Source: Porphyra umbilicalis (Eukaryota; Rhodophyta; Bangiophyceae; Bangiales; Bangiaceae). Taken from it: a stretch of 64,000 nt of DNA. The translations under genes and the position numbers were made by a program. Below the pieces are notes generated by a model that was given only the letters and a program-made list of their open reading frames with translations, was not told the DNA's origin and made no database searches. Location: contig KV918875.1 of the NCBI GenBank assembly GCA_002049455.2, forward strand, positions 77,128 to 141,127. The letters are read 5' to 3'. Below are positions 1-64,000 of this stretch, piece by piece. Each line of letters starts with the position of its first letter. Position 1 is the first letter of the stretch.

Positions 1-426
1 ATCTATTCAATCTCGATTTTTCAATGAATCAGTGGTTTTATTGCTGCATGTGACTTCGACTGCGGGCTCTGTCTGACCATCCAAGTCGCCGCCGCGTCGC
101 TGGTCCGAGGGTGCTGGCTTGCCTCGGTCGGTGGTGGACTTTTTACATTTCACACTGAGTGGCGCGTCGGTCGTCCTGAGGTGGAAGAGAGAAGAGCGGA
201 GAAGCCGAGGTGGTCGCCGTTGTCCGTCCAGTGCGAGGCGAGGGTGAGTGAGGAGCCGCCACTGTAGCCGAGGCTGCCCCCGCTGCCGCTCTCCACCGTT
301 GTGACCACCCCGCCTCCGCACCGTCAGCCACCAAGACGCGTGTCGCACCACAGGCAGCGGCCGAGACCCGAGGCGACAGCCTTCTAGCATTAAGTTTAAA
401 AACACATAAAAAACGGGAGAACGGTA
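1..426. other. Spacer, no gene recognised
   Basis: Moderately GC-rich sequence with no ORF showing recognisable domains. A minus-strand frame runs through it and the adjacent MITE, but its first codons come from the MITE, so it is not treated as a gene. Confidence 0.5.
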
Positions 427-557
427 CAGTGCGTTCTCGTTATAAGAGAATCGTTTATAAAAGAATATGGGTCGCGAGTCTCCCATTCCAGTCCGTGTGG
501 GCCACTTTGTCTTCATATTGAGCCGAATCAGCTGTCTCTTATAACGAGAACGCACTG
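427..557. mobile_element. Pogo/Tc1-like MITE, copy 1
   Basis: A 131-bp element whose 23-bp ends are perfect inverted repeats starting CAGTGCGTTCTCGTTATAAG. It is flanked by TA on both sides (425-426 and 558-559), the duplication typical of Tc1/mariner/pogo elements. CAGT-starting ends with a TCGTTATAA core resemble pogo/Tigger/Fot1 termini. The interior has no coding capacity, so it must be moved by a transposase encoded elsewhere. A second copy lies at 51568-51697. Confidence 0.85.
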
Positions 558-1166
558 TAACTGATCAATCTATAGATTAAATATGTATTAAATTGAATTA
601 ATTTAATGCATGCATTTTATTGGTGCCAACCCTGGCCTAAACGCGACGATGCGTTCTTCGGCCCGGTCCGGGACGGATTTAGCCGAAAAATGACTGTTCC
701 CTGGCCTTTATTATAGGTCAGGATATCTACCAATATGCATCGGTCTGTATTTACTTTGAGCGTGTCAAATAGCTAAGCCAGTTCGACCCAGGGTATTTGC
801 GCGAACGTGCCTTCAGTACCTCACTTGCTTGTGCCACTGTCACAACGAATGTGCCGACAGCCCGTTGGCCTGCGTGTCACCCCGCGGACAGTTGGCACGT
901 GCGTACGCTGCTGCTGTAGGTCGCCCCGCACGCGCCCGCCCGTCCCGCCGTCCAGGACAAGACCACCCCTGCCACAGCCGCTACCCGCCGCCGCCGTCGC
1001 CGCCGCCGCCGGCACCGCCGCCACATCCGCTGATAGTACCGCTGCGCCCCCCGTCACGACGCCGCTGCGGTCCCCATCCCCTATTCCCCAGGCCTGGTCC
1101 GTGTGCCTCTTCCCCCCCATCCGGCTTCCCCGCGAGCCTCCCGCCCCCCCCCCGTGGGTGGCTGCC
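558..1166. other. Spacer with AT-rich patch
   Basis: About 65 bases right of the MITE (559-625) are strongly AT-rich with TTAAT-type motifs, against a GC-rich background. The rest (to 1166) is the probable upstream region of the sulfotransferase gene. An open frame extends upstream from that gene to 807 but is Pro/Arg/Ala low complexity. Confidence 0.4.
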
Positions 1167-1994
1167 ATGGCGCACCCCGACAGCCCCGACCCACCGGCGG
1201 GCGCTCCCTCCCCCCCTCCAAAGAGCATCAAGGTCATTGGTGCAGGCTTTGGGCGGACGGGCACGCTCAGCCTGCAGGCTGCGCTGGAGACCCTCTACGC
1301 CGCGCCATGCTATCACATGGAGACCATCGTTCGCCCCAACCGCGTCGCCGGCCCTGGCGGCGACATGGCCATCTGGGAAGCGGCGGTGGCGGCCGGGGGG
1401 CACCCCGACTGGGGTGCCCTCTTTGATGCTCGCGGCGTTGCCGCCACCGTGGACTTCCCCGGGTGCCTCTACTATGAGGAGCTGGCGGCCGTGTACCCCG
1501 ACGCCAAGGTCATCCTCTCGGTCCGCCCCGCCGCCGACTGGTTCCGCTCTTTTGCAGCCGTGACGGCGGCCATGCCGCGCTTCCGCCCACTGCTGCGGGC
1601 CTTTCCCCGCGGCCGCCGCGTCCTCGCGCTCGTCACCGCGCTCGTGTACACGCCGGTGTTTGGGGCGCCCCACGTGGTGGAGGGGGTGCCGCTGGACCGG
1701 GACGCCTGCATTGCCACATACGAGCGGCACAATGCGGCGGTCGTGGCGCGCATCCCCCCTGAGCGGCTGCTTGTGTACCACCTGGGCGACGGCTGGGCGC
1801 CGCTGTGTACGTTCCTGGGTCTCCCGGTGCCGGATGTGCCGTACCCGCACGTGAACCAGGCGGGGGGGCTGCCGGCGCGCGTCCGCGCCACGCTCGCGTC
1901 CATGGCCTGGGCCGACGGCTGGCGGTGGGCGGCGGGGGTGGTGGCCATCGTCGCCGTCGTCGCTGGCGTGCTGCGCCGGCAGGGTTTTTGGTGA
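1167..1994 (+). CDS. Sulfotransferase-family protein
   Basis: This 275-residue protein belongs to the P-loop sulfotransferase family (Sulfotransfer_4-like), which moves sulfate from PAPS to an acceptor. The nucleotide-binding loop GAGFGRTGTLSLQAALE is at about residues 25-41. A 3'-phosphate-binding-type segment VILSVRPAADWFRS follows near residue 115. A hydrophobic segment close to the C-terminus (WAAGVVAIVAVVAGVL) looks like a tail anchor, a layout common in algal and fungal members. The ATG at 1167 sits in a good context (GCTGCCATGG) just before the first conserved strand. The frame stays open back to an ATG at 807, but those 120 residues are low complexity and could be a transit peptide or untranslated. 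The acceptor is unknown. Confidence 0.82.
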   Translation: MAHPDSPDPPAGAPSPPPKSIKVIGAGFGRTGTLSLQAALETLYAAPCYHMETIVRPNRVAGPGGDMAIWEAAVAAGGHPDWGALFDARGVAATVDFPGCLYYEELAAVYPDAKVILSVRPAADWFRSFAAVTAAMPRFRPLLRAFPRGRRVLALVTALVYTPVFGAPHVVEGVPLDRDACIATYERHNAAVVARIPPERLLVYHLGDGWAPLCTFLGLPVPDVPYPHVNQAGGLPARVRATLASMAWADGWRWAAGVVAIVAVVAGVLRRQGFW

Positions 1995-3510
1995 TTTTGG
2001 TAAGCGGAGGGCGCGGCCACCACGGCGGCCTCGGCTGGCCAGGTCCCGAGGCACACCCAAAAAAGATGAAACACGCTTCTGCAGCAACGCCGTCTGGGCG
2101 GTGACAGGGCGGCAACGCCTTGAACGACAAAAACAGATCTGGTCCCGACGGACCGCCCCTGTCTATTCACGGTTTCGGGTCGCTGTGTCGGGGGCATCGG
2201 CCTTCTTGACCTACTTCACGCTGGGCTGGAACTTCCAGCCGCGCATCTCACACAGTCGGGTACGAGTCCCGGGAACGACTGTCACTGTGAGCAGTGGGTA
2301 AAGAATCGGTCACGAGTGACGGCAGGGTCAGACTACGCCCCACCCATTCAAACGTCACGGCGCGAGCGTTGGTCGCTGACAGGCCGCCGGGCAGGGCAAC
2401 CCACGTGGCGCAGCGCGGGCGACGGCCGGCGTTGCCAGCGGCGGCAGCGGCCTCCCCCCAGCCTCGCGGTGCGATGCAGCCCCTCGCGGGGGGAAAACCC
2501 CGCGCACTCCCACGGGAGCCGTCAACGCACCGGCGCCGCCCCCTTCCTCTCTGCTGTATGCCAAGGTAGTCATCAAGCCGCCCGCCGACCTGCGGCGGGT
2601 CGCGCCCCACCCCGCCGCCACACGGGCGGCGGTCGAGGCGGACGCCGCCGCAGTGGCGGGCATCGCCCCCCCCCCGCCGCCGCCCCAGCCGCCCCGCCGC
2701 TACGACGCCCCTCGTCCCGCCACGGCGGCGGCGGCCGCCACCCCCCTCGCCCCCCCGCCGCCACGTCCACGGCGGGGGGGTCGGGGAGCGCACGGCGACC
2801 GCGCCGGCGACGCTGCCGGCGCAGCGGCGTCGAGGCGGCCCGACGGGCGGCGGTGGCGGGGGCTCGGGCCACACCGGGCAGGCGGGTCGGCGGGCGCCAC
2901 GACGGGGGCGGCCGCTCCCCGGCGCGGCCGGCGCGGCCGGCGCCGCCGGCGCCGCCCCCCGCCGCGGCGGGGCGGCGGCGGGCGGCCCGCGCGGCGCGGT
3001 CGCCCGCCGCGGCGGCAGACGCGCACGGCGTAGCGCACCGGCGGGTGGGGTGGCGGGCGGCGCCGGTGGGGGGGGGGGGGGGGGCCGCGGGGCGCGCCGC
3101 CGGCGGGCCGGCGCCGCCGACGGGCGAGCGCGCCGCGCGCGCGCGGCGGCGCGTCCGGACGCGCGGCCGGGCGGCGCAGGCGGTGCCACTGGGGCGGGGT
3201 CGCCAATCATCACATTTCTGCGTCTGGGCGCGCTGGGGCAACGGGTCGGAACACGTGGCGATTGACAGCCAACTCTGCACGCGCCCGTACCGACGACAGC
3301 CGGCCGGCTGCGCGTTGTGGCGCGTACGCGGACGTCGCGGCGTGCGCGGCGCGGCGGCGGTGTGCACCAGGCGCGACGACCGTGCCGACGGCGGTCCCCG
3401 TCGCGCCCCGTCGACGCCCGCGCCTGCGGCGTCCCCCCCCCCCCCCCCTCCTTTGCCACGCACGCCCCCCCCCCCCCCCCTCTCTCACCCCGCCCCCCCC
3501 CCCCCCAACG
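1995..3510. other. GC-rich low-complexity spacer
   Basis: Extremely GC-rich sequence with C and G runs. Overlapping frames on both strands all read as Pro/Ala/Arg/Gly without domain structure. No RNA gene or repeat boundary is recognised. Confidence 0.5.
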
Positions 3511-3795
3511 ATGCTCTCCGCGTCTGTCGCCGCCGCCGCCCGGCGGGCGGCGGGGGCCACCCCCACGCGGCTGACCGCGCCCGCCGGCCGGCGGGCGGTC
3601 GGCGCGCGGCCCCCCCCGCCCCCCCCCCCCGCCGCCAATGCCGGGACGGCGGTCGACCCCCCTCGCCCCGGCCACGTGTATGTGGAGCGATCGCCGCGGG
3701 TGGAGGCAACGTACACGTCCCGCCCGGCGTTGCTCTACTCGTACGCGACGGCCATGGTTGTCGGCTCGCCCCTGTGGCTCTACTTGACCGCCTGA
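3511..3795 (+). CDS. Small probable mitochondrial membrane protein
   Basis: This 94-residue ORF opens with an Arg/Ala/Ser-rich, acid-free segment (MLSASVAAAARRAAGATPTR) that resembles a mitochondrial presequence. A Pro run is followed by a non-repetitive stretch containing HVYVERSPRVEATYTSRP and a C-terminal hydrophobic segment ending GSPLWLYLTA, which could be one membrane span. Size and layout resemble a small accessory subunit of an inner-membrane complex, but no family is recognised. The ATG follows a C-rich tract with CCAACG before it. The upstream in-frame extension is repetitive and was not used. Its non-repetitive tail in an otherwise repetitive region is the main reason to call it. 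Confidence 0.45.
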   Translation: MLSASVAAAARRAAGATPTRLTAPAGRRAVGARPPPPPPPAANAGTAVDPPRPGHVYVERSPRVEATYTSRPALLYSYATAMVVGSPLWLYLTA

Positions 3796-4547
3796 GGCGG
3801 GCGACGCTGCGGGGGTGCGCGAGGCGCCAGGGATGCTCGGGTGGTAGTGGTGGTGGTGGTGGTGGTGGTGGCCCCGGGGGGGGGGGGGGTGGGGGTGGTG
3901 AGGGGGGGGGTTGGTTGGGGGGGGGGGGCGCCGCCGTGGGGCCCGCGCCGTCGGCAGAGACGCGTGCCGCCCGTCGTGGCGTACCGTGGCGGTCGGCGGG
4001 GCAGTTGTGGTGGGCGGCTTTGGGTCCCGCGCGGCGGTGGTCGGGTCTCGTGGTGGGCGTGTGGGCGGCGAGCGTGCTGTGGTCGCCGCCGTGTGCTCGG
4101 CCGGCGTCGGTGGTCTGCGCGGGGTGCGGGCGGCGGCGGCCAGACGTTTGCGGGGTGGGCGCCCACCACCGTCGCGGAGGGGGTTCTCATGCCCGTGAGC
4201 GGAGCAGATTGGCGGCTGGGAGTTTGGGGCGCTCGACGGCAGACGTGCCGGCGCGGTGTCTGTCGTGTGCGTAAATCTGTTGCGTCGTGCAGTGTCGGCC
4301 TCCTCTTACGCTTGTGCCGCGCGCCCGACCGCCGACGCCTTGCCGCGGTTGGCCCCACCGTGGAGACGGGACCGGACACCCAAACGAGCCTCGAAAACGG
4401 AAACAACAGACGGCGATTCCGTACCAACCCCACGGACGCTCCCGCCCTCACCCCTGCAACAGCAGCGGCGCACCCCCAGGCACGCGCAATAAAAAGACAA
4501 AGCACCGCAACCGGGGGAGCACCCCCGCCATCCCCCCCCCCCCCCCC
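3796..4547. repeat. Spacer with GGT microsatellite and G runs
   Basis: Contains a (GGT)n tract at about 3840-3870 followed by long G runs up to 3930, then GC-rich sequence with no convincing gene. An AATAAA lies at 4488-4493 on the plus strand. On the minus strand this is the region downstream of the gene ending at 4548. Confidence 0.5.
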
Positions 4548-5387
4548 TCAGAGCACCTGCGCCAACGCATCCCGCATCGCCCCCAGCTGCGCGTCCGTGT
4601 ACCCCCACTTGACCAAAAACGGCCCATACTCCCCCCCCGCCTCCCCGCGCACGCCGTCGAGCGCGCGCGCCACGCTCGCGCGCATCGCCTCGAGCGCCGC
4701 CCGTAAGGCGGGCACCGACGACGCCGCTGCCGGCGACGCTGCCGCGTCTCCCCCCCCCCAAGCAGCGCCGCCAGCATCGTCCGACTGCGGGTGGCGGTCA
4801 AGTCGCTGCCCGCCGCCAGGTCCGGCTTGCCCTCCCCCCGGTAGTGGACGACCATGGCGGACGCCATGACCAAGTTTTTGGCGAGCAGCGGCGGGACGAC
4901 GCCGCCGCCCCCGCCGTCCCCCGCCGCCGCCGCCGCCGCCGCGACCGCCCCGTGGAGGGCGCCCGCAACGGCCGCCGACGGGGGGGCGTCGGCAATGGCC
5001 ACGTCGGGGTCGCCGAGGTACGAGACGAAAAATCCGCGCGCGCCGTTGCTCGACTGCAGCAGCGCGTCGAGGAGCCCCGCTTCGGCGGGGGTGGGGGGGG
5101 GGGGGGGGACCCCCCGAGCGCCACACACAGCTCCCGCGCGATATCCACGCAGCGCATGAAGGAGGCGCCGGCGGTGACTTCGGCGGTTGCCGCCGTGGGG
5201 TCCCAGGGGGACGCTGCGGCGGGAGACGAGGGGCCGGCCGCGGCCGACATGGTTGGGGGGGGGGGGGCGCCCGCCGCCGCGCCGCGCCAACGACCACCGG
5301 GGGGAGGCGGGTGCCCGCGGCCAGGCGTCGCAGCGGCAGCCGGGGGGAGAAGAGGGTGCGGCTCAGCAGGGGAGAGGCAAAGGCCAT
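4548..5387 (-). CDS. Unknown organelle-targeted protein, frame changes at homopolymers
   Basis: Reading on the minus strand from the ATG at 5385-5387, a coherent protein appears only if the frame changes at three homopolymers: G/C runs at 5255-5267 (13), 5093-5108 (16) and 4750-4758 (9). The N-terminus MAFASPLLSRTLFSPRLPLR resembles a plastid or mitochondrial transit peptide. Later segments are non-repetitive and helical: SFMRCVDIARELCVALGG, GARGFFVSYLGDPDVAIAD, LLAKNLVMASAMVVHYRGEG and YGPFLVKWGYTDAQLGAMRD, ending at the TGA at 4548. The four pieces abut exactly at the runs, which argues for one gene of about 270 residues. I do not recognise the family with certainty; the middle part resembles short hypothetical proteins of cyanobacteria and algae. 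Sequencing or slippage error in the runs is the simplest explanation. Confidence 0.6.
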   Translation of the reverse strand: MAFASPLLSRTLFSPRLPLRRLAAGTRLPPVVVGAARRRAPPPPQPCRPRPAPRLPPQRPPGTPRRQPPKSPPAPPSCAAWISRGSCVWRSGGPPPPPHPRRSGAPRRAAAVEQRRARIFRLVPRRPRRGHCRRPPVGGRCGRPPRGGRGGGGGGGGRRGRRRRPAAARQKLGHGVRHGRPLPGGGQAGPGGGQRLDRHPQSDDAGGAAWGGGDAAASPAAASSVPALRAALEAMRASVARALDGVRGEAGGEYGPFLVKWGYTDAQLGAMRDALAQVL

Positions 5388-6970
5388 GACGTGGAGAAGG
5401 TGAGGGGGGGGGGGGCACGCGCAGGGACAGGGGGAGCGCCGTTGGACGGGGCGGGCGCCCGGAATACACTGCGCGGGACGGTGATGGGACGGGGGAGCGC
5501 CCGGCTGACCTGGCCGCTGGAAGGTGCGCGGGTACGCCATGACGTGCCCAAGTTCGGCAAGACACAAGATCAAGTCTCCTGTGCGAATCCAGCCGAGCAT
5601 GTACCGTACAGCGGGGATTTCTATACATACAGTGGGGAAAACAGTTTACGGTCGGATTGGGCACGCCTCGCCCGCCTTTTTTCCCATGGTCCGGACCGTG
5701 CTCCGCCTCCAGGCCAGGACGTCCTGGCCTAGAGGCGGAGCGCCGTGCTGCCGCCACGGTGCCGCGGCCCGCCGCTGGCCGGGGGGCGGGCGCCGTCATG
5801 GCGGCGCGAGCGGCTGCCGCCGCGGCGGCGGGCGCGTCTGGGGCGGTGCGCCCCCTGCCCCCCGCGCCGCCGTGGCGCGTGGCAGAGAGCGGCTGTGGCG
5901 GCGATACGCGTCGGCGGCAGCGCGGCGCGTCTGTCGGTTTGGGCAGTCGGGCGGCGCCTCCGACGCGGGGTGGGGGGGGGGGGGGGCGTCCCGTCGGTTG
6001 CGGGCCTGGGGCGGGCCCCCACCCCGCCCGCTGCACGTGCGCGCGGCAGGGCCAAGGGGCGGGCAAAGGCGCGCCGCCCGCTGCGGTGGGGCCAACCCCA
6101 CCGCGGCAGCAGCGGGCGGGGTGCGGTCGACCGGCGGCGCCACCCCCGCGCGCCGCCCGACCGCCTCGCCCCCCACGCCCCGCCAGTGCTAGACGCCCGC
6201 GCCGTTTGCGGCCGCCGCGCGTCCCCCCCGCGCAAGAGACCCTGCACAGGCCCGAGGCGGAGCACCCCCGCGACCGCGTTGCCCGCCCACACGCCAGCAC
6301 CGACGAGGAGGGCGACGATCCATCCGCGGGCGCGGCGGTGGCGCAAGCCCCGGTGGGCACTCAACCCCACATGGGCTTGGGTCCCGACGCCCCGGCGGCG
6401 GGGCGGTGCGCCGACGGGGGCGGCGCGTTGGGTGGTGGCCGCCGCCCGCAGCCCGCCGCGCGCGGCACGCACGCGGTCCTGACGGCGGCGACGGACGGCT
6501 ACCGCGCGGGCACACCCCCACCCCCGCCGACGGTGGGGAGCCGCCGCGGGCCCCACGGGCGGGGGCCGCGTGCGCCCCCGCCGCGAGGCAGCTCCGCCAC
6601 GCCCCCGCCGCCCCGTCGCGCCGCCGCTCCCCGGCGGCAGCGCGGGCCGACCGCCGCCGCGCGGCGCCGCGGACCGCGCGGGCGGCGGGGGTGGAGCCCC
6701 GCCCGCGGGCGGGCGGCGGGGCCGCGCGGCGCGGCGCGGCGCGACGCGGCACCGCGGGGGCGGCGCGGCGCCCGCGGTCGGCCCCCCCCGCCTCGTGGCG
6801 GCAGCGCGCAGTCGACGAGGGGGGGGGGGGGGGGGGGTTGGCCCGACGCGGGGGGTTCCCCCGCGGGCGCAACGCCCAACCGCGGGGGGCGCCCCGCGGG
6901 CCCCCCCCGCCGCCGCCGACGGCGCCGTCGGCGCGCCGTCGGGCGGGCGGCGGCGGCGGCGGCACCCGCC

Positions 6971-7008
<38 letters not shown>

Positions 7009-7227
7009 ACCGCCGACGCGACGGCCGCCGCGGCCGCCCGTCGGCCACAGACGGAGCGCTGCGCGGCGGCGGGGCGGGGGGGAGGGCCCCCCCCCGGCGG
7101 CGGCGCCGCCGCGTCGTCGGCGGCCGGGGGGCGCGGCCGCGCCGCCGCGGCGCGTGCCCCCCGCCCCGCCACGGCGGATCGGGCGGCGGGCCGCGCGGCG
7201 GCCGCCCCGCGACCGCGGCGGCCGGTC
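5388..7227. other. GC-rich low-complexity spacer
   Basis: No gene is supported. All long frames here, including a 1,334-residue minus-strand frame that continues to 10193, are compositional artefacts rich in Arg, Ala, Pro and Gly. The C-terminal part of that minus frame is purely antisense to the membrane-protein gene at 8067-11498. Confidence 0.5.
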
Positions 7228-7300
7228 GTGATCCCCCGCGCGGGGATCACGTGGCCGCGGCGGCGGCCGCGGGGATCACGCGTCCCGCGCGGGGTGATCG
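7228..7300. repeat. GATCAC/GTGATC inverted repeat cluster
   Basis: A near-perfect 23-bp palindrome at 7228-7250 (GTGATCCCC...GGGGATCAC) is followed within 50 bp by further GGGGATCAC and GGGGTGATC copies around GCGCGG cores. It could form hairpins or be a binding-site cluster; function is unknown. Confidence 0.4.
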
Positions 7301-7499
7301 TGCCATGTCGTCGTGGCGCCACGCGCCGTTGGCGGCCCGCGGCGGCGGCGGCGGCGCGCGCGCGTGCAAGGCGCTTGGTGGGCGCGCCGCCGCCGGGGCG
7401 ACACGAATCCGCCACCCGCCCCTGCACTCGAGGGGGGGGGGGGGCGCCCCGGCGGACCGCCGCCGCCCCCCCAACGGCCCGTGGAGGCGGCCGGCGGGC

Positions 7500-7612
7500 C
7501 ACCGCCACCGCCACCGCCACCGCCACCGCCACCGCCACCGCCGCCACCGCCGCCACCGCCACCGCCGCCACCGCCGCCACCGCCACCGCCGCCACCGCCA
7601 CCGCCGCCCCCC
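7500..7612. repeat. CCGCCA-type microsatellite
   Basis: About 110 bp of tandem CCACCG/CCGCCACCG units. No evidence that it is translated. Confidence 0.9.
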
Positions 7613-8066
7613 CCCGCCGGCCGCTGCGCGGCCGTGACGTGTGCGCCCCTGCCGCCGCCACCGTCGCGTGCCGTCGGCGCGTCGACAGCCGCCGCTGCCG
7701 CGCCGCGCCGCGGCGGGCGGTGGCGTCGGCACCGCCGCTCCCGCCCGCCCGCCCGCCCCGTGCGCTCCGCCCGTAGGCGCGCGGGGGCGCTCGTGTCCCA
7801 CGGCGTCCCGCCTTGCCCCCCCCGCCCCCCCCCCCCCCTCCCCTTCTGCATCTGTTGCAGCCCCCTCGCCCGCCCCCCCCCCCCAACTCCCCCATCCCCC
7901 CCAATTCCCCCCCCCCCCAACCCCCCCCCCTCCCCGCACACACACCCCCCCCTCGTCCCCCCGCGGGCAGCACCATGTCCCCCCCCCCCTCTCCGACTTG
8001 TCCCCCCGCGCGGCTGTGGCGGCCGCCGCCACCCTCCCCGCCCGCCTCGCCGCGCGCCTCACCAGC

Positions 8067-11000
8067 ATGCGCTTCCGGCGCGCCCTCAAAAGCGCCGCCG
8101 TCTACACGGTCGCGTCGGCCTTTGTCTACGTCCCCGCCCTGACGGCCACCCTTCGCTCCTCCTTCCTCTTTGTGCTCGTCACGGTTGTCATCAACCCGGC
8201 CGGCGTGGCCGTCGGCGCCGCCCTCGGCGGCGTCTCGCGCGCGGCCGCGGGCGCGGCGCTCGGCGTCGGCGCGCTTGCGGGCCTCGGGCAGCTGGCGGGC
8301 AGCCGCCCCGCCCTCGCCGTGTGCTTTGGCGCGTATGTGTACCTCCCGTCGTACGTGCGGGCGGCCAACCCGGCGCTGACCGTGCCGACGCTCCTCTCCA
8401 TGCTCGTGCCCGCGGCAGGGTTGTGGCCAATGGGGGTGGCGGGCGCGTTTGACGCGGAGCTCGTGGCCGAGGCGGCCGTCGCCATCTTTGTCGGCCTCGG
8501 CTTGTCGCTCGTCGGCAGTTTGGTGCTCGCCCCCGAGTACGCAACGGCGACGGCGAGCGCCAAATTCACCGCCTTCCTCACCTCCACCGCCGACGCGCTG
8601 CGCGCGTTTGGGGATGAGTACCTGTATCTCCCGGGCGACGGGGGGGGCGGCGGTGTGGGCACGGGCGACGACGACGGCGCCGACTCGTCGTCGGCGGCGC
8701 CGCCGTCGGCCACGGTGGCCGACGACGACGATGCCAAGGCGCGCCTGTCGGCCGCCCGCCGCAACGCCGTCGACGCGATGGACGCGGCGCTCGGCGCCCT
8801 CGCGCCCGCCGTCCAAGGGGTACTCCTCGAGCGCGCGGACCTCGACGTCGGCACCCTGCAGGGCGCCCTCGCCATCTGCCAGCGCATCCAACGCACGCTC
8901 TCGGCGGCGGTGGTGACGCTCCCCTTCCTCCGCCACGCCACCGACGACGATGACTTTTTCCGCCGCTCCCGCGCGTGCTTCCTCGGCCGCGTCGGCGCGC
9001 CCGCGCGGTCGCTCTTTGTCGGCCTCGCCGACTACCTGGACGAGAGCGCCACCTACTTTGCCGACCCGCGGGGGCGGGGGCACTGCGTCGGCCGCCTGCG
9101 CGCGTCGACCGACACGCTGCACGGGCGGATGGGCGCGTACCGGCGGGCGCACCAGCGGGGGCTCACCGCCCTCTGGCGGGAGCCCCTCACCCCCGCCACG
9201 GGCAGCGACGGCAGCGGCAGTGGCGGCGGCGGCGGCGGCGGCGGCGGGGACGACGGCCGCCCGGCCGACGTGGCCACCGAAGACCGCAACCTCCTCCGGT
9301 GGGAAAAGATCACGCGCGGGGCGGGCCTCCGCTACGCGGTGCAGGGCCTCGTCGGCTGCTGCGCCGAGCTGTCGTCCCTCCTCGACGCCGCGCACGCGTC
9401 GCGGCCGGCGGGTCGCGCGCGCGTCGCGCGGCGCCTCGGCGCCATCCGCACCGCGTTTTTGCCCGCCGCGGTGCGGCACCCGGGGGGGGTCCTCGCGGCG
9501 CTCCGCCGCCGCGTGCGGGGGGTGGGGCGCCTGCCACCGCAGCGGGGGGGGGGGGCCGTCCACGGGGGGGTGCCCGACCCCGGGGGGGGGGGGGGGGGAG
9601 GGGGACCTCATCAGTGACGCGGGCAGCTTCGCGTCGGGCGGCGGCGGACCTCGTGGCGGCAGTGACGGCAGCAGCGGCGGCGGCAGCGGCGGCGGCGACG
9701 GCGGCGGCGGTCGCCGCGGTGGTCCCCGCGGGGGGCGGGGCGGCGAGGCGGTGCGGTCGCCGCGGCGGGCGCCGACCTCCCCCGACACGACCCCGTGGCG
9801 CGAGCGCGTCGGCAAAGCGTGGGCGGTCGCCCGCCACTTTGCGCACGTGCTCCTCCGCGCCGCCGTGTACGACACGGCCGGCCGGTACGCGCTCAAGCTG
9901 TCGGCGTGCGTGACGGTGGTGTTTGCGCTCTTCCTCGCCTCCTCAACGAGCGAGTGGACGGTGCGGTGGGGCGGCAACGCCACCCTCCTCGTCGTCCTCG
10001 TGCACTCGGACCCGACCGTCGGGGGGGGGATCCAGCGCATGTTTTTTCTCACCGTTGGCGCCCTCTTTTCGGCCGGCTGGGCGTGGGCGACCACCCGCCT
10101 GGCGGTGCTGGCGGCCACGACGGACGGGGTGCCCGGCGCGCGGGAGCTCCTCGCCCTCCCCGTCGTCTTGGTGTCCATGGCGCTCTTCTCCACGGCCTTT
10201 TTTTACATCATTGCCAAGCAGAGCCGCTTCTCCTACGTCGGCATCATCTGCGCGGTCGTTGGCCAGGCGATTGTGTACCCCGCGTACCTCTACTTGCGCG
10301 CCCTCGACGGCCCCGTCGACGTGGCCGCCGTCGACGACTTTACCCAAACGCGCCTGTCGGGCACCGCCCTGGCGCTCGGCGTCATTAGCGTCTCGCAGCT
10401 GCTGCTCTACCCCAACCTCGCGCGCAACCGCATCAAGGCCGACCTCGCCGACGCGCTCCTCCGCACGCACGCCGTGTACTTGCTGCTGACGTCTTCCCGC
10501 GCCGCCGAGGCGGGCGACGCGTCGCGGACGACAACGACGGCGGCGTTGCTCGCCGAGGAGCGCGCCCTCGCCGACGACGTTGGCGCGTTGCGGGTGCAGC
10601 TCGGCTTTGCAGTGGCGGAGCCGCGCCTCGAAGCGCCCTACCCCGCCGCCATCATGGGCGCCCTCCTCACCAACCTCGAGGCCGTCCTCGACCACCTCAC
10701 CTTTGCGTCGCTCATCCTGCAGGGCGGCGTGGAGCGCGTGCGCCACGGGGAGGTGCGGGGGAACCTCGCGGCCCTCCGCGTCGCCGTGTCGGTGCAGCTG
10801 TTTGCCATTGCGGCGGCGGTGCGGGGGGGGATGGCCCTCCCGCCCCGCCTCCCCGACGCGCTCCGCATCCGCCGCAAGCTCCTCGCGTCGATTGTGTACC
10901 ACGTGCAGCGCGCGCACGCCGAGGCCACGGGGGGGGCGCCCCCCCGGCGGGGGACCAACGCGGAGGGCGACCCGGGGGGGGGGTGCCCCCGGACACGGGG

Positions 11001-11498
11001 CGCGCCGCGCCGCGGGGGGGGGCGCCGCCGACGCCGACGCCGACGCTGCGGCCGAGGCGGCGGATGCGGACGCGGCGGCCGAGCAGCCGTCCCCGTCGGC
11101 CTCCACCGACGGCGCCTCGTCGTGTGGGTGCCCCACGGTCGACGCGGACGAGGTGTTTCCCTTTTCGGTGAGCTACCTCGCCTACGTTGGCGCCCTTGGT
11201 GACTGCTACGGGGAGCTCACCAACATGGCGGTGGCGGCGCGGCAGCTGGTGGGCGTCCTCGAGCCCCTCACCGCGTGTGACAGCGACGAGGAGGCGGACG
11301 ACGGCGGCGACGGCGGCGGCGAGGAGGGGGAGGGGGAGGGGAGGGGGACGGGGAGGGGGAGGGGGGGGGGGGGGGGGGGACGACGACAAGCCTCGGCGCC
11401 ACGGGCGGGGGGGGGACTCGGACGATGGCTACTACAATGGGGATATCGACGATGGCTACGCGGTGGACTTGGAGGAGGGCCTCGCCGACAAGCGGTGA
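8067..11498 (+). CDS. FUSC / aromatic acid exporter-like membrane protein
   Basis: About 1,140 residues in two membrane blocks, the layout of the FUSC/ArAE/BRE4-type exporters of fungi, plants and algae. Block 1 (first ~170 residues) has several hydrophobic helices, for example AVYTVASAFVYVPALTATLR and FLFVLVTVVINPAGVAVGAA. A long soluble helical part follows (ARRNAVDAMDAALGALAPAV). Block 2 begins near 9850 (YALKLSACVTVVFALFLASS) with the FUSC-like WGGNATLLVVLVHSDPTVGG and three or four more spans. An acidic tail (GGDSDDGYYNGDIDDGYAVD) ends at the stop at 11496-11498. The frame changes in G runs at about 9582-9600, 10974-10983 and 11367-11382, each in a Gly-rich linker. ATG 8067 is the first in frame. 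ATG 7975 is equally plausible if the C run after it (7979-7989) is one unit off, because the residues between read well. Substrate unknown; transport of organic acids or hydrophobic compounds is inferred from the family. Confidence 0.75.
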
Positions 11499-12180
11499 CG
11501 GCCGACGGCCGGCGGCGGGGGCGCCGCGTGCCCCGACGCTTTGAGCCCCCTTTGTGCGACACTGGCGAGCACCGCGCCGCGCTTCTGCCCGCCGCCCCGG
11601 CCAGTGACGGCGCGCGGCTCACCCCCAATGAACGACGCGCGCGCGCCCCGCCGCTGGCCAGACGCGCCGGCAGCGCCGCCGGCGAGCGCCTCGTGCGCGG
11701 CCGCCACCGGGGCGGCGCCCGCGCCGACGCTGCCCGCGCCGGGGCACACACGGCCGGCCTCAGCCGCCGGTCGGTCGCCCCCGTCCGGCACGCCCGCGCG
11801 TCTGCCCCGCGGCGGCGCCCGCGGCGGGGCGGCCGGCTGTGCGGCGCGGGCGCGCGGCCGCGGCCGCGGCGCGGCCGCGCGCGGGGCCTCCGGCGGTCGG
11901 GACGCGCCCTTTTTTTTTTTCTTTTTTTTTTTTTTTCCTGGACTGCCACTGGCAGGCGCCCGCGGCGCGCGCGTGCGCCCCGCACGGTGGGTCCAAACCC
12001 GTGTTCTTTCTGGCACCAAATGTAGGGGCCAAACAGGCTGGAATCGACCCGTTTAGCCATATCTTTGGTGCACGAAGCCCTTTCTCATGCACATTTTGTG
12101 GTGCCCGTGAAGCACAGTGAGGTCAGAAGAAAACATGAATGCCTCCTTGAGTGTACATACGTATGCACACCATGGATGGA
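11499..12180. other. Spacer with T tract
   Basis: GC-rich region downstream of the FUSC-like gene, with an interrupted T tract at about 11910-11937 that reads as poly(A) on the minus strand. It could be an old minus-strand retroposed tail or simple slippage. No gene supported. Confidence 0.4.
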
Positions 12181-12285
12181 AAAAATGATACATTTTTTAC
12201 TCCGGCTTTAATTAATTAATAGATTAATTAACTTCATTTTTGATTTTATCATTTTTAATGCATTTTATTACATTTTTTGACGAAG
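12181..12285. repeat. AT-rich patch with TTAAT motifs
   Basis: About 100 bp of AT-rich sequence dominated by TTAATTAATTAAT and ATTTTATTACATTTT, unlike its surroundings. Similar patches lie at 559-625 and 12930-13025; all share TTAAT strings and a TAATGCAT-type motif. Confidence 0.5.
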
Positions 12286-12929
12286 ATGGACCAATCGAGA
12301 ACACGTACCTCCCTCGCTGACCACCACGACGGCGTCGGCATTTGTACAGAGGACACTTGAGCAGATTCCCGCCCTCACACACACACGGCACCAGCGCGTC
12401 GCACCCCCACCGCCCCCCCCCTTTCCCAGTACGTGTTCCGACCACGGGCTTGTGCACCATGCTCCCCCCCAACTCATCTGAGCGTCCCACTGCCACGGGA
12501 GGTGCCGGCGGTCATGCTCCATCACCCCCTTTACCTCGTACTGGAAGCCCCACTGGCACCAGCACCGCCCATAGCGCGGCAGGGGTGGGGGCGGAGCCCC
12601 CCGGCACCCACCGTGGTCGGCGGGACACGGCAGGCCGCAGCCACACCAGGGCAGGCCGAAAGGAGAGCAGACGCCCCGGCCGCCAGCCGCTGCGGCCGTG
12701 GCAGCGGCCGGCCCCGCCACTCCCGCGGGGGTCGGCGCCGAGCACGACGCTGAGGTCGACGGCACGGAGCCATCCCGGCCGCCAGCCGCCGCTAAGCTCC
12801 TCGTGGCTGCCGGCAGGGTGCCACCCAAGTCATGGGTGCTACCGCCCCCGGACGGTTGCAAGCGCCAAGGAATACGGCGCAACGACGCAGTCCTGGTGAG
12901 TCCTGGTGTAAATGGCTGCACCTGCCATA
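12286..12929. other. Spacer, weak minus-strand Cys-containing frame
   Basis: A minus-strand frame (12268-12921) contains clustered cysteines (WCGCGLPCPADHGGC), but it begins and ends in AT-rich spacer and shows no domain. It is left unannotated as a gene. Confidence 0.3.
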
Positions 12930-13025
12930 AGTTTAATTAATTCAAGGGGCTCGAAGGGCCGATGAATTAATCTATTAATTAATTCATGAATTAATCTAAA
13001 TAATATAATGCATACATTATATTGC
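12930..13025. repeat. AT-rich patch with TTAAT motifs
   Basis: Second AT-rich patch of the pair around 12.2-13.0 kb, with TTAATTAATTC and AATTAATCTATTAATTAATT, ending in TAATGCATACATTATATT. It may be a diverged copy of the patch at 12181-12285. Confidence 0.45.
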
Positions 13026-15547
13026 TGCAATCCATGATGCACACGCATTTGAGCCGCAGGTCGTGGCGGCGGCCGCCCCCTCCCCCGTCTACGGCGGCGT
13101 GGGGGGCCAGACAACACGCGACAAGGCATTCTGCACCAGAATGACAACCGAACACCCATTTTGGATGCTGGCTGACTCAAATGATTCGCACGGCATTCTA
13201 AACTGTGCACACTTGGTGTGCATCGTTGCTGGCGCTGTGCACGTGCTCCTACCGTGCGAGTGCACTTTTGGTGGTACGAAGACTTAGCACGGTCGGAACA
13301 GCGTCGAACTCACAGTGGTGCAGAGAACGGTGCTTGCGGTCATGGGACTGTAGCTATCGGCGATATCGACGCATGCGTGCCGTCGTAGGACGTCTTGAGG
13401 TACTCCAACAGGCCAGGGTGTGGTATAGGAGGCACATGTGATGCGGAAAATGCGCGAAATTGCAAGAATCTGTCTGATCATAAAGAACACGGATCTGGAC
13501 CCGCTGTGCCGGCGCCGCGCCCCCGCCGCGGCGCGCCCCCCCTCACCGCGCCGCCCGCGGGCGGGCGCCGGGCGCGCGGGCGGGGCGGCGCCGACGGCGG
13601 CGGGCGTCGCGGCGGGCGCGCGGGTGGGCCGCGCGCGCGCACGCGTCCGCGGCGCAGGGGCACCCCCACTCGGGGGGGGGCGCCCGCCGGCGGCGGCGGC
13701 GCGCGGCGGCCGGCGGCCGGCCGTGCCCCCGTCGCGCCGCTCCGTGGCGCCCGCCGGGTGCGCCGCGGTACGCGGTGGTTTTTCTGTTTTTCTTCTTTTT
13801 CTCACCGTCGGCGGCGCGCGGGCGCGCCCCCCGACGCGCGCCCCCCGCGCCTGCGGCAGGTGCGGCGGGTCGGGGCGCGCCCCGCACCCACCCGCCCCGA
13901 CGGAGAAACGCAGACCAGCGGGAGGCGGAGCCGCCGCGGGTGCCGGAGCGGCGCAGCGGCGGCGCGTCCCCATGGAAACAATACAAACCACGAGGCGCCG
14001 CGCGGGGCGCGCGGCGGGCGCGGCGGCGGCGCGGGGCGGCGGGGGGGGCGGCCACGGCGACGGGCGTCTGACGGCTGGCGGCGGGCGGCCGACCGCTTGC
14101 GCGGTCGGGAGCGGGTGTGTGTGTGCGTCCCCCCCCACCAGGCGTCACGGCGCGACGGCACGGCTGGCGGCGGCCGCCCCGGCGGGTCGCCGCCACCGGC
14201 GGCCGCCGCCGCGCCCGCCGCCGCCGCGGCGGCGGTGCGGGGTCGTCCGCCTCAAGTGGTGGTGGTGGCGGCGACGGCGGCGGCAGCGGCGGCGGCGGCG
14301 GCGGCGGCGGCGGGGTGGGCGGCCTGCTGTTGTGGCCAGTGGCCGCCCGCGCGGGGGCGCCGCAAGCGTCAGCGGGCGTCGGTCGGGTGTGGACGGCGGC
14401 GGCGGCGGCGGCGGGGCGGGTCGGGCGCGGCAGCGCGGTCGGCGCCGGCGCTGCCGGCGGGCACCGACCCGCGGCGGCACGCGTGCCGCCTCGGCCCCCG
14501 CCGCCGCGTCGTCGGGCGGCGGCGGGGGCGGCGGGCGACACGGCGGCAGGGGTGCGCGGGGGGGGCGTGAGCACACCGCCGCCGGCCTCGCCTGTGAGCG
14601 GCGGCGGTGGGGACTCGCGCGCCGCGGTGGCGGCGGCGGCGGCGCCGCCGCCGCGAAGGTGACGGCGCCCGAGCGTGCGTGCCTGCTGCGCCCGTGTCGG
14701 CGGTGGTGACCGCCGACAGCCGTGTCGGCAGTGACGGCGCGGCGGCGGGGGCGTCACCCCGCTCGGGGCACCGCGTCGCCGCTGCGCTCACCGCGGCGCC
14801 CCCCCCCCTCCCTCTCCGCCCCGTCCTTGGCGGCAACGGCCGGGGCGTGGTGCTGCGATCGCCGTCGTCGGGGCCTGGTGCCACGCTCGCGGCGGGTGCC
14901 GCCCGCGGCCGTGACCGACCGCCGTGTCGGACGCCGCGCCCGCGTCTGCCCCCGCCCGCCCGCCGGGCCAATGGCCCTGCCAGTCCCCCGATTGGCAAAG
15001 CGGCGGCTTGGGACACGCCGGCAACGGCGGCGGGGGCGCCTAAACTAGCTGTGGCTGCAATCTCAGCCACCCCCCCCCCTCTCTACCATAAGCGTACCGC
15101 TGCCCGACGGCGGTGGCGGCGGCGGCGGCGGTGGCGGCGGGCCCTTCCCCTCCTCCCTTCCCCCCCCAAGACCACCCTTCCCCAGCCGTGGCCCGGCTGT
15201 CTGTGGAGTTGGGCAACCCGGCCATGCCGCCGTCTCACTCGATGCCGTTCCCGGGAATCAACGACCACGAGTGACCTTATTCATAGCCGGAGCGAGCCAC
15301 CTGGGGCTACTCCCCAGCGGTCTGCTCTTCCCGCAATCCGCAGTGCTTCCGACCACACGCACCCACTGCAACGGCCACCAGTGGTGTCAGACGCAGAGCC
15401 AACGACCAACACCACCGCGGTAGGCACGTTGATCACAGAACGTCTGCCACAGTGACGGACACACGCCCCCCCCCCCCCCCCCACATGCCGTGCTCCCATC
15501 GGCCACCCTCCGCGGGGTCTCTGCTCGCCCCCGCCACTCGGTGAGCT
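13026..15547. other. GC-rich low-complexity spacer
   Basis: From about 13,490 to 15,000 the sequence is GCN/CGG-rich low complexity with several pyrimidine tracts (13,775-13,805). Frames on both strands are Arg/Ala/Gly/Pro artefacts. No gene or RNA recognised. Confidence 0.45.
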
Positions 15548-16342
15548 CTAGAGCTGCTGCAAGCACCCCTCTGCGCACTCGGCGTAGGATAGCTGCCTGC
15601 GTTGGCGGTCGCCCACGCACGCGGGCGACGGGCGGGCGCGGGACGTCAAGCGGCTGCCACAGCCACGAACGCAGACGCTGTGGGAGAGCTGCTTGCGCTG
15701 CCACGGGGAGAGCCCCCCCGTCACCGGCTTGGGGTCGCGCTTGGGCGCGGCCGGCTCGGGCGCAGCCCGCCCGTTGACGGGCGCCCACACCATCTTCCCG
15801 CCACGGCCGGCGGAGGTCGCCCACGATAGCCCCGGGGTGGAGCACGAAGCCAGCGCCCTGGTGTTGCTTGCACTCCAACGGAACGACCCATCGTTCGTTC
15901 TGATTCTAGCGCTTGACTCCGTCGGGTCCACGGCAAAAGTGCCAAACGCCAGCGGGCACTGCCGATCGCTCTGGGCGGTGGTCGTGTAGGAGGATCTGGC
16001 CACCGAGTCCGGCGCGGCCGAACCCCAGCTCATCACGCGCACCACCGTCGGGGTCTGACGACACAGGGTGATGCAACAAGACTCGAATGAAATGGCGGTC
16101 CGGCTCCGACTGCAGACGGGCAGCAGCCGGCCGGTGCCGCCCGCCTGCACGGAGGAATCACCAAAATAAAGGGTGCGCATGAAGAATGATTTGCGTACCG
16201 GGCCGGACTTGCCCGAGTCGAAGAAGACCACGTCGGCGCCCGCGCGGCCGGCGGTAGCCGCCCAGACCGCGATCGTCGCGATCACCACGACGGTGGTGAC
16301 AGCCGAGGCACAGTGGCCGCGGAAGCGGCGGGTGCAGCCCAT
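15548..16342 (-). CDS. Secreted or signal-anchored Cys-containing protein
   Basis: This 264-residue minus-strand ORF begins at the ATG at 16340-16342. The N-terminus has positive charges followed by a hydrophobic core (VTTVVVIATIAVWAATAGRA) typical of a signal peptide or signal anchor. The mature part has about a dozen cysteines, including SCCITLC, and two related C-terminal motifs, QLSHSVCVRGC and QLSYAECAEGC, which look like a short duplicated Cys module. It is not low complexity, unlike neighbouring frames, and a CCAAAATAAAG lies near the middle on the other strand only. The frame stays open upstream to 16678, but that part is Pro/Ser-rich. No family is recognised; a lineage-specific cell-surface or lumenal protein is the best guess. 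Confidence 0.5.
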   Translation of the reverse strand: MGCTRRFRGHCASAVTTVVVIATIAVWAATAGRAGADVVFFDSGKSGPVRKSFFMRTLYFGDSSVQAGGTGRLLPVCSRSRTAISFESCCITLCRQTPTVVRVMSWGSAAPDSVARSSYTTTAQSDRQCPLAFGTFAVDPTESSARIRTNDGSFRWSASNTRALASCSTPGLSWATSAGRGGKMVWAPVNGRAAPEPAAPKRDPKPVTGGLSPWQRKQLSHSVCVRGCGSRLTSRARPSPACVGDRQRRQLSYAECAEGCLQQL

Positions 16343-17069
16343 GGCGGCGCCGACGGGTGGGTGACGATCGCCCTGTGGAGTTAGCGGAAAGCGCGGAGGA
16401 GAGAGGGGGGTGGGGGAGAGGAGGAGGAAAGGTGGCGAGGGCGGCGATGTGACTCGGCGGGGTGGCGCCGCCAACCTCGGTGGGGGAGGGCGTGCGGAGG
16501 AAGGGAGGGCAAATGGGAGGCTTGCCGGACGCTGCGGCGGTGGAGGATGGGACCGACCCCTCCTCGCAGCGGCTCGTAGTGCGCGGGCCTTTAGGGGCGG
16601 CGCCCGCCACGCGGCGGCGAAGCATGCCACACGTGTGCACGCGGCCGGCGCGGTGGTTGCGAACGAGCCAACCCGCACGCAGTCGGGGCACGCTCCCAGC
16701 CGCCATCACCGTTGCGGCGTAGCCTACAGGGACTCCCCCCCCCCAGTTTCTGGCCCCACATCGCTCTGTGGGTGCCCCCCAGTGTCTCCTCTGGGCAGCG
16801 ATGTGGGTCAGCAACAGGGGGGGGGCTCGCGTTGCTCGCGATGCGCCACGCTGCAAATCGCTATGCCGCGTACGGCACAAAGAGGGGGCCGAGGGGCCAG
16901 GGGGGGGCGCCTGCGCTCTGAACGTCCAGAACAGTGTCCTCGTCGGCGCCTCTGGATCATCGCAGAAAGGACCCTGACCCTGGAGGCGACAGCGGAGATC
17001 GTGGGAGTGGCTGTGTCGACGGGGACGAAGCTGACGAGGACGCCAATGTGGTGGCGGTGGCCCTGTCCG
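16343..17069. other. Spacer left of the KDZ transposon
   Basis: Upstream region of the minus-strand gene at 15548-16342. A plus-strand frame (from 16934) contains an acidic stretch, VDGDEADEDANVVAVALS, that runs into the KDZ insertion site. On the other side of the element the same frame would continue for only ten more residues. Whether this is a disrupted gene end cannot be decided. Confidence 0.35.
17061..17069. repeat. Left target-site duplication of KDZ element
   Basis: CCCTGTCCG, repeated at 32393-32401. Confidence 0.75.
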
Positions 17070-17078
17070 AGCATGCAT

Positions 17079-17130
17079 TAAAACATGAAAATCTCGCATG
17101 CTTATGCAGTGCCTGGAAGCATCACGCAAG
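17079..17130. repeat. Left terminal inverted repeat of KDZ element
   Basis: Imperfect inverted counterpart of 32332-32385. The best block is AAAATCTCGCATGCT, with a second inward block TGGAAGC..CGCAAGC. The outermost 7-9 bases of the element do not match, so the true tips may have drifted. Confidence 0.75.
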
Positions 17131-17582
17131 CTCGGGCACAGTCCCGCACACGGCCCAGCTGGGGGGGTGCGGGCGAGCTTGCGGGACCCGCACGGGCACC
17201 GATTACAGTCCTCGGCGCGCCCGTTCGCGGGTTCCCGCTCACGAGAGCACACTACCAAATTGGCGGGCAGCGATTTTTCAGGTTTTCGCTGCCCTCCTTT
17301 CGTTTGGTAAATGTCTGTGGGCTGCTCCGCCTACTCCGGCTGCCTGCGGCGATCTGGTGACGGGCGGCCGGCTGCGCTGCAGCTGGGCGCGCCGTCATGG
17401 CACCGCGTTGACAGGGCGGGGAGATGGTGCGTGTGTGATTGTTTCATGATGCATGGCTTGTGCAACCCCCCACCCCTCCCACTCCTCCCCCCCCCACCCG
17501 GATGGGCCGTCGGTACCTCCAGCATTCACACGGCCCGTCCCAGGGAAGGGACTGCTCGCCAGACCCGTGTGCGGGCACCGAC

Positions 17583-20500
17583 ATGGCGCATAACCGCCCG
17601 AGTGTGGATGAGCTACGTGGCTTTGACGGTCCCTTCGACTCACAACCACCACCACCACTATCGTTTTCCCAGCCTGCGTCCCAGTCTATGCTGCCCCTTT
17701 TCTCCCAACTCTTTGGTGGTGTCGCTTCTGCTCAAACAGAATGGTCGCAGGGAGTGCCCCCACGACAGGACACGACGCCGCGTGCGGGCGGCCTGCTCGG
17801 CTTGCCGCTTCCTACGCGCAGGCCGCTTCCACCACCAGCACCCAACCCGTGGTCGGGCCCGTATGTAGCCGATGACGCCGGCAGTCGTGCACAACCCGCT
17901 GGCCTTCTGCTGAATGGAGCGGACGCGTCGCAGCTGGGGGACGCCCTGGGTATGCTCGCCGGCGACGGGACGAGCCAGCTCATTGGCGCCGGCACCGCCT
18001 CCGGTGGATACCTCCTGCCGGGGATGCTGGCGGGGCAGCACGGGCCGGCATGGGTACCGACACAAGATGCGCACCGCTACACGCCGCCGGCCTCACCCCC
18101 TCCTCCATCGGGCGAGTCACCGTCTACTGTGTCGCTTGGAGCTCCGCCTTCTCCCTCACCTGTCCATCTCGCACCCCTGACGAACACGTTGGCTGCTGCA
18201 ACGGATGTGGCTGCTCGTCCGTCTTGTGCTCTCTCTTCCGCCCAAAAGCCTCCTGCTGCCCATCCGGGCGGGTCTGTGACAAGCACGCTGGCACTGATAC
18301 GGCGCACGGACGCGACCAAGTCCCCGTCGGCATCCAACGCGCCACCGGCAGCTCCGACCTCCCCACAGTGCGCTCCTGTCCCCCCTGCGGCTGCTCCCTC
18401 GCCGCCATCTGCGGTCCCCACATCCGCACTCGCTGATCCTGCCCCGCCACAGGCAGTCTCCCCGTCGGCACGGCTACCCCGCCTCGCCAGCCAGCAGAAA
18501 GCTGTTTCTGTCAACCTGGGGCCGGGCGGCGCTGTTTGGATGCGGACCATCGCAACGCTGGCGAGGCAGCTAATTGAAGGCCACCGCGGCCCGGTCAAGT
18601 TGACCGGCTTCTACGCGGTGCTCGAGGCCGCAACGGGCGGCCAGGACAATGACGCCAAGAGCATCATCATTGATTGCTACGGCGCCAGCAGGACGGTGGA
18701 GCAGAAGGACGCCATCATGGACGAGTGGCGGCAGAGGCGGGCTGGGCTCAAGAGCAGCGACAGCAAGCACCGCGACGGCGTGAAGGACGTGGATGAGGGC
18801 GCCAACCATCTGCGGGAGGACAGCGGAACGGAGAGCGGCGACGACGACGTTGACGCCGCCAGCAGCAACACCGCCTCAGATGTTTTCTACCCTGAGATGA
18901 CCATTTACAGCGCGGCGCTGCTGCAATCCGTGGCGACTGCCGTGAAAGAGACGAAGACGCTATCGTCGGCGGAGCTCGGCGCTGTGCTCAAGATGTGCGG
19001 CCTGCGCTCCTACAAACAGATGACATACAACCTCGTCAAGGCCATCTTCAAGAAGGCCTTCGTGCTGCTCAAGTCGAGAGGCGTGCGCAAGGGCAACTTT
19101 GCCTGGTCGCTGGTCACTCCCCCCGACCTCCTGTTCAACATGTGACGCCTAGAAGGGGCGCCTGTCACGGCCGACGGGGGGTGCTTCTTCGCGCCTGGCC
19201 ACACCAACTCCAGCCAGAACGGCGGCATTGACAAGAAGCGCTTTGCGCTGTGCGTTGCCGCCCACATCTGCCCGTTTTGGAGCGCCATCTTACGCGGCTG
19301 CTTTATGGAGAACCCGCTCAACAAGGTGGCAGTCTCCAAGCGCTTCCGCGGCGCGGACGACGCTTTTGCCGGGGCGGGCCGAAAGCGGGGCGGCAAGAAG
19401 CGGCTGCTGAAGCTGAAGAAGAAAGACGGAACGGACAAGGTCGCGGTCGAGAACGGGGGCGGCAAAGAGTCACCAGAGCCGTCGGACGTCGACGACCCGG
19501 CCGACTCGATCGACCTGCCCACGTTGAATGAGCAGCTGCCATTGGCTATGGAGAGCATCTCCGAGCTGGCTAAAGCCACCGCTCTCTACACCATGGTCGA
19601 CCTGCTTTTGCTCGACCCCTCCCCGGTCCTGCCCAGCACGAAGCTCGTGGCCGTTGAGTCGCTCCCCGCCGCTGACTTTGAGATTGTGTGCCGGGAGAAG
19701 AACGAGCTGCGGTTGCTGCTACCGCGGACCCTCATCAAGCAGTCGTTTCATCTCCTGACAGCTGCTGGCGGCTCAGGCGGTTCGGGCGGTGCGCTCTCTG
19801 TGGATGTGTCACCCACTTCAAGTGCGTCTGCCGCAGGGACACGGTCTGGTGATGCGCCGTCAAAGGCCATTACTGCAGGACCTGCGTCGGTGGCGGGACC
19901 GCGACGGGAGCTGCGCTTCACGGTCGGCAAGTACGCACCGATGCGGTGCTCAATCACCACGCTCATCAACATGTCCGCCGTGCACTCCCTCAAAGAGCAG
20001 CTGGCGTGGTGCTCCGAGTTCTCGGAGTGGTTGGAGGCGATGAAAGCGAGCCGCGACGGATACCCTCGTGAGCTGGAGATCTTGGTCGGCTCGACGTTGA
20101 CCGTCGCTGCCGCCGCTGACTTTTTGTGGTCGTCGTGCGTCAATCGGCGCGTCGGCGACCCGGCGTGGCGGTTCTTCTTGCTGGGCGCCGGCTCCCATTG
20201 GGACAAGGATGGGTCCTGACTCTACGGCGGGTGCACGGTGGCGTACTCTGACGTGGTGTACGGCGGCCAACGGAAGTACATGTCTAATGGCGTGCTGGAC
20301 GCCGCCCTCGTTAAGATGCGGATGCACAGCGTGCAACGTTCCTCGCCGGCGTACGTCCTCCTCACCGGGCAGTCGGCGTCCTTCACCGTGTGCCACAACA
20401 CGGTGGTCGAAGAGGCGGTCGCCATCGAGAAGATCAAGGAAATCTACAACGTCGTGCCGACCGCCCGCTACCAACGCTTCATCATGCTACTCAACCTCGG

Positions 20501-20915
20501 CCACCACCACTGGATATCAGCGGAGGTCGTGCCCGCCGCCCCGGTCGGCAAGATCCACATCTTCGACTCGTCTGTCGGGGGCTTCCGGAAGGAGAAGGAG
20601 TTGGCCGTGTCGCGCGTCAAGCTCTTTGCCCGGGAGGTGGACCGTTCGTGGCACGTGGGCAACACGTGCGCGCCCGTGGTCAACGAGTGGCAGAACAGGC
20701 TCATCAACGTGCCCGTCCAGAGGGACGGGTATAACTGTGGGCCGTTTGCTTTGGCGCACATCTGATGTGATGTGAATGGGAAGGAGTTGGTGAGCATCCG
20801 CGGCGTTCCTGGTGACCACATGCGGCTTGCCATTCTGTGTACTATTCTGCAGTGCGGGAAGCGATACGAGGATGCTCGGCTCGCTGCACGGGGGGGCACG
20901 ATGCACACGATGTAA
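17583..20915 (+). pseudogene. KDZ-associated Ulp1-type cysteine protease, three in-frame TGA codons
   Basis: One plus-strand frame runs from ATG 17583 to TAA at 20913-20915 without any indel, but is interrupted by TGA at 19143, 20217 and 20763. The N-terminal 330 codons are Ser/Pro-rich. A helical part follows (WMRTIATLARQLIEGHRGP, KQMTYNLVKAIFKKAFVLLK). After the first TGA comes a Lys-rich stretch and a domain with HICPFWSAILRGC. After the second TGA lies a C48/Ulp1 peptidase domain with the expected catalytic set: His in LGHHHWISAEV, Asp in KIHIFDSS, and Gln plus Cys in VPVQRDGYNCGPFALAHI. Such proteases, which remove SUMO-like modifiers, are frequent partners of KDZ and MULE transposases. 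Each TGA stands where a Trp codon (TGG) would fit, for example right after the catalytic Cys segment. Confidence 0.78.
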
Positions 20916-22592
20916 AAGCGCTCCCTTTTGTTCTCTACTTTTTCAAATCCGTCCTCACTGAGCCATATTCATCGCTATCAAACGGGGGGGGTCCATTGCT
21001 GGCAGCCCCGCTCATGAATGGATATCGAGCAGCGGGGACGAGCACCGAAGAAGCGGGTGTACAAAGAATAGTGGTCCCACATTGGGTCCAAGAGAAAGTG
21101 CGCACGAGAAAAGAGCCACAACTGCCAGCAGCAAGCACCGCGCGCCCCCACCGCTCTCTCCTCTCCCACTGCAGCAGCACCCATTTGCAGCGTCACAGCT
21201 CGATGCTCCTCCAGTGCTGAATGGCGATGGCTCTCGTCTTGGAGGGGGGGGGGGTCGCCACCGGGCCGAAGAGAGTACACAATCGTGATGCGTGCACCTC
21301 CGTTAGGCGCCGCACGAGGCGGAAGCAGACATCAGGGAAGGGCGACCGGCTACCCGGGGGTGTCACACCCTGCGGGATGGTAGCCAGCTCGCAGACCGCA
21401 ACACGGCGTGCGAGATGGGCAGGGAGCAGGCCGACCCCGTAGAGAGGATGGGACCAACGCGCGAGGTGGTGCGACGTGCGTGGTAGGGGGGTGGGGTGGG
21501 CCGCCGAGTGGAGCGTGGCGGCTTGGAGTGGTGCAGTGGGCGGACGGGGCACGACCTGATGGGGTGGCCGATTTACTGGCGCGGATGCCGTCCAGCACCC
21601 CCATAGTCCGTGTCTCTTATCAGCAGGATCGGGCCCAGCCAAGCGATTGGGGGTGACCGCCCGCCTGGGCCAAACGGCAGCGTTTGGGCAACGAATGCGC
21701 AACGGAAAAGATGCATCGATAGAGCACATTGTCTGCTTTGGGGCGCCCCGCCAGCTCCGATAGATATAATGCCGGTGCTGCATCGTAGCGCCGGTGCCAC
21801 CGCCCTCCGTGTCAGACCACCCTGGGACGAGCTCCTATGCAGCCCTCGCAGTCGCCGTCAGCCAGCGTCTCAGCTCTGAGCGCCGCCAAGCACGAGCGCA
21901 CTGCGCCAGCCGGAAAGGAGACCTGGTGTGAAACTGGCTGTAGCTAAGGGACACTGTGCTTGCAGTCCCTCACAGCACTGCTGCTGTAGTGCCGCTGCCG
22001 CCAACCGACGGATCAGCCGCTGCGCGCTGGGCGGGCAGGTGCGTCAACCGCTGGTGGCCGTCGGGGTGGGCACTGCAGAAGGTGTGCCGGAACGGCCCCG
22101 GCTGGCGCCCTCACTGGTAAGACGGATGCTGTCCGGTCCAGCCGCAGAGATGGAGCTGGCCTGTCCAGCCGCAAACACAACGCTTCTGTCCCTTTCCTGA
22201 CTCTCAGTCATACAGCGGCCGCCTATCCTTCGTGATACGCCCTCCCCCGTCACCATCCCTGCCAGGCACAATTGTGAGACAGTTGAGGCTGTCGCCTGGC
22301 AGTCACGGATGGAACAGGTGGCCGTAGCAGCCACCGCCGCCGCCGTATCTGCCTTCACGAACACTGTTGCGGCAGTTACTCTTCGTGGAACTTGCACGCG
22401 CTCCATCCCTACCCCCCACCACTCATAGGACGACCTACCGCAAACGACTTTGCACTGGTGATGCCGCCCGGAGAGAAGGACCGCCACTTATCCTTTCGTA
22501 CGTTCTCATTCCATGTGTAACCGCCACTGTTGGGATAAAAATGACAAGCACACCAATTTTTACTCATTGTCCACGTGCGCCCGTCGGTACCA
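20916..22592. other. Spacer between convergent KDZ genes
   Basis: About 1.7 kb between the 3' ends of the protease and transposase genes. Composition is less extreme than elsewhere. No ORF with domain character and no repeat boundary was recognised. Confidence 0.5.
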
Positions 22593-25500
22593 TTAGGGCC
22601 ACTTGATGGTCGTCTGCTTGGTGGCACTGTCACGGTACATGGTGACGACATCGGGGACGGCCTGCTGGTAGAAAGTGAATATGATGAACGAGTACTGCTT
22701 CATCTGGCGGAGGTGGTGCTGCTGCCGGCGCGAAAAAGCGTTGCGCTCCTCGGACGACGACGTGTTGGTGCCATGCATCGACACGTACGAGTCGGGAGAC
22801 AAGGCCTTGCTGCACTGCGTGTGGTTCTTGCGCCAGTGGAAGCGGTCCACGCGCAAGGACACCTTCTTGGCCACGTGCGCGAGGCGGACGAGCGCCGTCT
22901 TCAGCGCAGCGCAGGCAAAGTCGTAGATGTTCTTGTTCGGCGGGGTGGCAAACCGCTGCACGACGAAGTCAATCGGCATTCGCTGGCTCTCGGACTTGTC
23001 CAGCACCACGATGCCAAGGCACTTGGGGTGCTTGCACGTGCAAAAGCCAGCGTCCCGCCCGTGTGGGCCTTCTGCTTGCCCATCTCGTGCTGGCAGTTGG
23101 GGAAGTCCGTTTGCGCCGTCGAAGCGCCCAAGAAGCCCGGCATTGAGCGGTCTACCGGCAACTCCGGCGCCCAGACGCCCGTCCGCAAGAAGTTCTCCGC
23201 CTGCCCGACCGGCAGGCTGGACGCGGACGCGTACGCGGCGGCGGTCGCTTCAGGCAGCAGCCACATGCGCGTGTACTGCTGCGCTGTGAAGGGCTGATCG
23301 GGGTGCGCTAACGCCATGGCCTCCTTCGAGATCTCCTCCTCGTCGCTGTCGCCGACCTCGTCTGAGCCGCCGCTGCGCGACAGCAGCGAGTCGTCGTCAG
23401 AGTCGGACGGCGCTGCGTCTTCCACGAAATCGTTGTAGTCCGCGCGCGTCTCGACCAAGCACAGCAATAACACACCAAACACCCGGCGAAGCTCCGCGTT
23501 GGCACACAGAGCGGGCGCCAGACTGGTGACCGCGCCCCTCAGGAGGCGCAGCTCGCTCACGTCCACCCGCGCCACCACATTCGACAATGTCGCCACCGTG
23601 AAGTCGTCGGAGAGCAAGCAGTCAAACACAGCGTTGACGGCGGACCAATTGTCGCCCGGTGCCCACACGGTGAACAGGTCCAGCACCACCGCGCGAACAA
23701 AGTCGAGCAGCTTCAAGGCGGATGCGGACGTGCACGGAACGCCGATGCGCAGCGGCAGCACGAGTTTTTGGATCCGCGCAGAGCCGCTGGCGCCACCAGT
23801 GTCATCCAGCGCCGGCTCGGCAAACTGTTCCGCGTAGAAAAGCAGCGGCGCATGGTCTTCCCACGCGTGCCCATGGGAGGCTCGTAGGCGGGCCCGACGC
23901 CAAAGTCGTCGTCGGTCGAGGCCTCAAAGTTGTTGACCATGCCACTGTCAGACAGCTCCCCATCCCTCGCCCAGCCGCCGTCCGAAGCCATCTCGCCAGT
24001 GTCCGCAGCCTCCTGGTCGTCTAACGACACCGCATCGCGCTCGCCTTGATCATAATCTCCGCCGTCGCCCACAGCGCCAATATCTTCGTTGGCAGCGTCA
24101 TCGGGGGGCTTGCCTCCACTGACCTCGTTGGCATCGTCCGAAAAGTCGGTTGCGGCGGCCTTGACGGCCTCAATGAGGGGTCCAGGCACATGACGGAGGA
24201 GGTCGCGCGGCCAGCCAAGGATGTCCATCTCTAGGGAACACGCCGCCCGGCGGCACACAAGCACCACGCGGAAAAAGTCAATTAGCTCCAGCCGCACCCC
24301 GCCGTCATCGACGGGGTCCCACACGCGCTCCTGCTTGCCGCCCTTCTTGGGCAAAGGGTTCCCCGAAAACTTCTACACGGTGCCGCCAATCACCACGTAG
24401 CCCGTCAACATGAAAAAGGCCATCACATTGCCGCGCATCGCCGTGATCGTTGTGATTGCGTTCTTCTTGGAAGCGGTCAAGTGCGACAGCACCCCGCCGA
24501 GAGCCTTTGAGAGCGCCTCTTCCTTTATAAAACGGGCATACACAGACGCCCGCGCAATACGGGATAGCGGGGTGGAAGACCGCAAGAAGGGGATCATAAA
24601 CTTGAGACGGTAGCCAAGCTGGAGGCCATCGAAGCAAATAACGGCGTAGCTTCCGTCGACGCGCACGCACCTGGCACAACGCGTGACCGCCGCGGGTAGC
24701 CCCGCAATGACGAGCTTCAGGTACAAGATGATGGCTTTTCGCAGCGTCGTGACGGAGCTCAGCGTCTCCTTGACCTTGGGGTACACATAGTTGGAGCTCA
24801 TCTCCCAGTAGGCGTCACGGTAGTACGCGGAGGAGCGTAGAGAGCTGCCGTGGAGGGACAGGTTGACCGACGTCTTCCACAAGAACACCTTCGAGTAGGC
24901 CTTCGAAGAGAACGAAAAGACGACGCCTTGGTATCGGCCTTCAGGGATAACGCGGTAGTTGCACTCGTGGCACCTCCACGTGTGCACCATGCCCGAGGCC
25001 ACCCCCTCCCCACACTCGAGCAGCACCTCCCACGGCGTGACAAACGATTCGTGCTCGACCTTTCAGTAAGGGCACACGTTGGCAGCGGGGAAGAAGAGCA
25101 CGATGGCAGCGGGGTCGACCAGCGCATGGACAGTCATCGCTCGCTCCTCTTGAGCAGCACCTGGCGGCACCAGGTGCCGAGGTAGCATCGACTGCGGCAT
25201 CTGCTTCCGACGATCCGGGCTGCTGCCCTCCTCCGCCACCCCACACGCGCCCGCTTCTGGCTCCTTGTTGCGGTGCTCGTCGGTCCCCATGCTGCTGCTG
25301 CGGCGGCGGCCGCGTGTTGACAACTCCCGTCCGAAGTGCGACAGGAGAAGCAGACACAGTTGGCAGTCCTCGTCTTTCGGACCACCGCAGACGGCCAGCT
25401 CCCGCCAGGCATTCGAACGACGCAGGTAAATGGCCCATACAGCACCGCGCGACCGACTGCCCGGGAGCTCAACCGCTGCGACGCGCCCAGGATTACGAAC

Positions 25501-26191
25501 AGGTCCGCCATGGTGACAGCAAGAGCTGACCGCACCTCTTCCAGCGCCAGCTCCATCGGCTCTTGCATCGAGCACCCGCCGATGGCGAGGCACGTCTCGG
25601 CCTCACTGCAGGTACAGACGACGCGGTTGTTCTTCAGCGAGGTTACCACAGCCACGGCCAGGTGGCGCCCTTGGTTATCCCGTGACCCACCCGTACCGTA
25701 TTGACGAGCGCACCGACGGCGCCACTGCGCGACAGGCCCCTAGCGCGCGTTCTCAGCGCCTTGTACGTGAAAGTCGATATCTTGTGCCGCAGGTTGCGCA
25801 GCTCCTCAAGGTTGACGTTGATCAGCTCTGACGGGTCAAAGAGCTCCGACAATTTGAGTGAGGCACTGGTAGACAGAAGCACAAGGAGCACCTGGTGCAG
25901 CGACTCACGGACATCCAGCCCCAACCCTTTTTTTCGGCCAGGACCTCGTCGCGGATAGCCTCCCCGCCGCTCAAAGAACACGTGGCGAGGGTTGAGCGCC
26001 TCAGTCGCCAGCGCCGTTGCTGCAGACGCGTGCACCAGGTCGTTGGCATTGACGAAAACCGTGTCCCCATCGCGGGAGCGCTGCGCCTGCGCCATCACCG
26101 CGGTGTCGCTTGCCTCTGGCGCCGACGTCGCCGCCATTTGCAGGTCCTCGACGGTGGTGTATACCACATCCATCAAATCGCTCATGTCCAT
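22593..26191 (-). pseudogene. KDZ-family transposase, degraded
   Basis: Minus-strand gene from ATG at 26189-26191 (MDMSDLMDVVYTTVEDLQ) to TAA at 22593-22595, about 1,200 codons. Order of parts: helical N-terminus; a SWIM-like Cys/His segment (CVCFSCRTSDGSCQHA, ~25,320); CPY..KVEHESFVTPW; a CARCVRVDG..AVICFDGLQLG motif holding the probable first catalytic Asp; an acidic linker; a Cys cluster CTCKHPKCLG (~23,045); IYDFACAALKT with the probable second Asp; VDRFHWRKNHTQCS, a hallmark of KDZ transposases; and a Glu in NTSSSEERNAF. Breaks: TGA at 25063-25065, TAG at 24373-24375, and frame changes near 25,700, 25,295, 23,858 and 23,057 (the last in a TTTT run). The segments read through in order, so this is one decayed gene. 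Confidence 0.78.
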
Positions 26192-26388
26192 TCTGACCGA
26201 CTCGCCTGCCGCAGTGGGCGGCGGAAAGAGGAACAACGACCTGCAGCCGAAATGCGCCGATGGCGGCGATACGCAGACGGGGGGCAGCGGCAGCAGGCCG
26301 CAGGAGAGGGTGACAGCGGCCGCCGAGCTCGCCACACCCACTGTAGCTGTCATCCAGCGGAGGAGCGCTAGGCCGCCGCGCTGCGCCC

Positions 26389-26393
26389 GCAAC
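26389..26393. repeat. Left target-site duplication of Copia element
   Basis: GCAAC, matched at 31354-31358. Confidence 0.95.
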
Positions 26394-26811
26394 TGTTGAA
26401 ACGCAGTGGGGATAGGGGTTGGGGTATCACGGTGAAGTGGTTGAGTGGCTTGAGCTTGTGTGTGTGTGTGCGAACGTGCTTTGTTGGTTGTCCTAAGGTT
26501 CGCCCGCCTCTCCCAACCGAGAGCACCTCTCAAATAGTCCTTACCGGCCCAAGTGCTCCCTCCTCTCGCGCCCACACCGACGCCCACGCCCTCGCACCAA
26601 ATCGAATCACTCACCAAATCAAAAGCCACTAGAGCAAAGCGAAGATCAAATCCAAAACATGCCAAAAGTAACGCCCCAAGATGACCCAACACGAATGTGT
26701 GCAACTTGACCACGCCTTGCAAATGTACCACGTGGGGTACCATAAGGGTCACCGACCATCATCCATCCGCGAACCGCCAGTGGAGTCGGCGACGAGCATC
26801 ACAGTCCAACA
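26394..26811 (-). repeat. 3' LTR of the Copia element
   Basis: 418 bp, starting TGTTGGACTGTG and ending CGTTTCAACA in element orientation. It contains a short (GT)n run at about 26457-26470. Confidence 0.95.
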
Positions 26812-26824
26812 CTCCTCCTTGCTT
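26812..26824 (-). promoter_or_regulatory. Polypurine tract
   Basis: AAGCAAGGAGGAG in element orientation, directly upstream of the 3' LTR, the expected place for plus-strand priming. Confidence 0.75.
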
Positions 26825-26846
26825 GTTTCTGCGGTGGTTCTTGTAT

Positions 26847-29800
26847 TCAGCAAAGCCCCATGGCCTCGACATGCTTGTCGTGCCTGGTCTTGCCGAGCTC
26901 CTTCGCCATCGGGTCCGCCACCATGTCGTCCGTTGCACAATGCTCCAGTGTCACCTTGTCCGTCGTGATGGCCTCGCGCACGAAGTGGTATCGAATGTCG
27001 ATGTGCTTGGTGCGCTTGTGCTCGACGGGGTTCTTGGAGAAGTCAATGCACCCGCTGTTGTCAACCTTGATGTTGATCGGCCCGCCCGAGATCGCTGTTC
27101 GCAGCCCTTGAGATGCCACGCTTTGCACGAGCTTGTTGAGCCAAACAGCTTCCTTCCTGGCCTCACATAGAGCCATGTACTCGGCTTCCATCGTCGACAG
27201 CGCCACCGTCTTCTGCAACTTAGAACCCCAGCTGACGGCTGCTCCGCCAAAGATGAAGGTGAAGCCCGTCGGAGAACGTCGCGTCTCGTGGTCACCCGCC
27301 CAGTCGGCATCACTAAAGCCTTGTAGAACACAGGAAGAGCTCTTGTCGAAGACCAGCCCCTTGTCCATCGAACCCTTGACATACCGTAGAACGCTCTTGA
27401 TCGCCGCCCAATGCTCCTTGCCGTAGCACGAGACAAACCGACTCAGCTTTCCGATGGCGAAGGCGAGGTCAGGACGCGTCCCGACCATCAGGTACATTAG
27501 ACTGCCGAAGGCTTCGCGGTAGGGCAGCGCGTCGTCGCTCTCGTCGGCCTTGACCAGCTGCAGGCCCACCTCCAGCGGCGTTCCGATCGGGTTGCACTCC
27601 GCCATCCCAAACTTCTCAAGCACTTGCGCTGCGTACCTGCCCTGCGACAGCTTGAGGGTGCCCAACGCCTTGTCTCGCCTAATCTCTAGCCCGAGGATGA
27701 CCTTTGCCTCGCCCAGGTCCTTCATCTCAAAACGCTCGTGCAGAGCGTCCTTAATCTTGTAGATCGCCGCCAGGCTTGATGCCGACAGAAAGAAGATCGT
27801 CGACGTACACCAGGACGATGATGATTTCGCCGTCATTCATAAGGAGGTAGAGGCATGCATCCGGGTCAATGTTGTCAAACCCCTGCGACTTGAAAGAGTC
27901 GTCGAGCTTGGCGTACCACATCTTGGGGGCTTGCTTCAGCCCATACAGCGCTTGGAGGAGACGACACACCTTGTCAGGATACGTCGGATCGACATAGCCG
28001 TCTGACTGCTCCATGTAGACCTCCTCGTCAAGGTCGCCGTTGAGGAATGCCGTCTTGACGTCCATCTGATGTAGCTCCCACCCGCTCGCCGCCGTCATCG
28101 CCAGGATGCATCGAATGGTGGTGAACTTGGCCACCGGCGCGAACGTCTCTTTGTAGTCGAGCCCCTTGATCTTCCGGTTCCCCATGAAGCACAGGCGCGC
28201 CTTGTGCCGTGTAGTGTTATTCCCGTTCTTGTCAACTTCGTTCTTGACCTTGTAAACCCACTTGCCCTGCAGCACGCGTCGACTGGCCGGTCGATCCGTC
28301 AAGCGCCAAGTCTTGTTCTTGCGGATGGCTTCCATCTCCTCGTCCATAGCAATCTTCCACTTAGCCGATTCTTGCCCTTGAACGGCTTGCACGTACGTCG
28401 TGGGCGCCTCGTGCGCAACCAGGCTCACCGGGCGCCAGTACTCGACAGGTGGTCGCCGCGCTCTGCCGCTCCGACGCAGCGTGTCTTGAGAGCCGCCAAT
28501 AGCTTGACTGTCGTCCGCGGACTTGTCAGATCCATCGTCGTGCTTGTCATCCTTGTCGTCATTGTCAGCATCTACGTCTTCGCCGTCGCTTGCAGAGCGC
28601 AAACCCGTCTCGACTCGGACGTTTTCGTCTCCGGGAAGCTTCTCCGCAACTTCTGCGACCTCGCTTACGTTCGTCTCGGCGAACACGACGTTTCGTGCCC
28701 TGACGACCTTGCCGTCGTCGAGGATGACCTTGTACGCCTTGCTGCCGTCGGGATAGCCTAAGAAGACGCCCTTCGCCGCCTTGTCGCCAAACGTGCCGTC
28801 GATGTGACTCTTGTGCAGCACCACCCAGCATGTCGACCCGAACACCCGCATGTGGCTTACGTTGGGCTTATTCCCGGTCCACAGCTCAAAAGGCGTCTTG
28901 CCGACGGGAAGTGCCCGGCTGGTGACGCGGTTCTTGATGTACACCGCCGTCTTGATGGCATCCGCCCAAAGATCCTGATCGACGTCCTTGTGTCGCATCA
29001 TGGTGCAAGCCATCTCCACCAGAACTCGGTTGAGCCGCTCAGCAACTCCGTTCTGCTGCGGCGTGTCGGGCACCGTCGTCTGGTGCGTCGTGCCGTTCTC
29101 ATCGTGAAGAGCCTTGAATGCGTTCGACACGTACTCGCCGCCATTGTTGGATCGCAGGATCTTGATCTTGGTTCCCGTGTGCAGCTGGGCCTTAGTCAGC
29201 CACTTCTTGTACTCAGAGAGCAGATCGCTCTTCTTCTGCAGGAAGACCACGTCGGTCCAGTGGGAGAAGTCGTCGGTAAAAGTGCCGAAGTAGAGCGCAC
29301 CGCCACGCGACGGCTCCGACATTGGCCCGCCCAGGTCCGAGTGCACGAGCTGCAGGCGCTTGCTGACTCGACCTCCTCCTGCACTAGGCATAGGCATCAT
29401 AGCCGCCTTCCCATACACGCACGGCTCGCAGACGTCCTTGACCGCCATGAAAGAGCACTCGCGTCCATTGATGTCCTTGTTCTTGATCATCCGCTTAACG
29501 CCAGTCACGTTGACGTGCCCAAGGCGCTCATGCCAGAGCTGAAGAGAGGCCACCGCAGCAATATCCGACAGTGGGGCCATGTCCAGGTGGTAGAGCCCGT
29601 TCTTACGAGTGCCTCACGCAGCAGTCTTCTGGTTCATCTTGATGATCGTCTTACTGCCCTTGAATGACACTTCCGCCCCACGCTCCTCCATCATGCCGAC
29701 CGACATGAGGTTGAAGCCCATTGTAGGAACATGGAGTACCTTCTTTAACTTGATCTTGCGCGTCTTGCCGTGAACGATGACATTGAGCACGACGGTTCCG

Positions 29801-30774
29801 ACGCCCGCCGTGGCTACGGACCCCTTGTCACCCATCGTGACGCTCCGTCCCGTGGTCGTAAGGTAGTCGTCGAAGCACCCGCGCATCCAGCACATGTGTG
29901 CAGACGCCGCAGAGTCGACAAGCCACGACTTGGAGATGTCATCGGTGTCAGCCGCATTGCCCACCAGACAGATGGCGTCGTCGCTGTCGCTACTATCGTC
30001 AGCCGCAATCGCGGCCACCTTGTCCTGTCTCTGCTTCTTGGCCTTGAGCTCTGGGCAATCGAGAGAGATGTGCCCAAACGTATGGCAGTAGTAGCACTCG
30101 GTCTTGGAGAGGTCACCACGGCGGCCTTGACCTCGATAGTTGGCGCCGACGAGTGCCATGTCGCCAATGCGCTTCGTTGCCGGTGACTTGTCCGCCTGCC
30201 GCCGCTTCTCCTGAAGCAAGCGGCTCTTGACAAAGTCGAGGCTCAGCTCGTCCTCGCCCTTGGCGTTGAGAGCCACCAGCAGGTTCTCTTACTTTGACGT
30301 CAGCCCGTTGAGGACGCTCATGGCAACGTCCATCTCCGTCACCTCGCCGCCCATGGCCTTGAGGTTCTCGCCGAGGTTGCGCACGCGGTTGATGTAGCCC
30401 AGCATGCCCTCGCCGAATGTCATTTCGACGGTGTAGAACTCGCGTCGCGCCTTCATCTTGTTCATCAAACTCTTGCGCTGGAAGACACCTTCCAGCGTCG
30501 ACCACATTTCCGCCGTCGTCTTGCAGCCCGACACGTGCTCGAGCTTCTCAGACCCAAGGGTGAGCCCGATGATGGCGCTCGCCTTCGTGTCTCGACGCTT
30601 CCACACCGCCAACTCGCGGGTCTCCGCGTCCGTCGGCTTGCCGTCTTCGTCAAGCATATCGTCCAGGTCGCGCAGCGCGAGGACCATCTTAATGCGCTGA
30701 CGCCACTCGTGATAGTTCGTCTCCGTCAACTTGTCCATCTTGGTGCCGCCCATGCCGGCACCGCCTCCATCCAT
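26847..30774 (-). pseudogene. Copia gag-pol polyprotein, inactivated
   Basis: A single minus-strand frame begins with gag (MDKLTETNYHEWRQRIK, UBN2-type) and continues with a CCHC knuckle (CYYCHTFGHISLDC), the protease motif WLVDSAASAHM, the integrase HHCC zinc region (HERLGHVN...CEPCVYGK), the integrase core, then RT with KTAFLNGDL and YVDDLL, and RNase H (SDADWAGD, TMEAEYMAL). Defects: TAA at about 30,291 after gag, TGA at about 29,614 (each fits a C-to-T change of CAA or CGA), and a one-base frame change at about 27,790 just after YVDDLL. In addition the second integrase Asp is replaced by Asn (LRSNNGGEY instead of the usual SDNGGEY). ATG 30772-30774 was chosen because it precedes the gag domain by 12 codons and follows the leader and primer site. 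Confidence 0.95.
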
Positions 30775-30921
30775 GATGTTGTCTTGTCGTAGCGCCCGAC
30801 CTTGCGGAGCCGTGCGCCTTGCCCGTCACATGCTTGAACCACCTTGACCTCTTCCTCTTCGCACTTGCCGCGACCGCCGCGACACCAGCCGGCACACCTT
30901 GCTCTTGTCACAGCCCCGGCT

Positions 30922-30935
30922 CTGGGCCCATAACC
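30922..30935 (-). promoter_or_regulatory. Primer-binding site for a half tRNA-iMet
   Basis: The plus strand reads CTGGGCCCATAACC directly next to the 5' LTR. This is identical to the anticodon stem-loop of eukaryotic initiator tRNA-Met (known sequence). The element RNA is therefore complementary to the 5' half of that tRNA, the priming mode known from Drosophila copia. Confidence 0.85.
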
Positions 30936-31353
30936 TGTTGAAACGCAGTGGGGATAGGTGTTGGGGGACCACGGTGAAGTGGTCGAGTGGCTTGAGCTTG
31001 TGTGTGTGTGTGCGAACGTGCTTTGTTGGTTGTCCTAAGGTTCGCCCGCCTCTCCCAACCGAGAGCACCTCTCAAATAGTCCTTACCGGCCCAAGTGCTC
31101 CCTCCTCTCGCGCCCACACCGACGCCCACGCCCTCGCACCAAATCGAATCACTCACCAAATCAAAAGCCACTAGAGCAAAGCGAAGATCAAATCCAAAAC
31201 ATGCCAAAAGTAACGCCCCAAGATGACCCAACACGAATGTGTGCAACTTGACCACGCCTTGCAAATGTACCATGTGGGGTACCACAAGAGTCACCGACCA
31301 TCATCCATCCGCGAACCGCCAGTGGAGTCGGCGACGAGCATCACAGTCCAATA
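30936..31353 (-). repeat. 5' LTR of the Copia element
   Basis: 418 bp, nearly identical to 26394-26811. It should contain the element's promoter, but no TATA box was assigned. Confidence 0.95.
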
Positions 31354-31358
31354 GCAAC
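31354..31358. repeat. Right target-site duplication of Copia element
   Basis: GCAAC, matched at 26389-26393. Confidence 0.95.
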
Positions 31359-31389
31359 AGCGCCCCGCTTGTCGCGGGGCGACGGCCGT

Positions 31390-31830
31390 GCAGCACCAAC
31401 GGGAGGGGGCGCCAGCAGGGCACAGGAGGTAGCGAGGATGGCCGCCACAACGAGAAGGAGAAACAGAGCCCCCGGTGGGGGGGGGGGTGGCGGCCGGGAG
31501 CACCCGACGAAGCGCCCGCAGCCGACGTCAGCGGGAGCGACCACCAGCGGGCGAGCCGCACAAACGGGGGGTAGCACCAGCAGGCCACAGGAGGGGGCGA
31601 GGACGGGCGCCATGAAGAGAAGGAGCAGCAGCACCGGGGGGGGGGTTGGGGGCGGCGGGGCTCAACTGATGAAGCGGCCGCTGCCAACGGCGGCGGGGGG
31701 GATCGCCAGAGGGCGCGCCGTACGGAGGGGGGGCGGCGCCAAAGGGCCACAGAAGGCGGTGACGGCCGGCGTCACGAAGAGGAGTGGCATTGCCCGGGGG
31801 TGGGGGGGGGGAGCGCGAACCCTCTGCAGC
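31390..31830. repeat. Degenerate ~160-bp tandem repeats split by the Copia insertion
   Basis: Three related units begin near 31396, 31563 and 31718; each contains a GGG(A/T)(G)...GCCACAGGAGG...GAGG-type block followed by a G run. A further partial unit (GGCCGCAGGAGAGGGTGACAG) lies left of the Copia element at about 26275-26340, so the element landed inside the array. The array is probably subterminal sequence of the KDZ transposon. Confidence 0.55.
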
Positions 31831-32331
31831 GGCCGCAGACGAGAGCGGCGGGGCCAACCGCGAGCGGCCGTGACGCGTCGGCGGCGGAGCGACGGCTGCG
31901 CTGCCCCACGCCGTTCCCAAGAAGGCGAAATCGTCTGGCCGATGCCGCTGAAAACAGTGTCGGGGCTGGGGCGCCGGAAGAGGGTGGCCGCTGCCGGCGC
32001 CGCGCCGCGAGCTGCGGTGGCGGCGGTGGACGCCGTGACGGGGACGGCGTCGGAATGGGGAGCATGCAGCGGCGAGCGTGGCGGGGGCATCCGGCGTGGG
32101 AAATCGGCCACTCCCCCCCCCCCCAATGCCCCAGCTGGCCTCGCCTGCGGGCGGCATGAAGAGCGCCACCATTGTCGAAAACATACTTCGGTATCGAAAC
32201 CCTTTCGGAAAGGTAGGTCCAGACGACAAGAGGGGCCCGATGTGGGCCAGTCCCGTGAGAGGCCCTGAACCACACGGTAACGCAATATCACGCATGCCCA
32301 TTGCTGTACCTGAGGCAAGGGGCGTACAGTT
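31831..32331. other. Right subterminal region of KDZ element
   Basis: GC-rich in its first half, more balanced from 32150 on. No gene supported; overlapping minus-strand frames are Pro/Arg/Ser low complexity. Confidence 0.4.
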
Positions 32332-32385
32332 GCTTGCGCGATGCGCTTCCAATTCCTCAGAGCATGCGAGATTTTGAGTGTTTTA
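32332..32385. repeat. Right terminal inverted repeat of KDZ element
   Basis: Reverse-complement match to 17079-17130, with small indels. Confidence 0.75.
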
Positions 32386-32392
32386 CCGTGAA

Positions 32393-32401
32393 CCCTGTCC
32401 G
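32393..32401. repeat. Right target-site duplication of KDZ element
   Basis: CCCTGTCCG, identical to 17061-17069 and directly outside the inverted terminus. Confidence 0.75.
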
Positions 32402-32624
32402 TACGCTGCACAAGCAAAATATTAGGTCACTAGTAGGCACCCCGTTTTGCAAACAGGGCGCCAAAGCGAAGCTAGCACACTAGCCACCGCCTTCTAGTGA
32501 ACAGTCAACGATTACCCGCTCGAGGCGGCTCGAAGACAAATGGCTGTGCGCCGTGACCGGCGGTAACGTGGCGGAGGGGTGAGTTGGGGGTCCGGGCACC
32601 CCCCCCCGCGGCGGCGCGGCAGCG

Positions 32625-34567
32625 ATGGACGCGGCGGCGGCCAAGGGGGCCGCCGCCGTCGCCGCGACGACGCGCGTGATCGCGGCGTTGCTCGACGCCG
32701 TCACCGTCGATTCGACGGCGACGGCGAAGCGTTCGCTATTGCTGTTGGCCGTTGCAGAAATTACGGAGGATCGATTGGCTGAGAATGGTCCCCTTTTGGA
32801 ACCGGCTTTTCATTGGCTGGCGCGGCGCCGCTAATCGCTGTTAGCGGCTTAGCCGGCGCCGCTATCCCCCCCACCCCCGCGTGCTCCCCCATTTCCGCCG
32901 CTGAGCGCCCCCACCCCTCCGCCCCTTCGCCCCCGGCTCCCCGCGCCCCTGCGCTCCCGGCTCCCCCCGCTCCTGCTGCTGCTGCCCCCCCCCCCCCGTT
33001 GACGGGGAAACCTTCCAGCTGCCGCTCGGCCGCCGCGGCCGCAAGGCCCGTCGCACGGTGCGCCGCCATGCCGCCACCGCGACGGTGGCTGCTCGCCTGC
33101 TCGCCGCTGATTCAGCCGCCGCCGGCGCCGACGCCGGCCTGTCTCCCCCTCGCGGTTACCGCGCTCCCCCGCCCGTAATTGAAGCGGCGGCTGCTGCCGC
33201 CGCCGCCCCCGCCGCGGTCGACCACGGCGCCGGGATCCCCCCCGGCGCCGCCAACGTCGGCGCGGGCGGCCCTTCCCCCCCCCCACCTACCGGCCGCCCC
33301 TGCGGCGGCCGCCCAAGACGCGGTCGCCGCGACTGCGGCCGTTCCGCGCGCTGCCTTTCGCCCGCGCCCCTCGCCGTGGGCCGAAGCGGTGGTCGGCGAG
33401 CGTGGGGCTGCCCCTGCGGCCGTGGCCGGCGGCCGGCGGCCGCCGCCGCTCGGTGGCAGACACAAGGACGCTGTGGCTGTGGCCGCCGCCGCGACGGCGG
33501 CGAAAATCAAGGCCAAGCACGAAGGCGCTGCCGCGGCGGCGGCCGCCCGGCTCGCCCGCGCGGCCGCCGCGGGCGCCGCGCTGTGCCGCCTCGCCACCAG
33601 GTCGCCCCCGCCGGTGACGCTGCGGACTATCTACGTCGGTGGCGTCGCCCGCGAGATACGCACCTGGCGGCTGCGTGCGCTGCTGTCGGCGGCCGCCGGG
33701 CTGCCCAAGCGGTTGGTCGTCGACGTCGACCGCGCCGCCGACCTCGCCGAGGTGCGCCTGCTGGCGCAGTACGCTGACGCATTTGAGGCGGCGGTGGCGC
33801 TGTCGCCCTTCGCCGCCACGCTAACGCTCGTGCGGGGGGTCGACCCCCTCTCGCTGTCGCTGTTGGGCGCCCCGCCCCGACGCGGGCTGTCGGCGGAGGC
33901 CGCGCGCGAGGTGGCGCGCGCTTTTTACGTGGCGCGCCGCCGCGCCAAGCTGTCGTCGCTGAACGAGCGGGTGGGCATGCCTCCCGCTCACCGGGACGCC
34001 CTCCACCCACTGCTGCACCAGAAGCTCGCCCCGTGCGTGCAGCAGCTGGGTGGTGGTGGTGGTGCCATGGGCGGCCGTGCGACGCTCCCAGCCGCAGCGG
34101 CCGCTGGTGCCGACGCTCAGCGTTGCGGCGCCGCCCGGTGCTGGGCGGACGGTGCCCGCCTGGTTCCGCCCCAGGGGGGGGCGGCCGTGGCGGCGATCGA
34201 CGCCGACCGGTTGGGAGACGAAAATTACCAGCCGGCGGCTCCAACCCCCACGTCGGTTTCTGCCGTACAGTCGGAAATTTGGGTATTGCCGCCCACCCCC
34301 CAGACGTTTTCGGCCGCCGCCGAAGATGACGCGGCGGCCGAGGAAAATTCTCGCGCCGACGGGGACGGGGTCGATCCCGCATCCGGGATCGGGATGCGGG
34401 TGGTCGCCACGACGGCGACCGACCCCCCTGTAGTGGTTTTTGCCCGCAAAGCCGACGGGGCACCGCCCCGTCAGAAAACCCAGCACAGGATGCGGAGCGA
34501 CACAAAAGAGAAAGAACACAAACGCCTGGATCACAGGGCGCGGAGCGCACCAGAACGCCGGAACTAA
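32625..34567 (+). pseudogene. Non-LTR retrotransposon copy A, ORF1
   Basis: The frame opens at ATG 32625 (TTRVIAALLDAVTVDSTATA), which parallels the N-terminus of ORF1 in copy C. It continues after two frame changes, near 32,830-33,000 and in the C run at about 33,280. Its best part is an RRM-like segment: TIYVGGVAREIRTWRLRALL, GLPKRLVVDVDRAADLAEVR, then APPRRGLSAEAAREVARAF and RVGMPPAHRDALHP. The same chain occurs in copy C as LFVRGVPRETGAHLLRRL, VVDVDRCGDVAAITLLADA, RRRRGLSPAAADAAAREFF and RTGMPPWLREAF. ORF1 proteins of non-LTR elements bind their RNA; that role is inferred. No ORF2 follows directly, so copy A looks truncated. The last ~40 codons are probably flanking sequence. Confidence 0.6.
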
Positions 34568-35362
34568 CGCAAACTCAACGCTGATTTATTCGAGTACGCA
34601 CAATGACCCCAAAGCATACACTCATATACCCTCAGAAACTAGACGCAGGACGTGCACAATCCCGACCCAGGAAGGAACGGTCGTAGGGGGGCCGGGGCCC
34701 GGCGGGCCACGGTCACTGATGCGGGGTCCTGGTAGCCCCTGCTACGGATCAAGGGACCCCCTTCCACTGGCAGAGAGATATGTTCCCTGGATTTAAGCCA
34801 GCGTGGACTGAAATTGCCCAATACTTCACTAGGGACTTATCCCCAGATTTTCAAGTCTCCGATCAAAGTCCTCGTGGGATATCGACAGTGGCCGGGATCT
34901 AATCTCGGCCCCGGGCATTTCCCCGGTCAAAGGAGCTTCCACAAGCTCTCAGGCCCCTCTAGGGGGCCCGGATCGAGGGGTCGCGTGGCCCCTCGTCCGC
35001 GTCAGGCCCTGCCCCACTTTGCCTCTGGGAGAGAGGGATGTAAGCCTCGGAGGCGGCCCTAAGCCCCACCTGGCATGCGCCCCGAAGGGGCGCCGCAAAC
35101 CGCTTCCTCTAGGGGCATTGCGTGTGTGCTCGCGGCCCCTCCCCCGGCTCATACCGGAGAGGATCGCGTCATCAGAGGAGAGGGGGTTTCCCCCGGCCCC
35201 CCCCCCGAATCGGATCGCGCCTCGCCCCGGCTGGCAGAACTTTTTCCTGTGTCCGTCTCGCCCGGCGGCCCCAGCCCGCCCGCCACCAGCCCCCGCATTG
35301 CGGCGGACCCCCCTACGCCCCTGGCGCGCGGGGACCGCAGTTCACTCGCGGCCGCCCGCATT
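34568..35362. other. Spacer between copies A and B
   Basis: Less GC-rich sequence with scattered short inverted GC hairpins. An AATAAA lies on the minus strand near 34,588. It could hold a relic LTR or the 5' leader of copy B, but no boundary is defined. No gene supported. Confidence 0.35.
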
Positions 35363-36313
35363 ATGGCTGCGGCGGGCGGGGTTGTGGATGCGGACGTGTC
35401 GGCGGGCAGTGCTGCCTCGCTCCCGCCGTTGGCCAACGCGGTCGCCGCGGCTGTCCGGCGCGTGCCGGGCGGCGCCGTGGGCGCTTTGGCGCTGGCGGCG
35501 GCGCTGTTCTACATCGCCGACGGCGCCGTGGCGGAGGCCGCTGACGCGGCCGGCCCACCGCGTCGCCTCGATCCGGCCGCCGCGGAGGCGCGCGCTGATG
35601 CGGCGGAGGCGCGGGGCGTGCGCGTCGCCGCGTCGGCCGCCGCCACGGCGAATAGCGACTTGGCGCTGTCGTCGCGGGCTCTACTCAGCCTTCCGACGTC
35701 GCCATCGCCCAAGGGGCGACTTAACGCCAAGTCGTGAGTCGTTCTGAGGACCGCGCGTGGGTTGCAGCGGGCGACCGCGCGCATCGTGGCCGCCCACTAC
35801 TCGCCGGTTGCCGTCGCGCGCCGCCTGCGGGCCACCGCCCTCGCGGGCATCGCCCGTCGTGCGCGGGGCGCCGCCGCGCGCGCTGTCGCCGCTGCTGCCG
35901 GCGCCAACGCCGCTGCCGTCGCGTTGGTGCGCCTCCCCCCCGACGTGGCGAGCGATGACTGTGGCTTGGGGTGGGGGGCGGCTCTGAGCGCGCCTGCCGC
36001 TGGTGCGCGCGCTCCCCCACCGACGCCCGCCACGAAGCGGCGCGTGCGGGCGCCACCCGACTCCGCGTCGGGGCACAGCCTCGCCTGTGCGGGCGGCGCG
36101 CCGCCGGTCGGCATTGCCGGACGGACGCGCGGTGCCTGGCTGCGCGCTGGCGCTGTGGCGTTGCCGCACGTGGCCGGCGTTGGCGCGGGGCCGGTTATCG
36201 CTGCGTCTCCAGCGGAGGCGCACGCTGCTGGCAGCGTGCCGCACATCCTGCGCGTGTCTAGCGAGTCGGATGTGGGGCAGGGGGCTCCCGCGGCGCCCCA
36301 ACCTGACGGTTGA
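35363..36313 (+). pseudogene. Non-LTR retrotransposon copy B, ORF1 remnant
   Basis: One frame from ATG 35363 to TGA 36311-36313 with an internal TGA at 35735-35737. LANAVAAAVRRVPGGAVGAL parallels the N-terminus of ORF1 in copies A and C. After the internal TGA, ATARIVAAHYSPVAVARRLR parallels the Arg-rich section of copy A. The RRM-like domain seen in A and C is missing, so it is a deleted version. Lies 150 bp upstream of ORF2 in the same strand. Confidence 0.5.
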
Positions 36314-36462
36314 GGTGCCGCGAGCGCCCCCTGCCCCACGTCCAACGCGCACGCGCGTGCGTCTGTGGCCGTGTCGCCACCAGACAAGCACGGGGCTCGC
36401 GCCGCCGCGCCGGTGGTCGCGCCGCCGGCTGCCTCCCCCCCCGTTAGCGACGTCTCCGCCAA

Positions 36463-39400
36463 ATGAGTTCATCTGGCGATGACTCGCAGGCCCTGCCGGG
36501 GGTGGGTCGTCTGCCGCGCCCGGTCGGGCGGCCCGGCCTGGTGAGGCGGCGGGGCGCAGCCCCCCCCGCAATCAAAGTGCCGGCGTCGGTGCTGTCGGCC
36601 AACCGGCCGCGCGGCTGCCGCCACTGCGGCGCCTGGCTTCCTTCCGGTCGGTCGACGACCGCGCGCCTGGCGTTGGCGGAGCACGAGGAGGGGTGTGCTG
36701 CGCGCCCGGGCGCGCCTGCTGCCGCGCCGGCGGCCCGCGCGGTTGCGAACTCGCTGGCCGTGGGTGGCGCCGCGGCCGCGTCGGCCGCTGCCACGCCGGC
36801 GCCCTCTCTTGGCGTGGACGGCGGGTCTGGTGCTGGTGTTGGTGCGGCCCCTCCTCTGGGAGTCTGCCCACTGCTCAGCTGTAGTGCGGCCGTGGGGGCG
36901 GGCGCCGCGTTCGTCGAGCACCTGCGCTCGGCGCACACGGCGGTGGACGTGCCGCCCGAGCGCCTTGTGGAGGCGCAGCTGTGGGGCTGCCGTCACTGCC
37001 ACCGCCTGTTCACGGTCGTGCGGACGGCCTCTGGGCATCGCTTCCTGCGCCCCCACGAGCCCAACTGCTCTTCGCACCCGCTTCTACAGGGGGGGGGTGG
37101 TCGCGTGGCGGCAACGGCGGCGGCCACCGCGGCGGATGCGGCGCCGGCGACGGCGGCCGACCTGGCCAACTGGGCGACGCGCACGTGTTGCGTAGTGGGT
37201 GGGTGCACCACCACGCATCGCGGCGCCGTGACGCCGCGCACGCTGCCGGCGCACCTGCCGCGCTCTCATACGCTGGCGGCGGTGCCGGAAGAGTGGGTCC
37301 GCGCGCTGCGGTTGGCCGGATGCCGCTACTGCGGTCGCCCGTACCGCACAGTGGTGGGCCGGCAGCGGCGGACGTCGCTGTCGCGGCACGAGGCGCGGTG
37401 CGACGAGCGGCCGGCGTTGGTGACGGAGGAGGACGAGGACCTGCCGCCGCCGCCGGACGGCGAAGCGGGAGGTGCCCCTGCGAACGGCAAAGACGGCGCC
37501 CGCCCGGCGGCGGTCGCCGCGGCCGGAAGCAGGACAGGCGGGGACCAGGGGTTGTCATGGATATATCCCCGAGGATTATATCCGTGCATTATAACCGTAT
37601 CCACTTCGGATGCGAGCAGGGGACACATTTCCAAAATGCATTATGAGAAAAGGAGGAGAGGATATATCTATCCTTTCCGACAGAAATTGCGAGATTTTAT
37701 CGGATCCGTATCCCAGACATGAGAGTCAGGATACAGGGATAAAGATGGTTATGAGGCTTCCCGCATCTTGAAAATTCTGGTTAAACGCAGTCGACCTCTC
37801 TTTTCGCGTGTCGACTATCGGGGAAATTAATGTCCGAACATTTGGCGGCGACAAGCGGCGATTGAGCCCGACCCGGGTGCAACCGTTCAGTCACGCGACT
37901 CGATCCGATTACAATATTGTCAGAGTGTGACACGAGATTCAGAACGGTCATTCTGACGTCCGTTTACACAAACGGCGCCTCGACGGCGCCCGTTGGGGCG
38001 TAGAAATCAGGTGTGGATTTCAAGTCGTACTGATGTCCATTCAGCACTCGAATATCGTCTGGATGGCGTTCTTCTTGGCCTCTAATTGAGCTGTCTGTCG
38101 GACTTGTCGGATTATATTCGGATCCAATAATCGTATCCGGATACGAATATAATCTACGCAAATATCCGCTTGCGCAGGCAGATATCCTCATCCGGATCTC
38201 AGCCAGATATCCTCATCCGGATCTCAGCCTAGGGAGTTATTCGTAATCAGATACGGAGGATCGGCGTGTATCCGTATCCTATTCCGGCCCAAAAACCATA
38301 TCCTGACGACCCCTGGCGGGGACGCACCCCGCCCCCCCCCCCCCCTCCCCCCCCCGCGACGCTATTCTCGGAGGAGCCAAACGAGTGGGCGCGGAAGCGC
38401 GCGGCATTCCTGCTGCGGCACGCCCCCCTCCCCGACTCGTGGCCTGCGCTGGTGGCGTCGGGGGCGCGCACCACCGATCACGTCGCCGCTTCTCTGCTGC
38501 CCGCGTGGCGGCAGCTGGGTGCCGACGCGCTCTCCTGGGTGCGGCGCGACCTGGGCAACGTCACCGCGTGGCTGTGGCTGATAACCATCCCGTCCCTCCT
38601 CTTTCACGTCCCCGCGCGCACGTGGGGCAGGGGGGAGGGTTCTGCGCCGCTGACCCACGCGGCGCGTGTGGCCGCGCTCCTCGACGGGGACTTTTCGGCG
38701 GCGTTACAGGACCAGAACGTTGGTGTGTGGCGCGAGCCGCCTGCGTCTGCGGCCGCGGCGCCGCCCGCGTCGCCTTCCTGTCCCCCCCTAACCCCCCCCC
38801 CCCCCCCGCTTTCGATATCCCAGCTGCCGACCTCCCCTTCCCGCGTGTTGGACCCGGCGTACCCGTACGCCCGACATGCGGCCGGCTGCATGCGACGCGC
38901 GCGCAGCGCCGGGCGCTCCGACAAGTATGGCGTGAGCGCCTCAGCGCCGCCGCGCGCACGCTGCAAGGCGCGCTTGTGGCGCCGCACACGCCCGCCGTGT
39001 GGCTGGCGGCGCAACAACTATTTCCGTGTGTGACGTCGGGGCTGGCGACGACCGCATCAGTCGAGGCCGCGTTCGGCCCTGAGCTCGCCGCCGCCGCCGC
39101 GCACGGCACGGCCGCGGCTGCCCCGCTGGGCTTGTCGGCGGAAAGGGTGGTGGCGACGATCCGGTCGGCCGCGCGCGGCTCCGCCCCAGGCCCGTCGGGC
39201 CTAAGGATCGAGCACCTGTGCGCGCTGGCGAAGGACGGCCGCAACGCGCTGGTGGGGGTGGTGCGGCTGTTGTCTACAGATGCGGCCACCACGGTGGTGC
39301 CGACTGTGGCGAGCCACGCGCTGGTGGGCGCGGAGCTCCTGCTCCTCTTCAAGCCGGGAGCGTCCGCCGTTGACGGAGTGCCCCGGCTCCGCCCGATCGG

Positions 39401-40255
39401 GATGCCGGAGACGATCCGCAAGCTGGCTGTGGGGTCGCTGGCTCGCGATCTGCGCGCGTCGGCGGCTGCGCTGATGGCGCCGCTGAAGCTGGGCATCGGC
39501 GTTCCTAACGCGTGCGAGCGCCTCTTTCACGCGTTGGAGGCCCAGCTGGAGGTGGCACCTGAGGAGGGGGTGCTGTTGTTGGACTTCAAAAACGCGTTCA
39601 ACCTCATCTCCCGCGCGGCAACGCGGGCATTCGTCGACCGCGCGATCCCCTCTCTGACGCCGCACGTGGCGGCGAAGTACGGCGGTGCTCCGCCGGCGGT
39701 GTACGGGTGGGCGGCGGCGCGGCGCGGCGGCGACAGTGGCGCTGACGGCGACGGCTGCAACGGCCGCGAAGGGACGGACGACGGCGAAGACGGTGGGGGG
39801 GGCGACGAGGACCCCCCCGGCCTAGTCGACGATGGCGATGACTGTCGCCCACTAAGGGCGTGGCGTGGTCGCCGGGCACACCCGCGGCGCCGCCCGACCT
39901 GACCGCCCAGTGGCGGTCGGAGGGGGTGGAGCAGTTCTCGATCCCTGTGGGCCACCGCGATTTCGTGGCGGCGCGCGTCGCGGCCATGGCGGCCGAGCAC
40001 GCCGCGGGGGTGGCGGAGATTGTTGCACTGCCGGAGGAGGAGCTGCAGACTAAGCTGCTCCTCCTCCGCCTGTGCGCCGGGCCTCGCGTGACGTTCGCGC
40101 TGCGGTCTCTCCCCCCCGACGCAGGCGCCACGTTGGCCTTCGCCGTCGACGCTGACGTCCAGCGTACGGTGCTCTCCCTCCTGTGTGACGCGACGGACGG
40201 TGCTGAGGAGCGCGCGGCGCTGCTCGCACGCGCCACGCTGCCCGTGCTTTTCACA
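36463..40255 (+). pseudogene. Non-LTR retrotransposon copy B, ORF2 (zinc fingers + RT), split by a MITE
   Basis: Starts at ATG 36463 (MSSSGDDSQALPGVGRLP). The first 350 codons hold several C2H2/C2HC fingers: CRHCGAWLP, CPLLSCSAAV..EHLRSAH, CRHCHRLF, CCVVGGCTTTHRG..HLPRSH and CRYCGRPYRT..RHEARC. The hAT-type MITE at 37546-38315 then interrupts the frame. Beyond it the ORF resumes (NEWARKRAAFLLRHAPLPDS) and, after a change in the C run at ~38,790-38,810, enters an R2-like RT: APGPSGLRIEHLCAL, LRPIGMPETIRKLA and LLLDFKNAFNLIS (motif A). Compared with copy C, about 80 residues holding motifs B and C are absent after VYGWAAARR. A frame change follows, and the homology stops at about 40,255, so the endonuclease end is lost. 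Confidence 0.8.
37546..38315. mobile_element. hAT-type MITE inserted in copy B
   Basis: A 770-bp AT-richer insert with terminal inverted repeats: left CAGGGGTTGTCATGGATAT and right (reverse complement) CAGGGGTCGTCAGGATAT. A perfect 8-bp duplication GCGGGGAC flanks it (37538-37545 and 38316-38323). CAGGGG ends and an 8-bp duplication are diagnostic of hAT elements. The inside has many GTATCC/GGATAC motifs and a 25-bp direct repeat (38180-38204 and 38205-38229) but no transposase, so it is non-autonomous. Confidence 0.93.
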
Positions 40256-43108
40256 ACAACTGGACCTCGGTGCATCAGCTTCCGTTGCAAAGTCACTGTT
40301 TCATTGGCTCAGGGGGCGGTTCATGATGCTAAAGCGGATGTTGCGGATCCAGGTTTTGTGAGAAGCACAATACGTGATCGCAAGCACGTTTTTTAACGTG
40401 ATCACTCATCACGCCCAAGCAGAAGAGGGCGTGAACTGGGGCGTGATCTCATTAGCGAAGCTCCTCTGTGAGACGGACACGGGAAGAGCGCCTCCAGCTG
40501 TCCCAATAGGGGCGCTGATTGGTCAACCTGCCTTGATCCAGGTGGGATGCTTCCCGGGTTCCTGACAGTCCATTCTTACCTTGGAAGCGACACTTGGTCG
40601 ATCTATTCATCGATTGGTGGTTGCTGAAGGTACACCCCTCGAGGCATTCTACGCTCTGTTGTATTGTGTTGGGAATGAAATTAGAATAGAGACCTTCGGC
40701 AACTGCGACGTGGGTATCGGATGTGGGTAATTTGTGGGTCGCCCGACTGGTTTTTTTAAGGAAGCCACATCCACCCTTCGGAGCTTTGGCATGTATCAAA
40801 TGTGGGTCGGCAGTCTGCCGCACTCCTTGCGGATTCGCTTACAGTGTGACGGGGTAGAGACTCCTGACGGCGCACGGCGCCTTGCGCCCACGCCTGCGAT
40901 TTCGGGTGCACTGCCGACGGCGCCGGTGACGGCGCCCTGTGCGTACGCCTGCGATCGCGGGTGGACTGCAGAAGGCCATGATCGAAGCAGCTTGGTAAGA
41001 ACGGAACAGAAAGGATCGTGGGTGGGTGGGTGGGTGGGTGGTGGGGGAACGGGTATCAATGGCACCGAGGAGACACGGCGGGGGAAGGGCGCAGGACATG
41101 TGCGAGAAGAGCGATTGGGCGACTGTCTTTCGCAACCCGTAAGACCGGGCATCGAAGGCCAACAGATGCCAGCAATTGGCGGAAACAACCATGTAAGCTA
41201 CTCATGGACTGCTACGTGGCTGCGGTCACCTCGGTCGGTACCGGTTTTTGACGTGGGTGGAATGGCCTCCTTAGCGATATATGGGATGGAAATGTGGGTC
41301 CAAGGCTTGACGTGGCGTGAAACGTGTCCCCGACCGACGCCGTCGACCCACATTTGACATGCCGAAGGTCTCTAATGAGAAGTGAGAGTGTGGATTCGGC
41401 TGTTGTAGTTTTGGTCTGGAGGCTGTCCCCCCGCCTCGTGCTAGTGAGCCTCCAGTGTGGTAGTCCATTGCGAGGGCTCAGGCTGGGTGGGGTGTGTGTG
41501 TGATGACGGCGATGACAGAATGTGGTCATTTTACGTTTGGTTGTGGGGAGGGGGCGCTGGGGCGCCGCGGGCTGCGATGAGGGGTGAGGAGGTAGTTTGA
41601 CCACGATGAAAAGAGTCCAGGACCAAAGCGGTTTCTCAACCAGAAGGCCGGCAGAAAAGGGGAATTGGGTGCCGGGGGACTGTCAACAACGGCGGGGAAG
41701 GACGTGGGTGGCGCCTGATAGCTCCGACGGAGAAAGCGGATCTTTGGCCAACGTGGCCACAAGAAACGTGCTTGAATGCTTCTCAATAAGTATTTATCGG
41801 CTCACATTGGCGTGTAGTTCTTGCAAAAGGCATTTGCATAAGCTTCGCTAACAGCCCCCCCTGCCGCTGGGGGGGGCTTCTATTGATAGAATAATGACGC
41901 CGCCGACGAACTTACCATAGTGCAATCAAATGCACTGGACCGTGGCCGGGGGCGCACTGCTGCGGCCCAACACGATCAGCCCACCGGCTTTCGCACGCCG
42001 CCCCAAGCGTCACGGGATTGGCCCCCTCCTAGACGGGTGCCCCTCCCACATTGTCTGCGTCGGTGGCTGCGGCTGCGACGGCAGCTTCTGCTTCTGGAGT
42101 TGCCTCTGTTTTACAGCGACAGTGATGCCGAGACTGCCTGGCCGCCATCCGTCATCGCAGTTCCCCCCCCTCCCGTCCATGGGGCGAAGCCACGCGTCTT
42201 CCTCTTCAACCTCTTTAACATAGTGTCGTACTTGAAGGATGCCAAGGCAGCCTTCGGTCTGTGATGGATTGGTTCTATACAGCCCCAAAGCTGTTCACAT
42301 TGATCGCCGCCAGTCCGAAAGGGGTGCTACATGATCAAGGAGCAAGTAGATTCGTTTAGAATGGGTGCTACCTGTGCGTGTTCACGCCCCCAAAAGGGGC
42401 GTGATTAGGGCGTGATCGTGCGTGATCGGGCGTGACACGCCCATACGCCCCGGGTTTGGGGGCGTGAAATACAAGCCTACTTGATTGTACCGTAGAGGCC
42501 GGTCGACCGCGTTCGTTGCTTTCCCCCCCTGGACTAGAACGGAAGCGACAAGAATGGAGAAAGACTGTAAACGGTGTACGCATGCCTACGATGAGCCCAT
42601 CAGCGCTTCACAGCGGAATGAGCAAAAAAGGGCGAATGCCGTCATAATGCCGAGGTTCCGATGTGGCAGCGTCTGCGGCCTGATGTGATACACTGCGCGG
42701 CGTACTCCGCATTCTGCGGGAAAATCTCCCCACAGTAAGCACAGCAGTAGCAGAGGACGAGTGACCCAACTGCTGTACACGACCACCGCGTGGAAGGCAC
42801 AGGAGCATCTCCGTTTCTGCCATTGACACGCCATCCAGAATCACATTCCTACTGCAATCCATCAACAGAGAAGCTCAGAAGCTGCACATGCAAGAAACAA
42901 GTGCCATTGAGCTCAATGGGCATCCCCTCAAGCTGGACCATCGCACGTACACATGCACGTCCACGTGGAGAACAATGTCAGGCTGTGCCATAACTTCTCC
43001 GTATTGTCTTGTCCGACGGTTATTTAATACCTTGAGTGTCGACTAACGCGGGGTGGGGCGAAAGAACTGAGCAACGTGTTCGGGGGATGGGCGCGTTTCC
43101 ATTCCCCG
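40256..43108. other. Spacer with inverted repeats, possible unidentified element
   Basis: Normal-GC sequence without a supported gene. It has two clusters of GGGCGTGAT-type motifs (40,371-40,455 and 42,380-42,470). A perfect 14-bp inverted pair AGAGACCTTCGGCA (40688-40701) / its complement (41360-41373) is accompanied by repeated ATGTGGGTCG boxes (e.g. 40,799-40,811, inverse at 41,343-41,355). A (GTGG)n run lies at 41,022-41,042. These suggest one or two non-coding transposon derivatives, but no duplication was found. Confidence 0.4.
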
Positions 43109-43264
43109 CCGGGGATATTCTGAGAGGATCGGGTCCCACAGGAAATCCGTTTTCTGTGGCACCGAGCTGCCCTTGGCAGCCCCCCGCCTGGAACCACACA
43201 GACGGGGGGTCCTCATCCGCCTCCAGACAGCCTAAGGAGACGCCGCCCGCGGCATCCCTGCGGC
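43109..43264 (+). repeat. Left 156-bp direct repeat of copy C
   Basis: Starts CCGGGGATATTCTGAGAGG and ends GGCATCCCTGCGGC. It contains two strong hairpins: CCACAG..CTGTGG and GCTGCC-CTT-GGCAGC. The match to 51186-51341 is equal in length with roughly ten differences by eye. Confidence 0.9.
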
Positions 43265-43307
43265 ATCTTCTTCCCCGTCCCCTTTTGCCGGGGAAGTCCC
43301 CCTCCCC

Positions 43308-44520
43308 ATGGCGGGGGGGGGGGCGGGGGCGGCGGGGGGGCGTTCTCGCCGGTCGTTGTTGCGCGGGTGGCGGCGGCGGTCGACGCCGTCGTCGTCGCCG
43401 TCGCCGGCAGCGCGACCGCGTCCGATCGAGTGGACTTGATTGGACTTGTTTTGGACTTTCTGCTGTCGGCTGCGGCGGTTTCGCCGCCGGCGATCCGCGC
43501 GACGACCGTGCGTCGGGCGCCGGATGACGGCACGTTGGCCAATGGCGTTGCGCCTGGCCCTTCGGTGACCGTAGCTGACGCGGCGCCCATGACCTTGCTG
43601 CGACGGGGCTCCCCCCCTCCCCCTCCTCGCCCTCCTCCCCCCCCCCCCCCCTCCGTCGCCGCCGCTGTCGCCCCTGCTGGCGCCTGCTCGTGCCCCCCCC
43701 CTTCCTGTGGCCGACGCTCTTCCTCCTTCGTCCCCGCCGCCGCCCACCCCGCCGGGCGACGACGGGTGGCGGGTGGCAGATGGTCGCGGTGGAGTGCGTC
43801 GGCTCCCGCCGGCTGCTCTTGCTCCCCCGCCGCTTGCCCCGGCCGGCGGTGCCGGTGGGGTGTCCGCTGCTGTCCTCCCTGGTGGCTCTGCGGATGCCGC
43901 CACCGGTGCCCCCCCCCCCTCGGTGCACCCCGCGGCTCGCCCGCCGCGTGGCGCGGCGGCGCCCGAGGCGCGGCGCACACGGCCGCCCGTGTGTCCCGCG
44001 CCTCCACCGCCGCCAAGATGCTGCTGGCGGACGCCGCCCGCTGCCGGGCGGGGGGGGTCGACTTGGTCACCCTTTTCGTGCGCGGGGTCCCCCGCGAGAC
44101 GGGTGCCCACCTTCTTCGGCGCCTCGTTGCCGACCTCGTCGCCTTCCCCGCCAGACGGTCGTCGACGTCGACCGGTGCGGTGACGTCGCGGCCATCACGC
44201 TGCTGGCAGACGCGGTGCCCGCCTTCCTGGCGGCTCTGCGGACGCTGTCGGCGGCGGCCGTGCTGACGCACCTGGCGGACGCCGACCCCGCGTCGGCCTC
44301 CTTCTTTGGCGCCAGGCGGCGCCGCGGTCTGTCCCCAGCAGCGGCGGACGCGGCTGCGCGCGAGTTTTTTGCGCGCCGCCTGGCCGCCAAGCTGCAGCAG
44401 CTGGCGCACCGGACGGGCATGCCCCCCTGGCTGCGAGAGGCGTTTCGGCGCCACCACGCGGCCCATCTGGCGCCCGTGGCGGCTTCCCTCTGGGGGGAAG
44501 GGGGGGGAGCCCGCCCTCAC
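43308..44520 (+). pseudogene. Non-LTR retrotransposon copy C, ORF1
   Basis: ATG 43308 is followed by a G run (43313-43322), across which the frame must change to read AAAVDAVVVAVAGSATA, homologous to copy A's N-terminus. A Pro-rich middle is readable in a second frame (DDGWRVADGRGGVRRLP). The RRM-like part is LVTLFVRGVPRETGAHLLRR, then, after another change near 44,155, VVDVDRCGDVAAITLLADA, RRRRGLSPAAADAAAREFF and RTGMPPWLREAFRRHHAAHL. The end near 44,520 is approximate. At least three frame changes in about 400 codons mean that either the copy is decayed or the homopolymers are misread. Confidence 0.6.
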
Positions 44521-44572
44521 TCCGCCCGGCTCGGGGGTGACTGGAAACCGCCGCGGGCGGGAACCCTCCTAG

Positions 44573-47500
44573 GTGGGCCCCCCGCAGGCAGCGGGCACGG
44601 CAGACGCGGCGGCGGCCGCGGCGGCAGACGCGCCGGCCGCTGACGCCGCGGCTCCCGGCCGGCAGGCGGCGGACGGACCCAGCCGCGGCCGTTCCAACCG
44701 CCGCCGCCGCCGCCGCAAGGGTCGCCAACAGCCAAATCAGACTGTAAGCTCCCCCTCCGTGATTGGCCAGGCTGCCACCGACGCGGCCGTGGCCAGTGCA
44801 ACTGGAAGGGGGGAATCCGCGCGCGGTGGGGACGCCCGGGGCGGGGCGGCAGCGGGCGGATCCCGTTCGCCGACGGAGGTGGGCGTGACGACGGTGGTCC
44901 GTCCGCCGCCGCGTGGCGATTTGCCACGTGCCCCCCCATCCCCACTGGACGCGCCTCCGCCCCAGGGCGCGCCCCCACTTCCCACCCGCGACCCTGTGCC
45001 CGCGTCGCCGCCGAGTGCCACCGCCGCCGGTGGTGCCCCCGCGGACGGTGACGCCGACGCCGACGCCATGGCGGGGGTGGTACCGGCCGACGGGGCGAGG
45101 CTGATGACCGGGTCGTCGCCGGTCCACGCCCGGGCGGCAGGCGCCGCCTCCGCCGCGCCGCCGTCGATGCCGACCGCCGCTACGCCGCCGTCGTTGGTGG
45201 CGACGCCGCCGACGTCGACGACAGCTGCAGATGCGCCGCCGTCGGCGCGGCCGCCGACGACGTCGATGCCGACGCCAGCGCCCAACGACCTCGACGCCGC
45301 CGATGTCGCCACCGACGCCGACGCGATGGACGGGGCGACGCCCGCCGCGCCCGTTGCGTCGTCGACGGTGGTGCCGTCGTCGGCGTCGGGCAATCCGACG
45401 CCGCCCAGGGACAAGGTCCAGGGCGTCGTCACGCGGGTCGACAACGAGGACAAGGTGGCGGCCGTGGCGACGGCGGGCACGACGGACAAGGCCGCCGCGG
45501 CGACGACCAAGACGGGGAAGACCTCTGCGGCGCCGGGCACGGACGCCGCGGTGGGGGGAGGGCGAACGACCGGGCGGCCACCGGCTGCGTCGGCGACGCC
45601 GGCGTCGGCGCGTGGCCGGTCGGCTTCGCCGTCGGGGGCGCGTGGCCGGTCGGTCACGCCACCGGGCGCAGCGTCGTCGCCGGCACCGCCGCGCAGCCGG
45701 TCGGCGGCACGCGCAGGGCCGGCTACCGCCGGTGGCCCACAGTCTGGCTGTCGCGCGCCAGTGGCGGCGGCGCCGGCGATGGCGCCGGCCGCGCCGGCGG
45801 CGGCGCGTGGCCGCCACGTGGAGAAGCCGACGGCCGGGTCGGCGGCGAGGGAGCAGACGACGGCCTTTATTGTCGGGGCGTCGGTCGCCGCAGCGCGACG
45901 CCGCGACGGGGGGCGCCGACCGTCGCCGGCCGGGGAGGACAGAGTGGCTCGTTCGCCCGCGTCGCCGCGGACGCGGACTCCCGCCCGCAGCGAAGGGGCG
46001 TCGGCCGCGGTGGTGGCGACACCTGTGGCGACAGCGCGTGTCGCGCTCGGCCCGCCTGTCGACGAGCAGGGCTCGGCGCCGCAGGTGAGCGGCGATTCGG
46101 GGGGGCTAGCGGGCAGCAAGGGGGGGGGCTGGACGGCGGCGAGGGGTGGGGGCTGCAGGGGGTGGCGTCCGACTCGGACGACTTGGACGACGCCACACCC
46201 CCCTCCCCCCAGGCCCCTCTGCTGGCCCCGGCCGCCACGCTCGGCCACCCGCCGGGAGTTGTCCCCATGGCGGCGGCGGCAGCGATGCAGGTGGCGAGCA
46301 CCGCCCGCTTCCGTCGCTCCGCGACTGGCGCAGCCGTCGTGGCGACGCCATCGCCGTCGACCGCGACCTTCTTCGCCGCCGCGGCGCCAGTGGGGTCGCG
46401 CCGCAAGGCGCGGCCGTCGCCGACGACGTCGCCGGCCGGCACTCGCAAGGTGCTGCGCACCCGGCAGCGGGCGGCGGCGCGGCCGCGGCACGTGACGGCG
46501 GCGTCGACCACGGCTGAGCCGAGCGCGGCGGGGAACGGGGTGGGCGAAGCAGGGGGGGAGGGCACATGCATGGAACTTTCCCTCCCCGCCCCGCCGGCCA
46601 CGATCAACCCGTCGGCGACGCCGCCCGCATCGTTGCCGCTGGCCCCGCCAATTGGCGCCGCGGTGCCAACCGCGGCAGCGGCGCCCGACGGCGGCACTGC
46701 CGCCAACACCGTCAGCGACGACCCCGCCAATGATTCACGGGGGTGTCGCCGGGGCGGCGGGGGGGAGCGGGGGCTCGCCCGACCCAGCCTCCTCGGCGCC
46801 AACGACCGGTGCACCCGTGACCGGTGCACCGATGGCGGCGACCTCGGCCGGTGCGGGCGCGCCGGCTGAGGATGTTGTGGCGGCTGCGGCCGCCGTGCCG
46901 GCCCTTGCGGGTGACGGGAGCGCCCTGGTGAGGGGGGGGGAGGGGACTCTGCTCTGCCCCGTCGACGCCTGCGGGGTGCTTCACGTCGGCGCGCCGGTGG
47001 AGGAGCACCTCCGCCGCGTGCACTCGGGCACCGACGTGCCGGCGGCGGTGCTGACCTCGCACCGCCTCGGCACGTGCCCGACGTGTGCGGGCCTGTACAC
47101 CCTCGTCAAGACGGCCGCGAGGCGGCAGCCGTTCTCCGCCCATGTGGCGCGGTGCGCGGCGCCGCCGGTGCTGGCCGCCGAGTACGCGGCCGGCAACGCG
47201 CCGACGGCGTGCCCGGTGGCCGCGTGCGCCCGCCGCGTGAAGGCGGCGCCCAACAAGGCGCCGCTGGCGCTGCACCGCGCGCGGTGCCACCTCTTCTCCG
47301 AGGTGCCCGCCGCGACGGTGCGGGAGATGACGCTCGAGCCGTGCCCGCGATGCAGGTAGCCGTATCGGGCCCAGAAGCCCCGCTCCGGCTCGTCACCGCT
47401 CGCCGTGCACGTGCGCAAGTGCCAGGCGGGCGACGCCGTGCCGGTGGCCGCGGCCGCGCCGCCGCCGCCGCCGGCCCCACCGCTCTCGGCGTCCGGCGCG

Positions 47501-50500
47501 CCGGTGGACGCGACGCCCGCACCGGCCGCGGGGACTGCCCCGGCCAGCGGCTCCCCGCCTCCACCTCCGTCCTCGCCGTCGCGTACCCCGACGCCGCCGT
47601 CCACACCACCGCCGTCGTCTACACTGCCGCCGCCGCCTCCGCCTCTGTCGCCTTCGTCGCCTTCCTCCTCGCCAAAGGTGGACCCCGATTCCCCGCCGCC
47701 GCCGCTCTTCACGGCGGACTACGGGGAGTGGGTCCGCCGGCGCGGCGCGTTCCTACAGGCCGCCGCGCCGGCAGGGGCCGACTGGGCCCCGCTCGTGGCG
47801 TCGTGCGCGCGGACGCAGGGGACTGTGCCGCGTGTGTTTGTGGAGGGATGGGGCGCGCTGGGCGCGGACATGTTCCGGTGGGTGCTCCGCGCCCCAGAGC
47901 ACGCCCACGCCTGGCTCTGGCTCCTCCTCCTTCCATCTGTGCTTTTCCACATCCCCGCTCGGGGCGTCGGGCGTGCCCTAGGCCCCAAGCCTCTCTCGCG
48001 GGCGGCGCGCCTCGACGCCCTCCTCGACGGCCGCTTTGCTAATGCGCTCGCGGATCGGAACGCGGGGGTGTGGCGCCAGCCGCCGGGTGGTCGTGCTACC
48101 GCGCATGACGCGGAGGCAGCCGACGTGCCGGCGGCGGGGGGGCGGTGGCGGGGGGGGGGGCGCGCCCCACCAAGCGGCAGCGCCAGGCTCTGCGTCGCCT
48201 CGCCCACGGGCAGCTGCGGGGGTGCGTGCAGACGCTCACCGGGCAGCCCGTGGCCGCGGAGACCGACGAGGTGCGCGCCAAGACGAGCTCCCTCTTTCCC
48301 GCGGCGACACCAGAGCTGGCGACAGCCGACTCGCTGCCCGCCGCCTTCCCCGCCGAGCTGGAGGCGGGCAAGGCGTTCGGGGAGGCGCGTGCCGGGACAG
48401 AGCCGCGACGACTTGAGGCGGAGACGGTGGTCGCCACCATCCGGTCGGCGGCACGGGGCAAGGCGCCCGGCCCGTCAGGGCTCAGGATGGAGCATCTTTG
48501 GGCACTGACGTCGGCTGGTCGCGACGCCCTCGTGCGCGTCGTCCAGCTGCTGTCGTCGGCCGACGGTGTCCACCAGGTGCCGCCAGTGGCCCGGCGCGCA
48601 CTCGGTGCGGCCAACCTCCTGTTGCTGGTCAAGCCGGGCGGGGTGGACGCGGCGGGCGTGCCCGGCCTGCGGCCGATTGGCATGCCAGAGACCATCCGCA
48701 AGCTGGTCGGCAAGGCGCTAATGCGGGAGGTGCTGCCCGACGCGCGGCGCTACTGTATGCCGCTGCAGTGGGCGATCGGTGTGTCCGGCGCCTGCGAGGA
48801 CCTCGTGCACGAGGCGGATGCGCCGCTGGCGCTGGAGCCCACCTGGGGGGTGCTGAAGCTGGATTTCAAGAACGCCTTCCACAAGATCTCGATTCAAGCG
48901 GCGTTGGCGGTGGCGGCTGCGGCCTTCCCGGAGCTGGTGCCGTACCTGCGGTGCATCTACCTTGGGGTGCCGCCGCCCGTGTACGGCTGGGGGGTGGAAG
49001 ACGGGGCCGGGGGGCTGCCGGCACGGCTGTTGTGGCGGGTCGAGCGCGGCACCCAGCAGGGCGACGTGCTCGGGCCGCGCATACACGCGCTCGCGCTGCA
49101 CCCCGCCCTCGTGGCCCTCGCGACGCGCCACCCGCGCGGCACTGTGCTCGGCCTGCACGAAGACATGTATGTAATGGGCCCGGTGGAGGAGCTGGCAGCG
49201 GTCATGCGCTCCGCGGCGGAGCTGGGCGCCAAGGTCGACGCCGAGCAGGCTCCGGCCAAGTGCGCGGCCTGGTCGCCGACGCCGCGCGCGCCGCCCGCCG
49301 ACCTCGCCGACCAGTGGCGGCCGGCGGGGCTCACCTACTTTGGGATCCCCGTTGGGGGGGCCGAGTTTGTCGCCACGGAGGTCGACAAGATGGCGGCGGC
49401 CCACACACGGGTGGTGCGCGCTGTCGCCTCCCTCCCGCCCGACGCCGTGCAGGCGCAGCTGCTGCTGCTGCGCATGTGCGCCGCGCCTCTCGTCACGTAT
49501 GCTCTGCGGTGCCTGCCGCCGGCGGCGGCGACGGCACTGGCGGAAGGGGTGGACGCGACGATCCGGCGGGCGCTGCTGCGCCTCCTACGCGCCGAGGACG
49601 ACCGGCGGGGGACGCGGCAGGCGCTCGTGGCCCGCGCCGTCCTTCCCGTCCGCATGGGGGGGCTTGGGCTCGGCGACCGCTCTGTCGTCGCGTCCGCCGC
49701 TCACGTGGCGTCGTGGTTGGCCACGTTGCGGGCGGAGGACCTGCCGGCGCCGGCGCTGCGGGAGCTCGTGCGGGCGCTGTCGGCGCTGCCGGCGGTCACT
49801 GCGACTGGCCGACCGGCGGTCGGTGCCGCGCCTCCGACGGCCGCGGGGGGGGGGGCGCGGCGCCTCCTGCCGTGTGGGGGGGCACAAGTGCGTGGCCGGC
49901 GCCGGCCGGTAACGCTGCTGCTGCCCCCCCCCTCACACTGGAACCACCTCCTTCCGCCGCCCCTGTGAGTGCGGCATCGTCCGCTTCCCTCGCCGCCTTC
50001 GCAGCCGAGGGGGGGTTGTGGGGCCCGCTTCTGCCGCGCCTGCAGGCGTGCCTGGCGGCGTGCGTCGCCAAGGCGACGCCCACCACGATGGGGTCGCCCG
50101 GCGGCTCTCCCTTTGAGTCTGTCGCGCCGCTGAGCACCGACCTCCTTCTATCCTTGCCGCCCCCCCTGGACACGGCCAACATATCGGCCGCTGGCCTACA
50201 CCGTGCCCTGGGGGGCGTCCCGGACAGCTGGGGGTCTATGCTCGCGGCACCGACGCGGCTCACGCAGCGGCAGCTGGCGCAGGCGGCACACCCGGCGGCG
50301 GCGCGAGGCATTTGGGCGCCGCTGTCGCTGGCGGCACGCGGGCGCTGGGCCGCCTGCTGCGGCCACGGCTCCCGGCTGTGGCTGAACCGGCTGCCGTGCG
50401 GCGGCCCGCTGGGCGGCGCCATGAAGGGCGCTGAGATGGTGGCGGCCGTGCGGCTGTGGGTGGGGATCGCCCCCGTGCCACAGGCCTCCGCCCGTGAGTG

Positions 50501-51125
50501 CCACTGCGGCGTGCTCGCAGACCCGCTTGGCTCCCACTGGTTGGGCGGGTGCCCGCGGAGCGTCCCGCTGCGCACCTTCCGCCACACGGAGGTGCTGCAG
50601 CGGGTCGCCACGGTGCTGCGCGCAGACCCGAGGTGGATGGGGGTCGTGGCAGAGCCGCCTCTCCCCACTGGGAACCAGTCGACCGCGCTGCGCCCGGACA
50701 TGCGGGCGACGCGAGTGGCGTCGGGAGCGCCGCTGTGGGGGGACGTGTCGGTAGTCGCCGCGACGGCAGCCATCCACGTCTCCCGCACGGCGGGCTCTCC
50801 CCGCGTGCCTGGGGCTGCCCGGGTGCGCGAGGCGGAGAAGGTCGGCAAGTGCGCGCCGTACCTTCCCGCTGGCGACCCGCCCCACACCTTCACACCACTG
50901 GTGTGGGAGGCGAGCGGGCGGGTTGGCCCGGCCACGGCGTCTTTCTTCGCCTCGGCGCTGGGGGAGGAGAACCACAGGGAGGCCCTGTCCGGGTTGCTGA
51001 CCGATGTGTCGCTGAGTTTGTGGCGGTGGAATGCGCGGATTGTTTTGGCCGGGGTTGCGAATTTATTTCGGATGGGGGGGGTTTCACTGGCGGCTCCGCC
51101 ACTGGTGGCTCACCTTTCGCATTAA
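44573..51125 (+). pseudogene. Non-LTR retrotransposon copy C, ORF2 (zinc fingers, RT, RLE)
   Basis: About 2,180 codons, open from 44573 (first ATG in frame only at 45,068). A long Ala/Pro/Thr-rich part precedes the fingers CPVDACGVLHVG..HLRRVH, CPTCAGLYTL and CPVAACARR (46,950-47,300). A conserved lead-in follows (LWLLLLPSVLFHIPARGVGR). The RT (48,400-49,700) has APGPSGLRMEHL, GLRPIGMPETIRKLVGKAL, motif A LKLDFKNAFHKIS and motif B GTQQGDVLGPRIHALALHP. Motif C reads LHEDMYVMGP, so the usual DD is ED. The C-terminus has CHCG..HWLGGC, RHTEVLQRV, RPDMR and GDVSVV, the CCHC plus PD-(D/E)XK pattern of R2-type endonucleases, ending at TAA 51123-51125. Breaks: G runs at ~46,122, ~46,740, ~48,150 and ~49,850, and TAG at 47,357 (possible former Trp codon). 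Confidence 0.88.
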
Positions 51126-51185
51126 GGGGCTGACCCCTAGAGTGTAGTCGGCGGGCTTTGGGTCCGAGACCGATCAAAAGCAACA

Positions 51186-51341
51186 CCGGGGATATTCTGA
51201 GAGGATCGGATGCCACAGGAAATCCGTTTTCTGTGGCACCGAGCTGCCCTTGGCAGCCCCCCCCCTGTAACCACACAGACGGGGGGTCCTGATCCGCCTC
51301 CAGACCGCTTAAGGAGACGCCGCCCACGGCATCCCTGCGGC
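51186..51341 (+). repeat. Right 156-bp direct repeat of copy C
   Basis: Begins 60 bp after the ORF2 stop and keeps both hairpins of the left copy. In this copy GGATGCC (start) and GGCATCC (end) could also pair and close the whole domain, so it may be a structured RNA (5' or 3' element RNA, possibly a ribozyme). That folding is inference. Confidence 0.85.
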
Positions 51342-51567
51342 TCCCCCGGCTCCCCACGTCCGCTGTTTTTCCGCCTCCCTCCCTCCCACCCTGGGTCGGA
51401 GCGTGCGCCCACTGGTGCGCACAAACCATTGTTTTTCGTACAAACGAGGGCTCTTCTTTGTACTGCTTCTTTACTTCTGGACGTTTCCGGATTTTCTTTT
51501 TTCGTCTGCAGCTCAACTATTAAATACAACGTCACATGGCATCCGCGGGCCCCCTCTCTCCTTAGTA

Positions 51568-51697
51568 CAGTGCGTTCCCGTTATAAGAGAATCGTTCACA
51601 AGAGAATATGGGTCGCGAGTCTTCCATTCCAGTCCGTGTAGGCCAAGTTTATTGATATTCAGCTGAATCAGCTGTCTCTTATAACGAGAACGCACTG
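51568..51697. mobile_element. Pogo/Tc1-like MITE, copy 2
   Basis: 130 bp, clearly the same family as 427-557, with matching inverted ends except for one changed base in the left arm. TA precedes it (51566-51567) and TG follows (51698-51699), so the right flank of the duplication has probably mutated. Confidence 0.85.
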
Positions 51698-53036
51698 TGG
51701 TAACCATGATCTTCATCTTCGTTCACATCGAGGGCAACTATCTTGAGTAGGAGAATGTGACGGAGTCGCTCGGCCGTCAGTGCATGTCCTGCAGCGTGAC
51801 CCCATCTCGTGAAGGAATCGGGCGGATCACCATTCACGGGTGCAGGCCGTGAATGCTGCCCGTGAATGCTACATTGGCCAATCAGAGAGCGTCGTTGTTT
51901 CAGTCTGAGCGCTCAGGGCTCGATCAGACACGTCCCAGCTGTCGGTCTCCAATGGGCCGTTCTGACGCAGACACCCGGCCGGCTTACTGACATGAATCCC
52001 TTCCTATTTCCTATAGATCATTGGGAATACCCAGCGACGTCCCGCTACCCCCCTACGATGCAGCCCGTCACCCCCGTCACTCATCCCCTCGCTGCCCGGC
52101 TGCCTCCTGCAGCCCCCGCCGTCGTCCCCCCCCGCCTACAGCGCTACCTGGCCTCTGCCGCTGCCGCCGGCCGCGTCTTTGCTGCGGCTGCCTGGCTACC
52201 GCCTGCCCACGGCCGCACGGCCGCCGCCCGCCTGCGGCCTGCCTGCCGGCTGTCGCTGCCGCTGCCGGCCCCCTGCCCCCCGCCGCAGTGCCGACTGCCT
52301 CCCGCGCCGCTTGTGCTCCCCCCCCCGCCATGTCACCGGCGCCCGGCAGCGGCCGCTGCCGTATTCCGCTCATGCGGCGGCTACCCGGCCGCCGCCGCTG
52401 CCCCTGTCGCGCCTCCTTCGCTACCGCCCCCACTGCTGCCCCCGCTGCCGTCGCCATCGCTCTCTGCTGCCGCTGCGTGCCGGCTGCCCCCCCTGCCACC
52501 TTTGACCTCTCCCGCAGACCCCGTCGCGACATGCGCGTCCACCGGGGCCGCCACCGCGACAGCGCGGGGCGCTGCGGCGTTGTAAACGAGGGGCTTATTG
52601 TCTGTTGCTGGGGAGGGTGGGGTGCTGATTCCGGGTGTGTGGGCGTAGCGCTGGGAAACGCGGTACGAGTGGTGGTGAAAGGCTGAGTGGCACACACTGC
52701 GGCCTTTTTCATGTGCAGAGAAGTGTATGAAGGAACTGTCTGTGAGCTTAGCAAGTAGCACTACCTTTCTCAGCGCCCTCAAGAGGTCTAGAAACAACAG
52801 AGAGATGCCCGTGTTTCAACAACGTATGTTTGCACAGCGAGGGCATGCTCCGGATTGCCCTTCCTGCCGGGTTCCAGATCGGTTCACGTGGGGGGTGTGC
52901 ACGAGACACTTCTTGAGACGATGACAACATTTTTTTCTTCGTGAGTCGTTCCTGGGTCTATCAAGGGCGCTCTGAACGGTAGTATAAGTGGCTAAGCGCG
53001 CAGACAACTTCTTCGTGTCCTATTCTACACTTCAAC
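51698..53036. other. Spacer, no gene supported
   Basis: The section 52,050-52,590 is CCG/GCC-rich and translates as Ala/Pro/Arg in all frames. The section 52,690-53,036 has normal composition with a TATA-like GTATAAGTGG at about 52,980, roughly 55 bp before the start codon of the next entry, and may be its promoter or leader. Confidence 0.4.
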
Positions 53037-53279
53037 ATGGCAGATGAAGACAATAGCACCCCGACCTCCGCCGGCTCACGTCTTGCTGCTCAGCCTCTAA
53101 ACAGCAGTTCTTATGCCCCCCAGACATCAGAGATGATACATGCAGCATTAAACACTCTGATGAAAGCTACAGAATCGTCCCACTCCATGTTGCACACCCG
53201 CCGCCGCCGCGCCTGGCGCCAGCGGTCCGCCGCCGGTCACCACTGCCCCCAACTGTCACCCGTCGTTCTTGACGCGTGA
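53037..53279 (+). CDS. Hypothetical protein, probably truncated
   Basis: ATG 53037 (context TTCAACATGG) opens a non-repetitive acidic/Ser-rich start, MADEDNSTPTSAGSRL, and SEMIHAALNTLMKATESSH, which look like the beginning of a real gene. After about 50 codons the sequence turns into Arg-rich low complexity and stops at residue 80. This resembles the first part of a gag-like protein or of a host gene cut off by rearrangement. An upstream TATA-like box at the expected distance supports a promoter. No family is recognised. Confidence 0.3.
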   Translation: MADEDNSTPTSAGSRLAAQPLNSSSYAPQTSEMIHAALNTLMKATESSHSMLHTRRRRAWRQRSAAGHHCPQLSPVVLDA

Positions 53280-53733
53280 TAGACACACGTGGGGGATTCG
53301 TGAGCGAAAACCAGGAGGAAGCATGTGAGGGGGGGGGGGAAGGCGGGGGCGGCGGGGCGCGGCGCGGCGGGGAGGTGCCGCAACCGGCAAGCGGATGGAG
53401 CGGCGACGGCGGCGGCCGGACTGCCACCGCAGGTACTGGGCTCGTGGCGACAGCGGCCCTGGGCATCCGCCGCAGGCAGGGAGTGAGCAGCGGGTAGCGG
53501 CTGTGGCAGCGGCTGCGGCAGCGGCTGCGACGGCAGAAGCCCGACGGTGGCCGTGCGGTGAGGAGAGGGCGGCTGGCAGCGGGGGGGGGGGTGCACGTCG
53601 CTGGGTAATCCTATAGGTAAGGTCAGCGATGGTAAGAATCGACGAGACCATCGAAAATCACATGTTTTGTTTGTCAGCGATGCTCTAATTGTCCCCCCCC
53701 CCCCCCCCCCCAGCGCTCCCCTCCGCCCCCCCC
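53280..53733. other. Spacer left of the Harbinger element
   Basis: GC-rich with G runs at about 53,330 and 53,582, then a C run (53,694-53,711) just before the transposon. No gene. Confidence 0.5.
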
Positions 53734-53736
53734 TCA

Positions 53737-53765
53737 GAGCACACCCAACAACGTCGGTTGCGAAC
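53737..53765. repeat. Left TIR of Harbinger element
   Basis: 29 bp, perfect inverted match to 63879-63907. Confidence 0.97.
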
Positions 53766-54010
53766 CGCTTTTGCGTATTATTCGTTAAACGTGGCATATT
53801 TGCCAGTTATGGGCAGAGGTATGGGAAAACCGGTCATCCCACCAACGTCGCGAACCAGATCTGCGAACCGAGCTACTGGTGGGCCAGATATAAGTCCAAC
53901 CGGATAATATGGCGCTGGTTCGCAGGAGGTTCGCATTTTTCCATCGGCCGACCATACCACTGACGTTTGGGCAGACGTTTGTGCATTTCCGAACGTTTTG
54001 CGAACCGAAT
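53755..54010. promoter_or_regulatory. Left subterminal GCGAACC motif cluster
   Basis: The motif TTGCGAACC or its complement GGTTCGCA occurs about six times (near 53758, 53849, 53863, 53918, 53928 and 53998), in both orientations. The right end carries the same motif (near 63690, 63790, 63862, 63878). Subterminal motif clusters are normally binding sites for the transposase or the Myb-like partner; that role is inferred. Confidence 0.6.
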
Positions 54011-54827
54011 CTGTCTACAATTGTGTCTAAACGGGGGTCAAACACCCAAATCGGGACGATCGCAGACAAACACACGTTGCGTTGACGATCGCACAGGCGT
54101 CTCGAGCTCTGATATTCATGAGCATGCGGTCGCGAGTGGCCGCAGATTCCGTTCGAGGCGCAGGCGGCGCTCATTGCCGGGCCCTGTGGGGGGGGGGGCC
54201 GGCGGGACACCGTTTTTTCCTGGTGGACATCCGCCGCCACGCGCGATTCTGGGTCGGCCCCCCCACGGCTGAACGGTTTGATTAGGGGGGGGGGGCCGCC
54301 TAGAGGCACTGTCGCATGGGTTGGCGCGCAGCCCCAATCGGTCGTCCAGCGGAATTCTTTGGCGGGGTGGTCCCCAGTTGACGCGCTGCTGGTGCCACCA
54401 ACCTGCGCTGGGAGCCAATCGGGGGGGGGTTCCGCGCAGCGCAACATTGTGTGGCCGGCATGTGCCTGTCCGCGCGCAGCCGCACCCGCGGGAATGGGCC
54501 GTGCATGGGGGTTTTCAGGCAGCGCCGCGCAGCCCACATTATTGGTCACGCGGCCGCCCGGGACCTGCCAATCGCGCTTTCTGTGGGGGGGGGGTGCGGA
54601 GCAACAGATCGGCGCGGTGCGGACGCCACCAGCGGCGCGTCGACCACACCGTCGTCGTCGGGGGCAGCGCGATTGCGGCACCGCCGTCGTCGGCGTCGTC
54701 CATCCCGTTTCTCCGTTCTGCCCGTCTCCTTCGCCGGCGCAGCGGCCGTGAGCGGCCGTGTTGACGGCCGCCTTTGCGGCCGCTCCTGCGGCCGCTCTAG
54801 CTCTCGTTACGTCGGCTGCACTGGTGG
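54011..54827. other. Left non-coding region of Harbinger element
   Basis: Leader and promoter region of the transposase gene. GC-rich with G runs; it ends with GCGGCCGC octamers (54,772-54,796) shortly before the start codon. Confidence 0.5.
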
Positions 54828-57800
54828 ATGGAGATGGACGCGTCCACAGATGATGGGTCTGGGTCGTCGAGCGATGACGGCCGCGGGCAGTCGGAGGGCT
54901 CCGCGGACGAGCTGCTTGCGGCCGTCATCGGAGCGCGATCTCTGTTCCTAATGCGCCGTCATCGCAGGAATGCGGCGCAGCGAGCGCGCAGACGGCGTTT
55001 TGTCGGGTCTGTGGCCGGGCGGCGTCCCAACCGGCCACGTGATTTCGACCAGGGTATGCGCGGCATCATGCGGGATTATTTTGGTGTGGATGGGCAGCCG
55101 CCTGTGTATGGAGAAGAGACGTTTGAGCGTCGCTTCCATGTGCCACGGTCTGTTTTTATGCGCATTTATGAGGCCATCCGGGACCGGCCATTTTGGCGGC
55201 AGAGCATCAATGCGACGGGGCGGCCACAAGCTTATGCTCTGCAGAAGCTGGTGGCCGCCTTCCGTGTCCTCGCGTACGGGGAGTCGTATGATCGTGCGGA
55301 TGAGTATGTCCGGCTTTCCAAGTCTACAATTGAGGTGGCCACGAAGAAGCTGATTGAGTTTATTGTTGAGAAGTGGGAGCCCGTCTACCTGCGGCCTCCT
55401 AACGACGAGGAGGTCAAGCGCATGCTGGAGCGCAACGCAGCACGGGGCATGCCGGGATGCATCGGCAGCCTCGATTGCTCGCACTGGGAGTGGGCCGCGT
55501 GCCCAAAGGGGCTTGCTGGGCAGTATCAGAACCGCAAGAAGCGGCGCTCCATTGTCATGGAGACGGTTTGTGATGAGGACCTTTACATCTGGCATTTCTT
55601 TATCGGGGCGCCGGGGAGCCTCAATGACCTCAACGTGTTACGTATCTTACCGTTGTATTTTGATGTGGTGGAGGGTGTGTGGCCGCCGAAGTCTTTCTCT
55701 TTCTGTGTTAACGGTCGTTCTCGTCGTTTGTCGTATTATCTTACTGACGGTGTTTATCCCAAGTATCCATTTTTTGTGTCTCCGTACCCCAACCCCATCA
55801 CACCCGCAGAAAAATGTTTCAACCGGCTCCAGGAAGCGCTGCGCAAGGATGTCGAGCGGCTCTACGGGGTTATGACCGCAAGATTCCACATTCTTCTACA
55901 CCCTGGCCGATTTGGCTCTGTAGAGCAGATGATGCTTGCCGGCAAGGCGGCCGCCATTCTGCACAACATGGTCGTTGAGCAGAGGCGTGGCCGGTATGTC
56001 GCTCATCAGCGTATGGCAGCGGCGGCGGCCGCAAGGGATGGGGAACCTGCGGCCGCCGCCGATGATGGCCATGCCGTTGGCGCAGGCGACGTCGGCTGGG
56101 CTGGCAATACGGGAACAGGTGTGGCGGCCGCCGGCGATGTCGAATCGGCGGCGGCCGTTGGCGGAGACCCCTTCGCCGGCGCAGTTGGGCAGGGAGGAGC
56201 TGGTGCCGATGACGCCGCTGCCGCGGCCGCCGGCCTGGGCGCCGCGGCGGCGGCCGCCGGCGATCGATCGCCAGCGGGCATCGGCGGTGGCGGAGCAGAT
56301 GATGGAGCGGACGCCACCGCTGCGGCCGCCGGTCTGGTCGGCCCGGCGGCGGCCGCCGGCGGTGGCTCGCCAGCGGGCGTGCGTGGCGGAGAAGGAGCTG
56401 GGAGAGCGGGCGCCGCCGCCGCGGCCGCCAACTTTGGTGGCTCGGCGGCCGCCGCCGGCGGCGACTCGCCAGCGGGCGTGCGTGGCGGAGAAGGAGCTGG
56501 TGGTGCGGCCGCCGCCACCGCGGCCGCCGACTTTGATGGATCGGCGGCCGCCGCTGGCGGCGACTCGCCAGCGGGCGTGCGTGGGGGAGACGGCGCTGGG
56601 GGTGCGGGCGCCACCGCCGCGGCCGCCGACTTTCGTGGCTCGGCGGCCGCCCCTGCGGCGACTCGCCAGAGGGCGTGCAGGGTGGAGAAGGAGCTGGTGG
56701 AGTAGGCAGCGCCGCCGCGGCTGCCAACTTTGGTGGCTCGGCGGCCGCCGCTGGCGGCGTCTCGCCAACGGGCGTGCGTGGAGGAGAGGGCGCTGGTGGT
56801 GCGGGCGCCACCGCCGCGGCCGCCGACTTTGGTGGCTTGGCGGCCGCCGCTGGCGGCGTCGCGCCAGCGGGCGTGCGTTGGGGAGACGGAGCAGGTGGTG
56901 TGGGCGCCTCGGCCGCGGCCGCCGACTTTGGTGGCTCGGCGGCCGCCGCCGACGGCGACTCGCCAGCGGGCGTGCGGGGTGGAGAAGGAGCTGGTGGAGC
57001 AGGCAGCGCCGCCGCGGCCGCCAACTTTGGTGGCTCGGCGGCCGCCTCTGGCGGCGTCTTGCCAACGGGCGTGCGTGGAGGAGAGGGCGCTGGTCGTGCG
57101 GGCGCCACCGCCGCGGCCGCCGACTTTGTTGGCTCGGCGGCCGCCGCCGGAGGCTACTCGCCATCATGCGGGGGTGACGTCGGATGTGTTGATGGTGCGG
57201 ACGCTGCCGCCGCGGCCGCCAACTTTGGTGGCTCGGCGGCCGCCGCCGGCGGCGACTCGCCAGCGGGCGTGCGTGGGGGAGACGGCGCTGGGGGTGCAGG
57301 CGGCACCGCCGCGGCCGCCGACTTTGGTGGCTCGGCGGCCGCCGCCGGCGGCGACTGGCCAGCGGGCGTGCGTGGAGGAGAGGGCGCTGGTCGTGCGGGC
57401 GCCGCCGCCGCGGCCGCCGGCTTTGGTGGCTTTGCGGCCGCCGCTGGCGGCGACTCGCCAGCGGGCGTGCGTTCAAATGATGCAGCTCGTGGTGCGGGCG
57501 CCGCCGCCGCGGCCGCCACTTTTGGTGGCTCGGCGGCCGCCGCTGGCGGCCACTCGCCAGCGGGCGTGCGTGGAGGAGATGCAGCTGGTGGTGCAGGCGC
57601 CACCGCCGCGGCCGCCAACTTTGGTGGCTCGGCGGCCGCCGCCGGCGGCGACTCGCCAGCGGGCGGGCGCGGAGGTGACGGAGCTGGTGGTGCGGGCGCC
57701 GCCGCCGCGGCCGCCGGCTTTGGTGGCTCGGCGGCCGCCGCCGGCGGCGACTCGCCAGCGGGTGTGCGCGGAGGTGACGGAGCTGGTGGTGCGGGCGCCG

Positions 57801-58387
57801 CCGCCGCGGTCGCCAACTTTGGTGCCTCGGCGGCCGCCGCCGGCGGCGACTCGCCAGCGGGCGTGCGTGGAGGTGAAGGAGCTGGTGGTGCGGCCGCCGC
57901 CGCCGCGGCCGCCGTCTTTGGTAGCTCGGCGGCCGCCGCCGGCGGCGAATCGCCAGCGGGCGTGCGAGGAGGAGAGGGCGCTGGTGGTGCGGGCGCCGCC
58001 GCCGCGGCCGCCGACTTTAATGGTTCGGCGGCCTCCGCTGGTGGCCACTTGCCGGCGGGCGTGCGTGTCGGGGAGGGAGCTGGTGGGGCGGGCGCCGCCG
58101 CCGCGGCCGCCGGCCTTGTCGGTCCGCGTGCGGTTGCGGGAGGTGGCTCCACAGCCGCAGGACCGGCCGCTGATGCGGCCGCCGCGGCGGCCGCAGCTGC
58201 CCGTTTGGCGGCTTTGCCGCACGCTCCCGTGGTTTTGGGCGGCGCGGACCCCCCGCCGGCTTCTTTTCTGTTCCAGTTGCGGGCGCGCCAGACCGCCACG
58301 GATAGAGCAGAGTTCTTCTGTCTCCGCGACGACCTGGCGGCCCATATCTTTGATGATCGCGGGTCCCTTCTGGAGCCGTATTTGTAG
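54828..58387 (+). CDS. Harbinger transposase with 33-residue repeat expansion (one frame change)
   Basis: From ATG 54828, an acidic N-terminus and Arg-rich segment (RRHRRNAAQRARRRRF) precede the DDE_4-type core: FHVPRSVFMRIYEAIRDRPF, LVAAFRVLAYGESYDRADEY, first Asp in CIGSLDCSHWEWAACP, second Asp in YYLTDGVYPKYPFFV, Glu in RKDVERLYGVMTARF, then AILHNMVVEQRRG. A normal Harbinger transposase ends soon after with an LR-DL--H motif. Here that end (FFCLRDDLAAHIFDDRGSLL, stop at 58385-58387) is displaced by about 20 tandem 33-residue units of the type DSPAGVRGGEGAGGAGAAAA (99 bp each, 56,260-58,150). A one-base deletion near 56,655, inside the fifth unit, changes the frame; without it the protein would be about 1,187 residues, with it the frame stops at 56705. 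Confidence 0.9.
56260..58150. repeat. ~20 x 99-bp tandem repeat inside the transposase gene
   Basis: Units contain GGCTCGGCGGCCGCCGCCGG and GACTCGCCAGCGGGCGTGCG. They encode Ala/Gly-rich 33-residue units in the transposase frame. Every unit has one GCGGCCGC-type core. Confidence 0.92.
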
Positions 58388-58790
58388 CGTTCAATGGTTT
58401 TTTTTTTGCCATCATGGCTTTTTTTTTTCCTCACACATTGGCACGTCGGCGGACGCCACCACGCCGACCCGGGATAGGAAAGACGCTTGGACGGCCTCCG
58501 TTCTATCTAGAAAGACGGACGAGGCCGCCGCTCTGTATGGCGTAGGCGGATGTCCACCAGTGGCTTATACTTTCAAGCTGCAGCATGACTGGTGTACAAG
58601 TGAGAGGATTTTGCCGTGCTCGCTTCTCGGACGGAGTCGCAGGGTCGGACAGAGTCGGTGTGTAGGAAAAAAAAACCCGGCGAAGGGGAAAAAAAAACCG
58701 TGTATGATTGTCGTACAATAGTCGATGCAGTAGTCGAGCACATCACACGCGCAGAGACCCCACCGTCACAAATATGAACAGAGATACAAC
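58388..58790. other. Intergenic region between convergent Harbinger genes
   Basis: Contains T runs at 58,398-58,430 just after the transposase stop and A runs at 58,666-58,697, consistent with 3' ends facing each other. No gene. Confidence 0.55.
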
Positions 58791-61388
58791 TCAAGCCAAG
58801 TCACCATCCGCGCAATCGCTGCCACTGGTACCACAGGCAGCGTCCTCCTCGTCGTCGCCCGATTCGCCAGCGGCCGCATTATGCGGCCGCGGCGTCATGG
58901 AACGGCTTGGACCCGATACGGTGTTCCTGGCCGCCGTGAAGCGGGCCTGCTTGGTCTGCAACGAGTTCCAGCCTCGCCCCTTCCTCCGCTTGACCGAGCC
59001 GATACCGGCCGAGGCCGCAGCGCGGCGGGCAACGGCCGCGCTTGCGGCCGCGGCTGGTGATGCGCCGGTACGCGGCGACGCGTCGACGCCGTCACTCGGA
59101 GAAGATGAAGACGGAGGCAATGCGGCCGCACTTGCGGCCGCGCCAGACGCCAGGGACCCGACTGTGTTGTCAGCGGCCGGCGCCAACGCGGCCGCTTCGC
59201 CGCCGTTCACAGCCACGCCGCCAGGAGTACCGGGCGCTCCACCAGACCCGGGAGACGCGGCCGCACCACCACTTGGAGAAACTGCAGATGCTGGCGATGC
59301 GGCCGCACTTGGAGCCCTACCTGCGGCCGCACCCGCCGCCGCCTCAGCGGCCGCGGTAGCGGCCGCAGAGGTGCCCGACATAGACGGCGCAGTTGTTGTC
59401 GAGCGCGAAGCGACCCGTGCCTCCGCGGCCTTGGCCTTGCGCAGTCTGGCGTTGGAGAGCAGAAGCCGCCGCTCCATCTCGTTCTTGCGCCACTGCTCCG
59501 CCTCACCCGTCTCACGCACGTCCTTGGCCTTCCAAAAGTCAATGTCGGCGCGCTCGATGGCCGTCTCAGATAAGGACTTGAGGGCGGCCGCCGTCGTGGC
59601 GGCCTCCCTTTGGATAGCAATGTCAGTCGAGGCCGCCGCTTTGGCGGCCTTCGTACCGATAGGCCGCTCTTGGAAGAGGCCGCGCCGCCTACCGACCGTG
59701 GAGCTCGAGTCGTCGTCCGAAATGTCCTCGACGCCCCCGTCTGGCGCAGGACGGCGGCCGCGAGCGGCGGCCGCCGTGGCGGCCGCCCCCGACGCGCCGC
59801 TGAACTTGTCCAACTTGCGCATGACCGTCCAACACTTGACCCAATCGGCTCCTCTCGTGCCGCCCTTCTTCACCACCAAGACCGGCGCGTCCCCGTCGTT
59901 GTCGTCCGCTTGCACGGCCTCATACAGGTTCTCGGCGTCAAAGTGCGCGGTGGCCATGCGTATCAGGTCCTCGTCGGTCAAATTGCCCGTCATCTGGCGA
60001 CGCCCGACGGCCACCATAGAGGATGAAAAGCGTTGAAAGTTCTTGAAAACTGAATAGCGCAGTTCGCGGTCGATGGCAGTGTCCGTGCGCGCCCTGCGTC
60101 CAGGGCCCATCGGGCAATGGGACTTGTACCCGTTGACGATTGCAGCGGCAAAGGTTGCTCGGCTCTGGTCGGTACCGACCACCGGGTCTTGCGCCACCGC
60201 CAACCAGGCCTGGCAGAGAGCTACTCGCTCTGCCTCGGTCCATCCTCGGCCGCGTCCTCTGCCCCTGGCGGTGGGGGACTCGTTGTCTCCAGCGGCGACG
60301 GCGTCGGCTGTGGCAGCGGCCGCTGAGGAGGAAGGGGGACCGCCACCGTCCCCGCCTCCACCGGCGGCCGCTGCACCCCCTCCATGTCCGTCCCCGCCTG
60401 GGCCGCCGGTGGGTGCACGCCCTCCATCGCCGACTCCGCTTCCGCCGCCGCGGCCGCCGTCGGCGGCCGCGGCTCCGGCTGTGTTGCCAGATCCACTCCC
60501 GTGAGCGGCCGCTGAGGCGGCCGCTCCGTGACCTGATCGGCTGGGCGACGTGACGCCGCGGGACTCTGCGTCGCCGCCATCGCCTCGTGTAGCGTCAGAG
60601 GCCGGGAGACCGGCGGTGGCTGCAGCGACAGCCTGTTCAGCCCCGCGCACCTCTGCAACCCCTGCACCGCGGCCGCCGGGAGGGCAGCGCCCTCCGAGTG
60701 CTCCGCGCCTGCCCGCCCCGCGGCCGCGGACTGCAAACCCGGCATCGGCGTCGACGGTAGCGTCTCCGACGCCGCGTTCACCGTGTCCGCCGGCGCCGAT
60801 TGGTCCGCCGAGTGCATGTCCACGTCCGCGGCCTCGCCCAAGCCCCGATGACCCCCCCGCGACGAGGTTGTATCCGCGGCCTGCGACGCTACAGCTTGGA
60901 GGGGCCTCGAAATCTCCGTCAGCGCGTCGGTCTGCGGCCGTGGCGGCGGCGTCGGGGGCCGCCCGATCGGCGGCCCCGCCGGCCGCGGCCGAGGAGGCGG
61001 CAGGTGACCTTGTCTTATCTGCTGCCGCCCGTGCCGCCGCGCCTCCCACCAATTGCTCTCCTGCAGGCAGTCCGGACTGCCCTCCCGCAGCAGCCATTGC
61101 GCAGTCCGGTCCCCGTTGTGCGCTCTGCGGGCAAGCTCCTGCAGCTCCCGCAATTCCCCCGCGTCCACCGGTGGAGTTGGTGGCCGCGCTCGCTCCGAGA
61201 GACTTGGCGGACTGGATGTTCCGACAGGTGGCCACGTCGGCGCAGGTGGTCCTTGACGCGGCGGGCTTGGGGGACTCGGCGGCCGCTGGGGCGACGGCCG
61301 CCGGGTTGCAGAGGGTGGACCTTGACCAAGTGGTCTTGGCGGCCGCGCCGGGGGCGGCCGCCAGGCGGACCCAGATGCGCCTTGACAA
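58791..61388 (-). CDS. Harbinger Myb/SANT-like partner protein
   Basis: The minus-strand frame ends at 58791. The conserved part (about 60,265 to 59,800) reads GRGWTEAERVALCQAWLAVA, DPVVGTDQSRATFAAAIVNG, AIDRELRYSVFKNFQRFSSS and ADWVKCWTVMRKLDKFSGA: the Trp-containing Myb/SANT-like trihelix followed by the NAM-associated-type region found in the second protein of Harbinger elements, which binds transposon DNA and helps the transposase. A helical stretch follows (ALKSLSETAIERADIDFWKA, QWRKNEMERRLLLSNARLRK), then an Ala/Ser/Pro-rich tail. The start is uncertain: the only in-frame ATGs upstream of the domain lie at 61,388 and about 61,100, and residues 1-370 are Ala/Gly low complexity overlapping another minus-strand ORF. 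The gene might instead begin in that ORF through a frame change or intron. Confidence 0.75.
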   Translation of the reverse strand: MSRRIWVRLAAAPGAAAKTTWSRSTLCNPAAVAPAAAESPKPAASRTTCADVATCRNIQSAKSLGASAATNSTGGRGGIAGAAGACPQSAQRGPDCAMAAAGGQSGLPAGEQLVGGAAARAAADKTRSPAASSAAAGGAADRAAPDAAATAADRRADGDFEAPPSCSVAGRGYNLVAGGSSGLGRGRGRGHALGGPIGAGGHGERGVGDATVDADAGFAVRGRGAGRRGALGGRCPPGGRGAGVAEVRGAEQAVAAATAGLPASDATRGDGGDAESRGVTSPSRSGHGAAASAAAHGSGSGNTAGAAAADGGRGGGSGVGDGGRAPTGGPGGDGHGGGAAAAGGGGDGGGPPSSSAAAATADAVAAGDNESPTARGRGRGRGWTEAERVALCQAWLAVAQDPVVGTDQSRATFAAAIVNGYKSHCPMGPGRRARTDTAIDRELRYSVFKNFQRFSSSMVAVGRRQMTGNLTDEDLIRMATAHFDAENLYEAVQADDNDGDAPVLVVKKGGTRGADWVKCWTVMRKLDKFSGASGAAATAAAARGRRPAPDGGVEDISDDDSSSTVGRRRGLFQERPIGTKAAKAAASTDIAIQREAATTAAALKSLSETAIERADIDFWKAKDVRETGEAEQWRKNEMERRLLLSNARLRKAKAAEARVASRSTTTAPSMSGTSAAATAAAEAAAGAAAGRAPSAAASPASAVSPSGGAAASPGSGGAPGTPGGVAVNGGEAAALAPAADNTVGSLASGAAASAAALPPSSSSPSDGVDASPRTGASPAAAASAAVARRAAASAGIGSVKRRKGRGWNSLQTKQARFTAARNTVSGPSRSMTPRPHNAAAGESGDDEEDAACGTSGSDCADGDLA

Positions 61389-62236
61389 GGGGGGCTCCCC
61401 AGACCCGATGATGACGGCCGGACTTGGTCACGGGGCGCACTTGCTCGAGGTGGGCTCGCCGGTGGCTGCCAGCCTCGCGACGGCTGGCATGCGCGAGTGG
61501 AACTCGGCGGCCGCTGCGGCGACGGCCGCCAATCGGGGGGACGCAGGCCTTGACGGGGCGGGCTCGGCGGCCGCTGCGGCGGCGGCCGCCAATCGGGGGG
61601 ATGCAGGCCTTGACGGGGCGGGCTCGGCAGCCGCTGCGGCGGCGGCCGCCAATCGGGGGGACGCAGGCCTTGACGGGGCGGGCTCGGCAGCCGCTGCGGC
61701 GACGGCCGCCAATCGGGGGGACGCAGGCCTTGACGAAGCGGGCTCGGCGGCCGCTGCGGCGGCGGCCGCCAATCGGGGGGACGCAGGCCTTGACGAGGCG
61801 GGCTCGGCAGCCGCTGCGGCGGCGGCCGCCAATCGGGGGGACGCAGGCCTTGACGAAGCGGGCTCGGCGGCCGCTGCGGCGGCGGCCGCCAATCGGGGGC
61901 ACGCAGGCCTTGACGAAGCGGGCTCGGCGGCCGCTGCGGCGGCGGCCGCCAATCGGGGGGACGCGGGTCTTGACGATGCGGGCTCGGCGGTCCTGACGGC
62001 AGTGGACCGAGGCAAGGAGGGTGTACAGGTTGAGGTGGTGGCGCCTCGGCCCCAGATGCTCGTGGTGGAGCCTCTGATATGGGCCGAGTGCGCGCCGCCC
62101 ACGGACACGGGCAGGATGGCGCGCACAGGGGATGATCGTCACCGACGCCCAGGGTGCGTCGGCACATACGGCAGAACTGCCGCAGACCGCGCCGGCGCTC
62201 CGTTTTTGAGATCGGACGCGGCGCGGGAAGAACCAT
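60221..62236 (-). CDS. Harbinger-carried Cys/Pro-rich protein of unknown function
   Basis: A 671-residue minus-strand ORF from ATG at 62234-62236. The N-terminus has a cysteine cluster (FCRMCRRTLGVGDDHPLCAP, then SCPCPW) that could bind zinc. Eight near-identical 20-residue repeats (RQGLRPPDWRPPPQRPPSPL) follow, then a non-repetitive part with DAGELRELQELARRAHNGDR and LLREGSPDCLQESNWWEARR, a second Pro-rich section and an acidic tail (GAEDAAEDGPRQSE). The non-repetitive parts look truly coding. It overlaps the upstream portion of the Myb-like frame and stops just where that protein's DNA-binding domain begins, so it could be a separate gene or the true N-terminus joined by a frame change or splicing. 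The frame stays open to 62995, but that part looks non-coding. Confidence 0.55.
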   Translation of the reverse strand: MVLPAPRPISKTERRRGLRQFCRMCRRTLGVGDDHPLCAPSCPCPWAARTRPISEAPPRASGAEAPPPQPVHPPCLGPLPSGPPSPHRQDPRPPDWRPPPQRPPSPLRQGLRAPDWRPPPQRPPSPLRQGLRPPDWRPPPQRLPSPPRQGLRPPDWRPPPQRPPSPLRQGLRPPDWRPSPQRLPSPPRQGLRPPDWRPPPQRLPSPPRQGLHPPDWRPPPQRPPSPPRQGLRPPDWRPSPQRPPSSTRACQPSRGWQPPASPPRASAPRDQVRPSSSGLGSPPCQGASGSAWRPPPARPPRPLGQGPPSATRRPSPQRPPSPPSPPRQGPPAPTWPPVGTSSPPSLSERARPPTPPVDAGELRELQELARRAHNGDRTAQWLLREGSPDCLQESNWWEARRHGRQQIRQGHLPPPRPRPAGPPIGRPPTPPPRPQTDALTEISRPLQAVASQAADTTSSRGGHRGLGEAADVDMHSADQSAPADTVNAASETLPSTPMPGLQSAAAGRAGAEHSEGAALPAAAVQGLQRCAGLNRLSLQPPPVSRPLTLHEAMAATQSPAASRRPADQVTERPPQRPLTGVDLATQPEPRPPTAAAAAEAESAMEGVHPPAAQAGTDMEGVQRPPVEAGTVAVPLPPQRPLPQPTPSPLETTSPPPPGAEDAAEDGPRQSE
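61501..61980. repeat. 8 x 60-bp tandem repeat
   Basis: Eight consecutive units of exactly 60 bp, each with TCGGCGGCCGCTGCGGC and CGCCAATCGGGGGGACGCAG. A length divisible by three keeps all frames open; the minus frame gives the 20-residue Pro-rich unit, and the plus frame an Ala-rich unit. Confidence 0.97.
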
Positions 62237-63878
62237 GCTGCCGCAACGGCCGGTCCTCGCACAGTCCGACGCCTCGTGGGCAGGGAGCGAAAGGCGGCCG
62301 CTTCTGCACAGAGCGGCCGCCAAAAAGGTGAGGCAGCCCGCCTTCCGCCGCACCCTCGTCCAAAAACGGTCGGGACCAGCGGCGGGCACAGAGAAAGACG
62401 GCCGCCAAGAGCAGCGCACACGCGCACACGGTGCCGCCGCGGCCGCCAACGACAACGGCGGCCGCGAAAAAGCGCGCGGACACGCACGTCCTCCCTCCCG
62501 TGATGCAACGCGGCCGCCAACGAAAACGGCGGCCGCTACAAAGCACGCGCGCTCGACGTCTCCTCTCCCGCGCTGCAACGGCGGCCGCTGGCGACGATGG
62601 CGGCCGCACGCACGCACGCGGATGCACAATGCTCCTCTCTCGGCGCCGAACGGGTCACGGCCCCGGTGCGGTTGCCCCCGGCGCTGCCACCCCGCCCACA
62701 AATGGTCCACAAACAGAGTCTGCCCCCAACGCAAGCGACCGTTCGAGACGATGCGCGGCGCCCCCACCCTGCCACTGCCTAGACGATGACAGAGGGGCCC
62801 GCAGGGCTCCACCGCGGCCGTTCTCGACGGTCTCGCAGGTGGCACAACCCCACCGTACGCCCCAAAAACAGGCGGCCGCCCTCGATTGCCCCCTCGCTCG
62901 GGGGGAATCGGGCGGCCGCCTTTCTTGCCAGTCACGCTCAGGGGCCCTGCAGGCCACGCCAAGCGTGGCACGCGTGGCCCGCAGGCCTCGCTCAAACGCC
63001 ACAGAGCTCCCTGCGCGACATGTGGCGCCCAGTCGGCCGTTCACGGTGGACGGCCAATCGAGGGTGTGGCCGGGGAGGTGCACAGCGAGAGTGCGTCTGA
63101 CCAATGAGCATGCGGATCGCTGACACAAAAATCGGAGGGGGTCGCACGATTCTGCGGCTCCGCAAGGGACGCGATCGTGCGTGGCCCCTGCCGCGTCTCG
63201 GCAGCCTTGCAGGCCGGGCCGCCCGACCGCCGCAGGCGGCCGCGTGGGAGCCCGCCCTGCGTCACGGTGACCGGCGGACACCACGCGGCCGCCTCACAGG
63301 CGCTTCAGAACAGAATGCTCCAGTGTCGATCGAGGCAAAAGCGCCACCAGATTGCACGCATGCTGTACGTCTGCCGGCTGAACGGACCAATGAGAGACCT
63401 ACAAATCACTGCTGTCAGTCGCGAGATGCGACAGCGCCGCGAGATGATGCGAGATGCTGCCAACGTGTCTCCGACATTTGTGCGTTTGACCTCGTCGTGT
63501 CTACTCGATCGGAAGAATTTGCAGCCATTTGAAGCCTATCGCGCTGCGTGTCTCACTTGACCGGCTCATTTGCTGACGATTGGGGTCCAGATCAGCGTGA
63601 TCGCGAGGTCGATCGATGGCCTGTTTGCTTGAAATGTCGCACTGGACTGTCGGAATGTGGACATCTCACGGGAAAGCCGCTCGCAAGCTCCAGTTCGCAG
63701 GTCGACAACCCAGCAACGTCACCTTCTCCGTTTCCCATACACTGCGATCTGCCGACAGAAGAAAACAAGTACTCTGGATCCGAGCGGAGCGGGTTCGCAG
63801 AGCCTGCGCATATCGCTGCCGAAACGCTTTTGGCCACTCATAGGCGCACACGTTGCGCTCTTAAACGGTTCGCAGATC
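62237..63878. other. Right non-coding region of Harbinger element with GCGGCCGC sites
   Basis: From about 62,290 to 63,290 the octamer GCGGCCGC or its near forms recur every few tens of bases. Farther right the composition is normal, and TTCGCA motifs appear near the TIR. A plus frame 63177-63560 ends in a non-repetitive stretch (MLYVCRLNGPMRDLQITAVS), but too little supports it. Confidence 0.45.
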
Positions 63879-63907
63879 GTTCGCAACCGACGTTGTTGGG
63901 TGTGCTC
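63879..63907. repeat. Right TIR of Harbinger element
   Basis: 29 bp, perfect inverted match to 53737-53765. TCA follows. Confidence 0.97.
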
Positions 63908-63910
63908 TCA

Positions 63911-64000
63911 GGTGCGAGCACACAGCGCGTTGATGAAATCTCGTGTCAGGTTCCAAGGTATCTGCAACAAGGCCGAACCGTATTGCTGCTCGACCCCTTT
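63911..64000. other. Right flank
   Basis: Ninety bases outside the Harbinger element; nothing recognised. Confidence 0.6.

What the first reader, a model, noticed from the sequence alone, without database searches (positions are those of the whole stretch)
53737..63907. Complete, apparently young, three-gene Harbinger element
Perfect 29-bp TIRs and a TCA duplication enclose a transposase, the expected Myb-like partner and a third protein not known from standard Harbinger elements. At 10.2 kb it is large for the superfamily. The duplication TCA departs from the usual TTA/TAA.
Basis: partly seen in the sequence, partly recalled or inferred. Interest (0 to 1): 0.8.

Follow-up and report, generated by a model that had tools for sequence, protein, structure and literature searches.

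The report
Algal jumping gene studded with palindromes
This is one copy of a PIF/Harbinger-type jumping gene from what looks like a red alga; its claimed third gene is perhaps the front end of the usual second gene, and the surprise is that the element is packed with about 96 exact copies of one 8-letter palindrome, which may be an array of protein-binding sites.

Summary
The element is real: 53737-63907, perfect 29-bp inverted repeats, TCA duplicated; 13 full-length copies including this one (9.4-11.4 kb) and a burst of ~3.7-kb deletion derivatives were fetched from an 84-Mb, probably Bangiales red-algal, genome. TCA is no departure: 26 of 27 distinct sites are T-N-A, the published classic Harbinger pattern. 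The copy is not intact: its transposase is frameshifted inside a 99-bp minisatellite (6 of 13 copies read through). The 'third protein' is partly real. A Cys-rich N-terminal domain is conserved upstream of the Myb-like gene in a family with 62%-identical transposases, but its long tail overlaps the Myb frame and is broken in 9 of 13 copies. I read it as the N-terminus of the Myb partner (about 0.5). The unreported finding is GCGGCCGC: 96 copies in the element (shuffles: mean 3.3, max 8), 41 outside tandem repeats (shuffle max 6), none in 5.8 kb of flanks. Two other sampled families with the Cys-rich domain share the excess; the family where it decayed does not. Another motif, TGCGAAC, lies almost only at the ends. 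I infer end sites for transposition plus an internal array for an element-encoded binding protein, comparable to VANDAL/VANC arrays.

The parts
53737..63907 (+). PIF/Harbinger-type element, 10,171 bp
53734..53736 (.). target-site duplication TCA, left copy
63908..63910 (.). target-site duplication TCA, right copy
53737..53765 (+). left 29-bp TIR
63879..63907 (-). right 29-bp TIR
53759..54005 (.). left cluster of five TGCGAAC motifs (53759, 53862, 53999 on +; 53918, 53929 on -)
63693..63885 (.). right cluster of four TGCGAAC motifs (63693, 63793, 63868, 63879, all on -)
54828..56705 (+). transposase, core frame (625 aa), frameshifted before its conserved C-terminus
55386..55988 (+). Plant_tran / DDE domain of the transposase (residues 187-387)
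56213..58112 (+). 99-bp minisatellite, 19 units, coding a 33-aa repeat between transposase core and C-terminus
56675..58387 (+). out-of-frame remainder of the transposase tail with the conserved C-terminus
   Evidence: the L049 transposase ends alike
58791..61388 (-). Myb/trihelix-like partner ORF
60033..60251 (-). Myb/SANT-like helical domain (model residues 24-96)
   Evidence: weak model
62093..62218 (-). Cys-rich putative zinc-binding domain (TERRRGLRQFCRMCRRTLGVGDDHPLCAPSCPCPWA)
   Evidence: zinc binding is inferred from the cysteines
61503..61990 (.). 60-bp minisatellite, 8 units
62438..62607 (.). 71-bp tandem repeat, 2.4 units
54550..63292 (.). span of the 96 GCGGCCGC octamers; none in the outer 813 bp (left) or 615 bp (right)

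Best explanation
A PIF/Harbinger DNA transposon of a Bangiales-type red alga with two tail-to-tail genes. Gene 1 is a DDE transposase. Gene 2 is a Myb/trihelix-like partner whose N-terminus is most likely the Cys-rich 'third' ORF, joined by splicing or another frame change that the genomic DNA does not show. The partner is inferred to bind TGCGAAC sites clustered in both ends and to bring the transposase there for cut-and-paste insertion at TNA. A second internal system of about 96 exact GCGGCCGC octamers, spread over coding and non-coding sequence and amplified by minisatellites, is inferred to be an array of binding sites for an element-encoded DNA-binding protein (best candidate: the Cys-rich domain) that acts on expression or silencing rather than on the cut ends. 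Shown: ends, TNA sites, deletion derivatives, transposase identity, both motif enrichments, conservation of the Cys-rich domain in position. Inferred: the joined gene, who binds which motif, and what the array does. This copy cannot make a full-length transposase from one frame and would depend on others.
For: TIR and TSD. PF04827. Convergent transposase and Myb pairs in other families of this genome (e.g. C30, C31, C35). Paralogous empty sites: 3 places match the left flank plus 12 bp beyond the insertion point, at 98%, with a single TCA. GCGGCCGC 96 vs shuffle mean 3.3, max 8; outside tandem repeats 41 vs mean 1.65, max 6, any 8-mer max 9; all 24 one-mismatch variants at most 8; 0 in about 5.8 kb of flanks of 29 copies. 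Ala-Ala-Ala is written GCGGCCGC 13 of 19 times vs 2.7 expected from codon use in the Myb ORF and 6 of 12 vs 1.4 in L053, but 1 of 9 vs 1.4 (L049) and 3 of 15 vs 2.2 (L050) where the domain has decayed. Other families with the domain: L051-L053 (20-21 vs shuffle max 5-6) and L057 (5 vs max 2). Octamer triplets are about 20 times denser in the 29 copies (54 in 193.5 kb) than in the genome as a whole (1144 in 83.8 Mb). TGCGAAC: 253 in the outer 300 bp of 29 copies, 3 in the 176 kb inside. Joined gene: the two ORFs form one 1258-aa ORF in copy C442b; if the Myb frame is coding through the overlap, the open ORF3 frame is expected by chance (P 0.34-0.64), whereas the reverse is not (P 0.0006-0.003).
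Against: Codon and GC-position scores favour the ORF3 frame, not the Myb frame, at 60.3-60.9 kb; there the reverse-frame test is also not decisive (P 0.10-0.24), and in L053 it is not decisive either (P 0.17-0.18). In 11 of 13 copies Cys domain and Myb are not in one frame; the in-frame state of C442a and C442b comes from a shared 25-bp insertion that I take as derived. No splice evidence. Among copies the Myb ORF (N/S 0.92-1.19) and ORF3 (1.07-1.09) show no purifying selection while the transposase core does (0.39-0.52); the Cys domain alone gives 0.59-0.86 on 9-12 changes, too few to tell. No Pfam match for the Cys domain or the Myb region; structure models weak. Most of the genome's 1144 octamer triplets (reversed-pattern control 309) lie outside the copies I hold (54 in 29 copies), so the motif is dense here but not exclusive. 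55 of the 96 octamers lie in tandem repeats. The domain-motif association rests on four groups, and a fifth, L058 (domain present), has 0 octamers in 321 bp.
Confidence: 0.5

Rival explanations
1. Three separate genes: the Cys-rich ORF from ATG 62236 is its own protein and overlaps an independently started Myb gene.
For: The domain is upstream of Myb but in another frame in L051-L053 too; the ORF3 frame has the coding-like GC and codon pattern at 60.3-60.9 kb; P0019 from a metagenome contig is predicted as a separate protein; single- and double-domain proteins occur elsewhere in this genome.
Against: The tail is broken or out of frame in 9 of 13 copies; in the Myb frame there is no ATG between the one at 61097 and the Myb domain; no purifying selection on ORF3 among copies (N/S 1.07-1.09), though the Myb ORF shows none either.
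Confidence: 0.3
2. GCGGCCGC is not a binding site: it is a by-product of Ala-rich minisatellites and GC-rich codon use.
For: 55 of 96 octamers lie in three tandem repeats; in the Myb ORF 13 of 15 sites are in the Ala-Ala-Ala phase.
Against: 41 outside the repeats vs shuffle max 6; present outside the main ORFs, left, right and upstream (3, 2 and 10 vs 0.2, 0.07 and 0.3 expected, the last partly in the 71-bp repeat); above codon-use expectation; the also Ala-rich L049/L050 family has no excess; the deletion derivative without the minisatellites has 17 vs shuffle max 5.
Confidence: 0.25
3. The octamers are sites for a host factor (activator, replication or chromatin protein), not for an element protein.
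For: The motif also clusters elsewhere in the genome, including short satellites.
Against: Its density follows the Cys-rich domain in four of the five groups sampled with a single domain or its remains, a small sample.
Confidence: 0.25
4. The window copy is a fresh, complete autonomous element.
For: Perfect TIRs and TSD; paralogous empty sites.
Against: Frameshifted transposase tail; 175 substitutions from the majority base over 10.2 kb.
Confidence: 0.07

Closest known systems
PIF/Harbinger superfamily (Ping/Pong, Harbinger3_DR)
   Same: DDE transposase plus a probable Myb-like partner, short TIRs, 3-bp duplication, deletion derivatives; subterminal sites for the partner are known for Harbinger3_DR (passage in PMC9710019).
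   Different: 10 kb; proteins about twice or more the published 400-500 and 300-400 aa (passage): transposase frame 961-1425 aa in the 6 read-through copies, Myb ORF 878 aa stop to stop; Cys-rich N-terminal ORF; internal octamer array.
Ectocarpus Harbinger families (PMC12477816)
   Same: Two tail-to-tail genes and the 'classic TNA' duplication (passages).
   Different: No octamer array or Cys-rich domain is mentioned for them in the passages I saw.
VANDAL21 / VANC anti-silencing system of Arabidopsis (PMC5735166)
   Same: Short motif at high density, spread by tandem repeats; an element-encoded protein reads it there (passages).
   Different: VANDAL is MULE-type (recalled); its motif lies mainly in non-coding regions and in one orientation. 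Here the motif is a palindrome, largely in coding repeats, its triplets are not confined to the element, and no binding or anti-silencing has been shown.

Membership tests
PIF/Harbinger | DDE transposase of the PIF type (PF04827/PF13359) | tested here: met
   E 2e-59 and 2e-11, both above cut-off
PIF/Harbinger | 3-bp duplication of the TNA/TWA type | tested here: met
   26 of 27 distinct sites TNA, 1 TAC; 1 of 29 copies (s442c) has unlike ends
PIF/Harbinger | short TIRs (25-50 bp) | tested here: met
   29 bp; range from a passage of PMC9179366
PIF/Harbinger | second gene with Myb/SANT/trihelix (MADF) domain | tested here: inconclusive
PIF/Harbinger | extended target preference around the TSD | tested here: inconclusive
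   weak C..TNAG.. tendency only (before four copies were turned round)
VANC-type anti-silencing system | dense short motif, specific to the element and spread by tandem repeats | tested here: inconclusive
   dense and in tandem repeats; but most octamer triplets of the genome lie outside the copies held
VANC-type anti-silencing system | element protein binds the motif and removes silencing | not testable with these tools
   needs binding and methylation data
VANC-type anti-silencing system | VANC protein homologue | not tested
   no VANC sequence was compared

The most novel reading that the evidence does not exclude
A red-algal Harbinger lineage has evolved its own sequence-specific identity system: a Cys-rich element protein that reads arrays of GCGGCCGC placed all through the element, in the coding minisatellites too, to counter silencing or coordinate its copies; gain and loss of the domain tracks gain and loss of the array.
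Probability: 0.2. Interest if true: 0.8.

Novelty: new variant of a known kind. Interest (0 to 1): 0.55.

Why it matters
If the octamer array is read by an element protein, motif-array systems like VANC would have arisen independently in another transposon superfamily and in red algae, and inside coding sequence. The prediction is simple to test with one protein and one 8-bp probe. If not, the element still shows how a single 8-bp word can be driven to about 30-fold excess across a transposon and kept in every copy examined.

Tried and rejected

Papers: one search (GCGGCCGC, transposable element, enriched, tandem repeat) listed one paper, on Drosophila Notch; one (Harbinger, three open reading frames, transposon) listed one, on maize; 36 and 91 (Harbinger with Porphyra or Rhodophyta) listed 3 and 6, none titled on such an element. 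No paper search for the Cys-rich domain was made. Other searches: 37, 41, 59, 60, 89. I saw listings, and passages of PMC9179366, PMC5735166, PMC2836001, PMC12477816 and PMC9710019; no paper was read whole, and the library lacks most subscription journals. So novelty in print is not established. A second, chosen-palindrome control for the genome-wide triplet count did not complete; only the tool's reversed-pattern control is reported.

Known slips: four short copies (s69, s80, s97, s319) were first read in the wrong orientation; the duplication counts are given after correction, so the tallies printed differ, and one search lacks those four. The pairwise identity is wrong for the same reason; one search gives 93.5-100%, mean 96.9, for 12 derivatives of 3.6-3.7 kb.
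Full report
What is there. The window lies at G000:C115:77128-141127 of an unnamed 83.8-Mb genome. Host identity is inferred: the only relatives with an organism name in the listings are from Porphyra umbilicalis (partner, 39%) and Pyropia yezoensis (transposase, 58%), both Bangiales (for the first; the second recalled); closer relatives (up to 94%) are unnamed metagenome proteins. The element is 53737-63907, with perfect 29-bp TIRs and TCA on both sides. The TIR occurs 143 times at up to 2 mismatches, control 0.

Copies. I analysed 29 copies with two ends, the window's included: 13 full-length (9,372-11,356 bp) and 16 shorter. 28 of 29 have matching 3-bp duplications (one, C442b, after moving the end by 1 bp); the 27 distinct sites give TTA 9, TCA 7, TGA 5, TAA 5, TAC 1. 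Most short copies are one derivative: element 1-1676, 4585-5726 and 9354-10171 joined, so they lack most of the catalytic core and the Myb domain; 12 of them (3.6-3.7 kb) are 93.5-100% identical. Two short copies sit directly beside another element and share a TAA with it. The window site exists empty at three paralogous places (98% over 79-82 bp, crossing the junction by 12 bp). The other 12 full copies are 95.5-98.3% identical to this one, so the family is recent but not brand-new.

Transposase. PF04827 and PF13359. Between the core and a conserved C-terminus, which the 638-aa transposase ORF of another family shares, sits a 99-bp minisatellite that codes 33-aa repeats. In the window copy a frameshift in the repeats separates core (54828-56705) from C-terminus (frame ending 58387). 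Core and whole C-terminus are in one frame in 6 of 13 copies. Across copies the core has fewer amino-acid changes than expected (N/S 0.39 counting every copy's change, binomial P 2e-5; 0.52 on 75 distinct changes). Myb (0.92-1.19) and ORF3 (1.07-1.09) do not; the Cys domain alone has 9-12 changes (0.59-0.86), too few.

Partner and 'third protein'. The Myb ORF is open over 877-878 aa stop to stop in 8 of 13 copies; the third ORF runs unbroken from the Cys motif to its end in 4 of 13. The Cys domain itself (83 aa) is found at 94-100% identity in 29 places, one with an internal stop. It is conserved in place, upstream of Myb on the same strand, at C35, C106 and C31, where the Myb regions are 38-39% identical and the transposases listed at C35 and C31 62%. 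It is recognisable but without most cysteines at C30 and C103. Other ORFs in this genome carry one or two such domains. Outside this genome one protein matched (P0019, 94%; 258 candidates scored). Whether it is the Myb protein's N-terminus is undecided: favours the Myb frame as the coding one through the overlap of the window copy (not decisive for 60,248-60,880 or for L053), favour ORF3 at 60.3-60.9 kb, and the one-ORF state of C442b looks derived.

Two motifs. TGCGAAC (either strand) occurs nine times in the window copy, all within 270 bp of the left or 215 bp of the right end; shuffled ends give a mean of 0.14, maximum 2. In 29 copies 253 lie in the outer 300 bp and 3 in 176 kb of interior. 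That is the layout expected of transposition sites; the Myb-like protein of Harbinger3_DR binds a 9-bp subterminal motif (passage in PMC9710019). GCGGCCGC behaves the opposite way: 96 copies between element positions 814 and 9556 and none nearer the ends. It is in excess in nine of the eleven sub-regions I cut (0 in the short convergent stretch and in the Cys-domain stretch), is present in all 29 copies (15-126 each), and stays in excess in the derivative that has lost the minisatellites (17 vs shuffle max 5). Exactness matters: no one-mismatch variant exceeds 8 against 41 exact outside repeats. In the tandem repeats, positions inside octamers vary about 4-6 times less among copies than positions outside (alignment of repeats is rough); outside repeats the difference is small and not convincing (26 of 4,472 vs 460 of 60,084 cells). 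Across the 19 units of the 99-bp repeat the octamer columns are 85-86% conserved against 75%.

Where else. Fetched loci of other families: L051-L053 (domain intact) 20-21 octamers in 2.6-2.7 kb, shuffle max 5-6; L057 (domain intact) 5 in 351 bp, max 2; L049 and L050 (domain decayed) 4 and 7 in 10 kb, within shuffles (max 8); L058 (domain present) 0 in 321 bp; L054-L056 (double domain) 0 in 451-551 bp, too short to tell. The rest of the window has 38 in 53.7 kb against 14.7 expected from dinucleotides, a mild excess. Genome-wide, triplets of the octamer number 1144 against 309 for the reversed pattern; the 29 copies hold 54 by my own count, about 20 times the genome's density but a small part of the total. 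Places were listed only for contigs 1-7; there five fall within 6 kb of the C7 transposase (62%), one 5 kb from the C1 one, none beside those of C3, C4 and C5 (two), and others lie in satellites and elsewhere. So the association is suggestive, from few families, and the motif is not exclusive.

Judgement. Ordinary: superfamily, ends, TNA duplication, tail-to-tail genes, deletion derivatives. New to me for this kind, with print not exhaustively searched: a Cys-rich domain tied in position to the partner gene, very long minisatellite-coded tails, and a two-tier motif layout with an internal 8-bp palindrome array. The domain is real but of unknown role; the array is statistically secure and its function inferred.

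Noticed in passing
G000 (whole genome): At least 144 scored places encode relatives of this transposase at 62-100% identity, and 150 encode relatives of the Myb partner: a very large Harbinger expansion (lower bounds).
   Followed up: partly
L054-L056 (C71, C108, C41): Repeated ORFs (409-482 aa at these three places) carry two tandem copies of the Cys-rich CPCPW domain; they look like another element or gene family.
   Followed up: no
G000:C586:17312-17316 and C80:126992-126996: Two copies of the family sit end to end with a single shared TAA between them, as if one had inserted into the other's duplication.
   Followed up: partly
G000:C3:327293-327520 and C3:414766-414938: Satellites with steps of 22 bp and 15 bp that carry GCGGCCGC in each step.
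   Followed up: no
window 63916-64000: The right flank from about 63919 is part of a high-copy repeat (about 35 near-identical hits among 40 scored); just before it stand letters like the element's own TIR start (GAGCACAC).
   Followed up: no
window 53737-63907: Transposase core shows purifying selection among copies while the Myb partner does not, as if the partner were supplied in trans.
   Followed up: partly
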